This document shows, one piece after another, positions 1 to 64,000 of a stretch of 64,000 nucleotides of DNA; the stretch's first letter is position 1; every line of letters begins with the position of its first letter. The position numbers and the translations under genes were made by a program. Origin of the DNA: Anaerolineae bacterium (GTDB taxonomy: Bacteria; Chloroflexota; Anaerolineae; J036; Brachytrichaceae); NCBI GenBank assembly GCA_947476335.1, contig CANJQH010000001.1, positions 1-64,000 of the forward strand, given 5' to 3'. The notes below the pieces were generated by a model. It saw only the letters and a list, made by a program, of their open reading frames with translations, did no database searches and was not told where the DNA came from.

Positions 1-1368
1 AGCACGACCGCGACGGTCGTCGCTGTGCCAACGCTTGCTGTGATCAGCACGACCGCGACGGTCACAAGTGCGACGGCGATGCCGACGTCAGCGCTGACGT
101 CGACGTCAGTGTTGACGCCGACGACGTGTGTGGATGGTGGTGCGTGGGCTGGGTACTTTGGTGCCGGCGTCAGTTGTCTCGACGGAGTCGGCTGGCAACT
201 GTTCGATGAAAAATCGAAGTCGATTGCGAGCGATCAGGTGAGCGACGTCGAGCAGTGTGGCGAGAAGATCGTCGTGGCGCATACGTTCGGCATTAGCACG
301 CGAATCAAAGGACGCTGGCGCACGGACAGGCTGCGCGCAACGGCGGGTTCGGCTGCGGCGGTCGATTGTGATGTGCAGGGCAATGTGTGGGTGGCGCACT
401 ATGACGGTGTGAGCGTGTTCGATGGCAAGAGTTTTCGCACGATCGAATCGCGGCGCCTCGGCTCCGGTAGCGGTGCCAAGGTCGTGCAGGACGTGGCGGT
501 CGGACCAGATGGGAAAGTGTGGGTTGTCACTGCGAACAGTGTGGCGCGCTACGATGGTGCGACATGGAAGGTGTGGGAGCAGGGCGCCGGATTTACCAGG
601 CAGGAATTTTTTGGGCACGTGGCGGTCGATTCGCACGGCCGACCGTGGGTGACGGCGGTTGGCGGCTTGTATATCTTCGACGACGGCGCATGGATGCGTA
701 TTGAGCAGCCGGACATGATCAGCGTTGAGGGCATCTTTATTGACGCGGCGGACCGCGTGCTGGTGGCTTCTACGGATCATGGGGTGTATGTCTACGAGGA
801 CAATGCGTGGATCAACTACAGCCGCGAGAACAGCGCGATTTCGAGTGATCATGTGCATGCGGCGGTGGTCGATGCGCGTGGGCGCATATGGATTGCGACT
901 GCGTTTGGGCTGGACGTGGTGCAGGGCGATGAGTGGCGGCATTATCGTGTGAGCAACTCCGGCCTGCAGGACAACGACGTGCGCGTGCTGGATGTTGAGG
1001 GCGCCGGGCCGCTGCTGCCGCTGACGGCGATGCAGGAGATCACTGGAACGCTTGCCGGCCGCGTGATGAACGCGGATGCACCGGAGGCGGGCGTGACGAT
1101 CGAGTTGTGCGTGGAGTACGTCGGTGGAAGTTTTCGCGGTGCGAGCCCGTGCGCCGAGCAGCCATATTCGCGCACGGCTGTGACCAATCAGGCCGGGCGA
1201 TATACGTTCGCGGACTTGCCGGCGGGGGATTACTACGTGGTGTTTCGCAAGCCTGGTGGTGGCTGGGTGCGGCTGATGGCGGCCGACGGCTTCGCGCCGG
1301 AGCGTGTGCGTGTGGACGGTGGCCGCGGCGCGGGCGACGTGAACATTGACATGGCCAAGGCAAAATGA
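1..1368 (+). CDS. beta-propeller protein with C-terminal carboxypeptidase-regulatory-like domain (5' partial)
   Basis: The reading frame is open from base 1, so the gene probably begins before the window; the first in-window start is GTG at 25. The N-terminal part is a Ser/Thr/Val-rich low-complexity stretch, with STTATV encoded twice. Residues about 35-330 hold repeated blades of the type 'DGKVWVVT...VARYDGATWKVW' and 'GRIWIATAFGLDVV', which resemble the two-component-regulator propeller (ligand-sensing or scaffold) family. Residues about 340-445 look like a SpaA/CarboxypepD_reg-like beta-sandwich ('LAGRVMNADAPEAGVTIEL', 'TNQAGRYTFADLPAGDYYV'). Such architectures are usually extracytoplasmic, but the signal sequence would lie outside the window. 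Function is unknown. The stop codon overlaps an ATG (ATGA at 1365) that begins the decayed glycosyltransferase remnant downstream. Confidence 0.75.
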   Translation, partial: STTATVVAVPTLAVISTTATVTSATAMPTSALTSTSVLTPTTCVDGGAWAGYFGAGVSCLDGVGWQLFDEKSKSIASDQVSDVEQCGEKIVVAHTFGISTRIKGRWRTDRLRATAGSAAAVDCDVQGNVWVAHYDGVSVFDGKSFRTIESRRLGSGSGAKVVQDVAVGPDGKVWVVTANSVARYDGATWKVWEQGAGFTRQEFFGHVAVDSHGRPWVTAVGGLYIFDDGAWMRIEQPDMISVEGIFIDAADRVLVASTDHGVYVYEDNAWINYSRENSAISSDHVHAAVVDARGRIWIATAFGLDVVQGDEWRHYRVSNSGLQDNDVRVLDVEGAGPLLPLTAMQEITGTLAGRVMNADAPEAGVTIELCVEYVGGSFRGASPCAEQPYSRTAVTNQAGRYTFADLPAGDYYVVFRKPGGGWVRLMAADGFAPERVRVDGGRGAGDVNIDMAKAK

Positions 1369-1622
1369 GCACTCACTGACGGTCGTAACTACTCAGGCCA
1401 GCCATTTTCCAACGCGAAACACACTATTCTCTCCCCATTCGGGGGAGAGAATAGTGTGTTTCGCGGGAAATACTGATTTGGGCCTGAGTAGTTACTGACG
1501 GTCTATGTTTTGATCGCGGCGTACGACGCTGAGCGTTACCTGTGCATCGCGATCGACAGTGCGCGCGCAGGAAATCGCGTGAACGCATTCGCCCTCCGAC
1601 ATCGCCGCCCCTTCATCTTCTG
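1365..1622 (+). pseudogene. remnant of a family 2 glycosyltransferase gene, split by MITE-1
   Basis: After the MITE at 1385-1495, the frame starting at 1499 reads YVLIAAYDAERYLCIAIDSA, which matches the N-terminus of GT2 glycosyltransferases (consensus like VSVLIAAYNAERYL..AIDSA). It stops at about 1622. On the left of the MITE an ATG overlaps the previous stop (ATGA) and is followed by ACTGACGGTC. Removing the MITE and one copy of its 8-bp target duplication gives ...LTVYVLIAAY, but the ATG is one frame off, so the 5' end also carries a small indel. Only about 40 codons survive. I infer a GT2 gene once coupled to the upstream gene and now destroyed. Confidence 0.5.
1385..1495. mobile_element. 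MITE-1 copy (intact, 8-bp target duplication)
   Basis: Ends are GTAACTACTCAGGCC and its exact inverse. The centre is a long hairpin (GAATAGTGTGTTTCGCG arm) with a TTCG loop. It is flanked by TGACGGTC on both sides (1377-1384 and 1496-1503), a clean 8-bp target duplication. It carries no coding sequence. Confidence 0.92.
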
Positions 1623-1641
1623 ATGCTCATGCGCGTGATCT

Positions 1642-3072
1642 TCAGCCCAGCGCCTTGAAGCGCCGCACGATTTCGTCTTTTTGCGCGGGGTGGTCGATGA
1701 TCGGCGCCGGGTAATCTTCGCCGATCACACAGCTGGCCATACGCTGTTCCATCGGCGTCATTTCGTGTGGTGCATGAATATGCTTTCCGTGCACGCCGTG
1801 CAATTCTGGCACCCAAGTGCGGATGTAGTCGCCGTCGGGGTCGAAGCGTTCACTTTGCAGGCGTGGGTTGAACACGCGGAAGTACGGCTGTGCGTCGGTG
1901 CCGGTTGAGGCTGACCATTGCCAGCCGCCGTTGTTGGAGGCTGGGTCGCCGTCGACGAGCTGCTGCATAAACCAGCGCTCGCCCCATTGCCAGTTCAGCA
2001 GCAGGTCCTTGGTAAAAAAAGATGACACGATCATGCGTGCGCGGTTGTGCATCCAGCCGGTCTCCGCGAGCTGGCGCATGGCGGCGTCGACGATGGGGAA
2101 GCCGGTGTGGCCAGTGCACCAGGCGTCGAAGCGCGCCTGGTCGAGCGCGTCATCGCCGCTGCCCCAGCGCAGTGCGTCGTATTGTTTCTTGAATGCACCG
2201 CGCGCGGCGTATGGGAAATTCGCCAACACCTGCTGATAGAACTCACGCCAGATGAGTTCGCTGATCCATGTTTCGAAGCCGTCTTTTTGGTTGAACTGTG
2301 TGGCGGCGTGTTCGGCGGCGGTGACGCAGGTGCGCGGCGAGATAGTGCCGAAGCGCAGGTGGGGTGAGAGGCGCGAAGTGCCTTCAATTGCTGGAAAATC
2401 GCGCTTGTCGGCGTAGGCGTTGACGCGGCGCGAGTCGATCCATTCGCGCAACATCTCGTGCGCGGCCCGTTCTCCGCCGCGTGGGATGCGCTGGTTCGAA
2501 GCGGCGATGCCGAGTTCGGCCAGCGTTGGCAGGGTGAGCGATTTCACAGCTGGTGTGCGCAGGACCATGTTGGAATCAGCCAGTGGCAGTGGGCGCGGAC
2601 GGGCCAGCCACGCACGTTTGTAGGGCGTGAAGACGGTGTAGGGCGAACCTGCGCCGGTCAGAATTTCGCGTTCTTCGAAGATGACTTGGTCTTTGAATGC
2701 TTCGACGCGTACGCCGGCGCTGCGCAGTGTGCGCGTGATGTGCGCATCGCGCGCGCGCGCGGCGGGCGTGTAGTCCTTGTTGAAGAACACGGCGCTCGCG
2801 CCGGTTTCGTGCGCAAGCTGAGCGAGGATGGCCGCTGGGTCGCCGCGGCGCAGAATCAGGCGCGAGCCGCGCGCGCGCAGCGATTCGTCGAGCGACTGCA
2901 GGCAGTCGAGCATGAAGCGCACGCGTGCCGGCGCCACGCCGCGGCCGCGCAGCAGCGCGTCGTCGAACACGAAGACCGGCAGCACATCGCCGTTTGACTC
3001 GTGCACGGCGGCGTCGAATGCGGCGTTGTCGCTGAGGCGCAGGTCACGGCGGAAGATGTGGAGGACTTGCAT
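1642..3072 (-). CDS. phr: deoxyribodipyrimidine photo-lyase
   Basis: A 476-residue class I cryptochrome/photolyase that repairs cyclobutane pyrimidine dimers with light, using FAD. It begins MQVLHIFRRDLRLSDNAAFD, the typical Rossmann-like antenna domain (about 1-130). The FAD-binding helical domain carries TGFPIVDAAMRQL..GWMHNRARM (about 320-350) and TGTDAQPYFRVFNP (about 385-400), with the expected family length. The frame is open upstream to 3300, but that extension (3073-3300) only reads through short repeats (GATGGTCGATAGT) and has no family similarity, so I chose ATG at 3072. It lies about 100 bp downstream of the hydrolase gene on the same strand. A CarH-type light regulator lies 14 kb away. 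Confidence 0.93.
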   Translation of the reverse strand: MQVLHIFRRDLRLSDNAAFDAAVHESNGDVLPVFVFDDALLRGRGVAPARVRFMLDCLQSLDESLRARGSRLILRRGDPAAILAQLAHETGASAVFFNKDYTPAARARDAHITRTLRSAGVRVEAFKDQVIFEEREILTGAGSPYTVFTPYKRAWLARPRPLPLADSNMVLRTPAVKSLTLPTLAELGIAASNQRIPRGGERAAHEMLREWIDSRRVNAYADKRDFPAIEGTSRLSPHLRFGTISPRTCVTAAEHAATQFNQKDGFETWISELIWREFYQQVLANFPYAARGAFKKQYDALRWGSGDDALDQARFDAWCTGHTGFPIVDAAMRQLAETGWMHNRARMIVSSFFTKDLLLNWQWGERWFMQQLVDGDPASNNGGWQWSASTGTDAQPYFRVFNPRLQSERFDPDGDYIRTWVPELHGVHGKHIHAPHEMTPMEQRMASCVIGEDYPAPIIDHPAQKDEIVRRFKALG

Positions 3073-3075
3073 TGT

Positions 3076-3165
3076 GCTGGTGATGGTCGATAGTGATGGT
3101 CGATAGTGATGGTCGATAGTGGATGGCGATCGCGAAACTACTATCGACGATCTGCTATCCACGCT
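3076..3165. repeat. short direct and inverted repeats upstream of phr
   Basis: The unit GATGGTCGATAGT is repeated about three times (3083-3120), followed by the inverted copy ACTATCGACGATC and CTATCCAC. RNA from this stretch could fold. It fills the gap between the hydrolase and phr genes. Confidence 0.6.
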
Positions 3166-3175
3166 GCGAAATCCC

Positions 3176-4012
3176 CTACCCTTCCGCGCCCAGCCGCTGT
3201 AACAGCAGCCAGGGGAAGAGTTCGGGATCCTGGAAGGCGCGCGTCCAGCCTTTGTCATGGTCGGCGTCTTCGTAGAGAGTGAACTTTGGGTTGGCGCCAC
3301 AGGCGCGCAGAGCGTCGACGATGGCGATGGATTCCTTCGGGTTGACGTTGCGGTCCTTCTTGCCCGCGAAGACCCAGACTGGGATGTCCTTGAGCACGCA
3401 GAGCTGTTTGGCGTTGTAATAGTAGCCGCCGACGACGGAGACGATTGCGGCGAAGCGCGTCTGGTCTTTCATCGCCAGCGCCCAGACGCCGTAGGCACCC
3501 ATGCTGAGGCCGGTGAGATAGACGCGATCCGGGTCGATCGACAGGCTCGCCTGCAGATCATCGAGCAGCGCGCTGACGGCAGGGACGGAGCTGTCCCAGG
3601 CGAAGATGGGCGACTGCGGCGAGACGACGACCGCGGGGAAGTCAGCTTCGTGGTCGAGGCGGGCGGGCAGAATGGCGTTGTGCAGCTTGGTGATGTCCGC
3701 GCCGAGTTCGCGTGAGCCGTGCAGGAAGACGACGAGCGGGAATGTGGCGTAGGGATCCTTGCCGTACGACTCAGGCAGGTACAGAAGATATTTCAGTTTT
3801 TGCACGCGCCTGCCATTCTTGAATGTAAATGTGTAGGCGTGCTGGCCGATGGCAAAGTTGCCGCCTTCCGGCGCGGGCTCGGTCGGCGGCACGGCTGTGG
3901 GCGAAGGCTTCGGCAGCGGCTTTGGCGACTGCGCATGCGTCGGCGCGGCAGCGGCCAGTACACAGAGCAACGCGATCAGCAGATTTCGAATCACGGTGAG
4001 CAATCTGTTCAT
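3176..4012 (-). CDS. secreted alpha/beta hydrolase (esterase / PHB-depolymerase-like)
   Basis: A 278-residue protein with a signal peptide (hydrophobic segment, cleavage probably after THA near residue 27), a Pro-rich spacer, and an alpha/beta hydrolase fold. The nucleophile elbow GLSMGAYG is at about 165. Acid and base candidates are the Asp in GKKDRNVNP (about 219) and the His in DADHDKGW (about 250). It resembles the phospholipase/carboxylesterase and poly(3-hydroxybutyrate)-depolymerase-type esterases often found exported; the substrate cannot be read from the sequence. Its ATG lies 3 bp after the kamA stop, so it is probably the last gene of a DsbA-kamA-hydrolase transcript. Confidence 0.8.
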   Translation of the reverse strand: MNRLLTVIRNLLIALLCVLAAAAPTHAQSPKPLPKPSPTAVPPTEPAPEGGNFAIGQHAYTFTFKNGRRVQKLKYLLYLPESYGKDPYATFPLVVFLHGSRELGADITKLHNAILPARLDHEADFPAVVVSPQSPIFAWDSSVPAVSALLDDLQASLSIDPDRVYLTGLSMGAYGVWALAMKDQTRFAAIVSVVGGYYYNAKQLCVLKDIPVWVFAGKKDRNVNPKESIAIVDALRACGANPKFTLYEDADHDKGWTRAFQDPELFPWLLLQRLGAEG

Positions 4013-4015
4013 TAC

Positions 4016-5377
4016 TTAGTGCAGCTTCATCCAGCCCGGCTGGTCACCTGGTGGCGCAATCTCGACGTTTTTCGCGCTTGTGAGGTTGATTTCGTCGTGT
4101 TCGTCGCGATTTTCGTGCAGCTGATCCCAGCCGGCCGGCTTGATGGTCATGCCTTCACCGGCGAGCAGGCCGGCGACGCCGCGCTGACCAGGTTCGGCGG
4201 GGAACGTGGGAATCCAGCGCGTCATTTTCGGCGGCTTGTAGTTCGTCGGCTCAGTGTAAGTGCTGAGGTAGCCCTCGAAATTTCGAAACACGATGCGGTG
4301 GTGCGACTGGCTGAGCAGATAGTTCGGCTGCACGGGGACTTTCCCGCCGCCGCCGGGGATGTCGACGGCGAAAGTCGGCACGGCATAGCCGCTGGTGTGG
4401 CCGCGCAGCGATTCCATGATTTCGAGGCCGGCGGCGAGGGTGGTTCGGAAGTGGCCGCTGCCCTCGACGAGGTCGGCCATATAGAGGTAGTACGGCCGTA
4501 CGCGCATCTTGACCAGGTCGTGCATGAGTTTGCGCATAGTGTTGGGGTGGTCGTTCACCCCGGCCAGCAGCACGCTTTGATTTCCGAGGGGAATACCGGC
4601 GTCGGCGAGTTTGGCACAGGCACGCACGAGCTCAGGCGTGATTTCCTTCGGATGATTAACATGGATGTTCATCCACAGCGGGTGATGCTTGCGCAGCATT
4701 TCGACGAACTCGTCGGTGATGCGCTGCGGCATGAAGACGGGCACGCGCGAACCGATGCGGATGATTTCGATGTGCGGAATTTCGCGCAGGCCGGTCAGCA
4801 GCTCGTCGAGGATTTTCGGATTGAGCGTGAGCGGGTCGCCGCCGCTGAGTAGCACGTCGCGCACCTGCGGGGTACGGCGCAGATATTCGAGCTGTTTGAC
4901 ATAGTTGGCGCGGTTGAAGAACGCCGCAGTTGGGTCGCCTACGACTCGGCTGCGCGTGCAGTAGCGACAGTATGACGCGCACTGCGTCGTCACCAGCATG
5001 AGCACGCGGTCAGGGTAGCGATGCACAAGGCCGGGTACAGGCGAATGTGCGTCCTCGCCGAGCGAGTCCTCCATCTGTGCTTCGAAGGCCTGCAGTTCTT
5101 CCGCGCGCGGAATGACCTGCAACCGTACCGGGCAGTCGGGATCGTGCGGATCGATCAGCGACGCGAAATACGGCGTGATATCGACGCGGAATTTATTTGG
5201 CGCTTTGAGGCCGATGGTTTCGCTTTCAGTCAGCTCGATGAATTGTGCAAATTCATCGTAGCTGTTGATGCGATTTGCCAGCTGCCAGCGCCAGTCATTC
5301 CACTGGTCGTCGGACACGCTTGTCCACGGCTTTGCACGCTCGGTGGTGTTGGCAGGTAAAGAATAGGGTATAGCCAT
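4016..5377 (-). CDS. kamA: L-lysine 2,3-aminomutase (radical SAM, PLP)
   Basis: A 453-residue member of the KamA family, which interconverts L-alpha-lysine and L-beta-lysine using SAM, a [4Fe-4S] cluster and PLP. The radical-SAM motif CASYCRYCTRSR (CxxxCxxC) is at about 131-138. The PGGGGKVPV segment at about 340-347 contains the expected PLP lysine, and SGGDPLTLN is also present. Length and start (MAIPYSLPANTTERAKPW) fit the family. In bacteria the product beta-lysine serves lysine degradation, osmolyte synthesis (with AblB) or EF-P modification (with EpmA). Neither ablB nor epmA is adjacent, so the role is open. It lies 5 bp downstream of the DsbA-like gene and 3 bp upstream of the hydrolase. 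Confidence 0.93.
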   Translation of the reverse strand: MAIPYSLPANTTERAKPWTSVSDDQWNDWRWQLANRINSYDEFAQFIELTESETIGLKAPNKFRVDITPYFASLIDPHDPDCPVRLQVIPRAEELQAFEAQMEDSLGEDAHSPVPGLVHRYPDRVLMLVTTQCASYCRYCTRSRVVGDPTAAFFNRANYVKQLEYLRRTPQVRDVLLSGGDPLTLNPKILDELLTGLREIPHIEIIRIGSRVPVFMPQRITDEFVEMLRKHHPLWMNIHVNHPKEITPELVRACAKLADAGIPLGNQSVLLAGVNDHPNTMRKLMHDLVKMRVRPYYLYMADLVEGSGHFRTTLAAGLEIMESLRGHTSGYAVPTFAVDIPGGGGKVPVQPNYLLSQSHHRIVFRNFEGYLSTYTEPTNYKPPKMTRWIPTFPAEPGQRGVAGLLAGEGMTIKPAGWDQLHENRDEHDEINLTSAKNVEIAPPGDQPGWMKLH

Positions 5378-5382
5378 CGTAC

Positions 5383-6135
5383 TTAGTCGATGGTCGCGCC
5401 GGGGATGGCCGACGCAATATTTTTCTTTAGTTCATCGATCGATTGTCCGCCGGTAAATACTTTGTCGTTGATGACGAATGAAGGCGTGGACTGCACGTTG
5501 AGGCGGTTGGCGTCGTCGGAGATGACCTTCAACTGATCCGCCTTTGCGCCTGAATCGAGGCATGTGGCGAACGATGCTGCATCGAGACCGATGCCGGCAG
5601 CCATGAGCTTGAGCCGTTCTTTGCTGAACTGGCCGACATTTTCGTCGTACTGGTTGCCGTAGATTGAGTTGTGCATGTCCCAGAACTTGCCCTGGTCCGC
5701 AGCACACAGCGCGGCGGTGGCGGCGTCGGTCGATTCCGTGGTGCCGGCGCGCGTTTCGAGGAACGTGAGCGGATGCACTTCATAGCGCACTTTGCCGCTC
5801 TTGCTCAGCGCGGTGAGGATGGCCGATTCGTTGGCCGACCACTGAGCCTGGCATGCCGGGCACTGGTAGTCGATGAATTCGATGATCTTGATCGGCGCGT
5901 TTGCGGGGCCGAAGGCGGCGCCGTTCGGCTCGGCGTTCGCCGGCAGTTCGCGCGTGACAGCCTTGGGCGCCGGCAATGCGGCGTTGATGCTGCTGCTCGT
6001 CGTCTGGTTGCGGCTCACTATCGCGACACCACCGATGATAACCACTGCCAGAACGGCAATGATGACGATGATCTGAATCCACTGCTTGCGCTGCTGCTGG
6101 CTCTGACGCACTTCGAGTTCTTTTCTCTTTGACAT
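5383..6135 (-). CDS. membrane-anchored DsbA-like thiol oxidoreductase
   Basis: A 250-residue protein. It starts with a basic segment (MSKRKELEVRQSQQQRKQ), followed by one transmembrane helix (about 19-40), and then a DsbA/DsbG-type thioredoxin fold (DSBA_4/BdbD group) facing outside. The active site is CPAC in IIEFIDYQCPACQAQW (about 91-98). The cis-Pro loop is VQSTPSFVINDKVFTGG, near residue 220. It is likely to introduce or isomerise disulfides in exported proteins. It is the first gene of the block leading into kamA. The 385 bp upstream hold only repeats, so the promoter lies in or beside a degenerate MITE-1. Confidence 0.88.
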   Translation of the reverse strand: MSKRKELEVRQSQQQRKQWIQIIVIIAVLAVVIIGGVAIVSRNQTTSSSINAALPAPKAVTRELPANAEPNGAAFGPANAPIKIIEFIDYQCPACQAQWSANESAILTALSKSGKVRYEVHPLTFLETRAGTTESTDAATAALCAADQGKFWDMHNSIYGNQYDENVGQFSKERLKLMAAGIGLDAASFATCLDSGAKADQLKVISDDANRLNVQSTPSFVINDKVFTGGQSIDELKKNIASAIPGATID

Positions 6136-6225
6136 GTTTTCCTCGATTTTTTATCTGTAGCTCTGCACCTGCAGAAGCTGGATTGGGAACTACTTTCTAA
6201 AAAGTAAATAAAAAGTAAATAAAAG

Positions 6226-6397
6226 GTAAATCGCTGCTCGGGCCGGGTTATTTTTTCATCGCGAAATACGTTGCCTCTTCACCTTGCTTCACCTTGCTTC
6301 ACCTTGCTTCACCTTGCTTCACCTTGCTTCACCTTGCTTCACCTTGAGTGAGAGACCGCATATTTTGCAGGAAATACTGATCTCAGCTGAGTAGCGA
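6226..6397. mobile_element. degenerate MITE-1 whose loop is a 10-bp tandem repeat
   Basis: The left part (GCTGCTCGGGCC..TTTTTTCATCGCGAAATAC) and right part (TGCAGGAAATACTGATCTCAGCTGAGTAG) align with the two halves of MITE-1. The central hairpin loop is replaced by ACCTTGCTTC repeated six to seven times (6281-6346). The outermost bases are decayed and no target duplication is visible. Confidence 0.6.
6281..6346. repeat. 10-bp tandem repeat (ACCTTGCTTC x ~6.6)
   Basis: Six perfect units plus a partial one, inside the degenerate MITE-1 copy. Much too short and spacer-free to be CRISPR. Confidence 0.95.
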
Positions 6398-6465
6398 TAT
6401 TAGCGCGATTCGTGCGGAAGTGAAGAGTGTATGGCGTGGATAACCGAGTTTTAAGTGATTGTGCC

Positions 6466-6541
6466 GTCATCGCACTGTCATCGCACTGTCATCGCACTGT
6501 CATCGCACTGTCATCGCACTGTCATCGTAATGTCATCGCAC
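6466..6541. repeat. 11-bp tandem repeat (GTCATCGCACT x ~6.9)
   Basis: Five perfect units followed by GTCATCGTAAT and a partial unit. The array runs over the stop codon and last codons of the acetyltransferase gene on the minus strand, so its C-terminus (..AMTLR) is partly repeat-encoded. Confidence 0.95.
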
Positions 6542-7223
6542 CCGTCAGTTCGAATGCGCCGGTTTCGGCGAAGCCGAGGCGTGCGGCGAGCCGCTGCGAC
6601 GCGACGTTGTCCGCTGCGGCGACGTAGAGCGGGGTGCGGCCGCGTTCGAGAATAGCGGCGCACAGTGCGCTGACGACAGATTTTCCGAGCCCGCGGTTGC
6701 GCAGCGATTCGTTGACTTGCACATAGACTTCGGCGTAGCGCGTCGAAATCCATGAGACGCCGGCTTCGGCGGCGATGCCACCGCCGCGTGCGGCGATCGA
6801 CGCACGCAGCAGCCCGTCCGGCGTGCGGCTGGTCTGCACCAGGATATTTGCCACAGGTTTGAAGTCCGCCACTGTGAGCGTGCTGATCGTGTTGATGGTG
6901 ACGCCCTGCAGCTCGCATTCGGCGGCGATTTCCGGCTGCAGCGACGGTGGTGCGCTGAGCAGATATTGCCGGCCGGGCTGCAGTGCCGCACGAATTGTTT
7001 CGTGCAGCGCTGCGGCGTCATTGGAGCGCAGCACAACCAGCGGACGGAAAAGGTCTATGCCGGTCTGGCAGACGGCGACGAAGGCGAGCGTGCGGCCGGC
7101 GGTGTTCGTGCGCACATGCAGTTGTACGCGGCGCGGGTCGTGCTCCAGCGCGAAGTACGAGGCCAGCGCGTCTGCTGGGGCGCGCGTCAGCAGCTGGGCG
7201 GCGTCGATGCGAGATTCGGTCAT
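6522..7223 (-). CDS. GNAT-family N-acetyltransferase
   Basis: A 233-residue protein. The C-terminal half has the GNAT acetyl-CoA site: VNESLRNRGLGKSVVSALCA (about 170-190, the R/Q-x-x-G-x-G/A region) and then YVAAADNVASQRLAARLGF, the usual beta5-alpha4 ending. The N-terminal half (about 1-110) is weakly conserved and may be a second, degenerate GNAT repeat. The acceptor substrate is unknown. The gene follows topA on the same strand after a perfect 20-bp inverted repeat. Its final codons lie in an 11-bp tandem repeat. Confidence 0.82.
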   Translation of the reverse strand: MTESRIDAAQLLTRAPADALASYFALEHDPRRVQLHVRTNTAGRTLAFVAVCQTGIDLFRPLVVLRSNDAAALHETIRAALQPGRQYLLSAPPSLQPEIAAECELQGVTINTISTLTVADFKPVANILVQTSRTPDGLLRASIAARGGGIAAEAGVSWISTRYAEVYVQVNESLRNRGLGKSVVSALCAAILERGRTPLYVAAADNVASQRLAARLGFAETGAFELTGAMTLR

Positions 7224-7234
7224 GAAGAGATTCC

Positions 7235-7281
7235 AATTTCTGAGTTATGCGTTCGTACTTGGAACGCATAACTCAGAAATT
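7235..7281. repeat. perfect 20-bp inverted repeat between topA and the acetyltransferase gene
   Basis: The arms 7235-7254 and 7262-7281 (AATTTCTGAGTTATGCGTTC and its inverse) are separated by 7 bases. There is no T-tract on the minus strand, so it is not a standard terminator of topA. It sits just before the start of the downstream gene and could affect its translation. It is not related to MITE-1. Confidence 0.85.
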
Positions 7282-7327
7282 TCTTTACTTTTTCTATCGT
7301 TCAATTCTGTTCTTCCGTCTTGTTTTT

Positions 7328-9856
7328 TTAGTCTTGTCCTTCGGGCAGATCGAATTCGTGTTCCGTCCCGAGTACCTTTGCGCGCCCTTTGCCGATGAGC
7401 ACGACGAGGCCGTTGCTGCCGTCGGGTGCGGGCAAGGCGAGGGGGCGGCTCCAGGTGGTGAAGTCGCAGTCGGGGTAGCGCACGCAGCCGTAGAACACGC
7501 GGCCGCCCTTCTTGGCGCGTTTCTCGGCGAGTTTGCCGCCGCATTTCGGGCAGCTCACGCCGGGAATGCTGAGCGGTTCGACGTGCTTGCAGACTGGGAA
7601 GTTTGAACAGCCGATGAATTTGCCGAAGCGGCCCTGCTTGTAGATGAGCGGGGAGCCGCAGTCTGGGCAGTCTTCACCGACGGGTTCGACGCGGCGCTCG
7701 ACTTTCTCGATGCCCTGCGCCGCCGCCGTCACCGCCTGCTTGAATGGGTCGTAGAACTCGTGCAGCACCGGACGCCATTCGCGCGCACCGGTTTCGATGT
7801 CGTCAAGCTCTTCTTCGATGTGCGCAGTGAAACCGACGTCGATGTAGCGGCCGAAGTGGTTCACCAGCAGGTCGTTGGTGTTGAAGCCAAGCTCGGTCGG
7901 CGAGAGCTGGCGGCCTTGGCGGCGCACGTAGTTGCGCGCCTGGATCGTGGTCATGATCGAGGCGTAGGTGCTCGGGCGGCCGATCCCGTATTCCTCCAGC
8001 GCCTTGACGAGGCTGGCTTCGGTGTAGCGCGGCGGCGGCTGGGTAAAGTGCTGCTCGGGGACGAGTTTCTGCAAGTTGAGCGCGTCGTTCGCGGCAAGCT
8101 GTGGCAGGCGGCGATCGGCGGCGTCCTCAGCGTCGACGGGCTTGTCACCTTCGTCCTGCCCTTCCTCATAGACGCGCAGGAAGCCGCTGAATTTCTGCAC
8201 CGAGCCGCTGGCGCGGAACCAGAAGACCGACAGCGGTGTGTTTTTTGTGCGCAGCGGCGCGGCATCGATGTCGACGGTGGTGGCGTCGAATATGGCATTG
8301 GCCATCTGGCTGGCGACGAAGCGCTTCCAGATCAGGTCGTAGAGCCGGAACTGGTCGGCGTCGAGGTAACCGCGCAGTTGTTCCGGCGTGCGGAAGACCG
8401 ATGTCGGTCGCACGGCTTCGTGCGCTTCCTGGGCGTTTTTGGCGCGCGATTTGTAAATCGGTGCGGTTTCCGGCATAAATTCGGCGCCCATGCGCTCGCG
8501 GATGAACTCGCGCGCCTCGTTCTGCGCACTCTCGGCCACGTTGGTCGAATCTGTGCGCATGTATGTGATCAGGCCGACGGTGCCTTCGCCGACGTCGACG
8601 CCTTCGTAGAGCGACTGGGCTGCGCCCATTGTGCGGCGCGCATTGAAGCCGAGTTTGCGGCTGGCTTCCTGCTGGAGCGTGCTGGTGGTGAATGGCGCCG
8701 CCGGACGGCGCTGGCGCTCTTTGGTTTCGACCTTGATGACTTTGTATTTGGCGCCGGCGAGTGCCTTGACCACGGCGCCGGCATCGTCGGCGCTGTGCAG
8801 CGCCGGATCTTGTCCGCGCAGTTTGTGCAAGTGTGCGATGAAGGACGGCGAGCCGGCGCTGCGCTTCAGTTCAGCTTCAATCGACCAGTATTCGACCGGC
8901 ACGAAGGCGAGGATTTCTCGCTCGCGTTCGACGATCAGGCGCACGGCGACGGACTGCACGCGGCCGGCGCTGAGGCCGCGCATGCTGAGCTTGTCGCTGA
9001 CGAGTGGGCTGAGCTTGTAGCCGACGAGGCGGTCGAGGATCCGGCGCGCCTGCTGAGCGTTGACGGCGTTTTCGTCGATCTGGCGCGGGTTGGCGAAGGC
9101 GTGCTGAATGGCCTCCGGGGTGATCTCATGAAATTCGACGCGTTGCACTTCTTTGCCGACGATTTCGCTGGCCAGCGCGGTGCGCAGATGCCAGGAGATG
9201 GCCTCACCCTCGCGGTCGGGGTCGGTGGCCAGCCAGATCGAATCGGCGTTGCGCGCGAGCTGGCGCAACTCCTTGACGGTGTCTTTTTTCTTGACGGGGA
9301 CGACGTAGGTCGGCTCGAAGTCGTGGTCGACGTCGACGCCAAGGCGGTTTTTCGGCAGGTCGCGTACGTGGCCGATGGAGGCGCGGACGGTGTACTTGCG
9401 GCCGAGGAATTTGCCGATGGTGCGTGCTTTGGTCGGGGACTCGACGATGACGAGCGGCCCGCCCTTCTGCGTAGGCCCGTTGTTTCCAGCTGTGGCCAGC
9501 TTGGCAGACTTGGTCGATTTAGCCGATTTAGCCGATTTAGCCGATTTAGCTGATTTAGCTGATTTAGCTGATTTAGCTGATTTGACAGACTTGGCTGATT
9601 TGGCGGACTTGGCTTCTGTCGCAGTTTTTTTCGTCTGCGGCTGATCAAGTTCTTTGCGCGCGCGCGCGGCGGCGCGTTCCTCAGCAGACGGTGGCTCGAT
9701 GCCCGCATGTTCGGGAGTGCGGCCCATCTTGTAGACTTTTGCGTTGCCACAATTGGCGCAGACGCCCTGTATCGCCGGCGATCCGTTGGCGAAGTAGATG
9801 GGGGTAGGGTTCAGCAAGCTGTGCTTGCCGCGACATTTGAAACAGTAAGCTTCCAT
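7328..9856 (-). CDS. topA: DNA topoisomerase I with N-terminal zinc ribbon and KSA-repeat linker
   Basis: An 842-residue type IA topoisomerase that relaxes negative supercoils. Residues 1-45 form a separate zinc-ribbon-like module (CFKC..CANC, resembling the small DUF5679 family). Residues about 60-125 are a low-complexity linker of repeated SAK/KSA, encoded by 9-bp DNA repeats. The TOPRIM domain begins at about 136 (VIVESPTKARTIGKFLG) and includes the DPDREGE motif. The catalytic Tyr is in GLITYMRTDS (about 430). Two C-terminal zinc fingers follow (CPDCGSPL..CSNFPVCKH and CPKCGGKL..CVRYPDCDF). The N-terminal fusion and linker are the unusual parts; the core looks fully intact. Start ATG 9856 (MEAYCFKCRGKHSLL). 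Confidence 0.95.
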   Translation of the reverse strand: MEAYCFKCRGKHSLLNPTPIYFANGSPAIQGVCANCGNAKVYKMGRTPEHAGIEPPSAEERAAARARKELDQPQTKKTATEAKSAKSAKSVKSAKSAKSAKSAKSAKSAKSAKSTKSAKLATAGNNGPTQKGGPLVIVESPTKARTIGKFLGRKYTVRASIGHVRDLPKNRLGVDVDHDFEPTYVVPVKKKDTVKELRQLARNADSIWLATDPDREGEAISWHLRTALASEIVGKEVQRVEFHEITPEAIQHAFANPRQIDENAVNAQQARRILDRLVGYKLSPLVSDKLSMRGLSAGRVQSVAVRLIVEREREILAFVPVEYWSIEAELKRSAGSPSFIAHLHKLRGQDPALHSADDAGAVVKALAGAKYKVIKVETKERQRRPAAPFTTSTLQQEASRKLGFNARRTMGAAQSLYEGVDVGEGTVGLITYMRTDSTNVAESAQNEAREFIRERMGAEFMPETAPIYKSRAKNAQEAHEAVRPTSVFRTPEQLRGYLDADQFRLYDLIWKRFVASQMANAIFDATTVDIDAAPLRTKNTPLSVFWFRASGSVQKFSGFLRVYEEGQDEGDKPVDAEDAADRRLPQLAANDALNLQKLVPEQHFTQPPPRYTEASLVKALEEYGIGRPSTYASIMTTIQARNYVRRQGRQLSPTELGFNTNDLLVNHFGRYIDVGFTAHIEEELDDIETGAREWRPVLHEFYDPFKQAVTAAAQGIEKVERRVEPVGEDCPDCGSPLIYKQGRFGKFIGCSNFPVCKHVEPLSIPGVSCPKCGGKLAEKRAKKGGRVFYGCVRYPDCDFTTWSRPLALPAPDGSNGLVVLIGKGRAKVLGTEHEFDLPEGQD
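9503..9612. repeat. 9-bp tandem repeat within topA (encodes SAK repeats)
   Basis: Units of the type AGCCGATTT / AGCTGATTT / GGCAGACTT are repeated about 12 times in frame. This gives a positively charged, flexible linker between the zinc ribbon and the TOPRIM domain. Confidence 0.95.
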
Positions 9857-9860
9857 TTTC

Positions 9861-9906
9861 CTGAGCGCGTTCCTGAGCGCGTTGCTGAGCGCGTTCCTGA
9901 GCGGGG
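9861..9906. repeat. 12-bp tandem repeat upstream of topA (CTGAGCGCGTTC x 3.8)
   Basis: Three full units and one partial unit, immediately before the topA start codon on the minus strand. It is followed by GGGGTGCATCCGCCG, an end fragment of repeat family R3. Confidence 0.9.
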
Positions 9907-10007
9907 TGCATCCGCCGGGGGGCCGGCGGGATGGCGATATTCGCGCTTTTCAACGCGTTTGTATCCGATTTTGTGTCTGACCGTGCCTGACAAATGCTCG
10001 GATCGCC

Positions 10008-11117
10008 TTATGCGGCGTTCAAAGCGGCCCGGCGCAACGCTTCCTGCAGCCCGGCTGCGAAGCGGTCGCTGCCGAACTGTTCCGCATGCCGGCGAATGGC
10101 GAACGGAAAAAAGGTTACCACACGCGATTTTTTGAGCGCAGCGACCAGTGATTCGCGGGTTTGTTCGGCGAAGAGTACGCCGGTTTCGCCGTCGACGATC
10201 GTGTCGAGGGCGCCGCCGCGGGCGAAGGCGACGACGGGCTTGCCGTGGGCCATGGCGCGGACGGGGGCGATGCCGAAGTCTTCGAAGCCGGGGAAGAGAA
10301 ATGCGTCGCAGGTGCGCAGCAGCTGGGTGAGCGTCGCGTCGTCGACGCGGCCGAGGAAGTGCACGTCTGCGCCGGGTGTGGCAGCGGCGAGCGCCTCGAG
10401 GCGGGTGCGATCGCGGCCGTCTCCGGTGATGACGAGGCGTGCGCCGAGGGCGGCGCAGGCTTCGATGGCCAGGTCGACGCGTTTATAGGGCAGCAGGCGC
10501 GAGGCGATGAGGAAGAAGCCTGCGTTCTCGGTGCTGGGCGCTGCGGCGGGCATGTCGACAGGCGGGTACAAAATTTCCGATTCACGGCCGTAGAGGCGGC
10601 GGATGCGGTCCTGCACTTCGCGCGAGATGGCGAGGAAGGAATGAATGCGCTGTGCGGCGCGCGTCTCCCATCTGCGCAGCGCGGCGTTCATGATTTTCAG
10701 CAGCGGGACGGCGACGGCGGGGATGCGTTCGCGTGCGCGGTAGCTCTCGAAGTCGTAGACGAAGCGCGTCGGCGTCAGGCAGTAGCAGACGTGGCGCGCC
10801 ACTGGGTTTGCACCGCGCGCGCCGATGCAGAACGCGCTCTTGTTGCTGAGCAGCAGGTCGTGCTCAGCTGGAATGCGGTAGCCCGCCCACGCCGCCGCGA
10901 AGACCGGCATGTACGGCTGATGGCGGCGATGAATCGCTGGCAGCCGATCGAGCCAGGTCGAACGAATGTCCCAGCTGCGCCAGCGTTCAGGCATGCGCGT
11001 GCGGTCGTAGATGCTGGTGAAGACCGGCGCCTGTGGGAAAAGGCCATGCAGTGTATCGAGCACGTCTTCGGCGCCGCCGAGCTGGTTGAGCCAGTCGTGG
11101 AGGAGGGCGATTTGCAT
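10008..11117 (-). CDS. family 4 glycosyltransferase
   Basis: A 369-residue GT-B glycosyltransferase (Glycos_transf_1, GT4-like). The N-terminus MQIALLHDWLNQLGGAEDVL has the glycine-rich acceptor-side loop. The C-terminal donor domain carries GFEDFGIAPVRAMAHGKPVV (about 275-295), with the E-x7-E-type motif (..FEDFGIAPVRAMA), and then GGALDTIVDGETGVLF. Such enzymes build surface polysaccharide, lipopolysaccharide-like glycans or glycolipids; donor and acceptor cannot be read. It is a single gene between topA and the VPI-repeat membrane protein, all on the minus strand. Confidence 0.88.
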   Translation of the reverse strand: MQIALLHDWLNQLGGAEDVLDTLHGLFPQAPVFTSIYDRTRMPERWRSWDIRSTWLDRLPAIHRRHQPYMPVFAAAWAGYRIPAEHDLLLSNKSAFCIGARGANPVARHVCYCLTPTRFVYDFESYRARERIPAVAVPLLKIMNAALRRWETRAAQRIHSFLAISREVQDRIRRLYGRESEILYPPVDMPAAAPSTENAGFFLIASRLLPYKRVDLAIEACAALGARLVITGDGRDRTRLEALAAATPGADVHFLGRVDDATLTQLLRTCDAFLFPGFEDFGIAPVRAMAHGKPVVAFARGGALDTIVDGETGVLFAEQTRESLVAALKKSRVVTFFPFAIRRHAEQFGSDRFAAGLQEALRRAALNAA

Positions 11118-11135
11118 TGGGATAGGGAAAAGGGG

Positions 11136-11183
11136 AGATAAATGAGATGAGATGGATGAGATGGATGAGATGGATAAGAAATA
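11136..11183. repeat. 10/11-bp tandem repeat (GATGAGATG type)
   Basis: Repeats of ATGAGATGG / GATGAGATG upstream of the GT4 gene. No gene is visible in 11118-11258. Confidence 0.8.
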
Positions 11184-11258
11184 ATGGGGACCGGTTCATT
11201 GATTCGCTCCGGTTCCTACTCTCTCTCCTTGGTTCATTCCCTTGTGCTTACTTCGTGC

Positions 11259-11777
11259 TCACTTCTCCAGCGCACGCAGCGTTTCCACTACTGCATCGAT
11301 CTGTGGCTTGACGGGTGTATCTGCCAGCTTGACGGCGACGGGAACCTCAAAATCGATCGGCACGCTCAGGCTGATCGGCACCTTGCGCTCGATGCGGATG
11401 GGTACCGAAATGCTGATGGGGACCGAGGTGTCGATCGGCACGTCGAACTTGAGGATGCCGATGATGGGGAATTCCTGCGCCACGGCGACGGTCGTCTTAA
11501 TCGGCACGACCTGGTCGATCGAGATGGTGTCGGCGTATTCGAAGGGCACGCTGGTGTCGATATTGATGGTGTGTTGCACGCGCACGGTGGTGGAGAACGT
11601 GCTGTCGCTGAAGGCTGCGAGCTGGTTTGCGGCAGTGCCGGCGAAAGTGCGGCCGATGCCAATGCCAGTGTAGATACCGTAGGCGATGGCGCCGACGAGT
11701 GCGAGATTCAGGATGAGCGAAGTGACGGCAATCATCCAGAGGAGGGGAGGGGCGCTGCGCTGCGCTGGGGCTTGCAT
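11259..11777 (-). CDS. membrane-anchored protein with repeated VPI motifs
   Basis: A 172-residue protein with one N-terminal transmembrane segment (about 13-37). A mostly beta-type extracytoplasmic part follows, in which short alternating strands end in VPI, VPF or VPV (SVPFEYA, VVPIKTT, DVPIDTS, SVPISIS, SVPIRIE, KVPISLS, SVPIDFE), roughly every 8-12 residues. It ends in a short helix (QIDAVVETLRALEK). I do not recognise a family. The regular spacing suggests a beta-helix or elongated beta-sandwich. Codon use resembles the neighbours. Function unknown. Confidence 0.75.
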   Translation of the reverse strand: MQAPAQRSAPPLLWMIAVTSLILNLALVGAIAYGIYTGIGIGRTFAGTAANQLAAFSDSTFSTTVRVQHTINIDTSVPFEYADTISIDQVVPIKTTVAVAQEFPIIGILKFDVPIDTSVPISISVPIRIERKVPISLSVPIDFEVPVAVKLADTPVKPQIDAVVETLRALEK

Positions 11778-11891
11778 GGTTGGAATTGTACGACGGCGAC
11801 GGTGGGGACATCCGGTGGAGGGTGCATCCGCCGTTGGGGGCAGCTTTCACGAAACGACGTGGGCCGTCACCCAGACCGAGGGTCTGGGCTA

Positions 11892-12221
11892 GTAGTGCGT
11901 CCAGGCAAAACTTGCGGGTCCCTACTAAACATCCTGATATCGGCGCCACGCCGTTGCCAGGGCCGCGCCTTCAGCACAAACCCTGGCTGAATCGAAGTAC
12001 GCCCTTTTCAAGGCTGAAAAAGCGCCAAAGGCGCGACGCAGTCCTAGCCCAGACCATCGGTCTGGGATGCACAACCGCACCCGTGGGAAATTGCTGCGTG
12101 GCAATGTGAGCAAAATATGAGTGAAATATGAGCGAAATATGAGCAAAATGTGAGCGCAATGTGGGTTGTAGGCAAGGTTCGCACAGGGCAGACGCTCACA
12201 AGTTTTGCCTGGACGGACTAC
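11892..12221. mobile_element. 330-bp TA-flanked non-coding element
   Basis: The ends are GTAGTGCGTCCAGGCAAAAC and, at 12199-12221, its near-perfect inverse (22 of 23 bases match). It is flanked by TA at 11890-11891 and TA at 12222-12223, consistent with an IS630/Tc1-type TA target duplication. The inside holds a fragment of R3 (about 12015-12066) and short GTGAGCAAAATAT tandem repeats (12106-12158), but no credible gene. Confidence 0.7.
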
Positions 12222-12223
12222 TA

Positions 12224-12313
12224 AGTGAGTCGCCAAAAGTTCTGGCGGCAGATTCGCCTCCCCCGCTTTGCGGGGGAGGCGAATCTGCCGGACAAAACTT
12301 ATGGACAGGAACT
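12224..12313 (+). mobile_element. MITE-2 copy (90 bp, TA target duplication)
   Basis: Starts AGTGAGTCGCCAAAAGTTCT and ends CTTATGGACAGGAACT, with a long hairpin core around CCCCCGCTTTGCGGGGG. It is flanked by TA on both sides (12222-12223, 12314-12315). It sits exactly at the right-hand TA of the 330-bp element. Confidence 0.9.
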
Positions 12314-12463
12314 TAGGGCTGCGTCGCGCCGTTGGCGCTTTTTCGACGGAACATGAGCGCGCCAACGGCGCGATCCACCGCGGCAGACCAGCGGCCAGCC
12401 CCGGGTGATGGCGGTGCGACGATGCGTTGTCAAATTTCGCCCCAAACGGCGGATGCGCCCCCT

Positions 12464-12639
12464 GTGGATGGGGAAGTGCATCCTGGAGGAGTGAATCGCT
12501 CGTAGCGTGTCGCGCAAAGCTGCGCGCCATCAGCGATTTACCCCTCAATTTTTGTTTTGCCTTGACGCTATATCGGGCCGACTGGAATGTGGTATAGGGA
12601 TATCAGAATGGGATGTTTATTATGTGTTTTCCGTGTGAA
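12464..12639. other. intergenic, no gene recognised
   Basis: Between the R3 copy and the promoter of the YIP1-like gene. The base composition becomes AT-richer towards 12640. No conserved frame or RNA structure was recognised. Confidence 0.5.
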
Positions 12640-12667
12640 TTGACATGTAGGTTGTTCTATGTATAAA
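12640..12667 (+). promoter_or_regulatory. sigma-70-type promoter of the YIP1-like gene
   Basis: TTGACA (12640-12645) and TATAAA (12662-12667) are separated by 16 bases, in an AT-rich stretch unlike the surrounding DNA. The start codon at 12748 follows 80 bp later with the Shine-Dalgarno GGAGG. Confidence 0.7.
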
Positions 12668-12747
12668 TTTAGATCTAATACGACGGCTGCAAATGCTTGT
12701 TTGCTTTGCCGTTTCAAAATGTTCGTAATAATTTGGAGGTAGCAGTC

Positions 12748-13296
12748 ATGGTGAATCGATTGATCGGAATTTTGACGCTCAAGGCGCCCGTTTATAAGGA
12801 AGTTGCAGAGGATCAGAGCGCGACGACGCAGGCGCTCATCATCGTGGTTTTGGCTGCACTGCTCACCACGATCGGCACGGTTATTGGTACCGGGGCGGGC
12901 GTCGCGGGCATCGCCTTGCCGTTGGTGACCAGTCTGGTTGGTGGACTGTTGACCTGGGTGATTGGTTCGTTTGTGCTGGCCATTGTGGCGAAAATCCTCA
13001 AAGGTGACACAAATACCGGTGAGATGCTGCGCGTGACCGGCTTTGTCAACGTGTTCGGCTTCGTCGGCGTCCTGAATGCCATTCCGGTGCTGGGTGGAAT
13101 CGTGTCCATCATTGTGATGGTGCTGAACCTGATCGGCTACCTGATCGGTATCCGTGAAGCTGCTGGCTTCGGCACCGGCAAGGCAATTGTCACCGCTATC
13201 GTTGCAGTTGCAGTGCAGGCTGCTGTGACGGCTGCAATTGCTGCTGTGGTCTTGGCGATCGGCATCGGCGCCGCCGTTGTGGCAATGCCGCAGTAA
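12748..13296 (+). CDS. YIP1-family multi-pass membrane protein
   Basis: A 182-residue protein. The start is ATG 12748, chosen because TTTGGAGGT lies 9 bases before it; the frame is open further upstream without similarity. A short cytoplasmic N-terminus with LIGILTLKAPVYKEVAEDQ is followed by about five hydrophobic segments, with the typical YIP1 pattern (GGLLTWVIGSFVLAIVAKIL, then NAIPVLGGIVSIIVMVLNLI). The same 'GVLTL..P.V...IAEDP' N-terminus is found in the next gene, so the two are paralogues. Bacterial YIP1 proteins have no settled function. The gene has its own promoter (12640) and terminator (13317). Confidence 0.8.
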   Translation: MVNRLIGILTLKAPVYKEVAEDQSATTQALIIVVLAALLTTIGTVIGTGAGVAGIALPLVTSLVGGLLTWVIGSFVLAIVAKILKGDTNTGEMLRVTGFVNVFGFVGVLNAIPVLGGIVSIIVMVLNLIGYLIGIREAAGFGTGKAIVTAIVAVAVQAAVTAAIAAVVLAIGIGAAVVAMPQ

Positions 13297-13316
13297 CGAA
13301 TGCGTAGTGCAGTTTT

Positions 13317-13354
13317 GTGTGCCCCGGCTATACCGTCGGGGCACACTTATTTTT
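13317..13354 (+). terminator. rho-independent terminator
   Basis: The perfect 10-bp stem GTGTGCCCCG/CGGGGCACAC (13317-13326, 13337-13346) is followed by TTATTTTT, 20 bp after the YIP1-like gene. Confidence 0.88.
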
Positions 13355-13426
13355 CCGGGCTTTTGGCTATTTGACTATTGCGATGACTGCGTCGGCGGGC
13401 GTACCGTATACGCATACGGAGGCGCT

Positions 13427-14017
13427 ATGGTTCAACTACTGCTTGGTGTACTGACGCTGCGGCCGGATGTCTTTCGCACGATCGCGGAGGATCCGCGCGC
13501 GACGCGCCGATCGTGGGGCATCGTGCTGGCGATGATTTGCGTCACCGCCGTGGGCCGCGCGATTGCAATGTCGTCCATCCCGGACAACGCTGCGCCATTC
13601 CCGCTCGAAGTTGGCCGCTGGCTGCTGATTCAGACGCCGGTGAATGTGCTTTCGTGGCTGATCGGCGCCTTGTTGACGCAGTTCATTGCGAATCGCATCT
13701 TCGGAGCGGCGCTGGGTCGATCTGCAGTGGTGCGGGTTTATGGCCACATTCGCATCTTCGCCATCGTCGGCGCATTGGGCGCATTCGCCCCTGACATGCT
13801 TCTGTGGATCGCGATCGTGATTGTGGTGGTCGTGCTGCATATTGTCGCCACCATGGCGGCGCTGCAGGCGCTGGGCGGGCTGAGCTGCGGACGTGCGCTG
13901 GTGTGCGCGACGATGGCCAACGGGCTGGGGCTGTTTCTCGCTATTGGCGGGCTGCTGGCGCTGATCACCCTCATTATGATGACGGCGGTTGCGATTGGGC
14001 TTGTGCCCAATACATAG
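13427..14017 (+). CDS. YIP1-family multi-pass membrane protein (paralogue)
   Basis: A 196-residue protein. ATG 13427 is preceded by ACGGAGG at a suitable distance. It begins MVQLLLGVLTLRPDVFRTIA, parallel to the preceding gene, and has five to six hydrophobic segments, including a very Val/Ile-rich one (LLWIAIVIVVVVLHIV). It lies 130 bp after the previous gene, beyond a terminator, so it probably has its own transcription unit. It is more divergent than its neighbour in the middle loops. Function unknown. Confidence 0.75.
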   Translation: MVQLLLGVLTLRPDVFRTIAEDPRATRRSWGIVLAMICVTAVGRAIAMSSIPDNAAPFPLEVGRWLLIQTPVNVLSWLIGALLTQFIANRIFGAALGRSAVVRVYGHIRIFAIVGALGAFAPDMLLWIAIVIVVVVLHIVATMAALQALGGLSCGRALVCATMANGLGLFLAIGGLLALITLIMMTAVAIGLVPNT

Positions 14018-14026
14018 ACAGACGAT

Positions 14027-14076
14027 AGACGACGGTCGTCGGCACTACATCCGTCGTCTGTCATCCGTCATCTTTT
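14027..14076 (+). terminator. possible terminator
   Basis: The stem AGACGACGG/CCGTCGTCT (14027-14035, 14051-14059) is followed, after 12 bases, by a CTTTTTC tract. It lies just after the second YIP1-like gene. Confidence 0.45.
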
Positions 14077-14114
14077 TCGGCGATACTGCGCCTCTGACAT
14101 ACGGAGGTGTGCGC

Positions 14115-14564
14115 ATGAATCGAAAGGTCTTCGTCCCCGCAGCGATCGCGGGGGTGCTTACGGGATTGCTGTCGTCGCTGCCGGTGGTGAGCGATGTGAA
14201 CCTCGCGCTGTGCGCGTGGATGTGGCTGGGTGGAATTCTCGCCGTGTATTTGTTCCGCCGTGGCGGTGCGCCGCCGCTGACGCGCGCCGAGGGCGTTACG
14301 CTCGGCCTGCTCACCGGCACAGTCGCCGGCATGGTGTCGATCGCGTTTGTGCTGGCTGATATCAGCAGTCTGACCAACGCGGCGCGGATGATTCAGGGAT
14401 CACAGAATCTGGCGCAGAAGGCGTTGCTGCAGCCGCTGGTTGATCTGATCGAATCGGGCGTGCTGTCGGCGCTGGTGGGCTGCATTGGGCTGATGCTGCA
14501 CCTTGGCTTCGGCGCACTGGGTGGGGTGATCGGCGCTGCGCTGATCACACGGCGGCGGCTGTAA
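14115..14564 (+). CDS. small multi-pass membrane protein, unknown function
   Basis: A 149-residue protein. ATG 14115 has GGAGG 9 bases upstream. Four hydrophobic segments: VFVPAAIAGVLTGLLSSLPV, LALCAWMWLGGILAVYLF, then VTLGLLTGTVAGMVSIAFVL and a C-terminal glycine-rich helix ending in RRRL. The first helix pair (AAIAGVLTGLLSSLPVVS..NLALCAWMWLGGILAVYL) resembles DUF-type small membrane proteins seen beside YIP1 genes, but I cannot name the family. It shares the strand with the two YIP1-like genes and ends in a shared hairpin facing the SDR gene. Confidence 0.7.
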   Translation: MNRKVFVPAAIAGVLTGLLSSLPVVSDVNLALCAWMWLGGILAVYLFRRGGAPPLTRAEGVTLGLLTGTVAGMVSIAFVLADISSLTNAARMIQGSQNLAQKALLQPLVDLIESGVLSALVGCIGLMLHLGFGALGGVIGAALITRRRL

Positions 14565-14596
14565 GTCATATTCGGTGCATGAACAAGTCGCCGAAA

Positions 14597-14617
14597 CCCG
14601 GCTTCCAAGAAGCCGGG
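14597..14617. terminator. bidirectional hairpin between convergent genes
   Basis: CCCGGCTTC-CAA-GAAGCCGGG, located between the convergent membrane-protein gene and the SDR gene. There is no clear T-tract on either side. Confidence 0.5.
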
Positions 14618-14666
14618 CTTCGGAGGCAGAATTTGTCAGCCGGTATCAGGTTTCGGCTGGTTTCGG

Positions 14667-15380
14667 CTAAATAAACTGGTGCGAATCCGGCTGCAGCACC
14701 ATCTCGTTCAGCACACCGGCGGGGGCGGCCTCGAGCGCATAAACCATTGCGCGGGCGGCATCTTCGGCGCGCAGCATTTTGTCGCGCTGCACGCGCATGT
14801 CGATGCCGTCCCAGAACGGCGTATCGACGCCGCCGAGATACAGCAGTGACACGCCGATATTGCTGCGCTGCCATTCCGTCGCCATGGCTTTGAGTGCACC
14901 GACTGCGCCCCATTTACTGGCGCTGTAGGCGGCGCTGCCGCGCATGACGAAGCGCCCCATCGTGCCGACCGGCACGACGACGCGGCCGCCGCCTGTCTTC
15001 AGCATGGCCGTCGCGGCGGCGCTTGCGGTGAGCAGTGTGCCTTTGATGTTCGTGTCGAGCTGTACATCGATGTCGTCGTCGCTGAGTTGCTCGGCCGGCT
15101 TCAGGATACCGACGCCGGCGCAGTGCACCAACGCATCGATGCGACCGAAAGCGGTGACGGCTTCGGCGACCATGTCGGCGACTTCAGCGCGCACACGCAC
15201 ATCGGCGGGCACGGCGATGGCGCGCCCGCCGAGGCGGTTGGCCTCATCTGCGATGGTGGCGAGTGCCGGGTAGGTGCGTGCGGACAGCGCCAGCTGTGCA
15301 CCGCGTGCGGCAAGCATCAGTGCCGCCGCTTTCCCGATACCGCTCGATGCGCCAGTGATGAGGATGACTTTGTTGTTCAT
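14667..15380 (-). CDS. short-chain dehydrogenase/reductase
   Basis: A 237-residue classical SDR. The cofactor motif TGASSGIG is at about 8-15, followed by HCAGVGI (NAG-type motif) at about 86. The catalytic YSASK is at about 150-154 with a preceding Ser-equivalent region (VVPVGTMGRFVM); the usual catalytic Ser seems replaced by Gly/Thr here, which should be checked. Cofactor preference is unclear: ARTYP after beta2 hints at NADP. Together with the SRPBCC gene and the NAD(P)-binding gene on the same strand it forms a short cluster downstream of the CarH-like regulator. Confidence 0.85.
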   Translation of the reverse strand: MNNKVILITGASSGIGKAAALMLAARGAQLALSARTYPALATIADEANRLGGRAIAVPADVRVRAEVADMVAEAVTAFGRIDALVHCAGVGILKPAEQLSDDDIDVQLDTNIKGTLLTASAAATAMLKTGGGRVVVPVGTMGRFVMRGSAAYSASKWGAVGALKAMATEWQRSNIGVSLLYLGGVDTPFWDGIDMRVQRDKMLRAEDAARAMVYALEAAPAGVLNEMVLQPDSHQFI

Positions 15381-15407
15381 GGGATATGTGAAAAGCGGAT
15401 CAGAAAA

Positions 15408-15482
15408 TGGACGACCGACGACGTGCGTCTACTGGTGCGTCTACTGGTGCGTCGGTCGTCCGTCGTCGGTCGTCGAATTTTC
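15408..15482. repeat. inverted and direct repeat between SDR and SRPBCC genes
   Basis: GGACGACCGACGAC (15412-) pairs with GTCGGTCGTCC (15462-), and TCTACTGGTGCG is directly repeated in the loop. The right part encodes the last residues of the SRPBCC protein on the minus strand (..TTDDGRPTHQ), so its C-terminus is probably repeat-derived. Confidence 0.65.
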
Positions 15483-15929
15483 CAGCAGCGCCCGCGTGGC
15501 GCGTCGGCGGCCGATAAACATCATTTGCATGGCGACGCGGCCGAAGAGTGCGGCGCCGATGCGCCCGAGAATGCCGAATGGTGGTTCGTATTCGATCCGA
15601 TCGCGCACGAGCGCAGCGGTTGTGCCGCGAGCTTCGAAGCTGTGCGTATGCGACCAGCGCGCCCATGGGCCCTCACCCGGCGGCTGTTCGTCGCGGAAGC
15701 CCAGCGGCGCAGTGCGTTCGCGCACGACCACGGTCCAGGGGATGTGCAATGGCCCGCTATGCAGCGTCATCTCCACACGGCTGCCGACCTGCACCGGCTC
15801 GTCGATGCGGTCGACGGAAATGCGCAGCGGGCCACTCATGATTTTCGGTAGTGAGCGTGGATCGGCATGGAAATCCCACACCGCCTGCAGCGGAGCGTCG
15901 ACGACGAACTCACTTTCAAAGATAGGCAT
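15441..15929 (-). CDS. SRPBCC-family (START/polyketide cyclase-like) protein
   Basis: A 162-residue single-domain helix-grip fold protein. It begins MPIFESEFVVDAPLQAVWDF, the canonical 'v.ap.e.vwdf..dp..l..' opening of SRPBCC proteins. VGSRVEMTLHSGPLHIPWTV and EYEPPFGILGRIGAALFGRV follow, ending with the long C-terminal helix (..MQMMFIGRRRATRALLE). This group binds hydrophobic ligands. SRPBCC genes next to light-responsive MerR-B12 regulators are known in some bacteria, so light induction is possible but inferred. It precedes the SDR gene on the same strand. Confidence 0.85.
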   Translation of the reverse strand: MPIFESEFVVDAPLQAVWDFHADPRSLPKIMSGPLRISVDRIDEPVQVGSRVEMTLHSGPLHIPWTVVVRERTAPLGFRDEQPPGEGPWARWSHTHSFEARGTTAALVRDRIEYEPPFGILGRIGAALFGRVAMQMMFIGRRRATRALLENSTTDDGRPTHQ

Positions 15930-16037
15930 AACAAATCTGCGGAGTACGGGAAATCCTGGGCCCGGCTTCTGGAATCGCAGTATTCAACGCAACCAACCCA
16001 ACTGCGACCCCATCGGCCTGCTCAACCCAGGAGGAAG

Positions 16038-16985
16038 TCAGCGATATTCGAGGCGCCCAAGCGAGCGCGATATGAGTCGTCCGAGCGTCATTTCGCGCAC
16101 GAAGCCGATGCCGTCGCGCAGGCGAATCGGCGTGACGCCGAAGACTTTCTCGGTGGTGTTGTCCGTCGCTATGTTGTCAACACCCAGCTGTGCAAGCAGG
16201 CTCGGCGTGACTGGCGGCCTCGGCAGCAGCGCGTCCATCAGGCTGACGGCGATGCGCAGGAATGCGACAGGCATGTGCAGCTTGATGCGCGAGAGCTTCA
16301 TCTCGGCCAGGATGGTGTCGATGATGCCTTCAAGGGTGATCACTTCGCTGCCGCAGATTTGCAGGCGGCGATTGATGACTTCCGGCAGAATCAATGCCCG
16401 TGCGGTGCAGCGAGCTACGTCTTCCGCCGCGATTGGCTGAAACTTTGACTTGCCGTTGCCAGGAACCACCATGATGGGCGGAATTTTTGCCAGCCCGGCG
16501 AATGTGTTCAGGAACTCGTCGCCCGAACCGAAAATTACCGAAGCTTCGAGAATGGTGTAAGGCACGCCGCTGGCGATCAGATATTCGACGCCGCGGCCCT
16601 GCGTGTAGGCCAGGGGATACGGCCGCTTCGAATCGGCACCGAGGCCGACCACGGTCACGATGTGCTTCACGCCGGCGGCTTTGGCCGCGTCGACGAGATT
16701 GATCGTGCCCTGTGCGTTCACCTTTTCCATGGTGACGTCGCCCTTGTCGCGATTGACCGCCGCCAGGTGGATGATCTGTTCTACGCCTTGCAGCGCATGC
16801 GCCAGCGTCTCCGGCTTTGTCACGTCGCCGATCACAGCACGTGCGCCGAGCGCCTCTGCTTTCGCCACTTGTCGTTCGCTGCGCACCATGGCGAGCACAG
16901 TGCGACCTGCCATTTCAGGCATCGACTTCAAGATTTTGAGGGTGTAGCCTGCAACATATCCGTTTGCACCAGTAACCAATATCAC
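16038..16985 (-). CDS. NAD(P)-binding protein, atypical SDR (NmrA / NDUFA9-like)
   Basis: A 315-residue protein with an N-terminal Rossmann motif, LVTGANGYVAGYTL (GxxGxxG). VRSERQVAKAEALGARAVIGD and VEQIIHLAAVNRDKGD follow, then VNAQGTINLVDAAKAAGVKHIV and the C-terminal substrate-side region ending in REMTLGRLISRSLG. It matches the atypical extended SDRs such as NmrA-like and complex-I NDUFA9-like proteins, many of which are regulatory or act on carotenoid, quinone or sugar-like substrates. The active-site YxxxK is not clear (AYTQGRGVEYL), so catalysis is uncertain. It lies 52 bp... to 70 bp downstream of the CarH-like gene on the same strand. Confidence 0.82.
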   Translation of the reverse strand: MILVTGANGYVAGYTLKILKSMPEMAGRTVLAMVRSERQVAKAEALGARAVIGDVTKPETLAHALQGVEQIIHLAAVNRDKGDVTMEKVNAQGTINLVDAAKAAGVKHIVTVVGLGADSKRPYPLAYTQGRGVEYLIASGVPYTILEASVIFGSGDEFLNTFAGLAKIPPIMVVPGNGKSKFQPIAAEDVARCTARALILPEVINRRLQICGSEVITLEGIIDTILAEMKLSRIKLHMPVAFLRIAVSLMDALLPRPPVTPSLLAQLGVDNIATDNTTEKVFGVTPIRLRDGIGFVREMTLGRLISRSLGRLEYR

Positions 16986-17051
16986 AGGCTATATGTTATG
17001 ACAAAATATGAGCAAAAAATGAGGGACGCACAAGGTTTGTGTAAGGATTGT

Positions 17052-18407
17052 CTATGGTTGACCGCTGTCCATCGTCAGCGCTTCGATCATTTCATGCAGG
17101 AAAGGTTCGAGAAATTCACATGTGGGGGGGGATATGCAGATTCGCACGGCATCGCAGAAGTGACGTGCGCAGACCTGTAGCTGTTCGGGGACGATGCCTT
17201 CGGATGTGAATGAGTCCCATTCCCAATCGGTGGCGTCGGTAAGGATACTGGCGTCGTCGAAGCAGGCGCTGGCATCGAGCACATAGAAAAGACGTTCGGC
17301 GGCGTCGATGGCGCGCTCGCTCTTGTGGCCAATGTGGTTGAGGTCGAGCGGGTCGGCTACGATGCGGCGTGCGGCGTGCGCGACGATGTCGGGTTTGCGC
17401 ATGCGCAATTCCTCGACCACTTCCTGTGTAATGGCGCGAATTGGGACGGAGCGTGTGCTGCCGATGTTGCGGTGCTTCATCATCTGGTCGATGTGTCTGG
17501 CTGCTTCTGAGGCGCCGCCACTGATCCACGTGCCTGGCATGCGCTCGCGCAGCGTCGGAATTTGGCCGAAGATGTGCCCGCCGTATGCCAGCACGAGTGG
17601 ATGCTTGTTGCTGCGTCGTTTGCTGAGCGTTTCATACAGTGACAACAGACGTGCTGCGGAGCGCAGCCCAGATGCGCTCATCAGCACCGCCTCCGGCTGC
17701 ACTCGTTCTAGCACCTCTTCGATGCGCACAGCAGGCGTGTTTTGGCCAAGATAGACGACTGCATAGCCGTTGCGCCGCAAAAATACCGAGATCATCAGCA
17801 GGCCGAGTTCGTGGAATTCATCAGGGGCACATGCAGTGACGATGCGCTGTTCGTGATGCGGCATCGGCGTGGCTGCGAGCAGGGTGATCAGGCGCCGGCG
17901 TACCAGATTCGTGATGAAATGCTCATGCCCGATGGTCAGCTCACCCGTATGCCATTTCTCACCGACGGTCACCATGACCGGCTGCAGCAGATTCAGGAAA
18001 ACTTCCTCAACGGGAAAGAGGGCGAAGGCCTCGTTCAATGCGCGCTCGACGCCGATCTCGTCGAAGGCCATCGTCGCTGCCAGCACGTCGTTGTGCAAGC
18101 GCTGCTGCGACGCTGGCAGATTAGCAGCGGGTGGCGAAATGACTCGCGGCACTTCCAGCTGCTGAATCGATGACTGCAGCAGGCTGACGGCCTGGCTGAT
18201 GTTCATGCCGGTTTCCAGCTGTGCCTTCAGCCAGCGGATGATGGCCACGTCTCGCGCTGAGTACAAACGATAGCCACTATCGGTGCGCGGTGGTGACGGT
18301 ACTCCGTACCGGCGCTCCCATGCCCGCAACGTCGCAGCCGCCACACCGGTCTGATGTGACATTGCCTTTACGTTGAAAACGGGGTTTACGCTGTAACTCT
18401 CGAACAT
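17052..18407 (-). CDS. MerR-family B12-dependent regulator (CarH/LitR-like) with extra C-terminal domain
   Basis: A 451-residue protein. ATG 18407 (MFESYSVNPVF) was chosen; a further upstream start would translate MITE-1 (MFRVGKIAGLSSY) and is not real. The MerR HTH is at about 14-75 (TLRAWERRYGVPSPPRTDSG). The four-helix bundle has the CarH signature W-x9-EH (WHTGELTIGHEH, about 150-161). The cobalamin-binding domain has ExHxxG (DEFHELG, about 194) and the usual SASGL segment. CarH proteins use adenosyl-B12 to hold DNA in the dark and release it in light. About 135 additional residues (about 315-451) follow the B12 domain, which normal CarH lacks; they look helical and are unrecognised. Targets may include the SRPBCC, SDR and phr genes (inference). 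Confidence 0.85.
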   Translation of the reverse strand: MFESYSVNPVFNVKAMSHQTGVAAATLRAWERRYGVPSPPRTDSGYRLYSARDVAIIRWLKAQLETGMNISQAVSLLQSSIQQLEVPRVISPPAANLPASQQRLHNDVLAATMAFDEIGVERALNEAFALFPVEEVFLNLLQPVMVTVGEKWHTGELTIGHEHFITNLVRRRLITLLAATPMPHHEQRIVTACAPDEFHELGLLMISVFLRRNGYAVVYLGQNTPAVRIEEVLERVQPEAVLMSASGLRSAARLLSLYETLSKRRSNKHPLVLAYGGHIFGQIPTLRERMPGTWISGGASEAARHIDQMMKHRNIGSTRSVPIRAITQEVVEELRMRKPDIVAHAARRIVADPLDLNHIGHKSERAIDAAERLFYVLDASACFDDASILTDATDWEWDSFTSEGIVPEQLQVCARHFCDAVRICISPPTCEFLEPFLHEMIEALTMDSGQP

Positions 18408-18416
18408 AAAATTATG

Positions 18417-18528
18417 GTAACTACTCAGGCCAGCTATTTTTCCAACGCGAAACACACTATTCTCTCCCCCTTCGGGGGAGAGAATAGTGTGTTTCGCGGG
18501 AAATACTGATTTGGGCCTGAGTAGTTAC
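18417..18528. mobile_element. MITE-1 copy (intact) 9 bp upstream of the CarH-like gene
   Basis: A full element with the target duplication AAATTATG on both sides (18409-18416, 18529-18536). It lies between the regulator's start codon and its upstream region, so the native leader is displaced by 120 bp. Confidence 0.92.
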
Positions 18529-18559
18529 AAATTATGAAAATTAGTTTACTTTTCGTTTA

Positions 18560-18575
18560 GCCTCAAACTTGAGGC
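18560..18575. promoter_or_regulatory. inverted repeat upstream of the CarH-like gene
   Basis: The perfect palindrome GCCTCAA-AC-TTGAGGC lies in an AT-rich stretch beyond the MITE. It is a possible operator for the regulator, now separated from its gene by the insertion. This assignment is inference only. Confidence 0.4.
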
Positions 18576-18729
18576 GCTTACGTAATAATCATCTCTTCCC
18601 AGATCTTCCCAGAAGGGAGTTGCCGGGCGCGCTCCAGCACCTCAGACCGATGGGTTGAGCGGGTGGGCTGTGTTGCACTTTCGCTTGCATTTCCGCATGA
18701 TGGCGCGAGACGGCGTTGCTGGGGTGGCT

Positions 18730-19962
18730 TTACAGCAGATCTTCGAGCGATTCGCGCGGTCGAATCAGGCGCATGCCAGTGCTACCGGCACCTTCGAGCA
18801 GCACCTCCGCCGCGCGTGGCCGCAGGTTGTAGTTCGACGCCATGCTGCGTCCGTAGGCGCCGACGTGGCCGACCACGAGCAGATCGCCGCGCTGCACCGG
18901 CGGCAGCGCCACGTCGTGTCCGAGGAAATCGCCGGATTCGCACACCGGGCCTACCACTTCGTGCAGTGCTGCGGCGCCGTTGCGCGGCGCCAGTGCGGCG
19001 ATGTGGTGCACTGCGCCGTAGAGCGCCGGGCGAATCAGGTCGTTCATCGCCGCGTCGATGATGGCGAATCGTTTGCCGCCGCTCTCCTTCGTGAAGAGTA
19101 CGCGCGTGACGAGCGCGGCGGCGTCGGCGACGAAATAGCGGCCGGGCTCGAATTTCAGCCGTACGTTTGCGTCGCGGGCGATGCCGACGAGCGTGCGGGC
19201 GATGCCGTCGATGTCGGCGCTGGGCTGTCCGGGCAGGTACGGCACGCCGAAGCCGCCGCCCATGTCGAGGTGCTCGATCGGCGCACCGAGCGCACGACAT
19301 CGCGCCACCAGGGCGAGCATGATGCGGGCGGAATCAGCGAATACGGCTGTGTCGGTGATGGTCGAGCCGTTGTGCACATGCAGTCCCTCGATTGAAACGC
19401 CGGGAAATTGCATGCGAGCGGCGACGAGTGCGAGCGCTTCGTCCGTTGGCAGGCCGAATTTGCTGGCGGCCTTGCCGGTGGCGAGGTAGGCGTGCGTGTG
19501 CGGATCGACGCCGGGGTTGATGCGCAGGGCAACGCGCTGGCATACGCTGCGCGCGGATGCCAGATCACTGAGCACGCGCAGTTCTTGTGCGCTTTCGACG
19601 TTGATCCAGCCGATGTGCGCATCGAGCGCGGCGACGAGCTCGTCGTCGCGTTTGCCTACGCCGGCGAAGACGATGTCTGCAGGCGCGGCGCCGGCGCGCA
19701 GCGCAGCGAGCATTTCACCGCCGCTGACGACGTCGAAGCCGGCGCCGCCGGCGCATAGCAGGCGCAGAATTTCGAGGTTCGAATTTGCCTTGACTGCGTA
19801 GTGGAATTCAGCGACGCCGCCGGCGCGCGTGAAGGCGTCGGACAGGCGGCGTTGGTTCGCACTGATGCGATCTGCTGAGTAGACGTAGCACGGTGTGCCG
19901 TGCGCGGTTGCGGCGGCCGACAGTGCGGCGGCTGGCAGCCATTCCTGCTGGGGATAAGACAT
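18730..19962 (-). CDS. lysA: diaminopimelate decarboxylase
   Basis: A 410-residue PLP enzyme of fold type III, catalysing meso-diaminopimelate to L-lysine + CO2, the last step of lysine synthesis. The PLP lysine is in FHYAVKANSNLEIL (about 56). The PLP-phosphate loop is GGGFGVPY, and the substrate-site segments EPGRYFVADA and VCESGDFLG (Cys at the dimer-active site) are present. Length and start (MSYPQQEWLPAAALSAAA) fit. It directly abuts the preceding methyltransferase gene (stop TAA immediately before the ATG), so the two are probably co-transcribed. No lysine riboswitch was recognised upstream of the pair. Confidence 0.94.
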   Translation of the reverse strand: MSYPQQEWLPAAALSAAATAHGTPCYVYSADRISANQRRLSDAFTRAGGVAEFHYAVKANSNLEILRLLCAGGAGFDVVSGGEMLAALRAGAAPADIVFAGVGKRDDELVAALDAHIGWINVESAQELRVLSDLASARSVCQRVALRINPGVDPHTHAYLATGKAASKFGLPTDEALALVAARMQFPGVSIEGLHVHNGSTITDTAVFADSARIMLALVARCRALGAPIEHLDMGGGFGVPYLPGQPSADIDGIARTLVGIARDANVRLKFEPGRYFVADAAALVTRVLFTKESGGKRFAIIDAAMNDLIRPALYGAVHHIAALAPRNGAAALHEVVGPVCESGDFLGHDVALPPVQRGDLLVVGHVGAYGRSMASNYNLRPRAAEVLLEGAGSTGMRLIRPRESLEDLL

Positions 19963-20451
19963 TTAGTAAATAAACGGCACGAGCTTGCGCACACGCCGGC
20001 GATAGTCTGCATAGCCGCTGTACGCAGCGAGGAGCATTTTTTCTTCGATTGCAGCTTTGCGGTCGAAGAAAAGAAAAGTTCCAGCGGCGAATGCCAGGCC
20101 GACGGTGCTGTTCAACAACAGCGCCAGCCCGAGGATGGCGACGATGATCGAAGTGTAAATCGGATGGCGTATGTAGGCATACACGCCGTGCTCGACGAGC
20201 GTGCCGTTGTTGAGCGGCTTGGGGAACGCCGTCAGGTTGCGGCCGAGATGCAGGATGGACATAGTCAGTAGAAAGGAGGTGGTGACCAGGAGCGCGCCGC
20301 CGCCGAAATATGCCGGTGTGTGCGTCCAGTTCGGCCAGCTTTTGTCTATGTTTATAAGGCGCGCACCCAGCATTGCCAGAATCATGCCGGGAATCAGCAG
20401 CATTTGTGTCATCACCCAGCCGCCGCCGCGCGCGAGAAAACGTTTAAGCAT
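19963..20451 (-). CDS. isoprenylcysteine methyltransferase-like (ICMT/PEMT) membrane protein
   Basis: A 162-residue protein from ATG 20451 (MLKRFLARGGGWVM); an ATG 45 bp further upstream is possible. It has four to five transmembrane helices. The C-terminal signature of ICMT/PEMT-type methyltransferases is present: GVYAYIRHPIYTSII (RHPxY) and then EEKMLLAAYSGYADYRRRV (E..L....G..Y..Y). These enzymes methylate lipids or small hydrophobic molecules with SAM; bacterial substrates are mostly unknown. It is translationally adjacent to lysA. A MITE-1 copy lies about 60 bp upstream of the start. Confidence 0.85.
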   Translation of the reverse strand: MLKRFLARGGGWVMTQMLLIPGMILAMLGARLINIDKSWPNWTHTPAYFGGGALLVTTSFLLTMSILHLGRNLTAFPKPLNNGTLVEHGVYAYIRHPIYTSIIVAILGLALLLNSTVGLAFAAGTFLFFDRKAAIEEKMLLAAYSGYADYRRRVRKLVPFIY

Positions 20452-20509
20452 GAAAAGAGAATAGCATGATGCGTGTAGTAGTTCTATAGATTGCAACAGA
20501 TGACTTTTG

Positions 20510-20617
20510 GTAACTACTCAGGCTAGCCATTTTTCTAACGCGAAACACACTATTCTCTCCCCCTTCGGGGGAGAGAATAGTGTGTTTCGCGGGAAATACT
20601 GATTTGGGCCTGAGTAG
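20510..20617. mobile_element. MITE-1 copy (right end truncated)
   Basis: The left end is GTAACTACTCAGGCT and the hairpin is intact. The right end stops at GGCCTGAGTAG and is followed by ATGTTTCG, so the last four bases and the target duplication are lost. It lies between the divergent methyltransferase and queA genes. Confidence 0.88.
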
Positions 20618-20676
20618 ATGTTTCGAGCATCACCCGTCGCCGAGTTCTGAGTAGACCGTGTTACAAACAAGGCCAC

Positions 20677-21687
20677 ATGAAAACCGACGAACTCGATTAC
20701 ATGCTGCCGCCGGAGCGCGTCGCGCAGACGCCGGTGGAGCCGCGCGATGCGGCGCGGCTGCTGGTGTGCAACCGCAGCACACACACGCTGGAGCATTGCG
20801 TTTTTCACGATCTGCCGGATTTGCTGCGGCCGGGCGATCTGCTTGTGGCCAACGACACGCGTGTGCTGCAGGCCAGGCTGAAGGGGCGCAAGCCGACGGG
20901 CGGCCAGGTTGAACTGCTTTTGCTGCGCAAGCTGGATGACCGGCGCTGGGAGGCGCTCGTTGGCGGGCGCAACGTGCGTGAGGTGCGATTTCCCGACGGC
21001 CTGCGCGCGTACGTGGTGCCGTCGACTGAAGGGCCGCTGCATCATGTGGAATTCGAAGAAGCCATCGAGTCGCACCTCGATTCGCTTGGCGAGACGCCGC
21101 TGCCGCCGTACATTCACAAGCGGCTGGACGATCCGCAGCGTTACCAGACGGTTTACGCGCGCGCGGCGGGTTCGGCTGCGGCACCGACGGCTGGTCTGCA
21201 CTTCACGCCGCGGCTGTTCGATGCGCTCCGCGAGCGCGGGGTGGGGACGGCGTTCGTCACGCTGCACGTCGGCCTCGACACGTTTAAACCCATCGTCGAG
21301 GATGACGTCGAATCGCACGCAATTCACAGTGAATGGTGCCACCTGCCACAGACGACGGCCGATGCCATCCACACTGCACGTGAACGCGGCGGGCGCATCA
21401 TCGCCGTCGGCACCACGAGCGCACGCGTGCTGGAGAGCGCACGTCTGTTCGTACCGTCGCATGAACCGCTGCGCGAATACTCTGGCTTCACCCGGCTTTT
21501 TATTACGCCCGGCTTCGACTTCCGGCTGGTCGATCATCTGATTACGAATTTCCATCTGCCTCGCTCGACGCTGCTTTCGCTCGTCGGTGCGCTGATGGGG
21601 ATGGATTTCATGCGCCACGCATATGCCGATGCCATTGCGCATGAGTACCGCTTTTATTCGTTCGGCGATGCGATGTTGATTCGATAG
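20677..21687 (+). CDS. queA: S-adenosylmethionine:tRNA ribosyltransferase-isomerase
   Basis: A 336-residue enzyme of queuosine synthesis that transfers the ribosyl part of SAM to preQ1-tRNA, giving epoxyqueuosine. It begins MKTDELDYMLPPERVAQTPV, typical of QueA (D.dY.LP...IAq.P). Conserved segments include LLVANDTRVLQARL, HVGLDTFKPI (about 205), GTTSARVLES and TNFHLPRSTLLSLV near the C-terminus. Length matches the family. It is a single gene; the MITE-1 copy upstream ends 60 bp before the start. No preQ1 riboswitch was recognised. Confidence 0.95.
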   Translation: MKTDELDYMLPPERVAQTPVEPRDAARLLVCNRSTHTLEHCVFHDLPDLLRPGDLLVANDTRVLQARLKGRKPTGGQVELLLLRKLDDRRWEALVGGRNVREVRFPDGLRAYVVPSTEGPLHHVEFEEAIESHLDSLGETPLPPYIHKRLDDPQRYQTVYARAAGSAAAPTAGLHFTPRLFDALRERGVGTAFVTLHVGLDTFKPIVEDDVESHAIHSEWCHLPQTTADAIHTARERGGRIIAVGTTSARVLESARLFVPSHEPLREYSGFTRLFITPGFDFRLVDHLITNFHLPRSTLLSLVGALMGMDFMRHAYADAIAHEYRFYSFGDAMLIR

Positions 21688-21689
21688 GT

Positions 21690-21855
21690 TGCATCCGCGA
21701 GGTTGCATCCGCGAGGTTGCATCCGGGGTGTAGGGGTGAATTTCATTTCCTCACGCGGAGCTGCGAAGAAAGCAAAGGGAAAGATTTTCACGCAACAGCG
21801 GTGCAACGGTGCGCGGCTCAAATTCACCCCAAACAGCGGATGCATTCCCCACAAC
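21690..21855. repeat. R3-like repeat, divergent copy
   Basis: Starts with GAGGTTGCATCCGC repeated, then GCATCCGGGGTGTAGGGGTG, and ends in TTCACCCCAAACAGCGGATGC, giving inverted ends like those of R3. The middle (TCACGCGGAGCTGCGAAG) differs from the other copies. No gene is visible in 21688-22025 apart from a possible 35-codon frame. Confidence 0.5.
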
Positions 21856-22025
21856 CCCCACATGGCCCCCACCGCCACATGATGGGAATTGTGAGCTTGT
21901 TACAATTCGCCCGCTCATGAAAACTTGTGAAGTTCGTGTCGGATCGCCGTCTCGGCTGCTGACGGGGAATGTGCGGCATGGACGATTTCAGGATGTAACG
22001 ACAGGCAACTACAGGAGAAATTGAA

Positions 22026-22448
22026 ATGGCTGTATCTAAGGCAGAAGCAACGTGGGAAGGAACGCTGAAAGAAGGTGCGGGGAGCATGAAGGTGGGGAGC
22101 GGCTTTTTTGAAGGGCCGTTCACGTATGCGTCGCGCTTTGAAGGTGATACGAAGGCGACCAATCCGGAAGAGCTGATCGGCGCTGCGCACGCGGGCTGCT
22201 TCTCGATGTTCCTTTCGGCGCTGCTGACGCGCGCTGGCTTCACGCCGACGCGTATTCAGACCACGGCAACTGTGCACCTGACCGACGGGCCGACGATCAG
22301 CCTGATCGAGCTGAACTGCACCGCCGTCATCCCCGGCATTGACCAGGCCACGTTCGATGAGAAGGTCGCCGCTGCGAAGGCGAACTGCCCGGTGTCCAAG
22401 GCGCTCTCCGCCGTGGAACTCAAGCTCACCGCCACGCTCGGCGCGTAG
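22026..22448 (+). CDS. OsmC-family peroxiredoxin
   Basis: A 140-residue OsmC/Ohr-fold protein that detoxifies organic hydroperoxides through two cysteines. The peroxidatic Cys is in PEELIGAAHAGCFSM (about 57), and the resolving Cys is in AAKANCPVSKAL (about 120). The length and both motifs match the OsmC subgroup rather than Ohr. The start ATG is preceded by ACAGGAGAA. It is a single gene. Immediately upstream, a 35-codon frame ends 1-2 bases before this start, but I do not consider it a gene. Confidence 0.93.
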   Translation: MAVSKAEATWEGTLKEGAGSMKVGSGFFEGPFTYASRFEGDTKATNPEELIGAAHAGCFSMFLSALLTRAGFTPTRIQTTATVHLTDGPTISLIELNCTAVIPGIDQATFDEKVAAAKANCPVSKALSAVELKLTATLGA

Positions 22449-22495
22449 GTGATTTGTTTGTCGTCGGCTGACGACTTGTTTGTCGTCGGCCGACG

Positions 22496-23026
22496 TCAGC
22501 GATCGAATTTATACGCACCTGCGTATTCGTAGATGTGTATGCAGCCTGGTGCATTTGTGCGCACGTATTCGGCCTGCATCGCAAATTTTGAGTCGTTTGC
22601 GAACGTCAGCGTCATCGTGATGGCGCCGTCTCTGCGCCCGTTTGGCCCGCTATAGACGAAACGTCCGTCGTCTGTTGTCGTGAAGGCGTACGTGCCGTTC
22701 TGCACGTCTTTCCAATCGAAGCCACCGTCGTCGCGCGGTGTGATCAGCACGGGGCCGTATGGCGGCACCACCGAACCGTTCGGACAGTTGCCGCGCAGTT
22801 GGTCCGGCCCGGCCGTTGTCTCCCATACACTACGCTTCTTTGGTGAAAATCCGAAAGCGCCTGTTCTACCGGCTGAGGGTGTTTCGATTGGGATTGCGGC
22901 GGCGGTGGCTGCCGCTGTGGAGGTTGGAATGGCAGGTGCAGCGGACGCCGTCGGTGCGGGAGCTGCCGGTGTGCATGCGGCCAGTGCTGTGGCGGCAAAC
23001 AGGGATGCAAGTGCGATGCGGAACAT
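22496..23026 (-). CDS. putative lipoprotein, unknown function
   Basis: A 176-residue protein with a lipoprotein signal (MFRIALASLFAATALAAC; lipobox LAAC, Cys18). An Ala/Pro/Thr-rich spacer runs to about residue 50, followed by a globular beta-rich domain of about 120 residues (FVYSGPNGRRDGAITMTLTF, then PGCIHIYEYAGAYKFDR). I do not recognise the domain. It is convergent with the OsmC gene and divergent from the SGNH genes, so it probably stands alone. Likely located on the outer face of the cytoplasmic membrane. Confidence 0.75.
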   Translation of the reverse strand: MFRIALASLFAATALAACTPAAPAPTASAAPAIPTSTAAATAAAIPIETPSAGRTGAFGFSPKKRSVWETTAGPDQLRGNCPNGSVVPPYGPVLITPRDDGGFDWKDVQNGTYAFTTTDDGRFVYSGPNGRRDGAITMTLTFANDSKFAMQAEYVRTNAPGCIHIYEYAGAYKFDR

Positions 23027-23124
23027 GAGGGCGAATTTTATAGGGTGGAGATTCGTGGGCTTCTTTCTACCTGGATTTATCTACTCCCTGTGCTCCTGAT
23101 GCACCGCGGTAGGATTCATATTTC

Positions 23125-24333
23125 ATGTTTTTGGAAAAGTTTTCACTGCGCCGCTTTGTTGCGCCTCTCGTTGCGCCTCTCGTTGGTGCGTGCACCATTC
23201 TTGTATCTTCATCCATCGCTTTTGCACGTCCAAACGCGCTGCCGTTTCGGTGTCTGGCCGAGCCCGGCTTCCAAGTGATGATTCACGTCGATGGCGCGTT
23301 CGCGCGCGCGCTCAATGGCTGGACGCAGCCCACCGTCGGACGCCTGCTGAAGTTTCAGTGTTACGAAGCGGTCGGCCGTGACTCTGGCGCTGAGTGGGCT
23401 TATATCGTCTACGGCAATGCACATGTGTGGGTGAATCGCAGCGAAATCCGCTTACAGGACGGCATCGATATGACGCAACTGCCTGTGCTCATGTCGACTG
23501 CTGAGCTTATCGCACCGACGCCGGTATCGCGTGTGTCCGTCGGTGTGCCGACGGTGAGCAAGGCGATGCAGGATCGCTACAAAGAAGCTGTGAAGGCTGG
23601 CCGCGATGGGACGATGGTCACTGTGATTGGCGACTGCAACTCGGAGCGCCCGGTATTTCTCGGACGCATGTCCGCCGGTGTGGTCAACCTTGGCGCCACT
23701 CCTGAACTGACGCCGGTGGCCAGGTTGCTTGCATCGTCGTGGGTGCGCACGAGCGTGGCTACGCACGGCAGCTTTTCGTCGGCCATGGCGTTTGACTCCT
23801 CCTGGACGGATCCGAAAATATGCATGGCCAGTGAAGGCCCGCTCGCCTGCGAAATGCGCTTGTCAAATGCGTCTGTGGTCATCGTCGCGCTCGGCACCGG
23901 CGACACTTTCGACTGGCAGTCGTTTGACGCAAATTACCGCCGCATCATCGATTATGTGCTGAGCAAGGGTGCGGTGCCGCTGCTGATGACGAAGGCGGAT
24001 GCGCTCGAATCGCTGCAGGGTGGCGCGCCGCTGGATGTGATTAATCAGACTGTGCGCGCGCTTGGCCAGATCTACGGCGTCCCCGTTATCGACTTCGCCG
24101 CTGCCGCGCGTGTGCTGCCGAATGCCGGCCTCGCCGACGAACACACCACCGAGGGTGTGTCTATCTCGCCGTTTCATATCAGCGAACTTGGCATGGATGC
24201 GCGCATGATGATGACGCTGCAGACGCTCGCACAGATTGTTGAAGTGCCGAAGCCCATGCCCACGCCGCGTGCCACTCGCACTGTGCGCATAGTGCGCACT
24301 GTGCGCACGCCCGTTCCGACGAAGAAGCCATGA
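23125..24333 (+). CDS. secreted SH3b + SGNH/GDSL-like protein, paralogue 1
   Basis: A 402-residue protein with a signal peptide (cleavage near SIAFA-RP, about 35). An SH3b-like domain follows (about 38-110; AEWAYIVYGNAHVWVNRSEI). Then comes an SGNH-like domain with block I VIGDCNSERPVFLGR (about 168), where Asp-Cys-Asn-Ser replaces the usual Gly-Asp-Ser. A later segment IVALGTGDTFDW resembles block III, and a C-terminal Asp..His block is present (about 350). The C-terminus is a Pro/Thr/Arg-rich tail. The usual SGNH Ser is shifted, so activity is uncertain. The first of three tandem paralogues; its stop overlaps the next start by 4 bp (ATGA). Confidence 0.78.
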   Translation: MFLEKFSLRRFVAPLVAPLVGACTILVSSSIAFARPNALPFRCLAEPGFQVMIHVDGAFARALNGWTQPTVGRLLKFQCYEAVGRDSGAEWAYIVYGNAHVWVNRSEIRLQDGIDMTQLPVLMSTAELIAPTPVSRVSVGVPTVSKAMQDRYKEAVKAGRDGTMVTVIGDCNSERPVFLGRMSAGVVNLGATPELTPVARLLASSWVRTSVATHGSFSSAMAFDSSWTDPKICMASEGPLACEMRLSNASVVIVALGTGDTFDWQSFDANYRRIIDYVLSKGAVPLLMTKADALESLQGGAPLDVINQTVRALGQIYGVPVIDFAAAARVLPNAGLADEHTTEGVSISPFHISELGMDARMMMTLQTLAQIVEVPKPMPTPRATRTVRIVRTVRTPVPTKKP

Positions 24334-25439
24334 ATTCGAAAATTTATTCGCGCCGTAGTTTCTTTGCAGTGGCTGCCGGCGTGGCTGCTTCGTCGCTGCT
24401 CGCGATGCGCCGCAGCCGTGCTGCTGCTGCTGTGCGCGTCACCATCATCGAACCAGCGGCGGTGCTGCGCACTGCACCCAGTCTGATCGCGTCGCATGTT
24501 GCGCGCGTGAACAAGGGCGACTTTCGTACTGTGCTCGCCCGCAGCGCAGATGGGCGCTGGCTTCAGCTCGCGGATGAACGCGGCGCCGCAGCCGGCTGGC
24601 TGTTTGCCGATCTCGCTGCGTTCGTCAGCGGCAACCTGCAGGATGTGCCTGCACGTACGGCGACTGCTGTGTTGAATGCCACATCCGCACCGACGAAGCG
24701 TGCTGCGCGCGCAACGGTCGCTCCTGCTGTGTGGCCGAGCTGGGTGCCGCGCATCACGCCGAGCCAGCGCGCAATGTACAAAAACGCCGAGCGCTTTGGT
24801 AAAGACCTTGGTATGTTCACCGTGGTCGGCGACTGCAACTCGCAGCCGCCGGTCTACCTGCGCCGCGTCGCCAATGGTGCATTCGATGGCAGCCGCACCG
24901 ATGTGCGCCTGCAGCGCGTGCTGACGAAATTTGAAGCTTCATTCGGCCGCATCAGCCTTGCTGCCAAAGGGGGTTTCGGCACCGCGGCAATGTCCGATCC
25001 GATGTGGGCCGATGGCGCGTTGTGTGACGTGAAGATGGGGCCGTTCGAGTGCGAAGTCTGGGTTTCGCGCGCGTCGGTGGTGTTCATCGAACTTGGCACT
25101 GGTGATCAGTTGTCGTGGGGCGATTTTGAGGCGCACTATCGGCCGCTTATTCAGCTCGCGCTGCGCAAAGGTGCGCTGCCTGTGCTGGTGACGAAGGCCG
25201 ATGACCTTGAAGCGAGTGAGGGTGCATCGTCTGGCTATATCAATTCGATTGTGCGCAAACTGGCGGCCGAACTGGATGTGCCGCTGCTCGATTTTTATGC
25301 AGCTACACGTGACCTGCCGAACTTCGGCCTGATCGATGAGGGCGACAAGGATTTCCACCTTGACGGCGCCGGCGTGCAACGGCACATCGAAGCCACACTT
25401 GCTACGCTCGCCGCGATTTTGGGGAGTGACCAAATTTGA
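24330..25439 (+). CDS. Tat-exported SH3b + SGNH-like protein, paralogue 2
   Basis: A 369-residue paralogue of the preceding gene. The signal sequence is of the Tat type (SRRSFFAVAAGVAASSLLAM), which differs from paralogue 1 and implies folded export. The SH3b domain lies at about 32-105 (VLRTAPSLIASHVARVNKGD, then GRWLQLADERGAAAGWLF). The SGNH-like domain has block I VVGDCNSQPPVYLRR, block III-like FIELGTGDQLSW, and block V-like DFYAATRDLPNFGL..HLDG. It is translationally coupled to paralogue 1 and separated from paralogue 3 by a short MITE-1. Substrate unknown. Confidence 0.78.
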   Translation: MNSKIYSRRSFFAVAAGVAASSLLAMRRSRAAAAVRVTIIEPAAVLRTAPSLIASHVARVNKGDFRTVLARSADGRWLQLADERGAAAGWLFADLAAFVSGNLQDVPARTATAVLNATSAPTKRAARATVAPAVWPSWVPRITPSQRAMYKNAERFGKDLGMFTVVGDCNSQPPVYLRRVANGAFDGSRTDVRLQRVLTKFEASFGRISLAAKGGFGTAAMSDPMWADGALCDVKMGPFECEVWVSRASVVFIELGTGDQLSWGDFEAHYRPLIQLALRKGALPVLVTKADDLEASEGASSGYINSIVRKLAAELDVPLLDFYAATRDLPNFGLIDEGDKDFHLDGAGVQRHIEATLATLAAILGSDQI

Positions 25440-25466
25440 GTAGAGCCCGTGATTCACGGATTTCTC

Positions 25467-25527
25467 GTAACTACTCAGGCCAGCCATTTTTCCAACGCGA
25501 AACACCGATTTGGGCCTGAGTAGTTAC
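25467..25527. mobile_element. short MITE-1 derivative (61 bp, hairpin deleted)
   Basis: Keeps GTAACTACTCAGGCC..AACGCGAAACAC joined to CGATTTGGGCCTGAGTAGTTAC; the central hairpin is missing. No 8-bp target duplication is visible (GATTTCTC left, AAAGTCTG right). This short form also underlies the host sequences of two MITE-2 insertions (37877, 40732). Confidence 0.85.
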
Positions 25528-25579
25528 AAAGTCTGAGCCATCGTTGGAAATTTCTGTTCCTCGGAATTAAAATTCGCGC

Positions 25580-26665
25580 ATGTCCCTTCGTGCAGTAATC
25601 TTCACCATCTTCGTGCTGGTGTGTGCATTCTCAGGTAATGCGCATGCGCAAATTGATGTGGCTGCGGTGCACTTTGAATTGCGCTATCCCGGCGTAGCGC
25701 TGCGTGCGGCGCCAAGTGCGCTGGCTGCGCGTGGCGCAGTGATGCCGCAGGGTGCGAACCTTCGTGTGATTGCACGCACGCGCGACGGCGGCTGGCTGGC
25801 TGTGCAGGGCGATAGCGTGAGCGGCTGGATCGCCACTGGTTTTGGCGAAGTGCAGGGACAGCCTGATGCGGTGGCGCTTGCGCCGGCGAATGCGCTTGCG
25901 CCGATCGCACGCAACGTGAACAAGGCGACGCTTCCGTCGTGGATTTACATCACCGCACACGGCCGCGAGATTTTCGATCGTGCGCTGCGTGACGGCCGCG
26001 ACGGCCGCATGTTCACCGTCGCTGGTGACAGCAATTCTGCGTGGCCGCGCAGCCTTGGGCGTCTGGTGTCCGGCCAGTATGACGTGATGAAGGATGTTGA
26101 TGCACGCGCCATGGTCGCACGCTTCGATCCCGGCTTCGCCCATGTGAGCAGCGCCGTCGGCGGCGGCTACGGCACAGACGACATGTTTCGCGCCGAGCGT
26201 GCAGGTGCTGCGTGCGCATCCGGCGAATTGCCGCTCGCTTGTGAGCTGCGGCTGTCAAATGCTGCTGTGGTGTTCGTGCAGCTGGGCACGGGCGATAAAT
26301 TCACATGGCGTAATTTTGAGGCAAACCTGCGCCGCGTCGTCAAAACGGTGCTCGAACAGAAAGCGACGCCGGTGCTGGTGACGAAGGCCGACGATCTCGA
26401 ATCGATTCAGGGCGGCGGCCCCGACGGCCACATCAACGCAGTCATCCGCGCGATGGCCGCTGAATACGATTTGCCATGGATTGATTTTTATGCAGCGACG
26501 CGCACACTGCCCGCTGTGCCAAATCCGAATTTGCCGAAGCGCCCGTTCACGCAGTTTGGTCTGCATGATGAATGGGGCTATTACTTTCATCTGACGGAGC
26601 AGGGGCAGGACCTGCGGCTGCGCTGCACGCTGCAGATGCTTGATGCATTGACAAGGGGAAAGTGA
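25580..26665 (+). CDS. secreted SH3b + SGNH-like protein, paralogue 3
   Basis: A 361-residue third tandem paralogue. It has a Sec signal peptide (cleavage near AHA-QI, about 24) and an SH3b domain (about 30-95; GVALRAAPSALAARGAVMPQ). The SGNH-like domain has block I VAGDSNSAWPRSLGR, here with Asp-Ser-Asn-Ser, closer to classical GDS than the Cys form of the other two. Block III-like FVQLGTGDKFTW and block V-like DFYAATRTLPAVP..HDEW follow. The stop overlaps the GTG start of the GH4-like gene (GTGA), so the four genes probably form one transcript. Confidence 0.8.
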   Translation: MSLRAVIFTIFVLVCAFSGNAHAQIDVAAVHFELRYPGVALRAAPSALAARGAVMPQGANLRVIARTRDGGWLAVQGDSVSGWIATGFGEVQGQPDAVALAPANALAPIARNVNKATLPSWIYITAHGREIFDRALRDGRDGRMFTVAGDSNSAWPRSLGRLVSGQYDVMKDVDARAMVARFDPGFAHVSSAVGGGYGTDDMFRAERAGAACASGELPLACELRLSNAAVVFVQLGTGDKFTWRNFEANLRRVVKTVLEQKATPVLVTKADDLESIQGGGPDGHINAVIRAMAAEYDLPWIDFYAATRTLPAVPNPNLPKRPFTQFGLHDEWGYYFHLTEQGQDLRLRCTLQMLDALTRGK

Positions 26666-27963
26666 AGAAGATCGTCATTCTCGATGCGGCGGATGCGCTG
26701 CACGGCTCTGTGGCGCTGGGCGATTTTTTCAGCCTGCCGATTCATCTGCGCGGCTGTCGCGTCACGCTCGTCGACGACGATGCTGAAGCGCTCGACCGCA
26801 TGGTGCGCTACGCTATTTGCGTTGATCGTTCGCTGGGGGAGCTGTTTGAAATTGAAGCGAGCACGGATCGCCGCGCTGCGCTGCGCGGTGCAGATTTCGT
26901 AGTGCAGTTGCCGCTGTCTGAATCGCGGGAATCGCTTGAACTGGATTGGCGCGTTCCATTGCGACATGGTGTGCGGCATATCGCCGGGCGCAACGGCGGG
27001 CCGGGCGCGTTGTCGCGTGCGATGCGCATCGTGCCACGCTTGCTCGTGCGCGCGCGGGACGTCGAGGATGTCGCGCCGCGTGCGTTGTTTCTAAATCAGG
27101 CCGAGCCACTTGCGCGCACGAGCGTTGCACTTGCGCGCTGCACGACGCTGCGCTTTGTCGGCGTCCCGGCACAGCGGCAGGCCGGATATCGCTGGCTCAG
27201 TCGTGCCTTTGGTTGGTCGAGCCCTGGGGGAGGAGAACCGGATGAGCGCAGCGGACGCAATGCAGTGCGGCGGCTGCGCGCGCGTGCCGCCGGCCTGCAC
27301 GGATTATCGTTCTTCATGACGCTGCAGGATTGGCGCAGCGGTGCGGATATGTATCCGCTGTTGCGTGCACGGCTTGCTGTCGCGCTGCCGGATTTTGAAT
27401 TGATGTCGCGTCGGCTGCTCGACGTGTTTGGCCTGTATTGCGCCAGTGGCGATGCCGTGGCCGGCGAGTATTTCGGCTTTGCTGCAGAGACGATGTCGCT
27501 GCATGGGCCGGATTTTGATGCTGAGGCGCGCTGGCGCGATGAAGCTGCCGCACTCGTGCATGGAGTCGCTGTGGGTGAACTGCAGCCGGCGTATCGCTTC
27601 GTGCGCGCTTCTAAGTCGCGTGTGTTTGCACTGATCGCTGCGCTGGTCAATGACATTGAACAGGATGAGCCGGCACTACTGCTGCCGAACGATGGCCGCA
27701 TTGTGAACCTGCCGGTGCGCGCTGTGGTCGAGACACCTGCACATGTCGTCGCCGGCGTGCTGCACGGCGAGCACATCGGGGCGCTGCCGGATGGGCTGGC
27801 GAGCTTGTTGCAGCGCGAAGAGGTGATTCATGAACTTGCGGTGCAGGCCGCTGTGACGGGTGATCGCGCAACGGCGCTGCAGGCGCTGCTGCTCGATTCG
27901 CATGTGCATTCATATGCACAGGCGACGCATTTGCTCGATGACATTTGCTCGATGACATTTTGA
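26662..27963 (+). CDS. GH4-like NAD-binding protein, probably divergent
   Basis: A 433-residue protein from GTG 26662, with AGGGGAAA before it. It resembles family 4 glycosidases (6-phospho-glucosidase/alpha-galactosidase type). It has an N-terminal NAD fold, the FLNQAEPLARTSVAL segment in place of the usual N-x-P-x-x-x-T motif, and a well-kept C-terminal block (NLPVRAVVETPAHVVAG, then LPDGLASLLQ and ALQALLLDSH). The metal-binding GLCH motif of GH4 is replaced by FVGVPAQR, so the NAD/Mn hydride mechanism may be lost. Translationally coupled to the SGNH-like paralogues; a sugar-related role is inferred. Confidence 0.72.
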   Translation: MKKIVILDAADALHGSVALGDFFSLPIHLRGCRVTLVDDDAEALDRMVRYAICVDRSLGELFEIEASTDRRAALRGADFVVQLPLSESRESLELDWRVPLRHGVRHIAGRNGGPGALSRAMRIVPRLLVRARDVEDVAPRALFLNQAEPLARTSVALARCTTLRFVGVPAQRQAGYRWLSRAFGWSSPGGGEPDERSGRNAVRRLRARAAGLHGLSFFMTLQDWRSGADMYPLLRARLAVALPDFELMSRRLLDVFGLYCASGDAVAGEYFGFAAETMSLHGPDFDAEARWRDEAAALVHGVAVGELQPAYRFVRASKSRVFALIAALVNDIEQDEPALLLPNDGRIVNLPVRAVVETPAHVVAGVLHGEHIGALPDGLASLLQREEVIHELAVQAAVTGDRATALQALLLDSHVHSYAQATHLLDDICSMTF

Positions 27964-28008
27964 TGAAATAAAGCGGTGGGCTTTCGGCCGTTCGAGGAGC
28001 TGTAATTG

Positions 28009-28548
28009 ATGAACTCTGAACAACGCAGATCGATGTTCGATCTGATTCGCACACATCGTCAGGCGACGCTGGCCGTGGCCGATGGTGATGAGCCGCTCAC
28101 GGCGATGGTTTCGTATGTCGAAGAGGCAGATTACGCGGCGGTGTTGATTCACCTCAGCACCCTTTCTGCGCACAAGCGTGTTTTGCAGTCGAATCTGATG
28201 TGCAGTAACTACTCAGGCCAGCCATTTTTCCAACGCGAAACACACTATTCTCTCCCCCATCGGGGGAGAGAATAGTGTGTTTCGCGGGAAATACTGATTT
28301 GGGCCTGAGTAGTTACGATGTGCAGCATTTTGATCTGCGAGCCGGATTTGGGGACGGGCGAAGTCATGTCGCTGGCGCGGGTGGCGCTGCAGACGACGGC
28401 GTTTCAGCTTGAACGGCGCAGCGCGGCGTATGCGCGTGCATGGCAGCGTTTCCTTGAAAAAATTCCGAGCGCTGAGATCATGTTTTCTCTGCCGGACTTT
28501 GACCTGTTTCGTCTGGTGCCGCGGCGTGCGCGCTACATCGCCGCCGGC
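28009..28548 (+). pseudogene. HugZ-like (pyridoxamine-phosphate-oxidase fold) gene interrupted by MITE-1
   Basis: MNSEQRRSMFDLIRTHRQAT begins a split-barrel FMN/haem-type protein. Removing MITE-1 and one target duplication joins QSNLMC to SILICEPD in frame, restoring about 140 residues of the family (ending DFDLFRLVPRRARYIA). The insertion is 120 bp including the duplication and introduces a stop at 28273. The 3' end is also lost: after about 28548 the frame runs into the antisense of the GT2 gene. A Shine-Dalgarno (GAGGAGCTG) still precedes ATG 28009. I call it a pseudogene; the first fragment could still be translated (88 residues). Confidence 0.8.
28205..28316. mobile_element. MITE-1 copy inserted in the HugZ-like gene
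   Basis: A complete 112-bp element with target duplication GATGTGCA on both sides (28197-28204, 28317-28324). The empty site can be reconstructed exactly because it lies in a coding frame. Confidence 0.95.
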
Positions 28549-29485
28549 GCCACGCCAGCCCAACCGGATAGCCGGCCATCTTTGCTATGTCGCCGGCGAC
28601 GCGGATGACGGGCGGCCACAGCGCTGCGCGCAGCTTCTCCGCCGTGGATGCGCTCTGCCACAGCCGCGTTAGCTGGCGGTACGGTGTGCGCAGGTACGCC
28701 GCTGCGCCGAGCAGCAGCACAAGTGCGGCAAGCGCATTCCATGGCGCCGCCACTGCCATGATCACTGCAAGCAGCAGCGGAAAAGCGATGTATGTCGCAT
28801 AGCGGATCAGATGCCGGCGCAGCCACAGGTTCGCCTTGCCATCACCGCGCGCATACAGGTAGTACTGCTTGTAGAACGAACGCAGCGACCCGCGTGGCCG
28901 AAAATAGACGATCGCGTCGGGCACGAATGTAAACGGTCCGCATGCGTCGCGTGCTGCAAAATCGAAGAGCAGATCCTCACAGTAGTCGATCCATTCCGGA
29001 TAGCCGCCGGCCGCCTGCCACGTCGATTTGTGGAAAGCCACCGATCGCGAACTGGGCAGGAATGTAGTTGCAGAAATATCTTCGAGTGCAGGCAGGACTG
29101 TGGCACTCATTGCCATCTCGAACGGCGTGCGGAATTTCGGGAGAAAAAAGCCAGCGACGAGCGAGTGCGCGCCCGCTTCGAGCGGCTGCACGATGCGCGC
29201 CAGCCACTCGGGATGCAGGCACACACCGGCGTCGGAGCAGGTGATCAGATCGTGCATTGCGGCAGCGATCGCCAGGTTGCGCCCGCGTGAGATATTCGCA
29301 CCTGGCGCTTCGATGATCCGTAATGGAAAGCGCCGCTCCGCTTGCAGCAACGCTAGTGTGCCGTCGCGGCTGCCGCCGTCACAAATGACCACCTCGTCCG
29401 GCATGCGCGTCTGCGCCGCAATGCTGTCGAGCAGCTCCGGCAGGCTGTGTGCTTCGTTGAGGACGGTGAAGATGAGGGAAACCAT
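28478..29485 (-). CDS. family 2 glycosyltransferase with C-terminal membrane segments
   Basis: A 335-residue GT-A enzyme. It begins MVSLIFTVLNEAHSLPELLD, followed by VVICDGGSRDGT and NLAIAAAMHDLITCSDAG (the DXD-like region). Two to three hydrophobic segments follow at about 235-275. This type adds sugars on the inner face of the membrane, for example in surface glycan or glycolipid synthesis. The last about 20 residues (..CSAHAAAPDETGQSPAEKT) are antisense to the broken HugZ-like gene and may have been acquired when the two genes were fused tail to tail by a deletion. Single gene on the minus strand. Confidence 0.85.
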   Translation of the reverse strand: MVSLIFTVLNEAHSLPELLDSIAAQTRMPDEVVICDGGSRDGTLALLQAERRFPLRIIEAPGANISRGRNLAIAAAMHDLITCSDAGVCLHPEWLARIVQPLEAGAHSLVAGFFLPKFRTPFEMAMSATVLPALEDISATTFLPSSRSVAFHKSTWQAAGGYPEWIDYCEDLLFDFAARDACGPFTFVPDAIVYFRPRGSLRSFYKQYYLYARGDGKANLWLRRHLIRYATYIAFPLLLAVIMAVAAPWNALAALVLLLGAAAYLRTPYRQLTRLWQSASTAEKLRAALWPPVIRVAGDIAKMAGYPVGLAWRRRRCSAHAAAPDETGQSPAEKT

Positions 29486-29584
29486 AAGGGCTGGAGATTT
29501 TAGATTTTAAATTTGGAGTGGCGCGTATTTTTACGTTTAATTTGAACTCCAAATTTGGACTCTGAAACTTAAAGTCGAACTCTG

Positions 29585-29713
29585 GTAACTACTCAGGCCA
29601 GCCGATTTTCTGCTGCGAAACATACAATTTTTTCTCTGCAGGGAGATTTTTTCTCTGCAGGGGAAGAAATCGTGTGTTTCGCTGGAAATACTGATTTAGG
29701 TCTGAGTAGTTAC
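29585..29713. mobile_element. MITE-1 copy (diverged)
   Basis: The ends GTAACTACTCAGGCC and TCTGAGTAGTTAC are kept. The central part differs, with GATTTTTTCTCTGCAGGG doubled. No clear target duplication. It lies 20 bp before the folC start. Confidence 0.82.
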
Positions 29714-29733
29714 GGAAAAATCTGAAATGATCA

Positions 29734-31149
29734 ATGTCGTACAATCTCCGTTCTTTCGAAATGTTGTACGACGAAGCATTGCAGTTCCTTTATGGCCTGA
29801 CCAATTATGAGCGCACTGCGCCCAATGATGTTGATTCCGCACTGAAGCTTGAACGCATGCGCCTGTTGCTTGCGGAGCTGGGCAATCCCCAGGATCGCTA
29901 CCGGGTGATTCATGTGGCTGGGACGAAGGGCAAAGGCAGCACCTGTGCCATGCTCGAATCATGCCTGCGCCATTTTGGCCTGCGCACTGGCATGTACATT
30001 TCGCCGCATCTGAGCACTTTTCGTGAACGCATGCGCGTGAATGGTCAGCTTATCAATGTTGATCAGGTGCTGGAGCTGACCGATCTGGTGCGCAAGGCAA
30101 TGGAAAAAGTGCCCGGCATCACTACCTTTGAGGCGATCACGGCGATGGCGCTGCTGCATTTTGCGCGCCAGAATGTGCAGTGGGCGGTGATCGAGGTTGG
30201 GCTGGGCGGACGGCTCGACGCGACAAATGTGCTCATGCCGCAGGCCAGCATCATTACGTCGATTAGCTATGACCACATGCAGTGGCTCGGGGATACGCTG
30301 GCGCTGATCGCACGTGAAAAGGCCGGCATCATCAAGCCAGGTGTACCGGTGATCAGTCATTCACAGACAATTGAAGCTGCGATGGTGATTGAACAGGTGG
30401 CGCATGAACGGAACGCGCCGCTGACGATGATTGGACGCCACTGGCGCTGGGAGCCATCCACGTATTCGCTCGGCGTGCAGAGTTTTGACATCAAGCAGCC
30501 TGCGCGCATTCGCAGCCGCGAAAAGCCATTTGTGAGCGATCTTGAAGGTCATTATGAAATTGCGTTGCTCGGCAAGCATCAGATCGAAAATGCGTCGACG
30601 GTGATTGCCACCTTTGATGTGTTGCGTGATGTGTTGAAAGCCGACGGCGCCACCTACTTTGGCTCGAAGGCGCTGCACGAGGGCTTGCGTGCGGCGCAGT
30701 GGCCCGGGCGATTCGAGGTGCTGCGTATCGACCCGCCACTGATCATCGATGGCGCGCACAATGTCGATAGTGTGAATAAGCTGGCGATTACGCTGGGCGA
30801 ATATTTTCCCGGCAAGCGCTGGACATTCATCTTCGGTGGCTATCGTGACAAGCAGATCGAGGGAATGCTTAAGGTGCTGCATTCGCGTGCGCAGCGCTGG
30901 ATTTTTACGCGCGTGCGCGACAATCCGCGTGCGATGATGGCTGAAGAATTGCGCGAGATCGGCATGCGCCTCAATCTGCGTAATGTAAGCACAGCTGCAT
31001 CGATGAGTGAAGCACTTGATTTGATCCACGATGGCAACGAAGCGGTGTGTGTGTGCGGCAGCATCGCCCTGACGGGTGAGGCGCGCGTGCGCTGGGCAGT
31101 AAAGTCCGGACGGCCCGTGCCGCCGAGTGATGCAGGAAATCTTTCCTGA
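29734..31149 (+). CDS. folC: folylpolyglutamate synthase / dihydrofolate synthase
   Basis: A 471-residue Mur-ligase-type enzyme that adds glutamate to dihydropteroate or folates with ATP. The P-loop [14 protein letters not shown] is at about 63-76, followed by the folate-side segment [13 protein letters not shown]. Further motifs are [10 protein letters not shown] and [24 protein letters not shown], the latter a FolC hallmark. The C-terminal Mur ligase domain includes [13 protein letters not shown] 29734 was taken; ATG 29761 ([13 protein letters not shown]) is an equally good start by alignment. Only 8 bp separate its stop from lon, suggesting co-transcription. Confidence 0.92.
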
Positions 31150-31157
31150 CGAAATAT

Positions 31158-33686
31158 ATGAATTCAGGCAATGACTCGTCCATGCGCGACTGGCTGATGG
31201 CGGCCAGCTTCGGCAACGGCTTGCAAACGGAAGGCGGCGCTGAGGCGTTGCCCGAAATTATCGAAGCGCCCGTGCTTCCTTTGCGTGACATGGTAATTTT
31301 TCCGCGTGCGATTACACCGCTTTCGGTCGGTCGCGATCGCTCGCTGCGCGCGCTCGACGTGGCACGCGGCAATGATGGCGTGGCTATCGCACTCGCACAG
31401 CGCAGTGGGGATGCGGCTGATCCGCGCCCGTCGGATTTGTATGAGATCGGAACTGTGGTTTCGATCGGGCGCACGCTGGCCATGCCCGATGGTTCGATCA
31501 GCCTGCTTGTGCAGGGCCGCATGCGCGTGCAGGTTCTCGAATGGCTGCAGGCGACGCCTTATCTCATCGCACGCGCGCGCGTGCTGCCCGAGAAGCTCGT
31601 GCAGTCGAATGTGGCTGAAGCGCTCATGCGCGTGGCGCTGTCACAGTTCGATCGCGTGGTGGGCATGAACGCCAGCCTGCCTGAGGACTCTGGCGTCTAT
31701 GCGATGAACATCCATGATCCAGCAGCGCTGTCAGATTTTATCGCCGGTATGCTGCCGCTCGATGTTGCTGCGCGGCAGTCGCTGCTCGAGGCATTAGATC
31801 CTGTCGAACGCCTGCAGAAGCTGAGCGCGCTGCTGGCGCGCGAGCTCGATGTGCTCGAACTTGAAGATCGCATTCACGAGCGCACACAGAATGAGGTCGA
31901 CAAAAGCCAGCGCGAATACTACCTGCGCGAACAGTTGCATTCGATTCAGGAGGAGCTCGGCGAAATCGACGCCGGCGCAAGTGAGTTGAAATCATTGCGC
32001 GAGCGCATCAAGGCCAAGACGCTGCCCGACGTGGCGCGCATGCGGGTGGAGCGCGAAATCACGCGCCTCGAACAGATGCCGAGCATGTCACCCGAAGTGG
32101 GCATCGTGCGCGAATACATCGACTGGGTGCTGGATCTGCCGTGGAGCGAAACATCGGAGGACCGCCTCGATGTGCTGCGCGCGACGGCGGTGCTTGATGA
32201 GCATCATTTCGGATTGTCGAAGGTCAAGGAACGCATCCTTGAACACATTGCGGTGCGCAAGCTGACCGGTGGTTCGCGCTCGCCGATCCTCTGCTTTGCC
32301 GGACCGCCCGGCACCGGCAAGACGTCGCTTGCGCGCAGCATCGCCGATTCGCTGGGCCGTAAGTTTGTGCGCGTGAGCGTGGGCGGCGTGCACGATGAGG
32401 CCGAAATTCGTGGCCACCGCCGCACGTACATCGGCGCGCTTCCCGGCCGCATTTTGCAGACAATGCGCCGCGCTGGCACTGCGAATCCGCTCTTTGTGCT
32501 CGATGAAATCGATAAGCTCGGCGACGACTTTCGCGGTGATCCTGCAGCTGCGCTGCTCGAAGTGCTTGATCCTGAGCAGAACACTGAGTTTGAGGATCAC
32601 TATCTCGATCTGCCGTACGATCTTTCGCGCGTGATGTGGATTACTACGGCCAACTATGTTGGCGATATTCCGCCGGCGCTGCGTGATCGCCTTGAGGTGA
32701 TCGAATTTAACGGTTATATCGAAGATGAGAAGCTCGAAATTGCGCGGCGCTTTCTCGTGCCGCGTCAGCTGAAGGAGAACGGATTGCAGGATCACCCGCT
32801 CGTCTTCAGCGATGACGTGCTGCGCACAATCATTCGTGAATACACGTACGAAGCCGGTGTGCGCAATCTCGATCGCGAGATTGCAAATATCTGCCGCAAA
32901 ACTGCGCGCAAGGTAGCTGAGGAAAAAGCATACGTGCGACGACTCGCACCCGATATGCTGCATAAATATCTCGGCCCGCCGCAGTTTGATTCCGCCCGTA
33001 TGGAGGCGACCGACCAGGTCGGCCTCGCCAACGGTGTCAGCTGGAGCGAAGGCGGCGGCGACTTGCTGCCTATTGAAGTCACGCTGATGGAAGGCGACGG
33101 TTCGCTGACGTTGACGGGTTCGCTCGGCGAGGTGATGCAGGAAAGCGCGAAGGCGGCGCTGAGTTACGCACGCTCGCGCGCTGCAACGCTGGGAATTCAG
33201 AAGCGCACTTTTGAAAAGAACGATATTCATATTCATGTTGCGGAAGGCGCCATTCCAAAAGATGGACCTTCTGCGGGCATTACGATGGCGATTGCGCTGA
33301 TTTCGGCGTTGACGCGCGTTGCGGTGCGGCGTGATGTGGCGATGACCGGTGAAATCACGCTGCGCGGGCGGGTGCTGCCGATTGGCGGTCTCAAGGACAA
33401 GATGCTCGCTGCACATCGCGCCGGCATACGCACTTTCATCATTCCGAAGAAAAATGTGAAGGACCTGGCAGAAGTACCGAAGAAAATTCTCAAGGAAATG
33501 CACGTGGTGCAGGTTGAGGAAATGGACGACGTGCTTAAAACGGCACTGGTGCGCATGCCTGTTCCAGCCCCCGCGGCGCGTGCGAAGGCTCGTCCGGCTG
33601 CCAAGCCGGCGCGTGTGCGTGCAAAAGCCAAGGCGAAGACAGCCGTGCGCCGCCCGGCTGCTCGCCCGTCGACTCCACTCGCCTGA
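31158..33686 (+). CDS. lon: ATP-dependent protease Lon with basic Ala/Lys/Pro-rich tail
   Basis: An 842-residue LonA-type protease. The N-terminal LON substrate domain (about 38-240, [17 protein letters not shown]) is followed by a coiled region (about 230-290). The AAA+ module has Walker [10 protein letters not shown] (about 380) and Walker [12 protein letters not shown] (about 450). The protease domain has catalytic Ser in [11 protein letters not shown] (about 704) and Lys in [14 protein letters not shown] (about 748). The last about 45 residues (from about 798) form an Ala/Lys/Arg/Pro-rich tail of histone-H1-like composition, absent from ordinary Lon. This may strengthen DNA binding (inference). 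Start [14 protein letters not shown]; probably co-transcribed with folC. Confidence 0.95.
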
Positions 33687-33825
33687 CAGTTGTCAGCGAT
33701 CTTCACAAGATCTTCAGAAGTTGTCATTAGTCTGTCACCTCGATGAAGTGAGTGCGCATGACAAATGTAGTGGTGGAAACTGCCGCCTGCATTTCGTTAC
33801 GCGTTCCTGAGGAAATGACGGAAAA

Positions 33826-35199
33826 ATGACAAACCTGATCAGCGATCACAACAGATTTTTGCGTGGTGCACAAGTGGTGCTCGGAGTTGCGGCGGCGACG
33901 ATGATGACGGTGGGTGCGGCCTTTGCATCTTCGCCCGGGCGCATGGTGGCGCAGCCGCAGGCACCGAATGCGCAGCAGCAGAAGCAGCGGCCGGTGATGC
34001 GGCCGGCCGCGTTCATCCCGGTGCAGCTGGCCGCTGGAATCGCGGAAGCGCCGATGGGGTTGACGAGCAACGGTCATCTTCCCCTTGGCTCCGTGGATGA
34101 TGCGGAAGGCGCAAGTTCGTTTTATGCCGCGATGAAGGTATTTGACGCCGTTGAAAATGTCGCTGACGGCCTGGGTCCGGTCTACAACGCGCAGTCCTGC
34201 CGCGAATGTCATCAGGCGCCGATGTCGGGTGGGGCGAGTCAGATGACTGTGCTGCGCGCCGGCGGCTATGTCGATGGGCAGTTCGTGGCGCACGCCGGCG
34301 GCTCACTCATTCAGGATCGCGCCATCGATCCGTCACTGCAGGAATTCGTTGACGCGCACAGCGACGATGTTACGGCGCAGCGCCTCTCGCTCAGCATCCT
34401 CGGCGACGGCTTCGTTGAGGCTGTGCCGGACCAGACATTTTTTGACATCGCAGCCGCACAGCCGGAATCGATGCGCGGCGAAGTCGTCATGGTCGATGTG
34501 CTTGAAGCACCGGGTGTGCAGCGCGTCGGACGCTTCGGCTGGAAGAGCCAGCACGCCAGCCTGCTTTCGTTTGCAGCTGATGCGTATTTGAATGAAATGG
34601 GCATCACCAGCCCGCTCTTTCCGCAGGAAAATTCATCCGACGGCAATTCCGTCGCTGCCTTCGATTCCGTTGCGGATCCAGAGGATGAGGCGCAGTCCGC
34701 ATCTCCGTTCGGCATCGATGTGCATATTTTCGCGGATTATTCGCGCAGCCTGGCGGCTCCGCCCCGCATCATCAGCGCGCTTTCGCGCTCCGATGTGAAC
34801 ACGGGTCAGGCTCTTTTCGAGCAGGTGGGATGCGCGATGTGCCATACGTCTGAGCTGGTGACTGCGCCGGCCGGCACGCTGTTGAACGGAGGAACCTTCA
34901 CTGTGTCGCACGCGCTTGGCGATAAGCGCATTCATCCGTACAGCGATTACCTGTTGCACGACATCGGTATTGGCGATGGCATTCATCAGACGGGATCGCC
35001 TGAGGCGCGTAACAAGATGCGCACGGCACCGCTGTGGGGGCTTTCGATGCGCAACCGTTACATGCACGATGGTCAGAGCTATACGCTCGAAGAGGCCATC
35101 CGCCGGCATGCTGGCCAGGCGGAACAGGTACGGCGTCGTTTCGAAGACCTGTCGCGCCCGGAGCGCCGGCAGATGCTGCTGTTCCTGCGTTCGTTGTAA
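33826..35199 (+). CDS. secreted di-haem oxidoreductase (DHOR / thiol oxidoreductase-like)
   Basis: A 457-residue exported protein with an N-terminal signal segment (about 10-36, AASS at the probable cleavage). Two c-type haem motifs are present: CRECH (about 124-128, QSCRECHQAPM) and CAMCH (about 337-341, QVGCAMCHTSE). C-terminal segments DIGIGDGIHQTGSPEARNKMRTAPLWGL and YMHDGQSYTLEEAIRRHAGQA are characteristic of the DUF1111 'di-haem oxidoreductase, putative peroxidase' family. It probably moves electrons outside the membrane; the physiological partner is unknown. Separated by 139 bp from lon, so likely its own unit; start preceded by GGAAATGACGG. Confidence 0.9.
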   Translation: MTNLISDHNRFLRGAQVVLGVAAATMMTVGAAFASSPGRMVAQPQAPNAQQQKQRPVMRPAAFIPVQLAAGIAEAPMGLTSNGHLPLGSVDDAEGASSFYAAMKVFDAVENVADGLGPVYNAQSCRECHQAPMSGGASQMTVLRAGGYVDGQFVAHAGGSLIQDRAIDPSLQEFVDAHSDDVTAQRLSLSILGDGFVEAVPDQTFFDIAAAQPESMRGEVVMVDVLEAPGVQRVGRFGWKSQHASLLSFAADAYLNEMGITSPLFPQENSSDGNSVAAFDSVADPEDEAQSASPFGIDVHIFADYSRSLAAPPRIISALSRSDVNTGQALFEQVGCAMCHTSELVTAPAGTLLNGGTFTVSHALGDKRIHPYSDYLLHDIGIGDGIHQTGSPEARNKMRTAPLWGLSMRNRYMHDGQSYTLEEAIRRHAGQAEQVRRRFEDLSRPERRQMLLFLRSL

Positions 35200-35241
35200 G
35201 CTGTCATTTGTCTTCCGCATTTCTGTGAATCAATCTGTGAA

Positions 35242-35354
35242 GTAACGACTCAGGCCCAAAGCAGTATTTCCTGCGAAGCACGCTGTTTCTTCTCTCTATG
35301 GGGGATAGAAACAGCGTGTTTCGCGTTGGAAAATTAGCCGGCCTGAATCGTTCC
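35242..35354. mobile_element. MITE-1-like copy (GTAACGAC subgroup, inverted)
   Basis: Left end GTAACGACTCAGGCC, right end GGCCTGAATCGTTCC, with a hairpin of CACGCTGTTTCT type. No target duplication. It lies directly upstream of the leader of the secreted repeat protein gene (35477). Confidence 0.8.
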
Positions 35355-35364
35355 TGCCTCCATC

Positions 35365-35400
35365 GTTTCTCCATATCCCTTTGCTATTCTGATTTCAGCG
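35365..35400 (+). promoter_or_regulatory. conserved leader / promoter box shared by the two secreted-repeat genes
   Basis: CATCGTTTCTCCATATCCC..GCTATTCTGATTTCAGCGACG recurs with few changes at 36611-36650 (CATCATTTCTCTATATCTC..GTTATTCTGATCTCAC). In both places it directly follows a diverged MITE-1-like copy. It is the only non-MITE sequence shared by both upstream regions, so it is a candidate promoter. Confidence 0.5.
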
Positions 35401-35476
35401 ACGTGAATTTGCACGATCGCAGGGTAGCAGAAGCGACGATGACTCGAGCGCTTCGAAGACAGGAGAACGAATTACG

Positions 35477-36376
35477 ATGAACAAGATTCAATGGACTCGG
35501 CGTAAGTTGGCGAGCGTAGCGCTGGCGGTGACGGGAGTGACCGTTGCTGGGTTGCTCGCAGTGGGCGGTGCGGTGGGTGCTTCGGCGCAGAGTGGGACGG
35601 CCGGCAGCGGGCCGCTGGCGATGGCGCAGCGCTTGATCGGCGGGCGCGGTATGCGCGGCGGGCATCGTGGCCCGGGCGGTCCCGAGGCGATGGCTGCGGC
35701 GGCGAAGACGCTCGGCATCGACGAAGCAGCGCTGAAGACCGAACTGCAGGGCGGCAAGACGATTGCCGATGTGGCGAAGGCAAAGGGCGTTGAAACGGCG
35801 AAGGTCGTGGCCGCGATCGTCGATGCCGAGAAAGCCGACATCGCGCAGCATGTGAAGGACGGCGACATGACTCAGGCGCAGGCCGATCAGATGCTGAAGG
35901 ATGTTGATGCGCACGTGACCGATATGGTCAACAACCCAAGGCCGCAGGGTGGCCCGCGCGGCATCGGCGGCCGTGACGGTCGTGACGGTCGTGAATCGAT
36001 GACAGTGGTAGCCAAGGCGCTTGGCATCGATGAGGCTGCCTTGAAGACTGAGCTGCAGGGCGGCAAGACGGTTGCCGATGTGGCGAAGGCGAAGGGCGTT
36101 GCGTTGAGCACGATCGTCGACGCGATCGTCGCGCAGCATAAAACGAAACTGGCGCAGTCTGTGACCGACGGGAAGATGACGCAGGCACAGGCCGACACCA
36201 TCCTCGGTGGTGAGAAGGTGCATGTCGAGCTGATGCTGAACGGCCAGATGCCGCAGCGCGGCCCTGGCGGCCCCGGCGGCGACTTTGGACCCGGACATGG
36301 TCGTGGCCATGGTGGGCGTGGTTATGCCCCGGATGCCCAGCCGACGCCGTCGAACACGAGCGGGCAGGGTGGCTGA
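35477..36376 (+). CDS. secreted protein with two helical LGIDEAAL repeats and Gly/Arg-rich spacers
   Basis: A 299-residue protein with a signal peptide (cleavage near SAQ, about 40). Two copies of an about 80-residue helical module follow (about 72-155 and 175-255): LGIDEAALKTELQGGKTIAD, VAKAKGVET, then DGDMTQAQADQMLKD. Glycine/arginine-rich spacers follow each module (RGMRGGHRGPGG and RGGPGG-type). The pattern resembles DUF2680-like and CpxP/Spy-like helical periplasmic proteins, but I do not claim identity. A single-module paralogue follows at 37042, and a two-component system lies behind both, so a role in envelope sensing is possible. Start ATG 35477 has AGGAG before it. Confidence 0.75.
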   Translation: MNKIQWTRRKLASVALAVTGVTVAGLLAVGGAVGASAQSGTAGSGPLAMAQRLIGGRGMRGGHRGPGGPEAMAAAAKTLGIDEAALKTELQGGKTIADVAKAKGVETAKVVAAIVDAEKADIAQHVKDGDMTQAQADQMLKDVDAHVTDMVNNPRPQGGPRGIGGRDGRDGRESMTVVAKALGIDEAALKTELQGGKTVADVAKAKGVALSTIVDAIVAQHKTKLAQSVTDGKMTQAQADTILGGEKVHVELMLNGQMPQRGPGGPGGDFGPGHGRGHGGRGYAPDAQPTPSNTSGQGG

Positions 36377-36406
36377 AGCGCAGTCGAGTGTTGAGATCTG
36401 AGTCCA

Positions 36407-36443
36407 TCCCCCGCTTCCCAGGAAGCGGGGGATGTTTCTTTTT
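36407..36443 (+). terminator. rho-independent terminator
   Basis: CCCCGCTTCC-CA-GGAAGCGGGG followed by a T-rich run (TTTCTTTTTT), about 30 bp after the stop of the preceding gene. Confidence 0.9.
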
Positions 36444-36446
36444 TCG

Positions 36447-36567
36447 TAATGATTTAGGCCTGGCGCAGTATTTCATTTCTTGTCTTGCGAAGCACGCAAT
36501 TCCTTCCCTCTGCAGGGGGCAGGAATCACGTGTCCTGCGTTGGAAAACTGGATGGCTGAGTCGTTAC
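36447..36567. mobile_element. MITE-1-like copy (GTAATGATTTAGGCC subgroup)
   Basis: Left end GTAATGATTTAGGCC, right end GGCTGAGTCGTTAC, with a hairpin around ACGCAATTCC/GGAATCACGTG. It overlaps the T-tract of the terminator just upstream. No target duplication. Confidence 0.72.
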
Positions 36568-36675
36568 GAGTGAAGAGATTTCGTGCAGAGAAGCTGTGTG
36601 AAATGATCTCCATCATTTCTCTATATCTCTTCGTTATTCTGATCTCACTCAACGATTCAGGATATTCAAAATCGG

Positions 36676-36718
36676 AATATTTAAATCGGGATATTTAAAT
36701 CGGGATATTTAAATCGGG
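36676..36718. repeat. 14-bp tandem repeat (ATATTTAAATCGGG x ~3)
   Basis: A perfect AT-rich array immediately before the next MITE-1 copy; that copy duplicated its last 8 bases (AAATCGGG). Confidence 0.9.
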
Positions 36719-36922
36719 GCAACTACTCAGGCCAGCTATTTTTCCAACGCGAAACACACTAAGTTCCTGTCCATAAGTTTTGTCCGGCAGATTCGCCTCC
36801 CCCGCTTTGCGGGGGAGGCGAATCTGCCGCCAGAACTTTTGGCGACTCACTTATTCTCTCCCTCTTCGGGGGAGAGAATAGTGTGTTTCGCGGGAAATAC
36901 TGATTTGGACCTGAGTAGTTAC
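36719..36922. mobile_element. MITE-1 copy carrying a nested MITE-2
   Basis: Host ends are GCAACTACTCAGGCC and GGACCTGAGTAGTTAC. The target duplication is AAATCGGG (36711-36718 and 36923-36930). A MITE-2 was inserted at the TA of CACACTATTCTCTC; removing it restores a normal 112-bp MITE-1. Confidence 0.93.
36762..36851 (-). mobile_element. MITE-2 copy (90 bp) nested inside MITE-1
   Basis: The reverse orientation of the 90-bp element, flanked by TA (36760-36761) and TA (36852-36853). The uninterrupted MITE-1 copies have a single TA here, so the TA duplication is shown directly. Confidence 0.96.
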
Positions 36923-36944
36923 AAATCGGGACATTTGAATCCTC

Positions 36945-37028
36945 ATCGCAAAACATGTGACTTTTCCTTGAAAAAAGTGAAGAAGCCGCGTGGTTCGCGT
37001 TGGAAAACCAGATGGCCTGAGTAGTTAC
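36945..37028. mobile_element. partial MITE-1-like copy immediately before a Shine-Dalgarno
   Basis: The right half only: GTTCGCGTTGGAAAACCAGATGGCCTGAGTAGTTAC; the left end is missing. The next bases are AGGAGTTTTAATC and then ATG 37042, so the element ends at the ribosome-binding site. Confidence 0.7.
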
Positions 37029-37041
37029 AGGAGTTTTAATC

Positions 37042-37710
37042 ATGACAACGAATCTATGGATGCGCCGACGTATGACTGGCATTGTGTTTGCAGTGGCTGG
37101 TGTGGCTGTGGTGGGGATGCTTGCGGTTGGCAGCGCTGCGGCGAAGGGCGGCCCGAATGTGAACCCATTGCATTCACCGTTGGGCACACCGCGTGCTGGT
37201 GGTGAGAGGCAGCACGGGATTGGGAAAGAGAGCCTCGCCGCGGCTGCAGAGGCGCTGGGCATCGACGAAGCGGTGCTGAAGGCTGCGTTGGACAGCGGCA
37301 AGAGCATCGCGGATGTGGCGCAGGCGCACAATGTGAATGTGTCGGTGGTCGTCAATGCGATCGTTGCAGAGCGCCAGGCTGATCTTGCCAAGGCCGTCAC
37401 GGATGGCAAGCTGACGCAGGCGCAGGCGGATGAGAAGCTCACGAAATTTGAATCGAAGGTGACGGAATTGGTGAGCGAAGCGCCCCCGTCTGGTGGCCCG
37501 CGCGGCCCGCAGCATTCCGACGGGCCGCGGGCGACTGCGGCGTCAGCGGTTCAGCAGCAGGGTGGACGCGTAGTGAGTGGAACTCCGGCGGCGGCTCCGG
37601 CGGCGGCTCCGGCGGCGGCTCAGAACACACCGCGCGGCGGTCAGAATGGTGGTGGGCGCGGCGGTCAGAATGGTGGTGGGCGCGGCGGTCAGAATGGACC
37701 TCGACCGTAG
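37042..37710 (+). CDS. secreted protein with one LGIDEAVL repeat and Gly/Asn/Gln-rich tail
   Basis: A 222-residue paralogue of the gene at 35477. It has a signal peptide (cleavage near SAAA-KG, about 33) and one helical module (about 70-140: LGIDEAVLKAALDSGKSIAD, VAQAHNVNV, DGKLTQAQADEKL). The C-terminus is low complexity: three APAA-type repeats, then GGQNGGGR repeats encoded by 21-bp DNA repeats. RBS AGGAG is 9 bases before ATG 37042. Its original leader (36611-36650) is separated from the gene by about 400 bp of MITE insertions, so expression may now depend on other sequences. A terminator follows. Confidence 0.75.
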   Translation: MTTNLWMRRRMTGIVFAVAGVAVVGMLAVGSAAAKGGPNVNPLHSPLGTPRAGGERQHGIGKESLAAAAEALGIDEAVLKAALDSGKSIADVAQAHNVNVSVVVNAIVAERQADLAKAVTDGKLTQAQADEKLTKFESKVTELVSEAPPSGGPRGPQHSDGPRATAASAVQQQGGRVVSGTPAAAPAAAPAAAQNTPRGGQNGGGRGGQNGGGRGGQNGPRP

Positions 37711-37756
37711 AAGTGTGATGTGCGGGGTGGATTTTGGCTCCGTGTGAAATAGTGAA

Positions 37757-37797
37757 CGCTCCTCCTCTGCTTCATATGAAGTGGGGGAGTTTTTATT
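37757..37797 (+). terminator. rho-independent terminator
   Basis: CTCCTCCTCTGCTTCAT-ATGAAGTGGGGGAG, then TTTTTATT. It lies 50 bp after the secreted-repeat gene. Confidence 0.82.
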
Positions 37798-37876
37798 GCT
37801 GGCTGATCGAGAGCGGTGAGAATACTGCAACGCAGGCGGGGTAACCGATTGCGAAATACAGATAGTGAGGAAGCAA

Positions 37877-38029
37877 GTAACTATTTAGGCCATCCTGTTT
37901 TTCAACGCAAAACACTGATGTAAGTGAGTCGCCAAAAGTTCTGGCGGCAGATTCGCCTCCCCCGCTTTGCGGGGGAGGCGAATCTGCCGGACAAAACTTA
38001 TGGACAGGAACGTAGGCCTGAGCAGTCAT
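37877..38029. mobile_element. short MITE-1 form carrying a nested MITE-2
   Basis: Left end GTAACTATTTAGGCC..CAACGCAAAACACTGATG, right end GGCCTGAGCAGTCAT. Flanks GGAAGCAA / GGAAGAAC give a near (6 of 8) target duplication. A MITE-2 occupies a TA in the middle. The element ends 12 bp before the response regulator start. Confidence 0.85.
37923..38012 (+). mobile_element. MITE-2 copy (90 bp) nested in the short MITE-1
   Basis: AGTGAGTCGCCAAAAGTTCT to GGACAGGAACG, with TA on both sides (37921-37922, 38013-38014). Differs from the 12224 copy only at the last base. Confidence 0.95.
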
Positions 38030-38041
38030 GGAAGAACCGAT

Positions 38042-38731
38042 ATGGCACAGCGAATTCTGATCGCCGACGACGATCGACAAATCACCCGTCTCGTGCAGTC
38101 ATACCTGGAGCGCGCAGGTTTTGAAGTGCGCGTTGCGCACGATGGCGAGCAGGCGCTGCACATGCTGCGTGCCGAGAATCCGGATATGGCCGTGCTCGAC
38201 GTGATGATGCCGGGCCGCGACGGGTTCGAATTGGCGCGGCTTATTCGGGCGGATCGCCGGTTGGCGGCACTGCCTATTCTGATGCTGACGGCGCGCGTGG
38301 AGGATATAGACAAGCTGCAGGGCCTCGAGCTTGGTGCGGATGATTATTTGACCAAGCCGTTTAACCCGCCTGAACTTGTGGCGCGTGTGCGCGCAATTCT
38401 GCGGCGCGTGAATGGCGATCTCAAGCCTTCGGCAGTGTTGCGCATCCGTGATCTCAGCCTCGATACGGAAGCACACATAGCCACGGTTCGCGACCAGCTG
38501 CTTGATCTCACGCCGGCCGAATTTGCGCTGTTGCAGACGTTTATGCAGTATTCGGAACGCGCGTTCACGCGGGGTGAATTGATCGATATCGCGTTTGGCG
38601 AAACCTACGAAGGTTTTGAACGCACCATTGATACGCACATCAAAAATCTGCGCCGCAAAATCGAAATTGATTCAGCCGATCCGCAGTACATCCAAACTGT
38701 ATTTGGCGTTGGTTACAAAATGGGACGTTGA
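38042..38731 (+). CDS. OmpR/PhoB-type response regulator
   Basis: A 229-residue protein. Receiver domain (about 4-118): acidic pocket IADDDR, phospho-acceptor Asp in MAVLDVMMPGRDGF (about 53), and the Lys in DDYLTKPFNPPELV (about 104). The C-terminal winged helix (about 135-229) has DLTPAEFALLQTFMQYSERAFTRGELI and TIDTHIKNLRRKI..YIQTVFGVGYKM, the typical OmpR/PhoB DNA-binding fold. The start ATG 38042 follows GGAAGAAC; the 12 bp before are directly abutted by a composite MITE, so the promoter is either inside it or upstream of 37877. Forms a pair with the following kinase. Confidence 0.93.
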   Translation: MAQRILIADDDRQITRLVQSYLERAGFEVRVAHDGEQALHMLRAENPDMAVLDVMMPGRDGFELARLIRADRRLAALPILMLTARVEDIDKLQGLELGADDYLTKPFNPPELVARVRAILRRVNGDLKPSAVLRIRDLSLDTEAHIATVRDQLLDLTPAEFALLQTFMQYSERAFTRGELIDIAFGETYEGFERTIDTHIKNLRRKIEIDSADPQYIQTVFGVGYKMGR

Positions 38732-38737
38732 AATACT

Positions 38738-38809
38738 GTAACTACTCGAGCCATCCGGTTTTCCATCGCGGGTTTTGCGGGAAATAATGATCTGGGTTCG
38801 AGTCGTTAC
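38738..38809. mobile_element. short MITE-1-like copy between regulator and kinase
   Basis: GTAACTACTCGAGCC to GGTTCGAGTCGTTAC; 72 bp with a reduced hairpin. Flanks GAAATACT and GAAATATG are a near (6 of 8) target duplication. It separates the regulator stop from the kinase start. Confidence 0.78.
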
Positions 38810-38835
38810 GAAATATGAAGTGTCGAGATATTGAA

Positions 38836-40236
38836 ATGAATCGGCTCTGGTTTCGCATCACCGCCGCACTCGTCGGCATCACACTTCTGAGCCTGATTAC
38901 TGTGACGATCGTGGCACAGGTGAACACGCAGGCGCAGTTTGAACAGCTCGCTGGCAGGCAGCGGGAAATTGCGCAGTCTGTGCTGCTGGATACGTTGCAC
39001 GAATATTACGTATTGAATGGTGGCTGGAACGGCGCTGAGCATGTGCTGCAATCTGCACTGCCGAATTTTCCGCAGGCGCAACCGCCGCCTGGGGCGCGCA
39101 ACACGCAGCGGCGGCAGCGTGACACTGTGCGTTTTGTGCTGGCGGATGATCATGACAATGTGGTGGCATACGCCGGTGCTGCGCCGCGTGCCAACCGTTT
39201 TGACGCTGCGGAACGCCGCGCCGCGCTGCCGATTGAAATTGACGGCCGCTTGGTCGGTCATTTGCTCGTGGATTCGCCGGAGCTGACGATGTTGGGTGAA
39301 GCGCAGCAGTTGGTGTTGAATCAGTTGCGACGTTACGCGATTATTTCTGCGTTGATCGTAGGGGTGGCTTCAGTGCTGTTCGGTGTGCTGAGCGGGCGCG
39401 CACTGGCGGCTCCGCTTACCGATCTGGCTGGCGTGGCGCAGCGATTTTCGTCGCGTCGCTGGGATGTGCGGGCGCATGTGCGCGGTGCGCAGGAAGTGGC
39501 TGACGTTGCGCAGGCGTTCAACGAAATGGCTGATTCGCTCGAGCGCGCGGAAATCAATCGACGCAACCTGACGGCCGACATCGCACATGAATTGCGTACA
39601 CCGCTCACGGTGATTCAGGGCAACCTGCGCGCCATGCTCGATGGTGTGTATCCGCTCGAGCGTGGCGAGATTGCCACCATTTATGACGAGACGCGCCTGT
39701 TGAGCCGGCTGGTCGAGGATCTGCGTTTGTTGGCGCTGGCCGAGGCTCGACAACTGCAACTGCAGATGCGCGACGAATCTGCGCAGGCGCTGATGCATGC
39801 TGCTGCCGCGCAGTATCAGGTGGCGGCCGATGCTGCGGGCGTGCGTCTGCAGGTGATTGAGCCGGATGTCGATGTGATCGTGCGCGCCGATGCTGATCGA
39901 GCCGGACAGGTGTTGCGTAATCTGCTGAGCAATGCGCTGCGCTACACACCTGCTGGTGGCACGATTACGATGCATATGCAGGGCTTCGGCGAGGCGTTGT
40001 GCTTCGCTGTGCAGGACACCGGCGCCGGCATTTCCGCAGATGCGCTGCCGCATATTTTCGATCGCTTCTACCGCGGCGATGCATCGCGCGTGCGCAGCGG
40101 CAACAGCACTGGCCTGGGCTTGGCGATTGTACAAAGTCTCGTACAGGCCATGGGCGGCAGCATCGGCGCCGAAAGCACTCTGGGCGTTGGCAGCACGCTG
40201 TGGTTTGAGCTGAAGAAGACGACGGCCGATGGCTGA
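38836..40236 (+). CDS. sensor histidine kinase (HAMP, HisKA, HATPase)
   Basis: A 466-residue protein from ATG 38836 (MNRLWFRITAALVGITLLS), with GAGAT before it; an ATG 21 bp upstream is possible but lies inside or next to the MITE. TM1 is at about 8-30, followed by an extracytoplasmic sensor loop of about 135 residues, TM2 at about 167-190, and a HAMP domain. The HisKA box is DIAHELRTPLTVIQGNLRAM (His at about 251). ATP-binding boxes follow: N (LLSNALRYTPAGG), G1 (VQDTGAGIS), F and G2 (GNSTGLGLAIVQSLV). The sensed signal is unknown, but the position behind two secreted helical-repeat genes suggests an envelope signal. Confidence 0.92.
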   Translation: MNRLWFRITAALVGITLLSLITVTIVAQVNTQAQFEQLAGRQREIAQSVLLDTLHEYYVLNGGWNGAEHVLQSALPNFPQAQPPPGARNTQRRQRDTVRFVLADDHDNVVAYAGAAPRANRFDAAERRAALPIEIDGRLVGHLLVDSPELTMLGEAQQLVLNQLRRYAIISALIVGVASVLFGVLSGRALAAPLTDLAGVAQRFSSRRWDVRAHVRGAQEVADVAQAFNEMADSLERAEINRRNLTADIAHELRTPLTVIQGNLRAMLDGVYPLERGEIATIYDETRLLSRLVEDLRLLALAEARQLQLQMRDESAQALMHAAAAQYQVAADAAGVRLQVIEPDVDVIVRADADRAGQVLRNLLSNALRYTPAGGTITMHMQGFGEALCFAVQDTGAGISADALPHIFDRFYRGDASRVRSGNSTGLGLAIVQSLVQAMGGSIGAESTLGVGSTLWFELKKTTADG

Positions 40237-40274
40237 TGGTGATTGGCGACCGTTCGTTCGTCGTCTTTTATCCG

Positions 40275-40658
40275 TCAGCTTCCCGCTTCTTCCAGCGAAA
40301 AATTGCGCAGCACTTCTAAGTCGACGAACTCGAGCACCGAGATGTGGCAGGCTTCAAGGTCGATGCGTGGGGCGGCGCCGGCGTTCCATGCTTCGATCCA
40401 GCGTTCGACGCACAGGCACCAGTGATCACCCGGTTGCAGGCCAGGGAAACCATACTGCGGCATGGGCGTGCTGAGGTCGTTGCCGCGTGAGCGGCTGAAT
40501 TCGAGAAACTCGCGCGTCATTTCAGCGCATACGGTGTGCATGCCGTAATCGCCTGGGCCTGTGTTGCAGCAGCCGTCGCGGTACCAGCCGGTGATCGGAT
40601 CTGTGCTGCAGGCGCGCAGGGGCCGGCCGAGCACATTGTGCGCTTGAATCGTGGACAT
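40275..40658 (-). CDS. DUF2237 family protein
   Basis: A 127-residue protein of the DUF2237/COG3651 family, kept in its conserved blocks: NVLGRPLRACSTDPITGWYRDGCC (Cys-rich; read in two parts), GPGDYGMHTVCAEMTREFLEFS, GNDLSTPMPQYGFPGLQPGDHWCLCVERW. The biochemical function of the family is not established. It is a stand-alone gene facing the kinase, with a small tandem-repeat-free gap. Start ATG 40658 (MSTIQAHNVLG). About 20 bp upstream of the start (40679-40703) a decayed MITE-1 end (GTAACTCTTCAGGCC) is visible. Confidence 0.88.
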   Translation of the reverse strand: MSTIQAHNVLGRPLRACSTDPITGWYRDGCCNTGPGDYGMHTVCAEMTREFLEFSRSRGNDLSTPMPQYGFPGLQPGDHWCLCVERWIEAWNAGAAPRIDLEACHISVLEFVDLEVLRNFSLEEAGS

Positions 40659-40731
40659 AAGCGCCGATTCTACAGATGCGTAACTCTTCAGGCCAAATTA
40701 CGGAGTGCGCAAAGCCCAATTGATATCCGCG

Positions 40732-40884
40732 GTAACTACTCAGGCCAGCCATTTTTCCAACGCGAAACACTGCTCTAAGTGAGTCGCCAAAAGTTCTGGC
40801 GGCAGATTCGCCTCCCCCGCTTTGCGGGGGAGGCGAATCTGCCGGACAAAACTTATGCACAGGAACTTAGGCCTGAATAGCTAC
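40732..40884. mobile_element. short MITE-1 form carrying a nested MITE-2
   Basis: GTAACTACTCAGGCC..CGCGAAACACTGCTC on the left and GGCCTGAATAGCTAC on the right; hairpin deleted. A MITE-2 is inserted at a TA. No clear 8-bp target duplication. Confidence 0.85.
40778..40867 (+). mobile_element. MITE-2 copy (90 bp) nested in MITE-1
   Basis: AGTGAGTCGCC..ATGCACAGGAACT, flanked by TA at 40776-40777 and 40868-40869. One base differs from the other copies near the right end (ATGCACAGG). Confidence 0.94.
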
Positions 40885-40951
40885 CTGATTCTTACAAAAT
40901 AAAAGCTGGCTGGCCTGAGCGGCTTGTGCAAGCGCGTCACAGGCGCGAAGA

Positions 40952-41305
40952 TCAGGTGATTTTCATTACGCCGATGCCGAACCATAGCGCGGTGAGTGCG
41001 GCCCATGCGACGTAGCCGACGATGATGGCCGATGGCAGCGTAAAACCAAAGCGCAGCCCGACGAAGACGATCCCTACCCAGACGAGTGTGGTGAGCAGGC
41101 CGACGCCGATGTTGCGCAGGAAGAGTGCCTCGGCCTGTGGTTCCGCCGGTGCGCCGCTGCCGAAGACCACCCACAGTGCCAGCGGAATGTTGATTGGCAT
41201 GCTTGCGAAGATCGCTGCGGCGGTGCGGCTGCGCTCGCGCACGGCAGCGATGATGAGGATGATGCCGATCGAGGTCAGCACAGGCAGGATTTTCTGGAAG
41301 TTCAT
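40952..41305 (-). CDS. small multi-pass membrane protein (GlpM/DUF3147-like)
   Basis: A 117-residue protein from ATG 41305 (MNFQKILPVLTSIGIILIIA). An upstream frame to 41395 would translate MITE-1 and is rejected. It has four hydrophobic segments: VLTSIGIILIIAAV, AAIFASMPINIPLALWVVF, IGVGLLTTLVWVGIVFVGL and AIIVGYVAWAALTALWF. The first two helices with the RSRTAAAIFASMPI loop resemble GlpM/DUF3147 small membrane proteins; the match is by eye only. Stand-alone gene between two MITE-1 copies. Function unknown. Confidence 0.62.
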   Translation of the reverse strand: MNFQKILPVLTSIGIILIIAAVRERSRTAAAIFASMPINIPLALWVVFGSGAPAEPQAEALFLRNIGVGLLTTLVWVGIVFVGLRFGFTLPSAIIVGYVAWAALTALWFGIGVMKIT

Positions 41306-41353
41306 GGGCCTGAATGGTAATGGGCCATTTTGGACTTCAAATTTTTCAATTTC

Positions 41354-41466
41354 GTACCTGCTCAGGCTTACGTCGATATGTCCCGCGAAACGCACGATTC
41401 CTTCCCCCCTTCAGGAGGAGGAATCGTGCGTTTTGCGATGGAAAATAGAGCGGCCTGAGTAGGTAC
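41354..41466. mobile_element. MITE-1 copy (GTACCTGC subgroup)
   Basis: Left end GTACCTGCTCAGGC, right end GCCTGAGTAGGTAC, with a hairpin GAATCGTGCGTTTTGCG. Flanks TCAATTTC and CAAATTTC are a near target duplication. It ends 15 bp before the pepF start. Confidence 0.82.
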
Positions 41467-41481
41467 CAAATTTCGAATTTC

Positions 41482-43350
41482 ATGATTGATTCGCGGATAA
41501 TGCCTGACATGAAGCGCACGACCCCTCAAAAATCGATGAAGGCCGAAGTGGAAGCCGCGGCGCAGCGCAGCAGTGCTGCAGGCGTGGCATGGGACCTGAG
41601 CGTGCTGTTCGACGCGCCGGACGACGCACGACTTGAAGCGTCGCTCAAGGCGCTGAAGAAGCGCACAGCAAATTTTGCGCGCACGTGGCGCGGCAAGGTC
41701 AAGGCAAAGCCGAAGGCGGCGCAGCTGCTGGAAGCGCTGCGCGAATATGAATCGATGGCCGAGGAGCTTACGAAAGTTGGTGCGTATGCACATTTGTTGT
41801 ATGCGGCTGACACGCGTCAGGATGCGCATCGCAATCTGATGCAGCACGTTGATGAGGTCGAAACTGCGTTGCGCAACGAGCAGCTGTTCTTCGATCTGGA
41901 GTGGCTCGAAGTGTCGGAAGAGATGGTGAAGACGCTGCTGGCTGATCCGAAGCTGGCGCCGTACAAGCATTACCTGCAGAGTGAGCGCAAGTACAAGCCG
42001 CACGCGCTGAGCGAACCGGAAGAGAAGATCATGAACGAAAAGTCCATGACTGGTCTCAGCGCGTGGCAGAAGCTGTTCACCGAACTGACGTCGTCGCTGC
42101 GCTACAAAATTGAAGTAGACGGCGTGGTGCGCGAGCTGAATCAGAGTGAGGTGCTGGTGCTGCTGCGGCATCCTGATCGGGCGCAGCGGCGGTGTGCATG
42201 GGAGGGTTTCTACGCAACACTGAAGGAGAACGGCCAGACGCTGGGCTTTATTTATGACACGCGCTTCCAGGATTACCTGGTGAATAATCGGCTGCGCAAA
42301 TATAAGACGCACATGCAGCCGCGCCATCTTTCCAATGGCATTGAGGCGAAGGCTGTCGATGCGATGATGACCGTTGTGGAGCGCAATCACGGCCTGGCGC
42401 ATCGCTATTGGGCGCTGAAGGCGAAGCTGCTTGGCTTGCAGAAGCTTGAGCTGTACGATCAGTACGCGCCGCTGTTTGATGTGAAGGAAAAGATCTCGTA
42501 CACCGATGGCAAGCAGATCGTGCTTGATGCGCTGCGGCGCTTTTCGCCGGAGTTCGAGACCATGGCGCAGCGCTTCTTCGACGGCAACTGGATCGACGCT
42601 GATCCGCGTGATGGCAAACGAGGTGGAGCGTTCTGCGCGGGCGTCACGCCATCGACTCATCCGTTTATTTTGATGAGCTACAACGATGACCTGCGTGACG
42701 TGACCACGCTGGCGCACGAGCTTGGCCATGGCATGCACGATCTGCTTGCGGCAAAACAGACGTTGTTCAATTACCATCCGTCGCTGCCAGTGGCGGAAAC
42801 GGCGAGCGTTTTTGCCGAAAGCCTGGTATTCGAAGAGCTGCTTGGTCGTATGAGCAATGAGCGCGACCGGCTGGCGTTGTTGTGCGGCAAGATCGAGGAC
42901 AGCTTCGCCACGGTGTATCGGCAGACTGTGCTGACGCGCTTCGAGCAGCTCGCCTACGACGCGCGCAGCAAGGGGCGTTTAGGTGCGCAGCAGATCGGTG
43001 AATTGTGGCTGCGCGCGAATGCGCCGTACTACGGCGACGTCGTCGACATGACGAGCGGCTACGAATTCGGCTGGAGCTACATTCCGCACTTTATCAATAC
43101 GCCGTTTTACTGCTACGCGTATTCGTTCGGCGAGCTGCTGGTGAAGGCGCTCTACGGCATGTATCGCCGTGATGGCGCGAAGTTCATTCCGAAGTATAAG
43201 GCGCTGCTGGCCTCGGGCGGCAGCCGCACGCCGCGCGAACAGACGCGCGCCATCGGCGTTGACATTAATAGCGAAGCATTCTGGCAGATCGGCTTCGACG
43301 AACTTGAGCGCCTGATTGCTGAAGCGGAACAGCTGGCCGGACGGCTGTAA
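41482..43350 (+). CDS. pepF: oligoendopeptidase F (M3 family)
   Basis: A 622-residue zinc metallopeptidase that cleaves short oligopeptides in the cytoplasm. The HExxH zinc motif is in TLAHELGHGMHDLLA (about 412). The third ligand region follows about 25 residues later: PVAETASVFAESLVFEELL. The PepF C-terminal block SYIPHFINTPFYCYAYSFGELLVKALY is present. The N-terminus MIDSRIMPDMKRTTPQKSMK is poorly conserved; starts at 41503 or 41509 are equally possible. No partner gene in the same unit, though a peptide ABC transporter and a dipeptidase lie nearby, making a peptide-use role plausible. Confidence 0.93.
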   Translation: MIDSRIMPDMKRTTPQKSMKAEVEAAAQRSSAAGVAWDLSVLFDAPDDARLEASLKALKKRTANFARTWRGKVKAKPKAAQLLEALREYESMAEELTKVGAYAHLLYAADTRQDAHRNLMQHVDEVETALRNEQLFFDLEWLEVSEEMVKTLLADPKLAPYKHYLQSERKYKPHALSEPEEKIMNEKSMTGLSAWQKLFTELTSSLRYKIEVDGVVRELNQSEVLVLLRHPDRAQRRCAWEGFYATLKENGQTLGFIYDTRFQDYLVNNRLRKYKTHMQPRHLSNGIEAKAVDAMMTVVERNHGLAHRYWALKAKLLGLQKLELYDQYAPLFDVKEKISYTDGKQIVLDALRRFSPEFETMAQRFFDGNWIDADPRDGKRGGAFCAGVTPSTHPFILMSYNDDLRDVTTLAHELGHGMHDLLAAKQTLFNYHPSLPVAETASVFAESLVFEELLGRMSNERDRLALLCGKIEDSFATVYRQTVLTRFEQLAYDARSKGRLGAQQIGELWLRANAPYYGDVVDMTSGYEFGWSYIPHFINTPFYCYAYSFGELLVKALYGMYRRDGAKFIPKYKALLASGGSRTPREQTRAIGVDINSEAFWQIGFDELERLIAEAEQLAGRL

Positions 43351-43404
43351 TGCGGCGCTAATGGTGGCGCGTAAAATCTTATCCATCTGACCACGAGCGT
43401 GCTC

Positions 43405-43452
43405 GTGATCATCAACCCAACCAACCCAACCCAACCAACTCAACCAACCCAA
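43405..43452. repeat. CCAACCCAA-type short repeats
   Basis: CAACCCAACCAACCCAACCC and similar in the short gap before the trxA ribosome-binding site (GAGGAGATAC). Confidence 0.8.
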
Positions 43453-43494
43453 TGATGGAGCCTGCATTGCGCCGGCTTCGAGGAGATACATTCG

Positions 43495-43833
43495 ATGTCT
43501 GAAAATACTGTAGTGGCGACGGATGCGGCGTTCGACAAACTTGTAGCTAAGGGTGTGACTCTCGTCGATTTCTGGGCGACGTGGTGCGGGCCGTGCCGCC
43601 AGATTGCGCCGATCGTCGAGCAGATTGCCCTCGAAAATCAGGGCAACCTGACTGTTGCCAAGCTGGATGTCGATCAGAACGGCAACACTGCGATGAAATA
43701 CGGTGTGCAGAGCATCCCGACGCTGATTCTTTTTAAGGACGGTGAGCCCGTCGAGCGCCTCGTTGGATTCCGGCCCAAGGAATCACTGATGAGCAAAATT
43801 CGGCCGCATCTTCCGCAGCCTGCAAATTCGTAG
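43495..43833 (+). CDS. trxA: thioredoxin
   Basis: A 112-residue classical thioredoxin. The active site is DFWATWCGPCRQIAPI (WCGPC at about 30-34), with the cis-Pro loop YGVQSIPTLILFKDGE (about 74). It reduces disulfides in cytoplasmic proteins with thioredoxin reductase, which is not seen here. ATG 43495 is preceded by GAGGAGATACATTCG. A good terminator follows the gene, so it is probably transcribed alone. Length and motifs are complete, with no unusual insertions. Confidence 0.96.
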   Translation: MSENTVVATDAAFDKLVAKGVTLVDFWATWCGPCRQIAPIVEQIALENQGNLTVAKLDVDQNGNTAMKYGVQSIPTLILFKDGEPVERLVGFRPKESLMSKIRPHLPQPANS

Positions 43834-43865
43834 GTGCACGCGCTGCGTGTCCTTGCTCGTTCTGG

Positions 43866-43921
43866 CCCGCTGATCACACACTTCTCCCGTGTGAAGAATG
43901 TGATCGACGGGCTTTTTTTTA
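43866..43921 (+). terminator. rho-independent terminator after trxA
   Basis: The outer stem CCCG..GATCACA/TGTGATC..CGGG encloses a second small stem (ACTTCTC..GTGTGAAG), and is followed by CTTTTTTTTATT. Confidence 0.88.
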
Positions 43922-44133
43922 TTGCGTTGGGTTGGTAACGGATGTTTGTGTGCGGTTGTGCATATAACCAGGCTTGTTTTCGCTTTTTTGTTTTGTTTGT
44001 CGAGTTCATCTTCCTGAATTTCGTCCCTGTACTTTTCGGGGGATTTTTTTGGGGAGGGTGCAACTCGCGAGGTGGTAAGTCTGGTTATGCGAAATATCCA
44101 CAGTTTTTGCCCTGATTTCGGATGCACCTCTTG

Positions 44134-44299
44134 GTAACGATTCAGGCCAAAATTCGTATTTCCCACGAAACACGCGATTTTTCTCCTGCAAGTCCTGCAA
44201 GTCCTGCAAGTTCTGCAAGTCCTGCAAGTCCTGCAAGTCCTGCAAGGAGGAAGGAATCGCGTGTTTTGCATTGGAAAGCCGGATGGTTTGAGTCGTTAC
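44134..44299. mobile_element. MITE-1-like copy whose loop is a 9-bp tandem repeat
   Basis: Ends GTAACGATTCAGGCC and GGTTTGAGTCGTTAC. The stem parts CACGAAACACGCGATTTTTC and GGAATCGCGTGTTTTGC are intact. The loop holds TCCTGCAAG x7 (44184-44246). Flanks ACCTCTTG and ATTTCTTG are a near target duplication. Confidence 0.82.
44184..44246. repeat. 9-bp tandem repeat (TCCTGCAAG x 7)
   Basis: Six identical units and one with a single change, placed in the hairpin loop of a MITE-1-like element. Confidence 0.96.
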
Positions 44300-44508
44300 A
44301 TTTCTTGACAGTGCACGGTTATTAAGGTGATAATCTGCGGCTGTGAATGCGTTGCTGCATTCAATGGCATTGGGTGGAAGTGGGGAGCTCGTGCAAATGC
44401 CGAGTTTGTGCGCAGATACAACGCTTTCAACCCCGTGTTTTTGTACCTTCGCGTTTTCGCGTTTTCGCGTTTTCGCGTTATTGGATGTTGTGTAGGAGGA
44501 GAAAAGAC
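44300..44508 (+). promoter_or_regulatory. leader of the peptide ABC operon
   Basis: This 209-bp leader starts directly at the end of a MITE-1-like copy. TTGACA at about 44307 could be a -35 element, with GATAAT at about 44329 as a -10 (about 17 bases apart). It also contains TTTTCGCG repeats (44452-44478) and the Shine-Dalgarno AGGAGGAGAA before ATG 44509. Confidence 0.45.
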
Positions 44509-46524
44509 ATGGACAGTCGCAAACCGTTTGCCGCAACCAGTCTGCTCGCCGCAGCCAGCCTGATTTTGGCTGCGTGTGGTGCACAGGGAACGCCGATCGT
44601 TCAAACTGTGGTGGTGACGCAGGAAGTCGCCAAGGAAGTCGTGAAGGAAGTGCAGGTCGAGAAGACGGTCGAAGTGGTGAAGGAAGTCGTCGCCACATCT
44701 GCTCCGGAATGGACGAAGCCGCACCCGATCCTGAGTGACGTGCGCGTGCGCCAGGCGATTGCGCAGTGCAGCGACCGCGACGCGCTGATTGCGTCGGTCT
44801 ACGATTACGTGTCGGATGAGGATAAGCCGAAGCTGCGCATGGACACGTTCATGCCGAAGACGGCTGAGTTCTATGCCAAGGACAATCCGAACATCATTGA
44901 CTACAAGCACGACATTACCGCGGCGGGCAAGCTGCTCGACGATGCGGGCTGGAAACTGCCGGAAGGCGGCAGCGTGCGCGAAAACGCTGCGGGCGAACCG
45001 CTGATCATCCGCTTCGGGACGACGAATGCGGCTTTCCGCCAGACGTGGGCAGCGGTGTTCGAGAAGCAGATGTCTGCGTGTGGCATCGTGCTGCAGCGCT
45101 CACATGTCCCCGGCAGCATCTGGTTCGGTGGCAACTCCGGCCTGCGCCGTCGTGATTTCGATATGGGCGCATTCGCCTGGGTCGGTGAGGCTGAGCCCCC
45201 CGGCGTGACGATTTACGCGTGCGACCAGATCCCGACGCCGGCCAACAACTGGGCGGGCCAGAACTACATGGGCTGGTGCAACGAGAAGGCGAGCAATGCG
45301 ATCAAGGCGGGCAACAACACGCTCGACCGCGCGGAGCGCATCAAGCAGTACGCCATCGTCCAGGAAGAGTTCACCAAGGATATGCCGTCGCTGCCGCTGT
45401 TCCAGCGCAACGAGACGGCCGGCTACAACAAAAATCTCAAGGGGTTCAAGGCGAACACCACCGAGTATTACTCGCACAGCGCGAAGGACTGGGACAACGG
45501 CGGCAAAGATGTCGTCATTGCGCTGACGCAGGAACCTGCCTCGATGTTCGGCCTGATTGAGAGCGCTGCGGTGCAGCGCATCGCTGCAATCCTCATCGAT
45601 ACCGGCTGCTACACGCAGTACGACTACGGCTATCAGCCGAATCCGCAGTGCATGGACGCGTTCCCGAGCATCGGCAACGGCGCGACGAATGACCCTGTTG
45701 AGCCGAAGGACGGTGACCGCATCGTTGACTCGAGCGGCAACCTGGCGCAGATCGTTGGCGGCAAGGCCGTGGCGCTGGATGAAGAAAACAAGCCGACCGA
45801 CAAGGTCGTCACGGTCAAGAATGAGAAGGGCGAGGACGTCGAGTTTGCCGCTGGCGTGAAACTGCTGCAGTTGAAGGTCACGCACAAGTACAAGGCCGGC
45901 GCAAAGTGGAGCGACGGCGAGGCTGTGAAGGCCGAGGACATGCTGCTGGGATACAAGGTGTCGTGCGCGAAGGACAGCGGCGCCACTTCGTTCTACGGCT
46001 GCGATCGCACCGCGTCGTTTGAGGCGAAGGACGTCGACGGGGGCATCGAAGCTGTGTCGGTGTATATCGCCGGCTATCAGCCGCCCACCTACTTCCTGCC
46101 CGGCGGCTTCGGCATTCCGGCGCATCAGGTTGTAGCGAGCGAAGGCCCGAACAAGGACAAGAAGCTCTCTGAGGTCCCGACGGCTGATTTCCAGAAGCTG
46201 CCGGAAATCACCGAGACGCCGCTGGGCACCGGCCCCTACGTGCTCGCGAAGTGGGAGAAGGGCCAGCGCATGACGTTCGAGGCCAACAAGAACTATCCGG
46301 GCGAACTGAAGGTGAAGAAGATCATCATTCAGTTCTTCGGCGACACCAACGGCGCCGTGGCTGCGCTGCTGGCGGGCGATGTCGACATTGTCGGCAGCGA
46401 AACGCTGGGCGCGGGTGCAGAAGCGAAGGCCGTCATCGAAGCCGCTGCTGCGGGCAAGATCTCGGCAGAGAATATCGCTTCGGCCACGTGGGAGCACATC
46501 GACTTCAACTTCAACGTTCGCTAA
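44509..46524 (+). CDS. peptide-binding lipoprotein (SBP_bac_5) with circularly permuted halves
   Basis: A 671-residue lipoprotein. ATG 44509 follows AGGAGGAGAA. The lipobox is LILAACGAQ (Cys about 23), followed by a Val/Glu/Lys linker (VVTQEVAKEVVKEVQVEK). At about 72 comes HPILSDVRVRQAIAQCSDRD, then LLDDAGWKLPEGG, FDMGAFAWVGEAEPPG, NNWAGQNYMGWCNEKASNA and DMPSLPLFQRN (to about 328). These are the C-terminal half of family 5 peptide-binding proteins. From about 329 follows KDVVIALTQEPASMFGL, then YKAGAKWSDGEAVKAEDMLL, TPLGTGPYVLAKWEKGQ, AALLAGDVDIV, ending WEHIDFNFNVR: the normal N-terminal half. The ends coincide with the natural junction. First gene of the ABC operon. Confidence 0.88.
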   Translation: MDSRKPFAATSLLAAASLILAACGAQGTPIVQTVVVTQEVAKEVVKEVQVEKTVEVVKEVVATSAPEWTKPHPILSDVRVRQAIAQCSDRDALIASVYDYVSDEDKPKLRMDTFMPKTAEFYAKDNPNIIDYKHDITAAGKLLDDAGWKLPEGGSVRENAAGEPLIIRFGTTNAAFRQTWAAVFEKQMSACGIVLQRSHVPGSIWFGGNSGLRRRDFDMGAFAWVGEAEPPGVTIYACDQIPTPANNWAGQNYMGWCNEKASNAIKAGNNTLDRAERIKQYAIVQEEFTKDMPSLPLFQRNETAGYNKNLKGFKANTTEYYSHSAKDWDNGGKDVVIALTQEPASMFGLIESAAVQRIAAILIDTGCYTQYDYGYQPNPQCMDAFPSIGNGATNDPVEPKDGDRIVDSSGNLAQIVGGKAVALDEENKPTDKVVTVKNEKGEDVEFAAGVKLLQLKVTHKYKAGAKWSDGEAVKAEDMLLGYKVSCAKDSGATSFYGCDRTASFEAKDVDGGIEAVSVYIAGYQPPTYFLPGGFGIPAHQVVASEGPNKDKKLSEVPTADFQKLPEITETPLGTGPYVLAKWEKGQRMTFEANKNYPGELKVKKIIIQFFGDTNGAVAALLAGDVDIVGSETLGAGAEAKAVIEAAAAGKISAENIASATWEHIDFNFNVR

Positions 46525-46541
46525 ACGCATCGTGTAAATCA

Positions 46542-46653
46542 GTAACTACTCAGGCCCAAATCAGTATTTCCCGCGAAACACACTATTCTCTCCTCCTTTG
46601 GGGGAGGGAATAGTGTGTTTCGCGTTGGAAAAATAGCTGGCCTGAGTAGTTAC
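46542..46653. mobile_element. MITE-1 copy (intact) after the lipoprotein gene
   Basis: A complete element in reverse orientation, with target duplication GTAAATCA on both sides (46534-46541, 46654-46661). It lies 18 bp after the stop codon, inside the ABC operon. Confidence 0.94.
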
Positions 46654-47000
46654 GTAAATCATGATGTGATCCAGGCCGCTCCATGGCCGCAGTTCGCGGA
46701 TATGGAGCGGCTTGTTGCTTTTGTAACGACTCAGCCCTGTGCTTGTAAATTGCTTGAATCATCAATCCTCGTCTCTTTGTGAAGCAAGTTGTGAAGCAAA
46801 TTGTGAAGCAAATTGTGAAGCAAATTGTGAAGCAAGTTGTGAAGCAAATTGTGAAGCAAGTTAGAAAGTGGCTGGGGAGCGGATCAGGAAGTTTAGGAAG
46901 CGAAGGACGATGCAAGGCTGATTTCACACTGGCTAAGTCGTTGCTGTTTTGACTTCGTGTTTGACTTCGTGTTTGACTTGGTTACGGAGGTTTGTTCGAG
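46654..47000. repeat. intergenic region with hairpin, MITE-1 remnant and 12-bp tandem repeat
   Basis: Contains a hairpin (GCCGCTCCATGGCC..TATGGAGCGGC, 46675-46711). A decayed MITE-1 end (GTAACGACTCAGCCC) is at 46722. GTGAAGCAA(A/G)TT is repeated exactly seven times (46779-46862). GACTTCGTGTTT repeats are at 46951-46980. The permease gene's GGAGG follows at 46986. No gene is seen. Confidence 0.85.
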
Positions 47001-48209
47001 GTGTTGACGTTTTTGGTGCGCCGGGCGATTTCGATTTTCGCCATATTGCTTCTGGTGTCGTTTGCGGCGTACTGGCTCTTTTACAATGCGCCGGGCGGGC
47101 CTCTGCAGCTCATCGCTGAACTGCAGCAGAGCGGGCGCAACCAGCTCGATGCCGGCGCCGTCGATCGCATCAAACTGCGTTACGACCTGGACTTGTACCA
47201 TGGCGTGCGTTACATGCGCTGGCTGACTGGATTCCCAAGCGGGCCGATCGTGATCGGTGGGCAGCAGATGTTTTCCGGCACGCCGATCGGCTGCCTGAAG
47301 GAAGCGCCGTCCGGGAAAAAAGTGATTTTGCAGTACGCCGACGGCACGCGCATCGAGTCGAACTGTCTGCGGCCGACGTATCTGCAGGATCTGATGAACC
47401 CTAATCGGCGGCTCAGCAAGGGCGCGCTGCGCCTGGATTTCGGCGTTTCACAGCTGATCGCGCGCGAACGGCCGGTGATGGAGCTGATCGAGACTCGCCT
47501 TGCGCCGACGCTGCTGCTGATGGGAATTGCCAATCTGCTCGCCATCATCATTGCTGTGCCGATCGGCATTTTGTCCGCTGTAAAACAGTACTCGCGCTTC
47601 GATTACATCGTCACTACAGTGACGTTCTTTGGATCGGCAATGCCCACACTCTTTCTCGGCATTATGGGCATCTTGTTCTTCTCACTTTTTCTGCGTGACG
47701 CCGGGCTGCCTTTTCTGCCGCCTCAGCTGGCTGAATCGAACCGCGACGCCGTCGTCCCTCTGCTTGGTGAAATCACCGCAGGCTCACTGGGCGACCACAT
47801 CTGGCATCTCGTGCTGCCTGTGTCTGTGCTCACGTTCGTCAGCCTGACCGGCTGGAGCCGCTTTGTGCGTTCGAGCATGCTCGAGGTGCTCAAACAGGAC
47901 TACGTGCGCACTGCGCGCGCCAAAGGGTTGCGCGAGAGCATGGTGATCCTGAAGCATGCATTTCGCAACAGCATGATTCCATTTGTCACCCTGCTGGTGG
48001 GCGTGCTGCCGAGCCTGTTCGCAGGCGCCATCGTGACCGAATCGATTTTCAGCTGGCCCGGCCTCGGCCGTTTGTACGTGCAGGCGCTTGGCGGTGACTA
48101 CACCGTCGCCATGGCCATTCTGCTGATCTCAACTTTTCTGACCTTGATCAGCTTTTTGCTGGCCGATGTTCTCTACACCGTCGTCGATCCGCGTATTCGT
48201 CTTTCGTAG
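47001..48209 (+). CDS. peptide ABC transporter permease (DppB-like)
   Basis: A 402-residue inner-membrane permease. GTG 47001 (VLTFLVRRAISIFAI) was chosen because CGGAGG lies 10 bases before it; a TTG at 46992 is too close. After TM1 there is a large extracytoplasmic loop of about 150 residues (about 30-170) containing two cysteines, larger than in DppB of model bacteria. The permease core (about 170-400) has the EAA signature EVLKQDYVRTARAKGLRESMV and the final VVDPRIRLS. Makes the translocation channel together with the second permease. Separated from the lipoprotein gene by a MITE-1 insertion and tandem repeats (476 bp). Confidence 0.9.
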   Translation: MLTFLVRRAISIFAILLLVSFAAYWLFYNAPGGPLQLIAELQQSGRNQLDAGAVDRIKLRYDLDLYHGVRYMRWLTGFPSGPIVIGGQQMFSGTPIGCLKEAPSGKKVILQYADGTRIESNCLRPTYLQDLMNPNRRLSKGALRLDFGVSQLIARERPVMELIETRLAPTLLLMGIANLLAIIIAVPIGILSAVKQYSRFDYIVTTVTFFGSAMPTLFLGIMGILFFSLFLRDAGLPFLPPQLAESNRDAVVPLLGEITAGSLGDHIWHLVLPVSVLTFVSLTGWSRFVRSSMLEVLKQDYVRTARAKGLRESMVILKHAFRNSMIPFVTLLVGVLPSLFAGAIVTESIFSWPGLGRLYVQALGGDYTVAMAILLISTFLTLISFLLADVLYTVVDPRIRLS

Positions 48210-48219
48210 TGGTTAATGC

Positions 48220-48403
48220 GATTTGTCTCCTTGACTTGACTTGTCTTGACTTGCCTTGACTTGACTTGATAGGATGGCAAGGCAAAAGAGCGGTTAAACC
48301 CAAGTGGAAAGAGAAACCCGAGAATCACGGCATCTACTCGGATTTAGTCACTCCTTAGGACAAAGCAAGGCAGCAAATCGCGTTAGTTACTGGTTTTCAC
48401 CAT
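48220..48403. repeat. intergenic: CTTGACTTGA-type short repeats
   Basis: CTTGACTTGACTTGTCTTGA and similar at 48230-48268. The remainder to 48403 shows no Shine-Dalgarno of good quality and no recognised feature. Confidence 0.7.
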
Positions 48404-49411
48404 ATGGCAAGCAGCACAGTACAGCCCCGCGCATCGCGCGCATCCGATGCGCGCCCGAACATGAAGACGGAAAGCCAGACCGCGCTGGTGTGGCGACGTT
48501 TTCGCAAGCATCGCCTGGCGGTGATTTCGATGGTGCTGTTGACCCTGATTTTTCTGCTTTCGCTGTTTGCACCGCTTGTCGCACCGTTCAAAATTGATCA
48601 CCTCGACCCTACGTATAAATTCGTGCCGTTCATGACGGTGTACAAGCCGACCGGGCAGGTTTACATCTTTGGCTCTGACCAGCTCGGGCGCGACCTGCTG
48701 ACGCGGCTGCTTTACGGCGCGCGCGTGACGCTCTCTGTGGCCGTGCTGGTGGCGTCATTGTCGTGCGCGGTGGGTGCGCTGATCGGCGCCGTGGCCGGCT
48801 ACTATCGCGGCATTATCGACACTGCGCTCATGCGTGTGCTCGATTTCACGTCAGGCATTCCAGATCTGCCTGTGCTGCTGATTCTGGCGTCGATTCTACT
48901 GACCGATCCGAAGCTGCTGCCGCTGCCTGATTTTGTGACGCGCATTTTCGAAGCGCTGCTGCTTGTCCGTGAACGAGAGGCGCGTTCGGTGGTGGTGATC
49001 GTGCTGGTGTTGACGATCCTTGGCTGGACGGGCGTGGCGCGCCTGACGCGCGGCATGGTGCTTGCGGTGCGTGAGGCGGATTATGTGACTGCGTCGCGTT
49101 CGCTTGGGATGGGCGATACTTCACTCATTCTGCGGCATATCATGCCAAATGTGTTGGCGCCGATCATTGTGGCGTTTACGCAGTCGCTCGCTGGCGCATT
49201 CGCTGCGGAGACGGCGCTTAGCTTTCTCGGCTTCGGCGTGCAGGAACCCGCCGCTACGTGGGGCAACATGATGTCTATCGCGCAGAACAACATCTTCGAA
49301 AATCGTGTCATGCCGCTTGTGGTCGGATTGCCGATCCTGATCTGTTCGCTCGCGTTCAATTTCATCGGCGACGGTCTGCGCGACGCGCTTGATCCGCGTC
49401 TGAAAATGTAG
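48404..49411 (+). CDS. peptide ABC transporter permease (DppC-like)
   Basis: A 335-residue second permease. The N-terminus WRRFRKHRLAVISMVLLTLIF is the OppC_N-type segment with TM1. Then comes the extracytoplasmic loop with FGSDQLGRDLLTRLLYGARV, a DppC/OppC hallmark. The permease core follows, with EAA loop AVREADYVTASRSLGMGDTSLILRHIMPN and C-terminus GDGLRDALDPRLKM. ATG 48404 has no clear Shine-Dalgarno; ATG 48461 (MKTESQTALV) is an alternative. Pairs with the DppB-like permease in the peptide importer. Confidence 0.92.
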   Translation: MASSTVQPRASRASDARPNMKTESQTALVWRRFRKHRLAVISMVLLTLIFLLSLFAPLVAPFKIDHLDPTYKFVPFMTVYKPTGQVYIFGSDQLGRDLLTRLLYGARVTLSVAVLVASLSCAVGALIGAVAGYYRGIIDTALMRVLDFTSGIPDLPVLLILASILLTDPKLLPLPDFVTRIFEALLLVREREARSVVVIVLVLTILGWTGVARLTRGMVLAVREADYVTASRSLGMGDTSLILRHIMPNVLAPIIVAFTQSLAGAFAAETALSFLGFGVQEPAATWGNMMSIAQNNIFENRVMPLVVGLPILICSLAFNFIGDGLRDALDPRLKM

Positions 49412-49435
49412 GCTTGCCAGTTGTTGGCCATCACT

Positions 49436-49501
49436 TTGTTGTCGGATTGTTGTCGGATTGTTGTCGGATTGTTGTCGGATTGTTGTTGGATTGTTGTTGG
49501 G
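49436..49501. repeat. 11-bp tandem repeat (TTGTTGTCGGA x 6)
   Basis: Four identical units and two diverged ones in the gap between the second permease and the first ATPase. No other feature is seen in 49412-49593 except the Shine-Dalgarno GAGGAGAA. Confidence 0.95.
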
Positions 49502-49593
49502 TGTTATCGGATTGACGAGATGACATCACATTTTGATTGGCCGTCTTTATCGAGATCATCTAGAATCTCGAAAACCTTTTCTGAGGAGAACAC

Positions 49594-50622
49594 ATGGTCC
49601 CAGCTACTGTCGGTGCAGCAACTTCATCACGAGCATATGCCCGGTCTGAAGATATCCTGTTGGATATTCAGGGCCTCAAGACGCACTTTTTCACCGAAGA
49701 CGGAGTGGTCAGAGCAGTCGACGGTGTTGACATTTACGTGAAAAAAGGTGAATGTCTGGGTGTGGTGGGCGAATCTGGATGCGGTAAAAGTCAGACCATG
49801 ATGTCTGTGATGCGGCTGATCGGCCCGCCCGGCCGTATCGTGGAAGGCAGCATCGCGTACGATGGTCGTCAGATGCTGAATCTGACTGAGAAGCAGATGA
49901 CGGAGATCCGCGGCAACAAGATCTCGATGATCTTTCAGCAGCCGCAGACGTGTCTGAATCCGGTATTCAAGGTGGGCGATCAGATCGCCGAAGTGCTCGA
50001 AATTCATCAGGGCTTGAGCAAGAAGGACAGCATAAAGCGGGCGATCGATCTGCTGCGCATGGTCGGTATTCCTGAGCCTGCCAAGCGCGCGAATGCGTAC
50101 CCGCACGAAATTTCTGGTGGTCAGGCGCAGCGCGTCATGATCGCGATGGCGCTGGCGTGCCAGCCGTCGCTGCTGATCGCGGACGAGCCGACGACGGCGC
50201 TTGACGTGACGATTCAGGCACAGATTCTTGATCTGATGCGCGACCTGCGCGCGAAGACGAATACGGCGATTATTCTGATCACGCACGACCTCGGCGTGGT
50301 GGCGGAAATGTGTGAGCGCGTCATGGTGATGTACGCCGGCCAGATTGTGGAAGAGGCCGACGTGAGAACCATTTTCAAAAATCCGAAGCATCCGTACACG
50401 AAGGGCCTGATCGGCTCGACGCCGGTGCTTGGTGATGTGCGCGAACGGCTCGAGGTGATTCCCGGCTCGGTACCGAATCTGCTGAACCCACCGCCCGGCT
50501 GTCGCTTTGAACCGCGCTGTCAGTTGTGCGAAGGCACCGCCCGCGAGCGTTGTCGCACCGAACTGCCGCCACTGCGTGAAATTGAGCCCGGACATTTCGT
50601 ACGCACATGGCTGTACGACTAA
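49594..50622 (+). CDS. peptide ABC transporter ATPase (DppD-like)
   Basis: A 342-residue ATPase of the oligo/dipeptide family. Walker A GESGCGKSQTMMSVM is at about 59-66; the Q-loop is in SMIFQQPQTCLNPVF. Signature SGGQAQRVMIAMALAC is at about 172, Walker B LLIADEPTTALD at about 192, and the H-loop in ILITHDLGVVAEMCER. The C-terminal oligopeptide domain has PPPGCRFEPRCQLCEGTARERC, a cysteine cluster typical of DppD/OppD. ATG 49594 follows GAGGAGAACAC. Works as a heterodimer with the next ATPase. Confidence 0.95.
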   Translation: MVPATVGAATSSRAYARSEDILLDIQGLKTHFFTEDGVVRAVDGVDIYVKKGECLGVVGESGCGKSQTMMSVMRLIGPPGRIVEGSIAYDGRQMLNLTEKQMTEIRGNKISMIFQQPQTCLNPVFKVGDQIAEVLEIHQGLSKKDSIKRAIDLLRMVGIPEPAKRANAYPHEISGGQAQRVMIAMALACQPSLLIADEPTTALDVTIQAQILDLMRDLRAKTNTAIILITHDLGVVAEMCERVMVMYAGQIVEEADVRTIFKNPKHPYTKGLIGSTPVLGDVRERLEVIPGSVPNLLNPPPGCRFEPRCQLCEGTARERCRTELPPLREIEPGHFVRTWLYD

Positions 50623-50624
50623 CA

Positions 50625-50732
50625 CGAACGACTCAAGACCGCCAATTTCTCGTCGCGAAGCTATGGTCTCTCCTGCGAAGTGTGGGAAAGGCATATTTCG
50701 CGAAAAATGTTGTTCTGAGTCTGAGTAGCTGC
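50625..50732. mobile_element. strongly diverged MITE-1-like copy between the two ATPase genes
   Basis: GAACGACTCAAGACC at the left and TGAGTCTGAGTAGCTGC at the right. The centre GAAGCTATGGTCTCTCC..GGCATATTTCGCG has only a weak hairpin. No target duplication. Confidence 0.6.
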
Positions 50733-50742
50733 GACCAATAAA

Positions 50743-51753
<1,011 letters not shown>

Positions 51754-51775
51754 AAGGGATAGCACGAGTGGATAG

Positions 51776-51828
51776 TAGATGGTAAATAACGCCTTGGGCG
51801 GTTGCTATCTACTATCCGCTTTCTACTC
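51776..51828. terminator. hairpin after the ABC operon
   Basis: GTGGATAGTAGATGG pairs with CTATCTACTATCCGC across AAATAACGCCTTGGGCGGTTG. No T-tract; it may act on both strands between convergent genes. Confidence 0.5.
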
Positions 51829-51837
51829 TTACTGTCT

Positions 51838-51949
51838 GTAACTACTCAGGCCAGCCATTTTTCCAACGCGAAACACACTATTCTCTCCCCCTTCGGGGGA
51901 GAGAATAGTGTGTTTCGCGGGAAATACTGATTTGGGCCTGAGTAGTTAC
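51838..51949. mobile_element. MITE-1 copy (intact)
   Basis: A full 112-bp element matching the consensus, with target duplication TACTGTCT on both sides (51830-51837, 51950-51957). The right duplication reaches the stop codon of the M20 dipeptidase gene. Confidence 0.95.
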
Positions 51950-51955
51950 TACTGT

Positions 51956-53323
51956 CTACTTTTGGGATAGCCCGGTCAGGAAACGCACACTCGCCTCGAT
52001 GCCTTTCTCGTAGCATTCGACGGAATACTTTTCGTTGGGTGAGTGGATTGCATCGGTGGGCAGGCCGAAACCGAGCAGGATGACCGGTTTTTGGAGCACC
52101 GAGAGAAAGTCGGCGACGACGGGAATCGAGCCTCCTTCGAGCTCGTAGTACGGCGGGTTGCCGTAGGTCGCCTCAGCTGCTGCAGCGGCGGCCTGAAAAA
52201 GCGGTGATGAGCGGTCGATCAGCGAAGCGATGCCGCCGTGCACATCTTTGAATGAAACCTCCACGCCGGGTGGTGCAAGTTTTCGAATGTGCGCCTGCAC
52301 TGCGTCGATGACCTTCTGCGGGTCCATGTACGGCACCAACCTGCAGGTGATTTTGCAGTGCGCCTCGGCCGGAATGATTGTCTTGCCACCAGGGCCGGTG
52401 TAGCCACTCCACAGCCCATTGATTTCCAGCGTCGGCCGAGCGCCCTTGCGCTCGTTGGCCGTGAAATCGGGATCGCCGAATGCCTGCAGCGCGCCGGATT
52501 CGTTGATCACCTCGGCTGGGCCCCATGGCACCTGTGCGATTTCGGCCCGCTCATCTGTGCTGAGCGGACGCACGTCGTCGTAGAAGCTGGGCACCACCAC
52601 GCGGCCCTGGGCATCCTTGAGGCCGGCGATGATCTGCGCGATCGCCACAGCTGGGTTCTGTACGTTGCCGCCGAAATGGCCGGAATGTACGTCGCGCGCC
52701 AGCGCCTTTACCGTCACTTCCATCTGCGAAAGGCCCCGCAGGCCGTAGGTGATGGTTGGACGTGAAATGTCGAACAGCGAACCGTCGCTGATCATGACGC
52801 AGTCGCAGGCGAGCATAGCCGCATGTTCGCGCACGAATAGGGGCAGGTTGGTGCCGCCGATTTCCTCTTCGCCTTCGACGATGATTTTTACATTCACCGG
52901 TAGTTCACCAGTGGCGCGCAACAGCGCGTCGAGTGCCTTAATATGCGCCATGTGCTGGCCCTTGTTGTCGTCGGCGCCGCGTGCATAGATGGCGCCGTCG
53001 CGAATTTCCGGCGCGAACGGCGGTGATTTCCAAAGGTCGAACGGCTCGGCCGGCTGCACGTCGTAATGCCCGTAGATCAGCACCGTCGGTGCGCCAGGCT
53101 TTTTCATCCATTCGCCATATACGACTGGGTTGCCACCGGTCGGCATAATGCGACTGTCGAGCCCGATTTCGTTCAGATGCTGCGTCAGCCAGTTCGCCGC
53201 ACGCAGTACGTCGGGCTTGTGCTCCGGCTGGGCGCTGACGCTGGGGATGGCCACATATTTCAGAAGGTCGTCGAGGTACGCGTCGCGGTGCGCGCGTGCA
53301 TATTGCAGGGCTTCGTCACTCAT
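51956..53323 (-). CDS. M20-family metallo-dipeptidase
   Basis: A 455-residue protein from ATG 53323 (MSDEALQYARAHRDAYLDD); the frame is open upstream into R3 but without similarity. Metal ligands: His-x-Asp in YGHYDVQPAEP (about 87-89), Asp in ARGADDNKGQ, Glu-Glu in VEGEEEIGG (about 152), a further Asp/His in the C-terminal part (FGLPTDAIHSPNE). The dimerisation 'lid' domain lies in the middle. It resembles cytosolic non-specific dipeptidase/carnosinase types. The neighbouring peptide importer and pepF make peptide use likely. Final codon overlaps the target duplication of a MITE-1. Confidence 0.93.
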   Translation of the reverse strand: MSDEALQYARAHRDAYLDDLLKYVAIPSVSAQPEHKPDVLRAANWLTQHLNEIGLDSRIMPTGGNPVVYGEWMKKPGAPTVLIYGHYDVQPAEPFDLWKSPPFAPEIRDGAIYARGADDNKGQHMAHIKALDALLRATGELPVNVKIIVEGEEEIGGTNLPLFVREHAAMLACDCVMISDGSLFDISRPTITYGLRGLSQMEVTVKALARDVHSGHFGGNVQNPAVAIAQIIAGLKDAQGRVVVPSFYDDVRPLSTDERAEIAQVPWGPAEVINESGALQAFGDPDFTANERKGARPTLEINGLWSGYTGPGGKTIIPAEAHCKITCRLVPYMDPQKVIDAVQAHIRKLAPPGVEVSFKDVHGGIASLIDRSSPLFQAAAAAAEATYGNPPYYELEGGSIPVVADFLSVLQKPVILLGFGLPTDAIHSPNEKYSVECYEKGIEASVRFLTGLSQK

Positions 53324-53362
53324 GGAGCGGATTGTACGAGCGGAGTTCACAGCTTTGTATGA

Positions 53363-53838
53363 GGGGCGCATCCGCCGTTTGTCGGTTGGGGCAAACGTTG
53401 ACCGCACGTCGCTGCGCCGCCGTCACCCGGGGCGGAGCCCCGAAGGTGCGCAAGCCCCGGGCTGGGGAAGCGAGCGCCCCTCCGGGGCTGGCTGCTGGCC
53501 TGCCGCGGTGGACCGCGCCTCCGGTGCTCATGTTCCGCGGAAAAGACGCTGCCCCTGTGCGGATCCTCGGTCTGGGTGCCGGCCCGCGCCATTTGGGGCA
53601 AACGTTGACCGCGCATCGCTGCGCCGCCGTCACCCGGGGCTTGCGCACCTGCGGTGCTCCGCCCCGGGCTGGGGAAGCGAGCGCCCCTCCGGGGCTGGCT
53701 GCTGGGCTGCCGCGGTGGACCGCGCCTCCGGCGCTCATGTTCCGCGGAAAAGACGCTGCCCCTGTGCGGACCCTCGGTCTGGGTGACGGCCCGCGCCATT
53801 TCGTGAAATCTGCCCCCAAACGGCGAGTGCGCCGAATT
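53363..53838. repeat. R3 repeat, two tandem units
   Basis: Starts GGGGCGCATCCGCCGTTTG. The unit GGGGCAAACGTTGACCGC.. is repeated with a period of 207 bp (starts at 53388 and 53595). It ends CGTGAAATCTGCCCCCAAAC, GGCGAGTGCGCC. A long ORF (53130-53862) runs across it, but translates both units as the same low-complexity peptide and is not credible. The gap 53324-53875 holds nothing else. Confidence 0.85.
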
Positions 53839-53875
53839 TGGCATAAGGCTGTTTCGGGCTGATACTTGACGCCTC

Positions 53876-54892
53876 ATGGAATACCGAAATTTCGGACGAA
53901 CCGGTGTCAAAGTTAGCGTGGCCTGTCTTGGCTGCATGATGTTTGGTGGGAAGACCACCCCCGAGGACTCGTACGCCATCATCGATCACGCGCTCGACAT
54001 GGGCGTGAATTTTCTCGATACGGCGAACGTATATACCTTCGGTCGCAGCGAAGAAGTGACGGGTGAGGCGCTTAAGCGCAACGGCAAGCGCGCGCGCGTA
54101 TTCCTGGCGACGAAGGTTTATAACGTTATGGACCCGAGCGACCCGATGAGCGGTGGCAACAATCGCCGCCACATCATCGAGCAGTGTGACGCCAGCCTGA
54201 AGCGCCTACAAACCGACTACATCGACTTGTATCAGCTGCATCGGCCGCAGTCGTCGGTGCCGATCGATGAGGCGCTGCGTGCGATCGATGACCTGATTCG
54301 TGCTGGTAAAGTGCGCTATGCCGGCACCACTACTTTCGCTGCGTGGCAGCTGATGGAATCGGTGGCGGTTTCAAAAGAACAGCATCTGAATCGCTTCGTG
54401 AGTGAGCAGCCACCGTACAACATTCTCGACAGGCGCATCGAGCGTGAGCTGGCGCCGTTCGCGCGCACGTACGGCTTTGCGCTTATCCCATGGTCGCCGC
54501 TGGCTGGAGGCATTCTGACCGGCAAGTACGACCGCACGCAGCCGCCGCCGGAAGGCACGCGCGTTGCGGATGCGTACTTGAAGAACCCGGCGATTTCAAA
54601 GCGCTGGAATGACGGTGCGCTCGATGTGGTCGAGGCGCTGCGCGCGTACGTTGAACAGCGCGGTGGCTGCACGCTGTCGCAATTTGCACTGGCGTGGGTG
54701 GCTGCGCAGTCCGGCATCACGGCGCCGATCATCGGCCCGCGCACCATGCAGCAGTTTGAGGACAACATGGCCGCCTTCGAGCTGAAGCTCACTGACGAGG
54801 ACTTCGCTGCGGTCGACGCGATCGTGCCGCCGGGTGAAATGGTCTCGCCGTTCTACGAAGCGGACTTCGGGCCGCATCAGCACAGAATCTAG
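53876..54892 (+). CDS. aldo/keto reductase
   Basis: A 338-residue NADPH-dependent oxidoreductase of the AKR superfamily (YajO/aryl-alcohol dehydrogenase-like). It begins [19 protein letters not shown]. The catalytic tetrad: Asp and Tyr in [17 protein letters not shown] (about 48-54), Lys in FLATKVYN (about 80), and His in [13 protein letters not shown] (about 124). NADP-binding segments [17 protein letters not shown] and [14 protein letters not shown] follow. Substrate unknown. Stand-alone gene between R3 and malate synthase. Confidence 0.93.
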
Positions 54893-54894
54893 GA

Positions 54895-55008
54895 AAAAGT
54901 TCCAAGTTCCGAGTTGAAAGTGCTGCGCCCGGTCGGGCGTCCGCGCAGGTGTCGTGTGCAATTTCTCGGAACTCGGAACTCGGAACTCTTCTCAACTCGG
55001 AACAAAAA
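54895..55008. repeat. GGAACTC-type direct and inverted repeats
   Basis: GTTCCAAGTTCCGAGTTG at the left and CTCGGAACTCGGAACTCGGA..CTCAACTCGGAAC at the right. They can pair. They fill the gap before the malate synthase start. Confidence 0.75.
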
Positions 55009-56595
55009 ATGATGATCATCGACGCTGACGCTGAAATGCGTCCCGAATTCGTACAGATACTTACGCCGCAGGCGCTGGCATTTGTGGCTGCTCTGCAGCG
55101 TCGCTTTGGCGCGCGCCGTGCAGAACTGCTGGCGGCGCGCGCCGAACGTCAGCGTGCGCTCGATGCGAGTGTACGTCCGGATTTTCTTGAAGAGACCAGC
55201 GCTGTGCGCGCCGGCGACTGGCGCGTTGGTTCGATTCCTGCCGACTTGCAGCGCCGCCATGTGGAAATCACCGGGCCGACTGAACGCAAGATGCTGGTGA
55301 ACGCGTTGAATTCTGGAGCGGACATGTTCATGGCCGACTTCGAGGATTCGAATGCGCCGACCTTCACCAACATGATCCAGGGGCAGATCAACCTGCGCGA
55401 TGCGATCGACCGCAAAATCGATTTCACCTCGCCCGAGGGCAAGCGTTACGCGCTGAACGAAAAGATCGCAACGTTGCTCGTGCGCGCGCGCGGCTGGCAC
55501 CTTGTGGAGAAGCATGTGTCACTCGATGGCGCGCCAGTGTCGGCGTCGCTGTTTGATTTTGGGCTGTACGTTTTTCACAATGCGCGCCGGCTGCTGGCGA
55601 AAGGCAGTGGCCCATATTTTTATCTGCCAAAGCTGGAGAACCACCGCGAAGCACAGCTGTGGAACGATGTGATGGACGCAGCCGAAGACGACCTCGGCCT
55701 GGCGCGTGGCACGATCAAGTGCACCGTGCTGATCGAGACGATCCTGGCTGCCTTTGAGATGGACGAAATCCTGCACGCGTTGCGTGAGCACATCGTGGCG
55801 CTGAATGCCGGGCGCTGGGATTACATCTTCAGCACGATCAAAAAATTTCGCATGCACGACATACTGCTGCCTGATCGTGTGCAGGTGACGATGACGGCGC
55901 CGTTCATGCGCGCATATACCGAGCTGCTCGTGCGCACGTGCCATAAACGTGGTGCACATGCAATCGGTGGCATGGCGGCGTTCATTCCGAACCGGCGCGA
56001 TCCGGTCGTGAATGATGCGGCCCTGGCAAAAGTTCGTGAAGATAAGCTGCGTGAAAGCAACGATGGCTTCGATGGCACATGGGTGGCACACCCTGATCTG
56101 GTGCCTGTGGCGAAGGCCGTGTTCGATGCGAAGCTCGGTGAGAAGCCGCATCAGAAGGAGCGCCTGCGCGAGGATGTGCACGTCATGGGTAATCAGCTGA
56201 TCGATTTTTCGATTCCCGGTGGCAAGATCACTGAGGTGGGGCTGCGCAATAACATCAGCGTGGCACTGCAGTACCTCGAGGCATGGTTGCGCGGCAATGG
56301 CGCTGTTGCGATTTTCAACCTGATGGAAGACGCGGCCACCGCTGAGATTTCGCGTGCGCAGATCTGGCAGTGGATCCGCAGTCCGCGTGGCGTGCTCGAT
56401 GATGGCCGTAAGGTCACGGCTGAGTTGTATACGCAGCTGGCCAACGAAGAGCAGGCGAAGATCGCGTCCGCGCTCGGCGCAGATGCGTTCGCGCTCGGCC
56501 GCTTTGTAGAGGCGCGCGCACTCGTCGACTCACTCGTGCTGGCCGACGAGTTCGGTGAATTCCTGACGCTGCCGGCGTACGGCATGATCCCTTGA
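55009..56595 (+). CDS. aceB: malate synthase (A type)
   Basis: A 528-residue enzyme from ATG 55009 ([20 protein letters not shown]); the frame continues upstream into repeats. It condenses glyoxylate and acetyl-CoA to malate. Conserved blocks: [59 protein letters not shown] (with the acidic metal ligand), and [13 protein letters not shown]. The C-terminal block contains [18 protein letters not shown]. Isocitrate lyase is not in the window, so the glyoxylate may come from the shunt or, given the two aminotransferases further on, from serine/alanine-glyoxylate chemistry (inference). A MITE-1 copy follows. Confidence 0.94.
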
Positions 56596-56600
56596 AGTTC

Positions 56601-56712
56601 GTAACTACTCAGGCCAGCCATTTTTCCAACGCGAAACACACTATTCTCTCCCCTGAAGGGGGAGAGAATAGTGTGTTTCGCGGGAAATACTGATTTGGGC
56701 CTGAGTAGTTAC
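56601..56712. mobile_element. MITE-1 copy (intact) after aceB
   Basis: A complete element. Flanks TGAAGTTC and CGAAGTTC match at 7 of 8 bases. It begins 5 bp after the aceB stop. Confidence 0.93.
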
Positions 56713-56762
56713 CGAAGTTCTGAGTTCTGAGCAGAAGCAGTCGGCAATCGGAACTTGCTATT

Positions 56763-56969
56763 GGGTGCATCCGCCGTTTGAGGCGAAATTTGACAGCACA
56801 TCGTCGCGCCGCTGTCACCTGGGGCTGGTCATGGGTCTGCCGTGGCGGACTGCACCGTTGACGCTCATGTTCCGTCAAAAAAGCGCCGGAGGTGCAACGC
56901 TGCCCCAGCCCGGACCATCGGTCCGGGCGTCGACTCGCGCCATTTCGTGAAATCTGCTCCAAACGGCGA
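56763..56969. repeat. R3 repeat, single copy
   Basis: GGGTGCATCCGCCGTTTGAG at the left, and TTTCGTGAAATCTGCTCCAA, ACGGCGA at the right, so the ends are inverted. The middle (GGGTCTGCCGTGGCGGACTG, GACGCTCATGTTCCG) matches the units at 53388 and 53595. It abuts the CsoR palindrome. Confidence 0.8.
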
Positions 56970-56998
56970 ATACCCCCTCCCCCTGGGGGAGGGGGTAT
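56970..56998. promoter_or_regulatory. perfect 29-bp palindrome, probable CsoR operator
   Basis: The arms ATACCCCCTCCCCC and GGGGGAGGGGGTAT (14 bp each) flank one central T. It ends 10 bp before the csoR start. G/C-tract palindromes bounded by TA are typical CsoR sites, and the gene downstream is csoR. An overlap with a -10 (TATACT at 56996-57001) would give copper-relieved repression (inference). Confidence 0.7.
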
Positions 56999-57008
56999 AC
57001 TCCTGAAC

Positions 57009-57299
57009 ATGCCGAAAGAGCACAATAAAGAAGAGCAGCTGCGGCGCTTGAAGATCATCGCAGGCCACATTCGCGGTATCCAAAAAATGGTGGAGAACGA
57101 TGCGTATTGCATCGAAGTGATTGCGCAGGTGCAGGCAGTGCAATCAGCGCTGGAGAAATTTAGCGCCGGCGTGCTGGAAGCTCACTTGAACAGCTGTGTG
57201 ACCACCGCGTTGCAGGGCGACGATATTGCTGACCGCAAACGTGTGCTGAGCGAATTGATGACTGTGTTCGCGCATTCCACCGCAAGAAAGGCGCGATGA
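57009..57299 (+). CDS. csoR: copper-sensing repressor CsoR/RcnR family
   Basis: A 96-residue all-helical DUF156 protein from ATG 57009 (MPKEHNKEEQLRRLKIIAGH); longer frames run into R3. Cu(I) ligands as in CsoR: Cys in DAYCIEVIAQVQAV (about 37), and His-x3-Cys in LEAHLNSCV (about 62 and 66), giving the C-H-C pattern of copper sensors. It should bind the palindrome just upstream and be released by Cu(I). Its stop overlaps the next start by 4 bp (ATGA), so the three-gene copper operon is translationally coupled. Confidence 0.92.
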   Translation: MPKEHNKEEQLRRLKIIAGHIRGIQKMVENDAYCIEVIAQVQAVQSALEKFSAGVLEAHLNSCVTTALQGDDIADRKRVLSELMTVFAHSTARKAR

Positions 57300-58144
57300 G
57301 CTTGATCGATCTTCAGGCCCGCGGTAAAACTCATCGCGTGCCGCAGGTGGCCGGCAACTTGTTCGTGTGCGCGAAGGAAAACGGCGGCTGCTGCTGCGGC
57401 CACACCGAAAAAGGCCGCGCTCTGGTGAACCGCGAACTCTATGAAATGGAATGGCAGCGTCGCGGCCTGCGACCGCGCCTGCATCTCACGTTCGTTGGTT
57501 GCCTCGGCCCATGCCCAGTTGGCAACAATGCCATGCTGCAGATGCTCGGCCATAGCATCTGGCTGAAAGATCTGAACGACGATGCGCTGATTCCGGCGAT
57601 CTTTGACTATGCCGAATTGTTGTTGCAGGCTGGCCAGGTCGTGGAAGTGCCGGGTGCACTTGCTGCACACGTTTACGAACGATATGAAGATGTGTCTGCA
57701 GAGCGTGACTTGATCGACTTTACCGGTCTTGATCCGGTGTGCATGATGTCAGTTGACGAACGCACTGCGCAGTGGACCAGCATTTTCGATGGCGTGACAT
57801 ACGGCTTTTGTTGCCCGGCGTGCAAACGTACGTTTGATGCTGATCCGCAGTCATACTTGAATCCGCAATCGAAAGCTTCCACGATGATGCAATCCGGCAT
57901 CGCTGTGGTGCTGTATCAGGAGAACACTATGAACAAAACTTTTGTCGTCCCTGCAATTAGCTGTGACCACTGCGTGCGCAGTATCAAGAACGAACTTTCT
58001 GAACTGGCTGGTGTGCAGTCAGTGCAGGCTGATTCCACCACGAAGACTGTGTCCGTTACGTGGACCGATCCGGCGACGTGGGAGAAGATTCGTGTGGCGC
58101 TGGTTGAGATCGAATACCCTCCGCAGGAACTGTTGCAGCTGTGA
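57296..58144 (+). CDS. 2Fe-2S ferredoxin-like + YHS + HMA fusion (copper handling)
   Basis: A 282-residue three-domain protein. Domain 1 (about 18-120) resembles the thioredoxin-like [2Fe-2S] ferredoxins: [16 protein letters not shown] and [14 protein letters not shown]. Domain 2 (about 139-192) is a YHS metal-binding domain: [12 protein letters not shown] and [12 protein letters not shown]. Domain 3 (about 212-282) is a CopZ-like HMA domain with CxxC in [13 protein letters not shown]. An excellent ribosome-binding site and ATG (57929) lie between domains 2 and 3, so a free HMA chaperone could also be made. An archaeal CopZ also joins an iron-sulfur module to HMA; this arrangement is analogous. 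Overlaps copA by 4 bp. Confidence 0.85.
57918..57931 (+). promoter_or_regulatory. internal ribosome-binding site and start for a separate HMA chaperone
   Basis: AGGAG (57918-57922), 6 bases, then ATG (57929), in frame with the long fusion. Translation from here gives a 71-residue CopZ-like protein. Confidence 0.6.
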
Positions 58145-60639
58145 GCACAATTGAACTGCCTCTCACCGGCATGACGTGTGCGAATTGCGCGCGCACGATT
58201 GAACGCACGCTGAAGCGCGCGGAAGGTGTGGCGAGTGTGGCTGTCAACTACGCGAGTGAACGTGCGCAGGTCGAATTTGATCCGGCTGTAGTTTCTCCCG
58301 CTGCTCTGATCGAGCGCGTGCGCGCGGCCGGCTACGATGTGGTTTCGGCGCAGGTCGATTTGCCCCTGCTCGGCATGACATGTGCGAACTGCGCGCGCAC
58401 GATCGAACGTACGCTCAAGCGCATGCCGGGCGTTTCTGATGCGGCAGTCAATTACGCGAGCGAACGCGCGGCGATCACATACGTACCAGGTCTTGTTGGC
58501 GTGCGCGATATGGTGGCCGCTGTGCGCAAGGCTGGTTACGATGTGCCCACGGTCGCCGGTGCTTCGGCTGACCGCGGTGCCGCCGAGGATGCGCATCAGG
58601 CGGCGCGCGAACATGAATCTGCGGATCGCTGGCGGCGCTTGTTGTTTGGACTGATCTTCGCGGTACCGGCATTTGTGATCAGCATGAGCCGCGATTTCGG
58701 CCTGCTGGCTGCGTTGTTCGGCACTGATTTTGCGCCGATGGATGCGGCCATGATGGCGATGGGGCACGCGATGCCAGTGGCGTACGGTGCGATCAACTGG
58801 CTGCTGTTTGCACTCACACTGCCGGTGATGATCTACACCGGTGCGCCATTTTTTGTGCATGGCGCGAAATCGCTGCGCAATGGCATGGCGAATATGGATG
58901 TGCTGGTCGCCCTTGGCAGCGGCACGGCCTTCGTCTGGTCGTTGTTGATTTTGTTTGGCGTGTATGCAGGCCACGTCTATTTCGAAACGTCGGCGGCGAT
59001 CCTGGCGCTGATTTCGGCGGGCAAATATCTGGAGGCGCGCGCGAAGGGTCGCACCGGCGCGGCAATTCGTAAACTGCTGGACCTGGCGCCGAAGACCGCG
59101 CGCGTTCTGCGCGATGGCATCGAGGAGACTGTGCCCGTCGATCAGGTCGCGATCGGTGACATGCTGCTGGCGCGGCCGGGCGAACGCATCGCGACGGACG
59201 GCATTGTCGTCGGTGGACACAGCGCTGTCGACGAAAGCATGATCACCGGCGAGAGCGCGCCTGTGGACAAGAAGCCGGGCGATCGCGTGATCGGCGCGAC
59301 GGTGAACAAGGAAGGAGCGCTGAAGTATGAGGCCGTCGCTGTCGGGCGCGATACGGCGCTCGCACGCATTGTGCAGCTCGTCGAGCGCGCACAGGGCAGC
59401 CGCGCGCCGATTCAGGCGTTGGCTGATCGCGTCTCGGCCGTGTTCGTGCCGGCGGTAATGGCGATTGCTGCCGCGACGTTTTTCGGCTGGCTGCTGTTCG
59501 GTCACGTTTCTTTTGAAACGGCGATGATCAATGCGGTGGCTGTGCTGGTGATTGCATGTCCGTGTGCGCTCGGTCTGGCGACGCCGACGGCGATCATGGT
59601 TGGGATGGGCGCCGGTGCGCAGCAGGGCATTCTGTTTAAGACCAGCACCGCTCTCGAACGTGCAGCCGATATCGGTGTTGTGGCGCTCGACAAAACCGGC
59701 ACGGTGACGGAAGGGCGGCCCTCTGTAAGTGATATCGTTTCGCTCATCCCGGACTTGTCTGAAGAGTCTCTGCTGCAACTCGTCGCCAGTGTCGAGAAGC
59801 AGAGCGAACATCCGCTTGCACAGGCGATTGTGCATGCCGCCGAAGCGCACATGCTGAAGCTCACGCCGATTGATAGTTTTGTTGCTGTTCCCGGCAAGGG
59901 CGTCGTTGCGCACATCGGTGAAATGCTCGTCGTCGTCGGCAATGAAAAGATGATGCAGCAGCAGGGTGTGTCACTCGATGCGAACGTACAGGCACAGTTG
60001 CAGACACTGGCCGACTCCGGTCGTACGGTGATGCTCGCTGCCGTTGATGGTGTGTTGCGCGGAATTATTGGTCTGTCTGATGCACCGAAGGCGCGCAGCG
60101 CGTCTGCTGTCGCAGCATTGCATGTGGAAGGTGTGCGCGTGATTTTGCTGACGGGTGATAACGCGCGCGCGGCGCGCGTGGTGGCGCAGCTCGTGCACAT
60201 CGACGAGGTCGTCGCTGATGTGTTGCCTGGAGACAAGGCGGCGATGGTGCAGCGCCTGCAGCAGTCTGCAGCCGGGCGAGCAGTGGCGATGGTCGGCGAC
60301 GGCATCAACGATGCGCCGGCGCTGGCACAGGCCGACGTCGGCATGGCGATCGGCTCCGGTACGGATGTGGCGATCGAAGCTGCGGATGTGACGCTGCTCG
60401 GTGGCGATGTGATGCAGGTGTCGGCCGCGATTCGCCTGGCGCGCCTGACGGTGCGTTCGATTCGACAGAATCTATTCTGGGCTTTCTTCTACAACGTGAT
60501 TCTGATTCCAGTGGCGGCGCTTGGCGTGTTTCAGCAGTTCGGCCCGATTCTTGCAGCAGGTGCGATGGCGTTCAGCTCACTGTTCGTTGTGGGAAACAGC
60601 TTGCGATTGCGTGGACGCATTCAATCTGCGAGAACGTAG
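58141..60639 (+). CDS. copA: Cu(I)-exporting P-type ATPase
   Basis: An 832-residue P1B-1 ATPase. GTG 58141 overlaps the previous stop (GTGA). Two HMA domains, each with [17 protein letters not shown] (about 10-70 and 78-145). Eight membrane helices; the ion site CPC is in [15 protein letters not shown] (about 473). Phosphorylation motif [11 protein letters not shown] (about 517), nucleotide-binding HP motif in [11 protein letters not shown], and hinge [16 protein letters not shown] (about 720). The copper-specific M7/M8 Tyr-Asn ([15 protein letters not shown]) and Met/Ser-bearing end are present. It exports Cu(I). Last gene of the csoR operon. Confidence 0.96.
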
Positions 60640-62357
60640 GCGGCGCCATCCGCGGTTGTCAGCACTGCGCCGTTGCGCCAGTCGTATGCACCGATACGCA
60701 GCGTGCGCACACGTCTGAGATCGGCGGCTGGCATGGTCAGAGCCCATTCATCGTCGACCAGGTCACCGGGCTGCCAGCTTGAGGGTGCGAAGCGCTGCGG
60801 CCGCCCTGGCACTTGATAATGCCGCGCCAGCAGCGTGCCGTTTGCATCGAGTGCGTCGACGAATACGGCGTAGTCGAAATCAGGCTGGCGCAGCGCTTGC
60901 CAGTACAGCCGCACCGTGAGCGTCGCTTCATCGGCTGTGATCCGTGTGCGTTGTGCATAGCCGCGCAGATGCAGCAGATTGCCGAATGTGGCTTCGACCT
61001 GGTGTGGCACGCTGAGAAGCGCGCGCTTCGGCAGTGCGACCATGCGGTAAGTCGGTTCGATGACGAACGCGAGGCACCCGATTGCTGCGGCTGCGGCAGC
61101 CAATGAAATGGTGAGCGCGGCGCGGCGCGCAGTGGCGGCATCGAGTATGGCCAGCAGCCCAACTGCTGTGAGCGTCATCGCTGCAGCGGATGCTGGAAAG
61201 AGAAGACGGCCCTGTGCCATGACTTCGTTCTGCAGAATGTTCTGCGCTCCCAGATATGCCTGATGCAACAGGAACGTCGCTGTGCATAGCCGTATGCTGG
61301 TGCGCTGCAGTGCGGTGAATCGTGCGGCTGTGCGGCGCAGGCGCAGCCAGCCGATCACGGCTGTTGCAAGTAACGCGCTCGCGCAGATGTCGAGCCAGCG
61401 ACCCGGGTCGACCGAAAGCCAGCCGAACAGGCCCCAGTATGAACTCCACTGCAATCCGAGCAATTGCGGTATGTCTGTGATTGGCAGTGGTGCTGTACGT
61501 ATCATGTCGGCCCATGCAATTCGATAGGCCGACCAGCCGAGCGGATCGGTGTAAATTTGCACATTGCGTACGAACCACCAGCCGGACACGGCCGCGGCTG
61601 CGGCGAAGGCGCGCGCGCCATTTGTCAGCCATGTGCGTTGTGTATCGAAACGACGCATTGAAGCTGCCCACGTGAAGCACGCCATGCCGACGATGCTGAG
61701 CGTCGTGCTCTTCGTGAGCAGCGCTGCGCCGCATAACAGGCCGAGCACGCTCCAATGCATCGGCTTGTTTGGGCTGCGCCATGCGCGCAACATCGCCCAC
61801 AGTACGGCCGCACCCGCTGCCGCGGCGGCTGCGTCATTGCTTACGGCTGCGCTGACAAAGACAAACTGTGGCGTGAACGCAAGCAGCGCACCTGCAAGAA
61901 TGCCGATTGAACGGCGGCCTGGAAAAAGCATCCAGCCGATTGCAATCGTGAACGCAACTGCTGTTGCGCCTGTGGCGATGGATACGCCGCGCGCGATGTG
62001 CACTGCGAGCACGCGGCCGCGCCACGGGAAACTTTCCGCAGTCCGATGTCGCGCCCTCGTTGCATCGCTCGTGCCGAGCCAGGTCCACGTCGGCATGTCA
62101 CGCATATCCGTCCAATCTGCTGCAGCCGTTGCGAGCGCGGCTGCGGCGTAATAGAGCGGCGGATGATGCGCGTAGTTACGCTTCGTCGTGCTTTGAACCG
62201 GCAGTGCGTGTTGCAGCACAATAAAAGCGATGTAGTCGATGTGCCCGGGCTCGTCCGGCGTTTCATAAATAGGAGTGATGACGCTCCAGGCCGCCGCCAG
62301 CATGATGAACGCTGCGATCAGCAGCGCTGCAGCGATGCGCGACCCGGTGTGGTTCAC
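60621..62357 (-). CDS. membrane glycosyltransferase-like protein (GT-C / PMT-ArnT type)
   Basis: A 578-residue protein from GTG 62357, overlapping the stop of the aminotransferase gene by 4 bp; the long upstream frame is antisense-like and rejected. It has about 10-12 membrane helices. The first extracytoplasmic loop contains [15 protein letters not shown], the acidic motif (D/E-rich 'PDEP.H') typical of dolichyl/polyprenyl-phosphate-sugar GT-C enzymes. A soluble beta-type C-terminal domain (about 480-578) follows. It probably transfers a sugar from a polyprenyl-phosphate donor outside the cytoplasm; acceptor unknown. Overlaps the end of copA by 19 bp (convergent). Confidence 0.82.
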
Positions 62358-63454
62358 GCGTGCAGCAGATCCCCGAGCGCTGTCAACGCCGCGTCCACGT
62401 ATTCGTCGCTCGACGCTTTCCCCATATGGCCGATGCGCAGCACGCGCCCGTTCAATGGGCCGAATCCGCCGGATGTGTAGAGGCCGTACTGTTCGCGCAG
62501 CTGATCGACGATTGCTTTCTGGTCGGATCCTGCGGGCAGCTGCACCAGTGTGAGCATCGGTGCGGCAGCGGCGCCCTGCACGAGCGTGCTCAGCCCGCGT
62601 TCGGCGAGCCCTGTGCGAAAGCGTGCTGCAGCGTGCGCGTGTCGTGCGATGTACAAATCGAGGCCCGTGGTCAGAATCTTGTGCACCTGCAAATGCAATG
62701 CGCGCACATTGCCCGGCGGCACAGTCACTGGGTGTGGATGAAACGGCGGCGATTCGTGCGTGTATTCGCGCCATCGCTGCAGATCTGCATACCAGCCACG
62801 ACGAGCGGCCGGCTTCGCTGCGATGCGCTGCCACGCACGTTTGCTCACGGCCAGCAGGCCAAGGCCAGCCGGTGCCGCCAGCGCTTTCTGTGATGCGGAC
62901 GCAATCATGTCGATGCCCCAGCCATCCATATCTAGTTCGACGCCGCCGAGTGCGGTGATGGCGTCGGCGAGCACGGATGTGTCGTATTCGGCAGCGATGG
63001 CTGCAATTTCACGCAGTGGGTTCACTGTGCCTGTTGAAGTTTCGGCGTGTACCAGCAGCAGTGCGTCTACTCGGCCGGCGCTGCGGAATGCCGCGCGCAC
63101 AGCTTCAGGATCGATCGCTTCGCCCCACGGTGCTTCGATGCGGATGACTTCGGCACCCCAGCCTGCAGCGATCTCTACGAGCCGATGGCCGAAATAGCCG
63201 TTTTCGCAGACGATCACGCGCTCGCCCTCGCGCACCATTCCGCCCGTCATCGCGTCCAGACATGTCGTGCCCGATCCGGGCATCGCGAATGTGTCCCCGT
63301 TCGTGCGGAAAATGCGCTGCAGCCCGGCGAGCAGCTCCATGTACATCACGCCCCAGCTTGCGCCGTAATGTGGTACGACGGGCGCCCCGAGAACTGCCAA
63401 CACATCTTCATCGACGTCCACCGGGCCAGGAATCAGCAATCGAGAAACGGTCAT
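62354..63454 (-). CDS. class V aminotransferase (serine/alanine-glyoxylate type)
   Basis: A 366-residue PLP enzyme (fold type I, class V). It begins MTVSRLLIPGPVDVDEDVLA. The PLP lysine is in DMIASASQKALAAPAGLGLL (about 192), with the upstream Asp in VLADAITALGGVELDMD and VHAETSTGTVNP. This matches alanine-glyoxylate, serine-glyoxylate or serine-pyruvate aminotransferases; the substrate is not decided by sequence. The following aminotransferase gene, on the opposite strand, is a paralogue; the two are divergent with 68 bp between starts. Translationally coupled to the GT-C gene, which is functionally surprising. Confidence 0.9.
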   Translation of the reverse strand: MTVSRLLIPGPVDVDEDVLAVLGAPVVPHYGASWGVMYMELLAGLQRIFRTNGDTFAMPGSGTTCLDAMTGGMVREGERVIVCENGYFGHRLVEIAAGWGAEVIRIEAPWGEAIDPEAVRAAFRSAGRVDALLLVHAETSTGTVNPLREIAAIAAEYDTSVLADAITALGGVELDMDGWGIDMIASASQKALAAPAGLGLLAVSKRAWQRIAAKPAARRGWYADLQRWREYTHESPPFHPHPVTVPPGNVRALHLQVHKILTTGLDLYIARHAHAAARFRTGLAERGLSTLVQGAAAAPMLTLVQLPAGSDQKAIVDQLREQYGLYTSGGFGPLNGRVLRIGHMGKASSDEYVDAALTALGDLLHA

Positions 63455-63522
63455 GATGGGGTGATGATAACTGGTGGAGCGATAGAATCGACCGGCGCTG
63501 CCGCATTGTGGCGCGCTTCATC

Positions 63523-64000
63523 ATGAGTGATCACGTCAAACTTTTCATCCCTGGACCGGTCGAGGTCCGCAAGTCGATTTTAGATGCGCAGGCTGCATGG
63601 ATGATCGGCCATCGCGGCAAACCGTTCGAGACCTTGTACGCCCGCATTCAGGTTGGCCTGCGCGAAATTTTCTTCACGAAGAGCCGTGTCCTCGTCAGCA
63701 CGTCGAGCGGCACCGGCTTGTGGGAAGGCGCGGCGCGCAATTGTGTCAGTGATGATCCTGCCGGCGGCGTGCTCGCCACCGTATGCGGTGATTTCAGCGA
63801 ACGCTGGGCGGATGTGTTCGAACGCAATGGCAAGGCCACTACCTGGTTGACTGTTCCGCACGGCCACGCAGTCACGCCCGCACTCGTGCGCGAAGCGCTG
63901 CAGGCGCGCGCTGCGGCCGGCACGGTGCCTTTTGAAGCGATTGCGCTCGTGCACAACGAGACCAGCACCGGCGTCACCAACCCGCTCGCGGAAATCGTCG
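63523..64000 (+). CDS. class V aminotransferase (3' partial, paralogue)
   Basis: ATG 63523 (MSDHVKLFIPGPVEVRKSIL) opens a frame that runs to the end of the window without a stop (about 159 residues). Conserved segments GHRGKPFETLYARI (substrate loop), VSTSSGTGLWEGAARNC (PLP-phosphate Ser/Thr loop) and ALVHNETSTGVTNPL match serine-glyoxylate aminotransferases. The PLP lysine would lie beyond the window. A paralogue of the divergent neighbour (62354-63454), they may act together in glyoxylate/serine metabolism, possibly feeding malate synthase (inference). Confidence 0.88.
   Translation, partial: MSDHVKLFIPGPVEVRKSILDAQAAWMIGHRGKPFETLYARIQVGLREIFFTKSRVLVSTSSGTGLWEGAARNCVSDDPAGGVLATVCGDFSERWADVFERNGKATTWLTVPHGHAVTPALVREALQARAAAGTVPFEAIALVHNETSTGVTNPLAEIV

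Follow-up and report, generated by a model that had tools for sequence, protein, structure and literature searches.

We analyzed a 64,000-nt stretch of DNA (the window) from a draft Anaerolineae genome (3.42 Mb in 125 contigs, 92.7% complete), in which two divergent open reading frames, at 11259-11777 on the minus strand and 12697-13296 on the plus strand, flank a locus that reads directly as R3 left half, TA, E330, TA, MITE-2, TA, and R3 right half. The left half of R3 (11820-11889, plus strand) begins with the inverted end GGGTGCATCCGCCGTT and contains a palindrome, CCCAGACC-GAG-GGTCTGGG, that adjoins the insertion site; it is preceded by an 8-bp flanking repeat (CCGGTGGA, 11812-11819) that is the same at 7 of 8 positions as the one to the right of R3 (CCTGTGGA, 12461-12468). 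The TA at 11890-11891, the left copy of the target duplicated by E330, forms a CTAG with C11889 and G11892, and is followed by E330 itself (11892-12221, plus strand), a 330-bp noncoding element whose 22-bp inverted ends (GTAGTGCGTCCAGGCAAAACTT and AAGTTTTGCCTGGACGGACTAC) are complementary at 21 of 22 positions. Within E330 lie an R3-like module with an internal CTAG (12016-12066, minus strand) and an 11-bp tandem repeat (12103-12172, plus strand) whose unit number ranges from 2 to 11 across the 15 copies compared. A single TA (12222-12223) is common to the right junction of E330 and the target of MITE-2 (12224-12313, plus strand), a 90-bp repeat with a long perfect inner hairpin and the ends AGTGAGTCGCCA and TGGACAGGAACT. 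MITE-2 duplicated its target, and the right-hand TA of the pair (12314-12315) leads into the right half of R3 (12316-12460, plus strand), which terminates in the inverted end GGCGGATGCGCCC. Rfam yielded no matches in the window at gathering scores. Other repeats are found elsewhere in the window: a second 11-bp tandem repeat (GTCATCGCACT) lies outside E330 at 6444-6541, and MITE-1 (GTAACTACTCAGGCC...GGCCTGAGTAGTTAC; e.g., 18417-18528) has exact 8-bp repeats on its flanks in 50 of the 71 copies that are full length, its GTAA ends and 8-bp duplication resembling those of IS66-type elements.

The nesting of mobile repeats at this locus was confirmed by comparison with R3 copies elsewhere in the genome. 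Once E330 and MITE-2 are removed, each with one TA, the R3 that remains is 218 bp long and matches an uninterrupted R3 on contig C29 at 209 of 219 positions (95%) across the junction GGGCTAGGGC, the single gap in the alignment falling roughly 50 bases away from it. The initial annotation had proposed both that peeling off the layers rebuilds a continuous R3 and that alignment to other copies would be the way to check this, and the C29 copy runs straight across the junction. Contig C13 provides a further uninterrupted site, and leaving out the inserts of the copies on C2 (37318) and C3 (25417) produces this junction as well. R3, a candidate MITE, measures 218 bp and has inverted ends; 23 pairs of such ends were listed, some of them overlapping or nested, and in a search for copies 40 of 222 candidates were scored. 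Flanking repeats of about 8 to 9 bp were noted by eye at some of the listed pairs, though not at every one.

E330 is abundant in this genome, well beyond chance expectation, with at least 85 BLAST matches when 40 of 189 first-look candidates were scored, and with 85 matches to its end pattern compared to none for a reversed control. It carries an R3-like stretch, as the initial annotation had noted; this is 51 bp long, inverted relative to R3 and 90% identical to it, and each of the 16 E330 copies that were aligned contains it. The fragment is thus a built-in part of E330 rather than the mark of an event at this locus, and it gives no local order. The suggested timeline for four mobile families is not supported, and the locus contains three, namely R3, E330, and MITE-2. 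Among the 85 end matches no inverted pair at an IS-like distance was found that could mark an autonomous element with E330 ends, and a contig scan with the E330 end was negative. Contig breaks in the assembly often fall within E330. At two further loci (L079, C76:7000-8600; L273, C68:18800-19079) R3 and E330 are joined within their shared module, as if the two had recombined and part of E330 had been removed.

The right end of MITE-2, likewise well beyond chance, had 197 matches here, whereas a search of 395 other genomes of the class returned no match. Counts of MITE-2 and of its target were made in an 864-kb sample consisting of 40 interior 20-kb stretches together with the window. The target duplication of MITE-2 is a TA within CTAG: the flanks read CTA and TAG in 38 of the 43 copies with both ends, and the other 5 differ at one or more flank bases. 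The mismatched flanks of several copies suggest recombination after insertion. Two copies (L149:12954-13043 and L149:5656-5745) have their two flanks from different repeats, which suggests recombination between MITE-2 copies. CTAG itself is the rarest of the tetranucleotides counted in the sample, accounting for only 144 of 16,864 TA sites against approximately 600 CTAG expected from trinucleotide counts.

E330 and MITE-2 differ in what they leave behind at such a site. Because the first base of E330 is G and its last is C, its insertion in CTAG restores C-TA-G at both junctions; the corresponding bases of MITE-2 are A and T, and its insertion in CTAG produces CTAA and TTAG and no CTAG. Each E330 insertion would therefore spend one CTAG, leave one at each junction, and bring another inside, so that landing sites multiply, while MITE-2 would spend one and replace none. 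We infer from these terminal bases and from the occupancy of sites that E330 acts as a landing pad and MITE-2 as a cap. Across 159 loci we distinguished 79 E330 ends, of which 26 show an intact junction CTAG and 18 are directly adjacent to MITE-2 (21 if three variants judged by eye are counted); 6 have the form CTAAGT, 1 coincides with the end of a contig, and 25 to 28 have other sequences. A sizeable minority of the ends are thus at sequences such as TTAG, GTAG, or C-AGTAG, and the CTAG rule is therefore looser for E330 than for MITE-2. MITE-2 occupied 21 of 47 CTAG sites at E330 ends compared to 43 of 187 CTAG sites in the sample (P = 0.005), a rough comparison in that the sets were assembled in different ways and intact CTAG within genes was not filtered out. 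Additional stacks in the order target, MITE-2, E330 were observed at L098 (C12), L100 (C14), L005 (C33), and L101 (C9), and those on C12 and C14 have in common a relative that is R3-like but differs in its left arm.

The site within R3 could be followed across copies with a pattern on its left half, which matched 128 places, 100 of which were listed and classified. The 53 E330-type places among these 100 showed the inner CTAG intact in 46, CTGG in 3, an insertion in 3, and another sequence in 1. The 47 R3-type places comprised 35 with CTGG, 3 with other sequences, 4 with an insertion at CTA, and 5 with an intact CTAG, two of the intact ones (on C8 and C42) resembling R3 over only part of its length. 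Among the R3 sites listed, those with CTA were occupied in 4 of 9 cases and those with CTGG in 0 of 35 (P = 0.0009), a test in which related copies are not independent and the pattern detects insertions at this exact site only. The four inserts are different in composition: E330 with MITE-2 in the window, MITE-2 alone on C2, an IS630 element with E330 on C3, and a shortened E330 on C76. We also considered whether the R3 palindrome itself attracts insertions and rejected this explanation, as the CTGG copies have this palindrome too and yet are unoccupied.

At this locus, then, E330 entered R3 at its CTAG with duplication of the TA, and MITE-2 then went into the CTAG re-formed at the right end of E330, duplicating TA in turn. 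The window copy of E330 duplicated a TA within CTAG, in agreement with the original description of R3 as split by a TA-flanked 330-bp element with inverted ends, and MITE-2 lies where it had been placed, at the right TA of that element. The earlier interpretation is thus supported in part; the CTAG target rule, which it did not contain, accounts for the stacking of the layers at a single position. Very probably, the whole succession is one in which E330 split R3 at CTAG and MITE-2 followed into the regenerated site, both presumably mobilized in trans by IS630/Tc1-mariner-type transposases, with E330 multiplying the available sites.

Other routes to the same arrangement must be weighed against this one. 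MITE-2 could have entered R3 first, with E330 arriving later at its left TA; both layers duplicate TA, and a minority of E330 ends are found at TTAG or other non-CTAG sequences. However, MITE-2 requires a CTAG, which the right junction of E330 supplies, and had it come first it would have left R3 without a CTAG for E330, with the poor target CTAA on the side in question. Further, MITE-2 is seen repeatedly in the inner CTAG of E330 or at E330 ends, and no E330 was found inside MITE-2 among the annotated loci, so that we regard this order as very unlikely. In the window alone one step and two steps look alike, and the abutment of MITE-2 on 18 of 79 E330 ends, an arrangement that recurs at several loci, raises the question of whether E330 and MITE-2 entered R3 together as a preassembled composite, moving between the left end of E330 and the right end of MITE-2. 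Such a unit would have two unlike ends, and MITE-2 is found next to the left or the right end of E330 and facing either way, which fits separate insertions; joint entry therefore appears improbable. Finally, the R3/E330 junction might have arisen without transposition, if R3 had recombined with the R3-like module inside E330. Recombinants of this kind exist, as the joins inside the shared module on C76 and C68 illustrate, but the E330 in the window has both inverted ends complete and each bounded by TA, and its R3 halves meet without loss or gain, a structure not expected from recombination within the module; the intact C29 copy also contradicts this origin, which we consider scarcely credible.

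Copy divergence is only loosely in line with the order R3, E330, MITE-2 that insertion into successive CTAG sites implies. Mean pairwise identity is 97% for MITE-2 (n = 43), 95% for E330 (n = 15, gaps ignored), 87% for MITE-1 (n = 94), and 79% for R3 (n = 14). The subfamily of R3 that carries the CTAG is approximately 94 to 96% identical, so age differences are small and the order rests more on nesting and the target rule than on divergence.

The genome contains a single match to PF13358 (89 bits), an IS630 transposase on C3 that scored 214.9 bits against the NCBIfam IS630 model NF033545 (cutoff, 100). The element is 1,167 bp long, with a 355-amino-acid open reading frame, ends that are identical at 21 of 28 positions, and TA flanks; its putative catalytic residues D, D, and E were assigned by eye. 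It sits in the same CTAG of another R3, followed directly by E330 and then by the R3 right half. The left end of MITE-2 matches the left end of this IS630 at 19 of 28 positions (shuffle P = 0.002), and its right end matches the IS630 left end at 15 of 28 (P = 0.02) and the IS630 right end at 12 of 28 (P = 0.79). Because the left ends are alike, MITE-2 can reasonably be tied to an IS630-kind transposase, supplied perhaps by the resident IS630 or perhaps by a relative since lost. The ends of E330 showed no significant likeness to those of the genome's single IS630 (P of approximately 0.6); E330 appears to work like an IS630-type MITE, and because its ends are unlike we do not file it in the family of the resident element. 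For E330 it is the target and the TA duplication only that point to an IS630-kind transposase. The transposases that we propose for both elements would act by cut and paste at TA dinucleotides, in this genome nearly always those within CTAG.

Parallels for parts of this behavior can be drawn from several published systems. ISY100 is reported to move by cut and paste into TA (PMC2170065), and a preference of IS630 for CTAG is named in a title cited there (Tenzen and Ohtsubo 1991). MITE-2 and E330 resemble the IS630/Tc1-mariner family and its MITEs in TA duplication and CTAG preference, but unlike IS630 elements they encode no protein, and E330 differs further in that its ends are unlike those of the resident IS630 and that it restores CTAG at both junctions and carries one inside. 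MITEPsy1 of Pseudomonas syringae is a 100-nt MITE that inserts at CTAG or YTAA; it is similar as a small MITE landing at CTAG but reportedly duplicates 4 nt and is linked to ISPsy2 rather than to an IS630 (PMC3189936). In Haloquadratum walsbyi, transposase-free repeats strongly prefer other mobile repeats and the chromosome avoids CTAG, so that mobile repeats within mobile repeats and CTAG avoidance are shared with our locus, whereas the families are different (mostly SMR into PATE and IS605-type elements); we found no site-regeneration rule in the available part of that account of nests (PMC3119063). Insertion sequences that enter REP palindromes show that a palindromic dispersed repeat can be a transposition hot spot (PMC1525189), and R3 is comparable in this respect, although here the shared CTAG and not the palindrome predicts occupancy. 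The present set of repeats was not found in the literature searched, a coverage that leaves out most subscription journals.

The TopA protein encoded in the window shares 64 to 68% identity with proteins of Thermoflexales and Candidatus Roseilinea, which places the organism in the class Anaerolineae of the Chloroflexota. In 60 relatives, which include no genome of the organism's own genus, E330 was found only in its own genome apart from one 31-bp match (G010), and R3 only in its own genome apart from one short match (G059). The IS630 protein had three matches in addition to its own genome, at 32 to 68% identity, the 68% match spanning only 77 residues. Across 396 genomes of the class, the E330 end pattern was found in this genome and in 13 others with 1 to 3 matches each at 1 to 2 mismatches, which is within the range of the reversed-pattern control.

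Three kinds of repeat are stacked at one spot because two of them favor a rare CTAG and one leaves a fresh CTAG behind, and where CTAG is rare this site arithmetic leads to nested clusters, which form in R3 and MITE-1 and at the ends of E330. A tentative and rather doubtful extension is that selection among CTAG-targeting elements favored the G...C ends of E330 and its captured inner CTAG, making it a self-renewing landing pad in which each insertion would add about two net CTAG sites and later insertions would be drawn away from genes into repeat clusters. A descriptive nest becomes a testable rule, namely that an element whose terminal bases restore its own target seeds nested clusters and one whose terminal bases do not closes them, and this genome offers many natural replicates in its 85 E330 end matches, its 197 MITE-2 right ends, and its paralogous empty sites.

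Follow-up and report, generated by a model that had tools for sequence, protein, structure and literature searches.

The product of the gene at 44509-46524 is a naturally circularly permuted family-5 binding protein (SBP) lipoprotein, and its arrangement is a true biological feature, not an artefact of assembly. The connectivity of the canonical DppA and OppA proteins, in which the N-half is followed by the C-half, is not found here; the C-half comes first. With a probability of roughly 0.9, we regard the protein as the receptor of an Opp-type importer (SBP-OppBCDF) whose cluster C fold was permuted once, naturally, in the ancestor of a Chloroflexota clade. Annotation by profile returns nothing more than split SBP_bac_5 matches and so conceals the swap of the halves.

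Within the window (the whole stretch of 64,000 nucleotides that was analysed), the reading frame runs uninterrupted from an ATG at 44509 to a TAA at 46522-46524 and encodes a single product of 671 aa, in keeping with the first-pass annotation, which had described the frame as open throughout. In Pfam, the protein scores 142.2 bits against SBP_bac_5 (PF00496), for which the cut-off is 32.4; the match falls into two stretches, and no other Pfam family exceeds its own cut-off. A profile search of the source genome placed profile positions 209-355 at 44716-45207 and positions 20-209 at 45880-46515. The C-part of SBP_bac_5 thus lies before the N-part, and the break falls at a single profile position. 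Each part is present once with nothing duplicated, as had been claimed for the conserved blocks. NCBIfam concurs, with positions 311-547 of Opp4A on residues 72-319. The halves had been placed at residues of about 72-328 and 329-671; their order stands, while the limits are refined to about 72-333 and 334-671. The score, the single coverage by both halves and a predicted two-lobe fold are those of an SBP_bac_5 or cluster C protein, and the structural matches listed are of family 5. In addition, the lipobox and the downstream domains (BPD_transp_1 twice, ABC_tran with oligo_HPY twice) are those of an exported lipoprotein with an adjoining OppBCDF-type importer. The features of the locus are collected in Table 1.

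Table 1. Features of the permuted SBP gene and its operon (window coordinates).
Feature	Position	Strand	Basis
Shine-Dalgarno-like AGGAGG, 5' of the ATG	44494..44499	+	sequence
Lipoprotein signal peptide with lipobox LAAC (Cys23)	44509..44577	+	sequence; kept in homologues
V/E/K-rich tether, aa 24-71, spacer from lipid anchor to fold, of variable length	44578..44721	+	alignment
C-half of family-5 SBP, aa 72-333, lobe III and return hinge strand, comes first	44722..45507	+	SBP_bac_5 209-355; 2d5w 311-600
New joint, former C-terminus joined to former N-terminus by a very short linker	45472..45520	+	sequence comparison
N-half of family-5 SBP, aa 334-671, lobe I/II, comes second	45508..46521	+	SBP_bac_5 20-209; 2d5w 4-307
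C-terminal hinge strand TWEHIDFNFNVR, free end right before the stop	46486..46521	+	uniform among complete homologues; becomes ordered only when the complete protein is modelled
OppB-like permease, listed with a TTG start, actual start uncertain	46992..48209	+	BPD_transp_1
OppB periplasmic-loop segment with the ~45-aa two-Cys insertion of permuted-SBP operons	47229..47444	+	OppB comparison
OppC-like permease	48404..49411	+	BPD_transp_1
OppD-like ATPase	49594..50622	+	ABC_tran + oligo_HPY
OppF-like ATPase	50743..51753	+	ABC_tran + oligo_HPY

The same swapped order is found in related genomes. Among 60 relatives, matches are colinear over most or all of the length; identity is 53-65% for most genomes of its own family and 45-48% for those of other families, and the genomes with a full-length colinear homologue include the single-contig assemblies G021, G053 and G056. 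A GTDB-wide scan yielded 151 matches, and in all of the best 80 loci the C-half is followed by the N-half in one frame. These 80 include isolates such as Chloroflexus islandicus, and also Oscillochloris and Ca. Chloroploca; with the best 80 of 151 as the basis of the locus set, carriers beyond Chloroflexota may exist. In an even sample of Chloroflexota, 43 of 400 genomes carry the permuted SBP (E<=1e-60), while a plasmid collection held no records that cover 80% of the query protein. The termini of the homologues are uniform: the permuted fold begins at about PHPILSDxRVRQA, and nearly all complete proteins stop 0-4 residues from TWEHhDhNhhhK/R (L096 meets a contig end). With frames intact and blocks invariant in the alignment, the permuted SBP is conserved throughout one Chloroflexota branch. 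Two loci in two genomes, one of them a single contig, carry the permuted SBP in two overlapping frames (L192:7303-9343 and L029:2551-4750); such adjacent overlapping frames in G009 and G290 may stem from a frameshift, a sequencing error or a natural split protein, with a frameshift more likely than a real split.

The fold was predicted with AlphaFold from 72 homologues, giving a pLDDT of 93.4 and a pTM of 0.89 for the whole permuted protein. As the structural aligners used are sequential, the halves were matched one by one, and the mutual placement of the lobes is the one predicted by AlphaFold. The first part of the model aligns with residues 311-600 of 2d5w (Z 24.7, 260 residues). Because this initial comparison covered chiefly model residues 7-271, the N-half was then folded and compared separately, and it aligns with residues 4-307 (Z 20.0, 266 residues). 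The two halves jointly span one 602-residue OppA-like protein, just as they cover one SBP_bac_5 domain in the profile (20-209 and 209-355), and the cluster C fold is predicted to be intact. The last 13 residues (329-341 of the N-half model) have a pLDDT <50 when the N-half is folded alone and are confident in the full protein. Since this end strand becomes ordered only with the whole protein present, we read the change as the old hinge crossover being held non-covalently by the other half.

For the phylogeny, each protein was cut into halves that were put in a common order, and quick, unrooted trees without bootstrap were built from the C-half, the N-half and the concatenation (91 rows). The permuted proteins form one side of a branch in all three trees (SH-aLRT 99-100), and two normal-order proteins, L160 and L161, from genomes G532 and G562 of the same class, adjoin the permuted clade in each of them with a support of 99. 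Like the permuted gene, L160 (seen in L189) precedes oppB-oppC-oppD-oppF and thus occupies the equivalent operon slot. Its first hinge crossover holds an expanded loop with APHPLLGD, the site where the permuted proteins start, and the loop at the new termini is expanded in the closest normal-order relatives (..TWEHMDFNTLARTNKDSKERKAPHPLLGDKTVRQAI..). At the joint, the former C-terminus (..WNIAEWEKG in L160) leads almost directly into the former N-terminus (..DTLIIGMSQEP). The three trees give a single origin of the permutation, in an ancestor of one Chloroflexota protein clade.

Permutations usually arise through the joining of equivalent tandem copies of one gene, and a route of tandem duplication followed by loss of the outer halves, which had been suggested at first pass, is plausible and probably applies here. 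Normal-order SBPs adjoin permuted ones in L127, L128, L114 and L096, which shows that tandem SBPs occur in such operons, yet these neighbours hold no direct trace of the permutation event and differ from the nearest normal-order relatives in the trees. A two-contig pattern in G052 (L030, L031) was considered as a tandem intermediate and rejected, since the overlapping N-half pieces are just 34% identical and so belong to different genes.

Two other accounts of the swapped order have to be weighed. The first-pass annotation had named an assembly error as its main alternative, and a chimeric contig in a metagenome bin would be conceivable in a source genome of 125 contigs. The same full-length, colinear order recurs in the independent single-contig assemblies and in isolates such as C. 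islandicus; these homologues and the 80 of 80 loci among the best 80 of 151 matches exclude both chance and assembly error, the probability of which is practically nil. The halves could also have been fused from two different SBP genes, with parts of tandem copies joined to one another, and the normal-order paralogues that adjoin permuted genes in some operons would offer the material. The N-half and C-half trees are concordant, however, both placing the permuted clade next to L160/L161, and this agreement disfavours an origin from unrelated genes and makes a fusion of two different genes very improbable; the joining of equivalent copies of one gene is compatible with it. The swap of a single family-5 domain, as initially proposed, is thus upheld by the profile order, the homologues, the phylogeny and the predicted fold.

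The operon of the window has the order SBP, oppB, oppC, oppD, oppF, and its domains are all present, in agreement with the earlier description of an intact ABC operon. Across the best 80 of 151 loci, oppB lies directly 3' of the permuted SBP in 72; of the other 8, the contig ends within 700 bases in 6, and L051 and L107 have no oppB nearby. An insertion of ~45 residues in the loop after the first membrane segment is found in 76/76 OppBs (the 72 next to permuted SBPs and 4 further, the window's own not counted), and 75 of them hold two cysteines, which are probably disulfide-bonded. It is absent from all 19 other OppBs compared, 14 in the same loci and 5 from loci of normal-order SBPs, including that of the sister. 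A profile of the insert matches 44 of the 400 Chloroflexota genomes, namely all 43 with a permuted SBP and G344, where the contig breaks off next to oppB and lacks the preceding gene.

The permutation and the insert appear to have arisen once each, so that their co-occurrence does not amount to many independent events and may be the legacy of a single past one. That the insert is retained throughout nonetheless suggests that it is functionally linked to the permuted SBP. The insertion might instead simply mark the lineage and have no bearing on the permutation, having been carried along by historical hitch-hiking within one operon. We find this somewhat unlikely, given that the insertion and its cysteines are so consistently kept and that, in the 400 genomes, the insert occurs without a permuted SBP only at the contig end of G344. 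A further alternative holds that the permuted SBP is a specialised binder outside the importer, with the permease fed by a normal-order SBP of the same operon. Both forms do occur in some Anaerolineae operons (L127, L128, L114 and L036), and permuted paralogues without transporter genes nearby are found in L193, L194 and L195. Against this stand the operons of the window, of its own family and of the Chloroflexales loci, in which no second SBP was seen, as well as the conservation of the permuted protein in frame and blocks and the way in which the permease insert tracks it; such a role outside the importer is improbable.

Several paralogues depart from this pattern. In L038:4762-6195, L039:4652-6247 and L196:6431-7675, one-lobe derivatives consist of the C-half, the strand WEHIDFNL and then a domain of ~130 aa that matches no Pfam family; these proteins lack the N-half, and their surroundings showed no Opp genes. 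L193:6035-8500 encodes a full permuted SBP with an extra C-terminal domain that resembles the tail of these derivatives, also with no transporter genes seen nearby. L035:94-1611 is a permuted paralogue with the same type of tether and a divergent N-half; it adjoins other Opp genes, and its frame is cut short close to the end of the contig. Directly 3' of the permuted SBP, L195:8604-11477 encodes a 958-aa fusion of Phosphonate-bd and a normal-order SBP_bac_5. In the window, a palindromic, MITE-like element of ~113-118 bp, with about 40 copies in the genome at 95-97% identity, lies between the SBP gene and oppB (46541-46655), and a partial copy lies upstream of the SBP gene (44134-44179). Short intergenic tandem repeats of 12 bp (TTGTGAAGCAAA, 46777-46874) and 9 bp (TCCTGCAAG, 44184-44255) flank the gene.

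In the reading that we prefer, that of a permuted Opp receptor, the former C- and N-termini are joined by a very short linker, with the new termini in the first hinge crossover at the loop enlarged in the nearest normal-order relatives. The lipoprotein signal and tether come ahead of the C-half, which would put the membrane tether on the hinge/lobe III side and not on lobe I. A peptide-like ligand may still be captured in the cleft by Venus flytrap closure, with one of the two hinge crossings being a free C-terminal strand, presumably held non-covalently. The two-Cys periplasmic insertion of OppB might then match the permease to a receptor that is oriented or tethered differently. As for the ligand, an M3 oligopeptidase gene precedes the operon in the window and an M20 peptidase gene follows it; loci from the same family (e.g., L052, L054 and L063) again contain homologues of either or both, and this genomic context makes peptides the favoured candidates. 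A broader scenario, to which we give even odds, is that an ancient single permutation re-tethered a cluster C SBP by the opposite lobe, that OppB co-evolved a disulfide-bonded docking insert, and that the result is a distinct Opp sub-type with a different delivery geometry, from which the one-lobe derivatives arose later.

A literature search (mostly open-access, without preprints) found no description of a permuted family-5 or cluster C SBP. The remark that the case lacks a precedent therefore holds for family 5 in the searchable literature, while a precedent exists in another SBP cluster. According to the available portions of its description, TpMglB-2 (Tp0684) of Treponema pallidum, assigned to 'cluster Bc', is a lipidated SBP that serves an ABC importer and whose permutation is natural and conserved; experimentally, it binds glucose and closes upon its ligand (PMC4990184). 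Permutation is thus compatible with SBP function. TpMglB-2 has a sugar-binding cluster B fold and represents a separate event, and the portions available mention no permease insertion (PMC4990184).

A further comparison is with family-5 or cluster C SBPs, namely the OppA-like protein of T. thermophilus (2d5w), AppA of B. subtilis (1xoc), NikZ of C. jejuni (4oet), and DppA and NikA of E. coli. The permuted protein shares with these the SBP_bac_5 family, the predicted fold of both halves and the Opp-type operon, and it differs from them in the swapped order of its halves, in termini that lie in the first hinge crossover and in a tether on the opposite side. Here, a natural permutation in one of the commonest families of bacterial binding proteins comes with a matched permease change and with living sisters, L160 and L161, which are its nearest relatives by both halves. 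The sisters retain the normal order, and no insertion is present in the OppB next to L160. This pairing makes the effects of lobe tethering and hinge connectivity on capture and docking testable, as well as the fixation of a permutation, and sensors in which new termini are wanted at the hinge could take the permuted family as a natural template.
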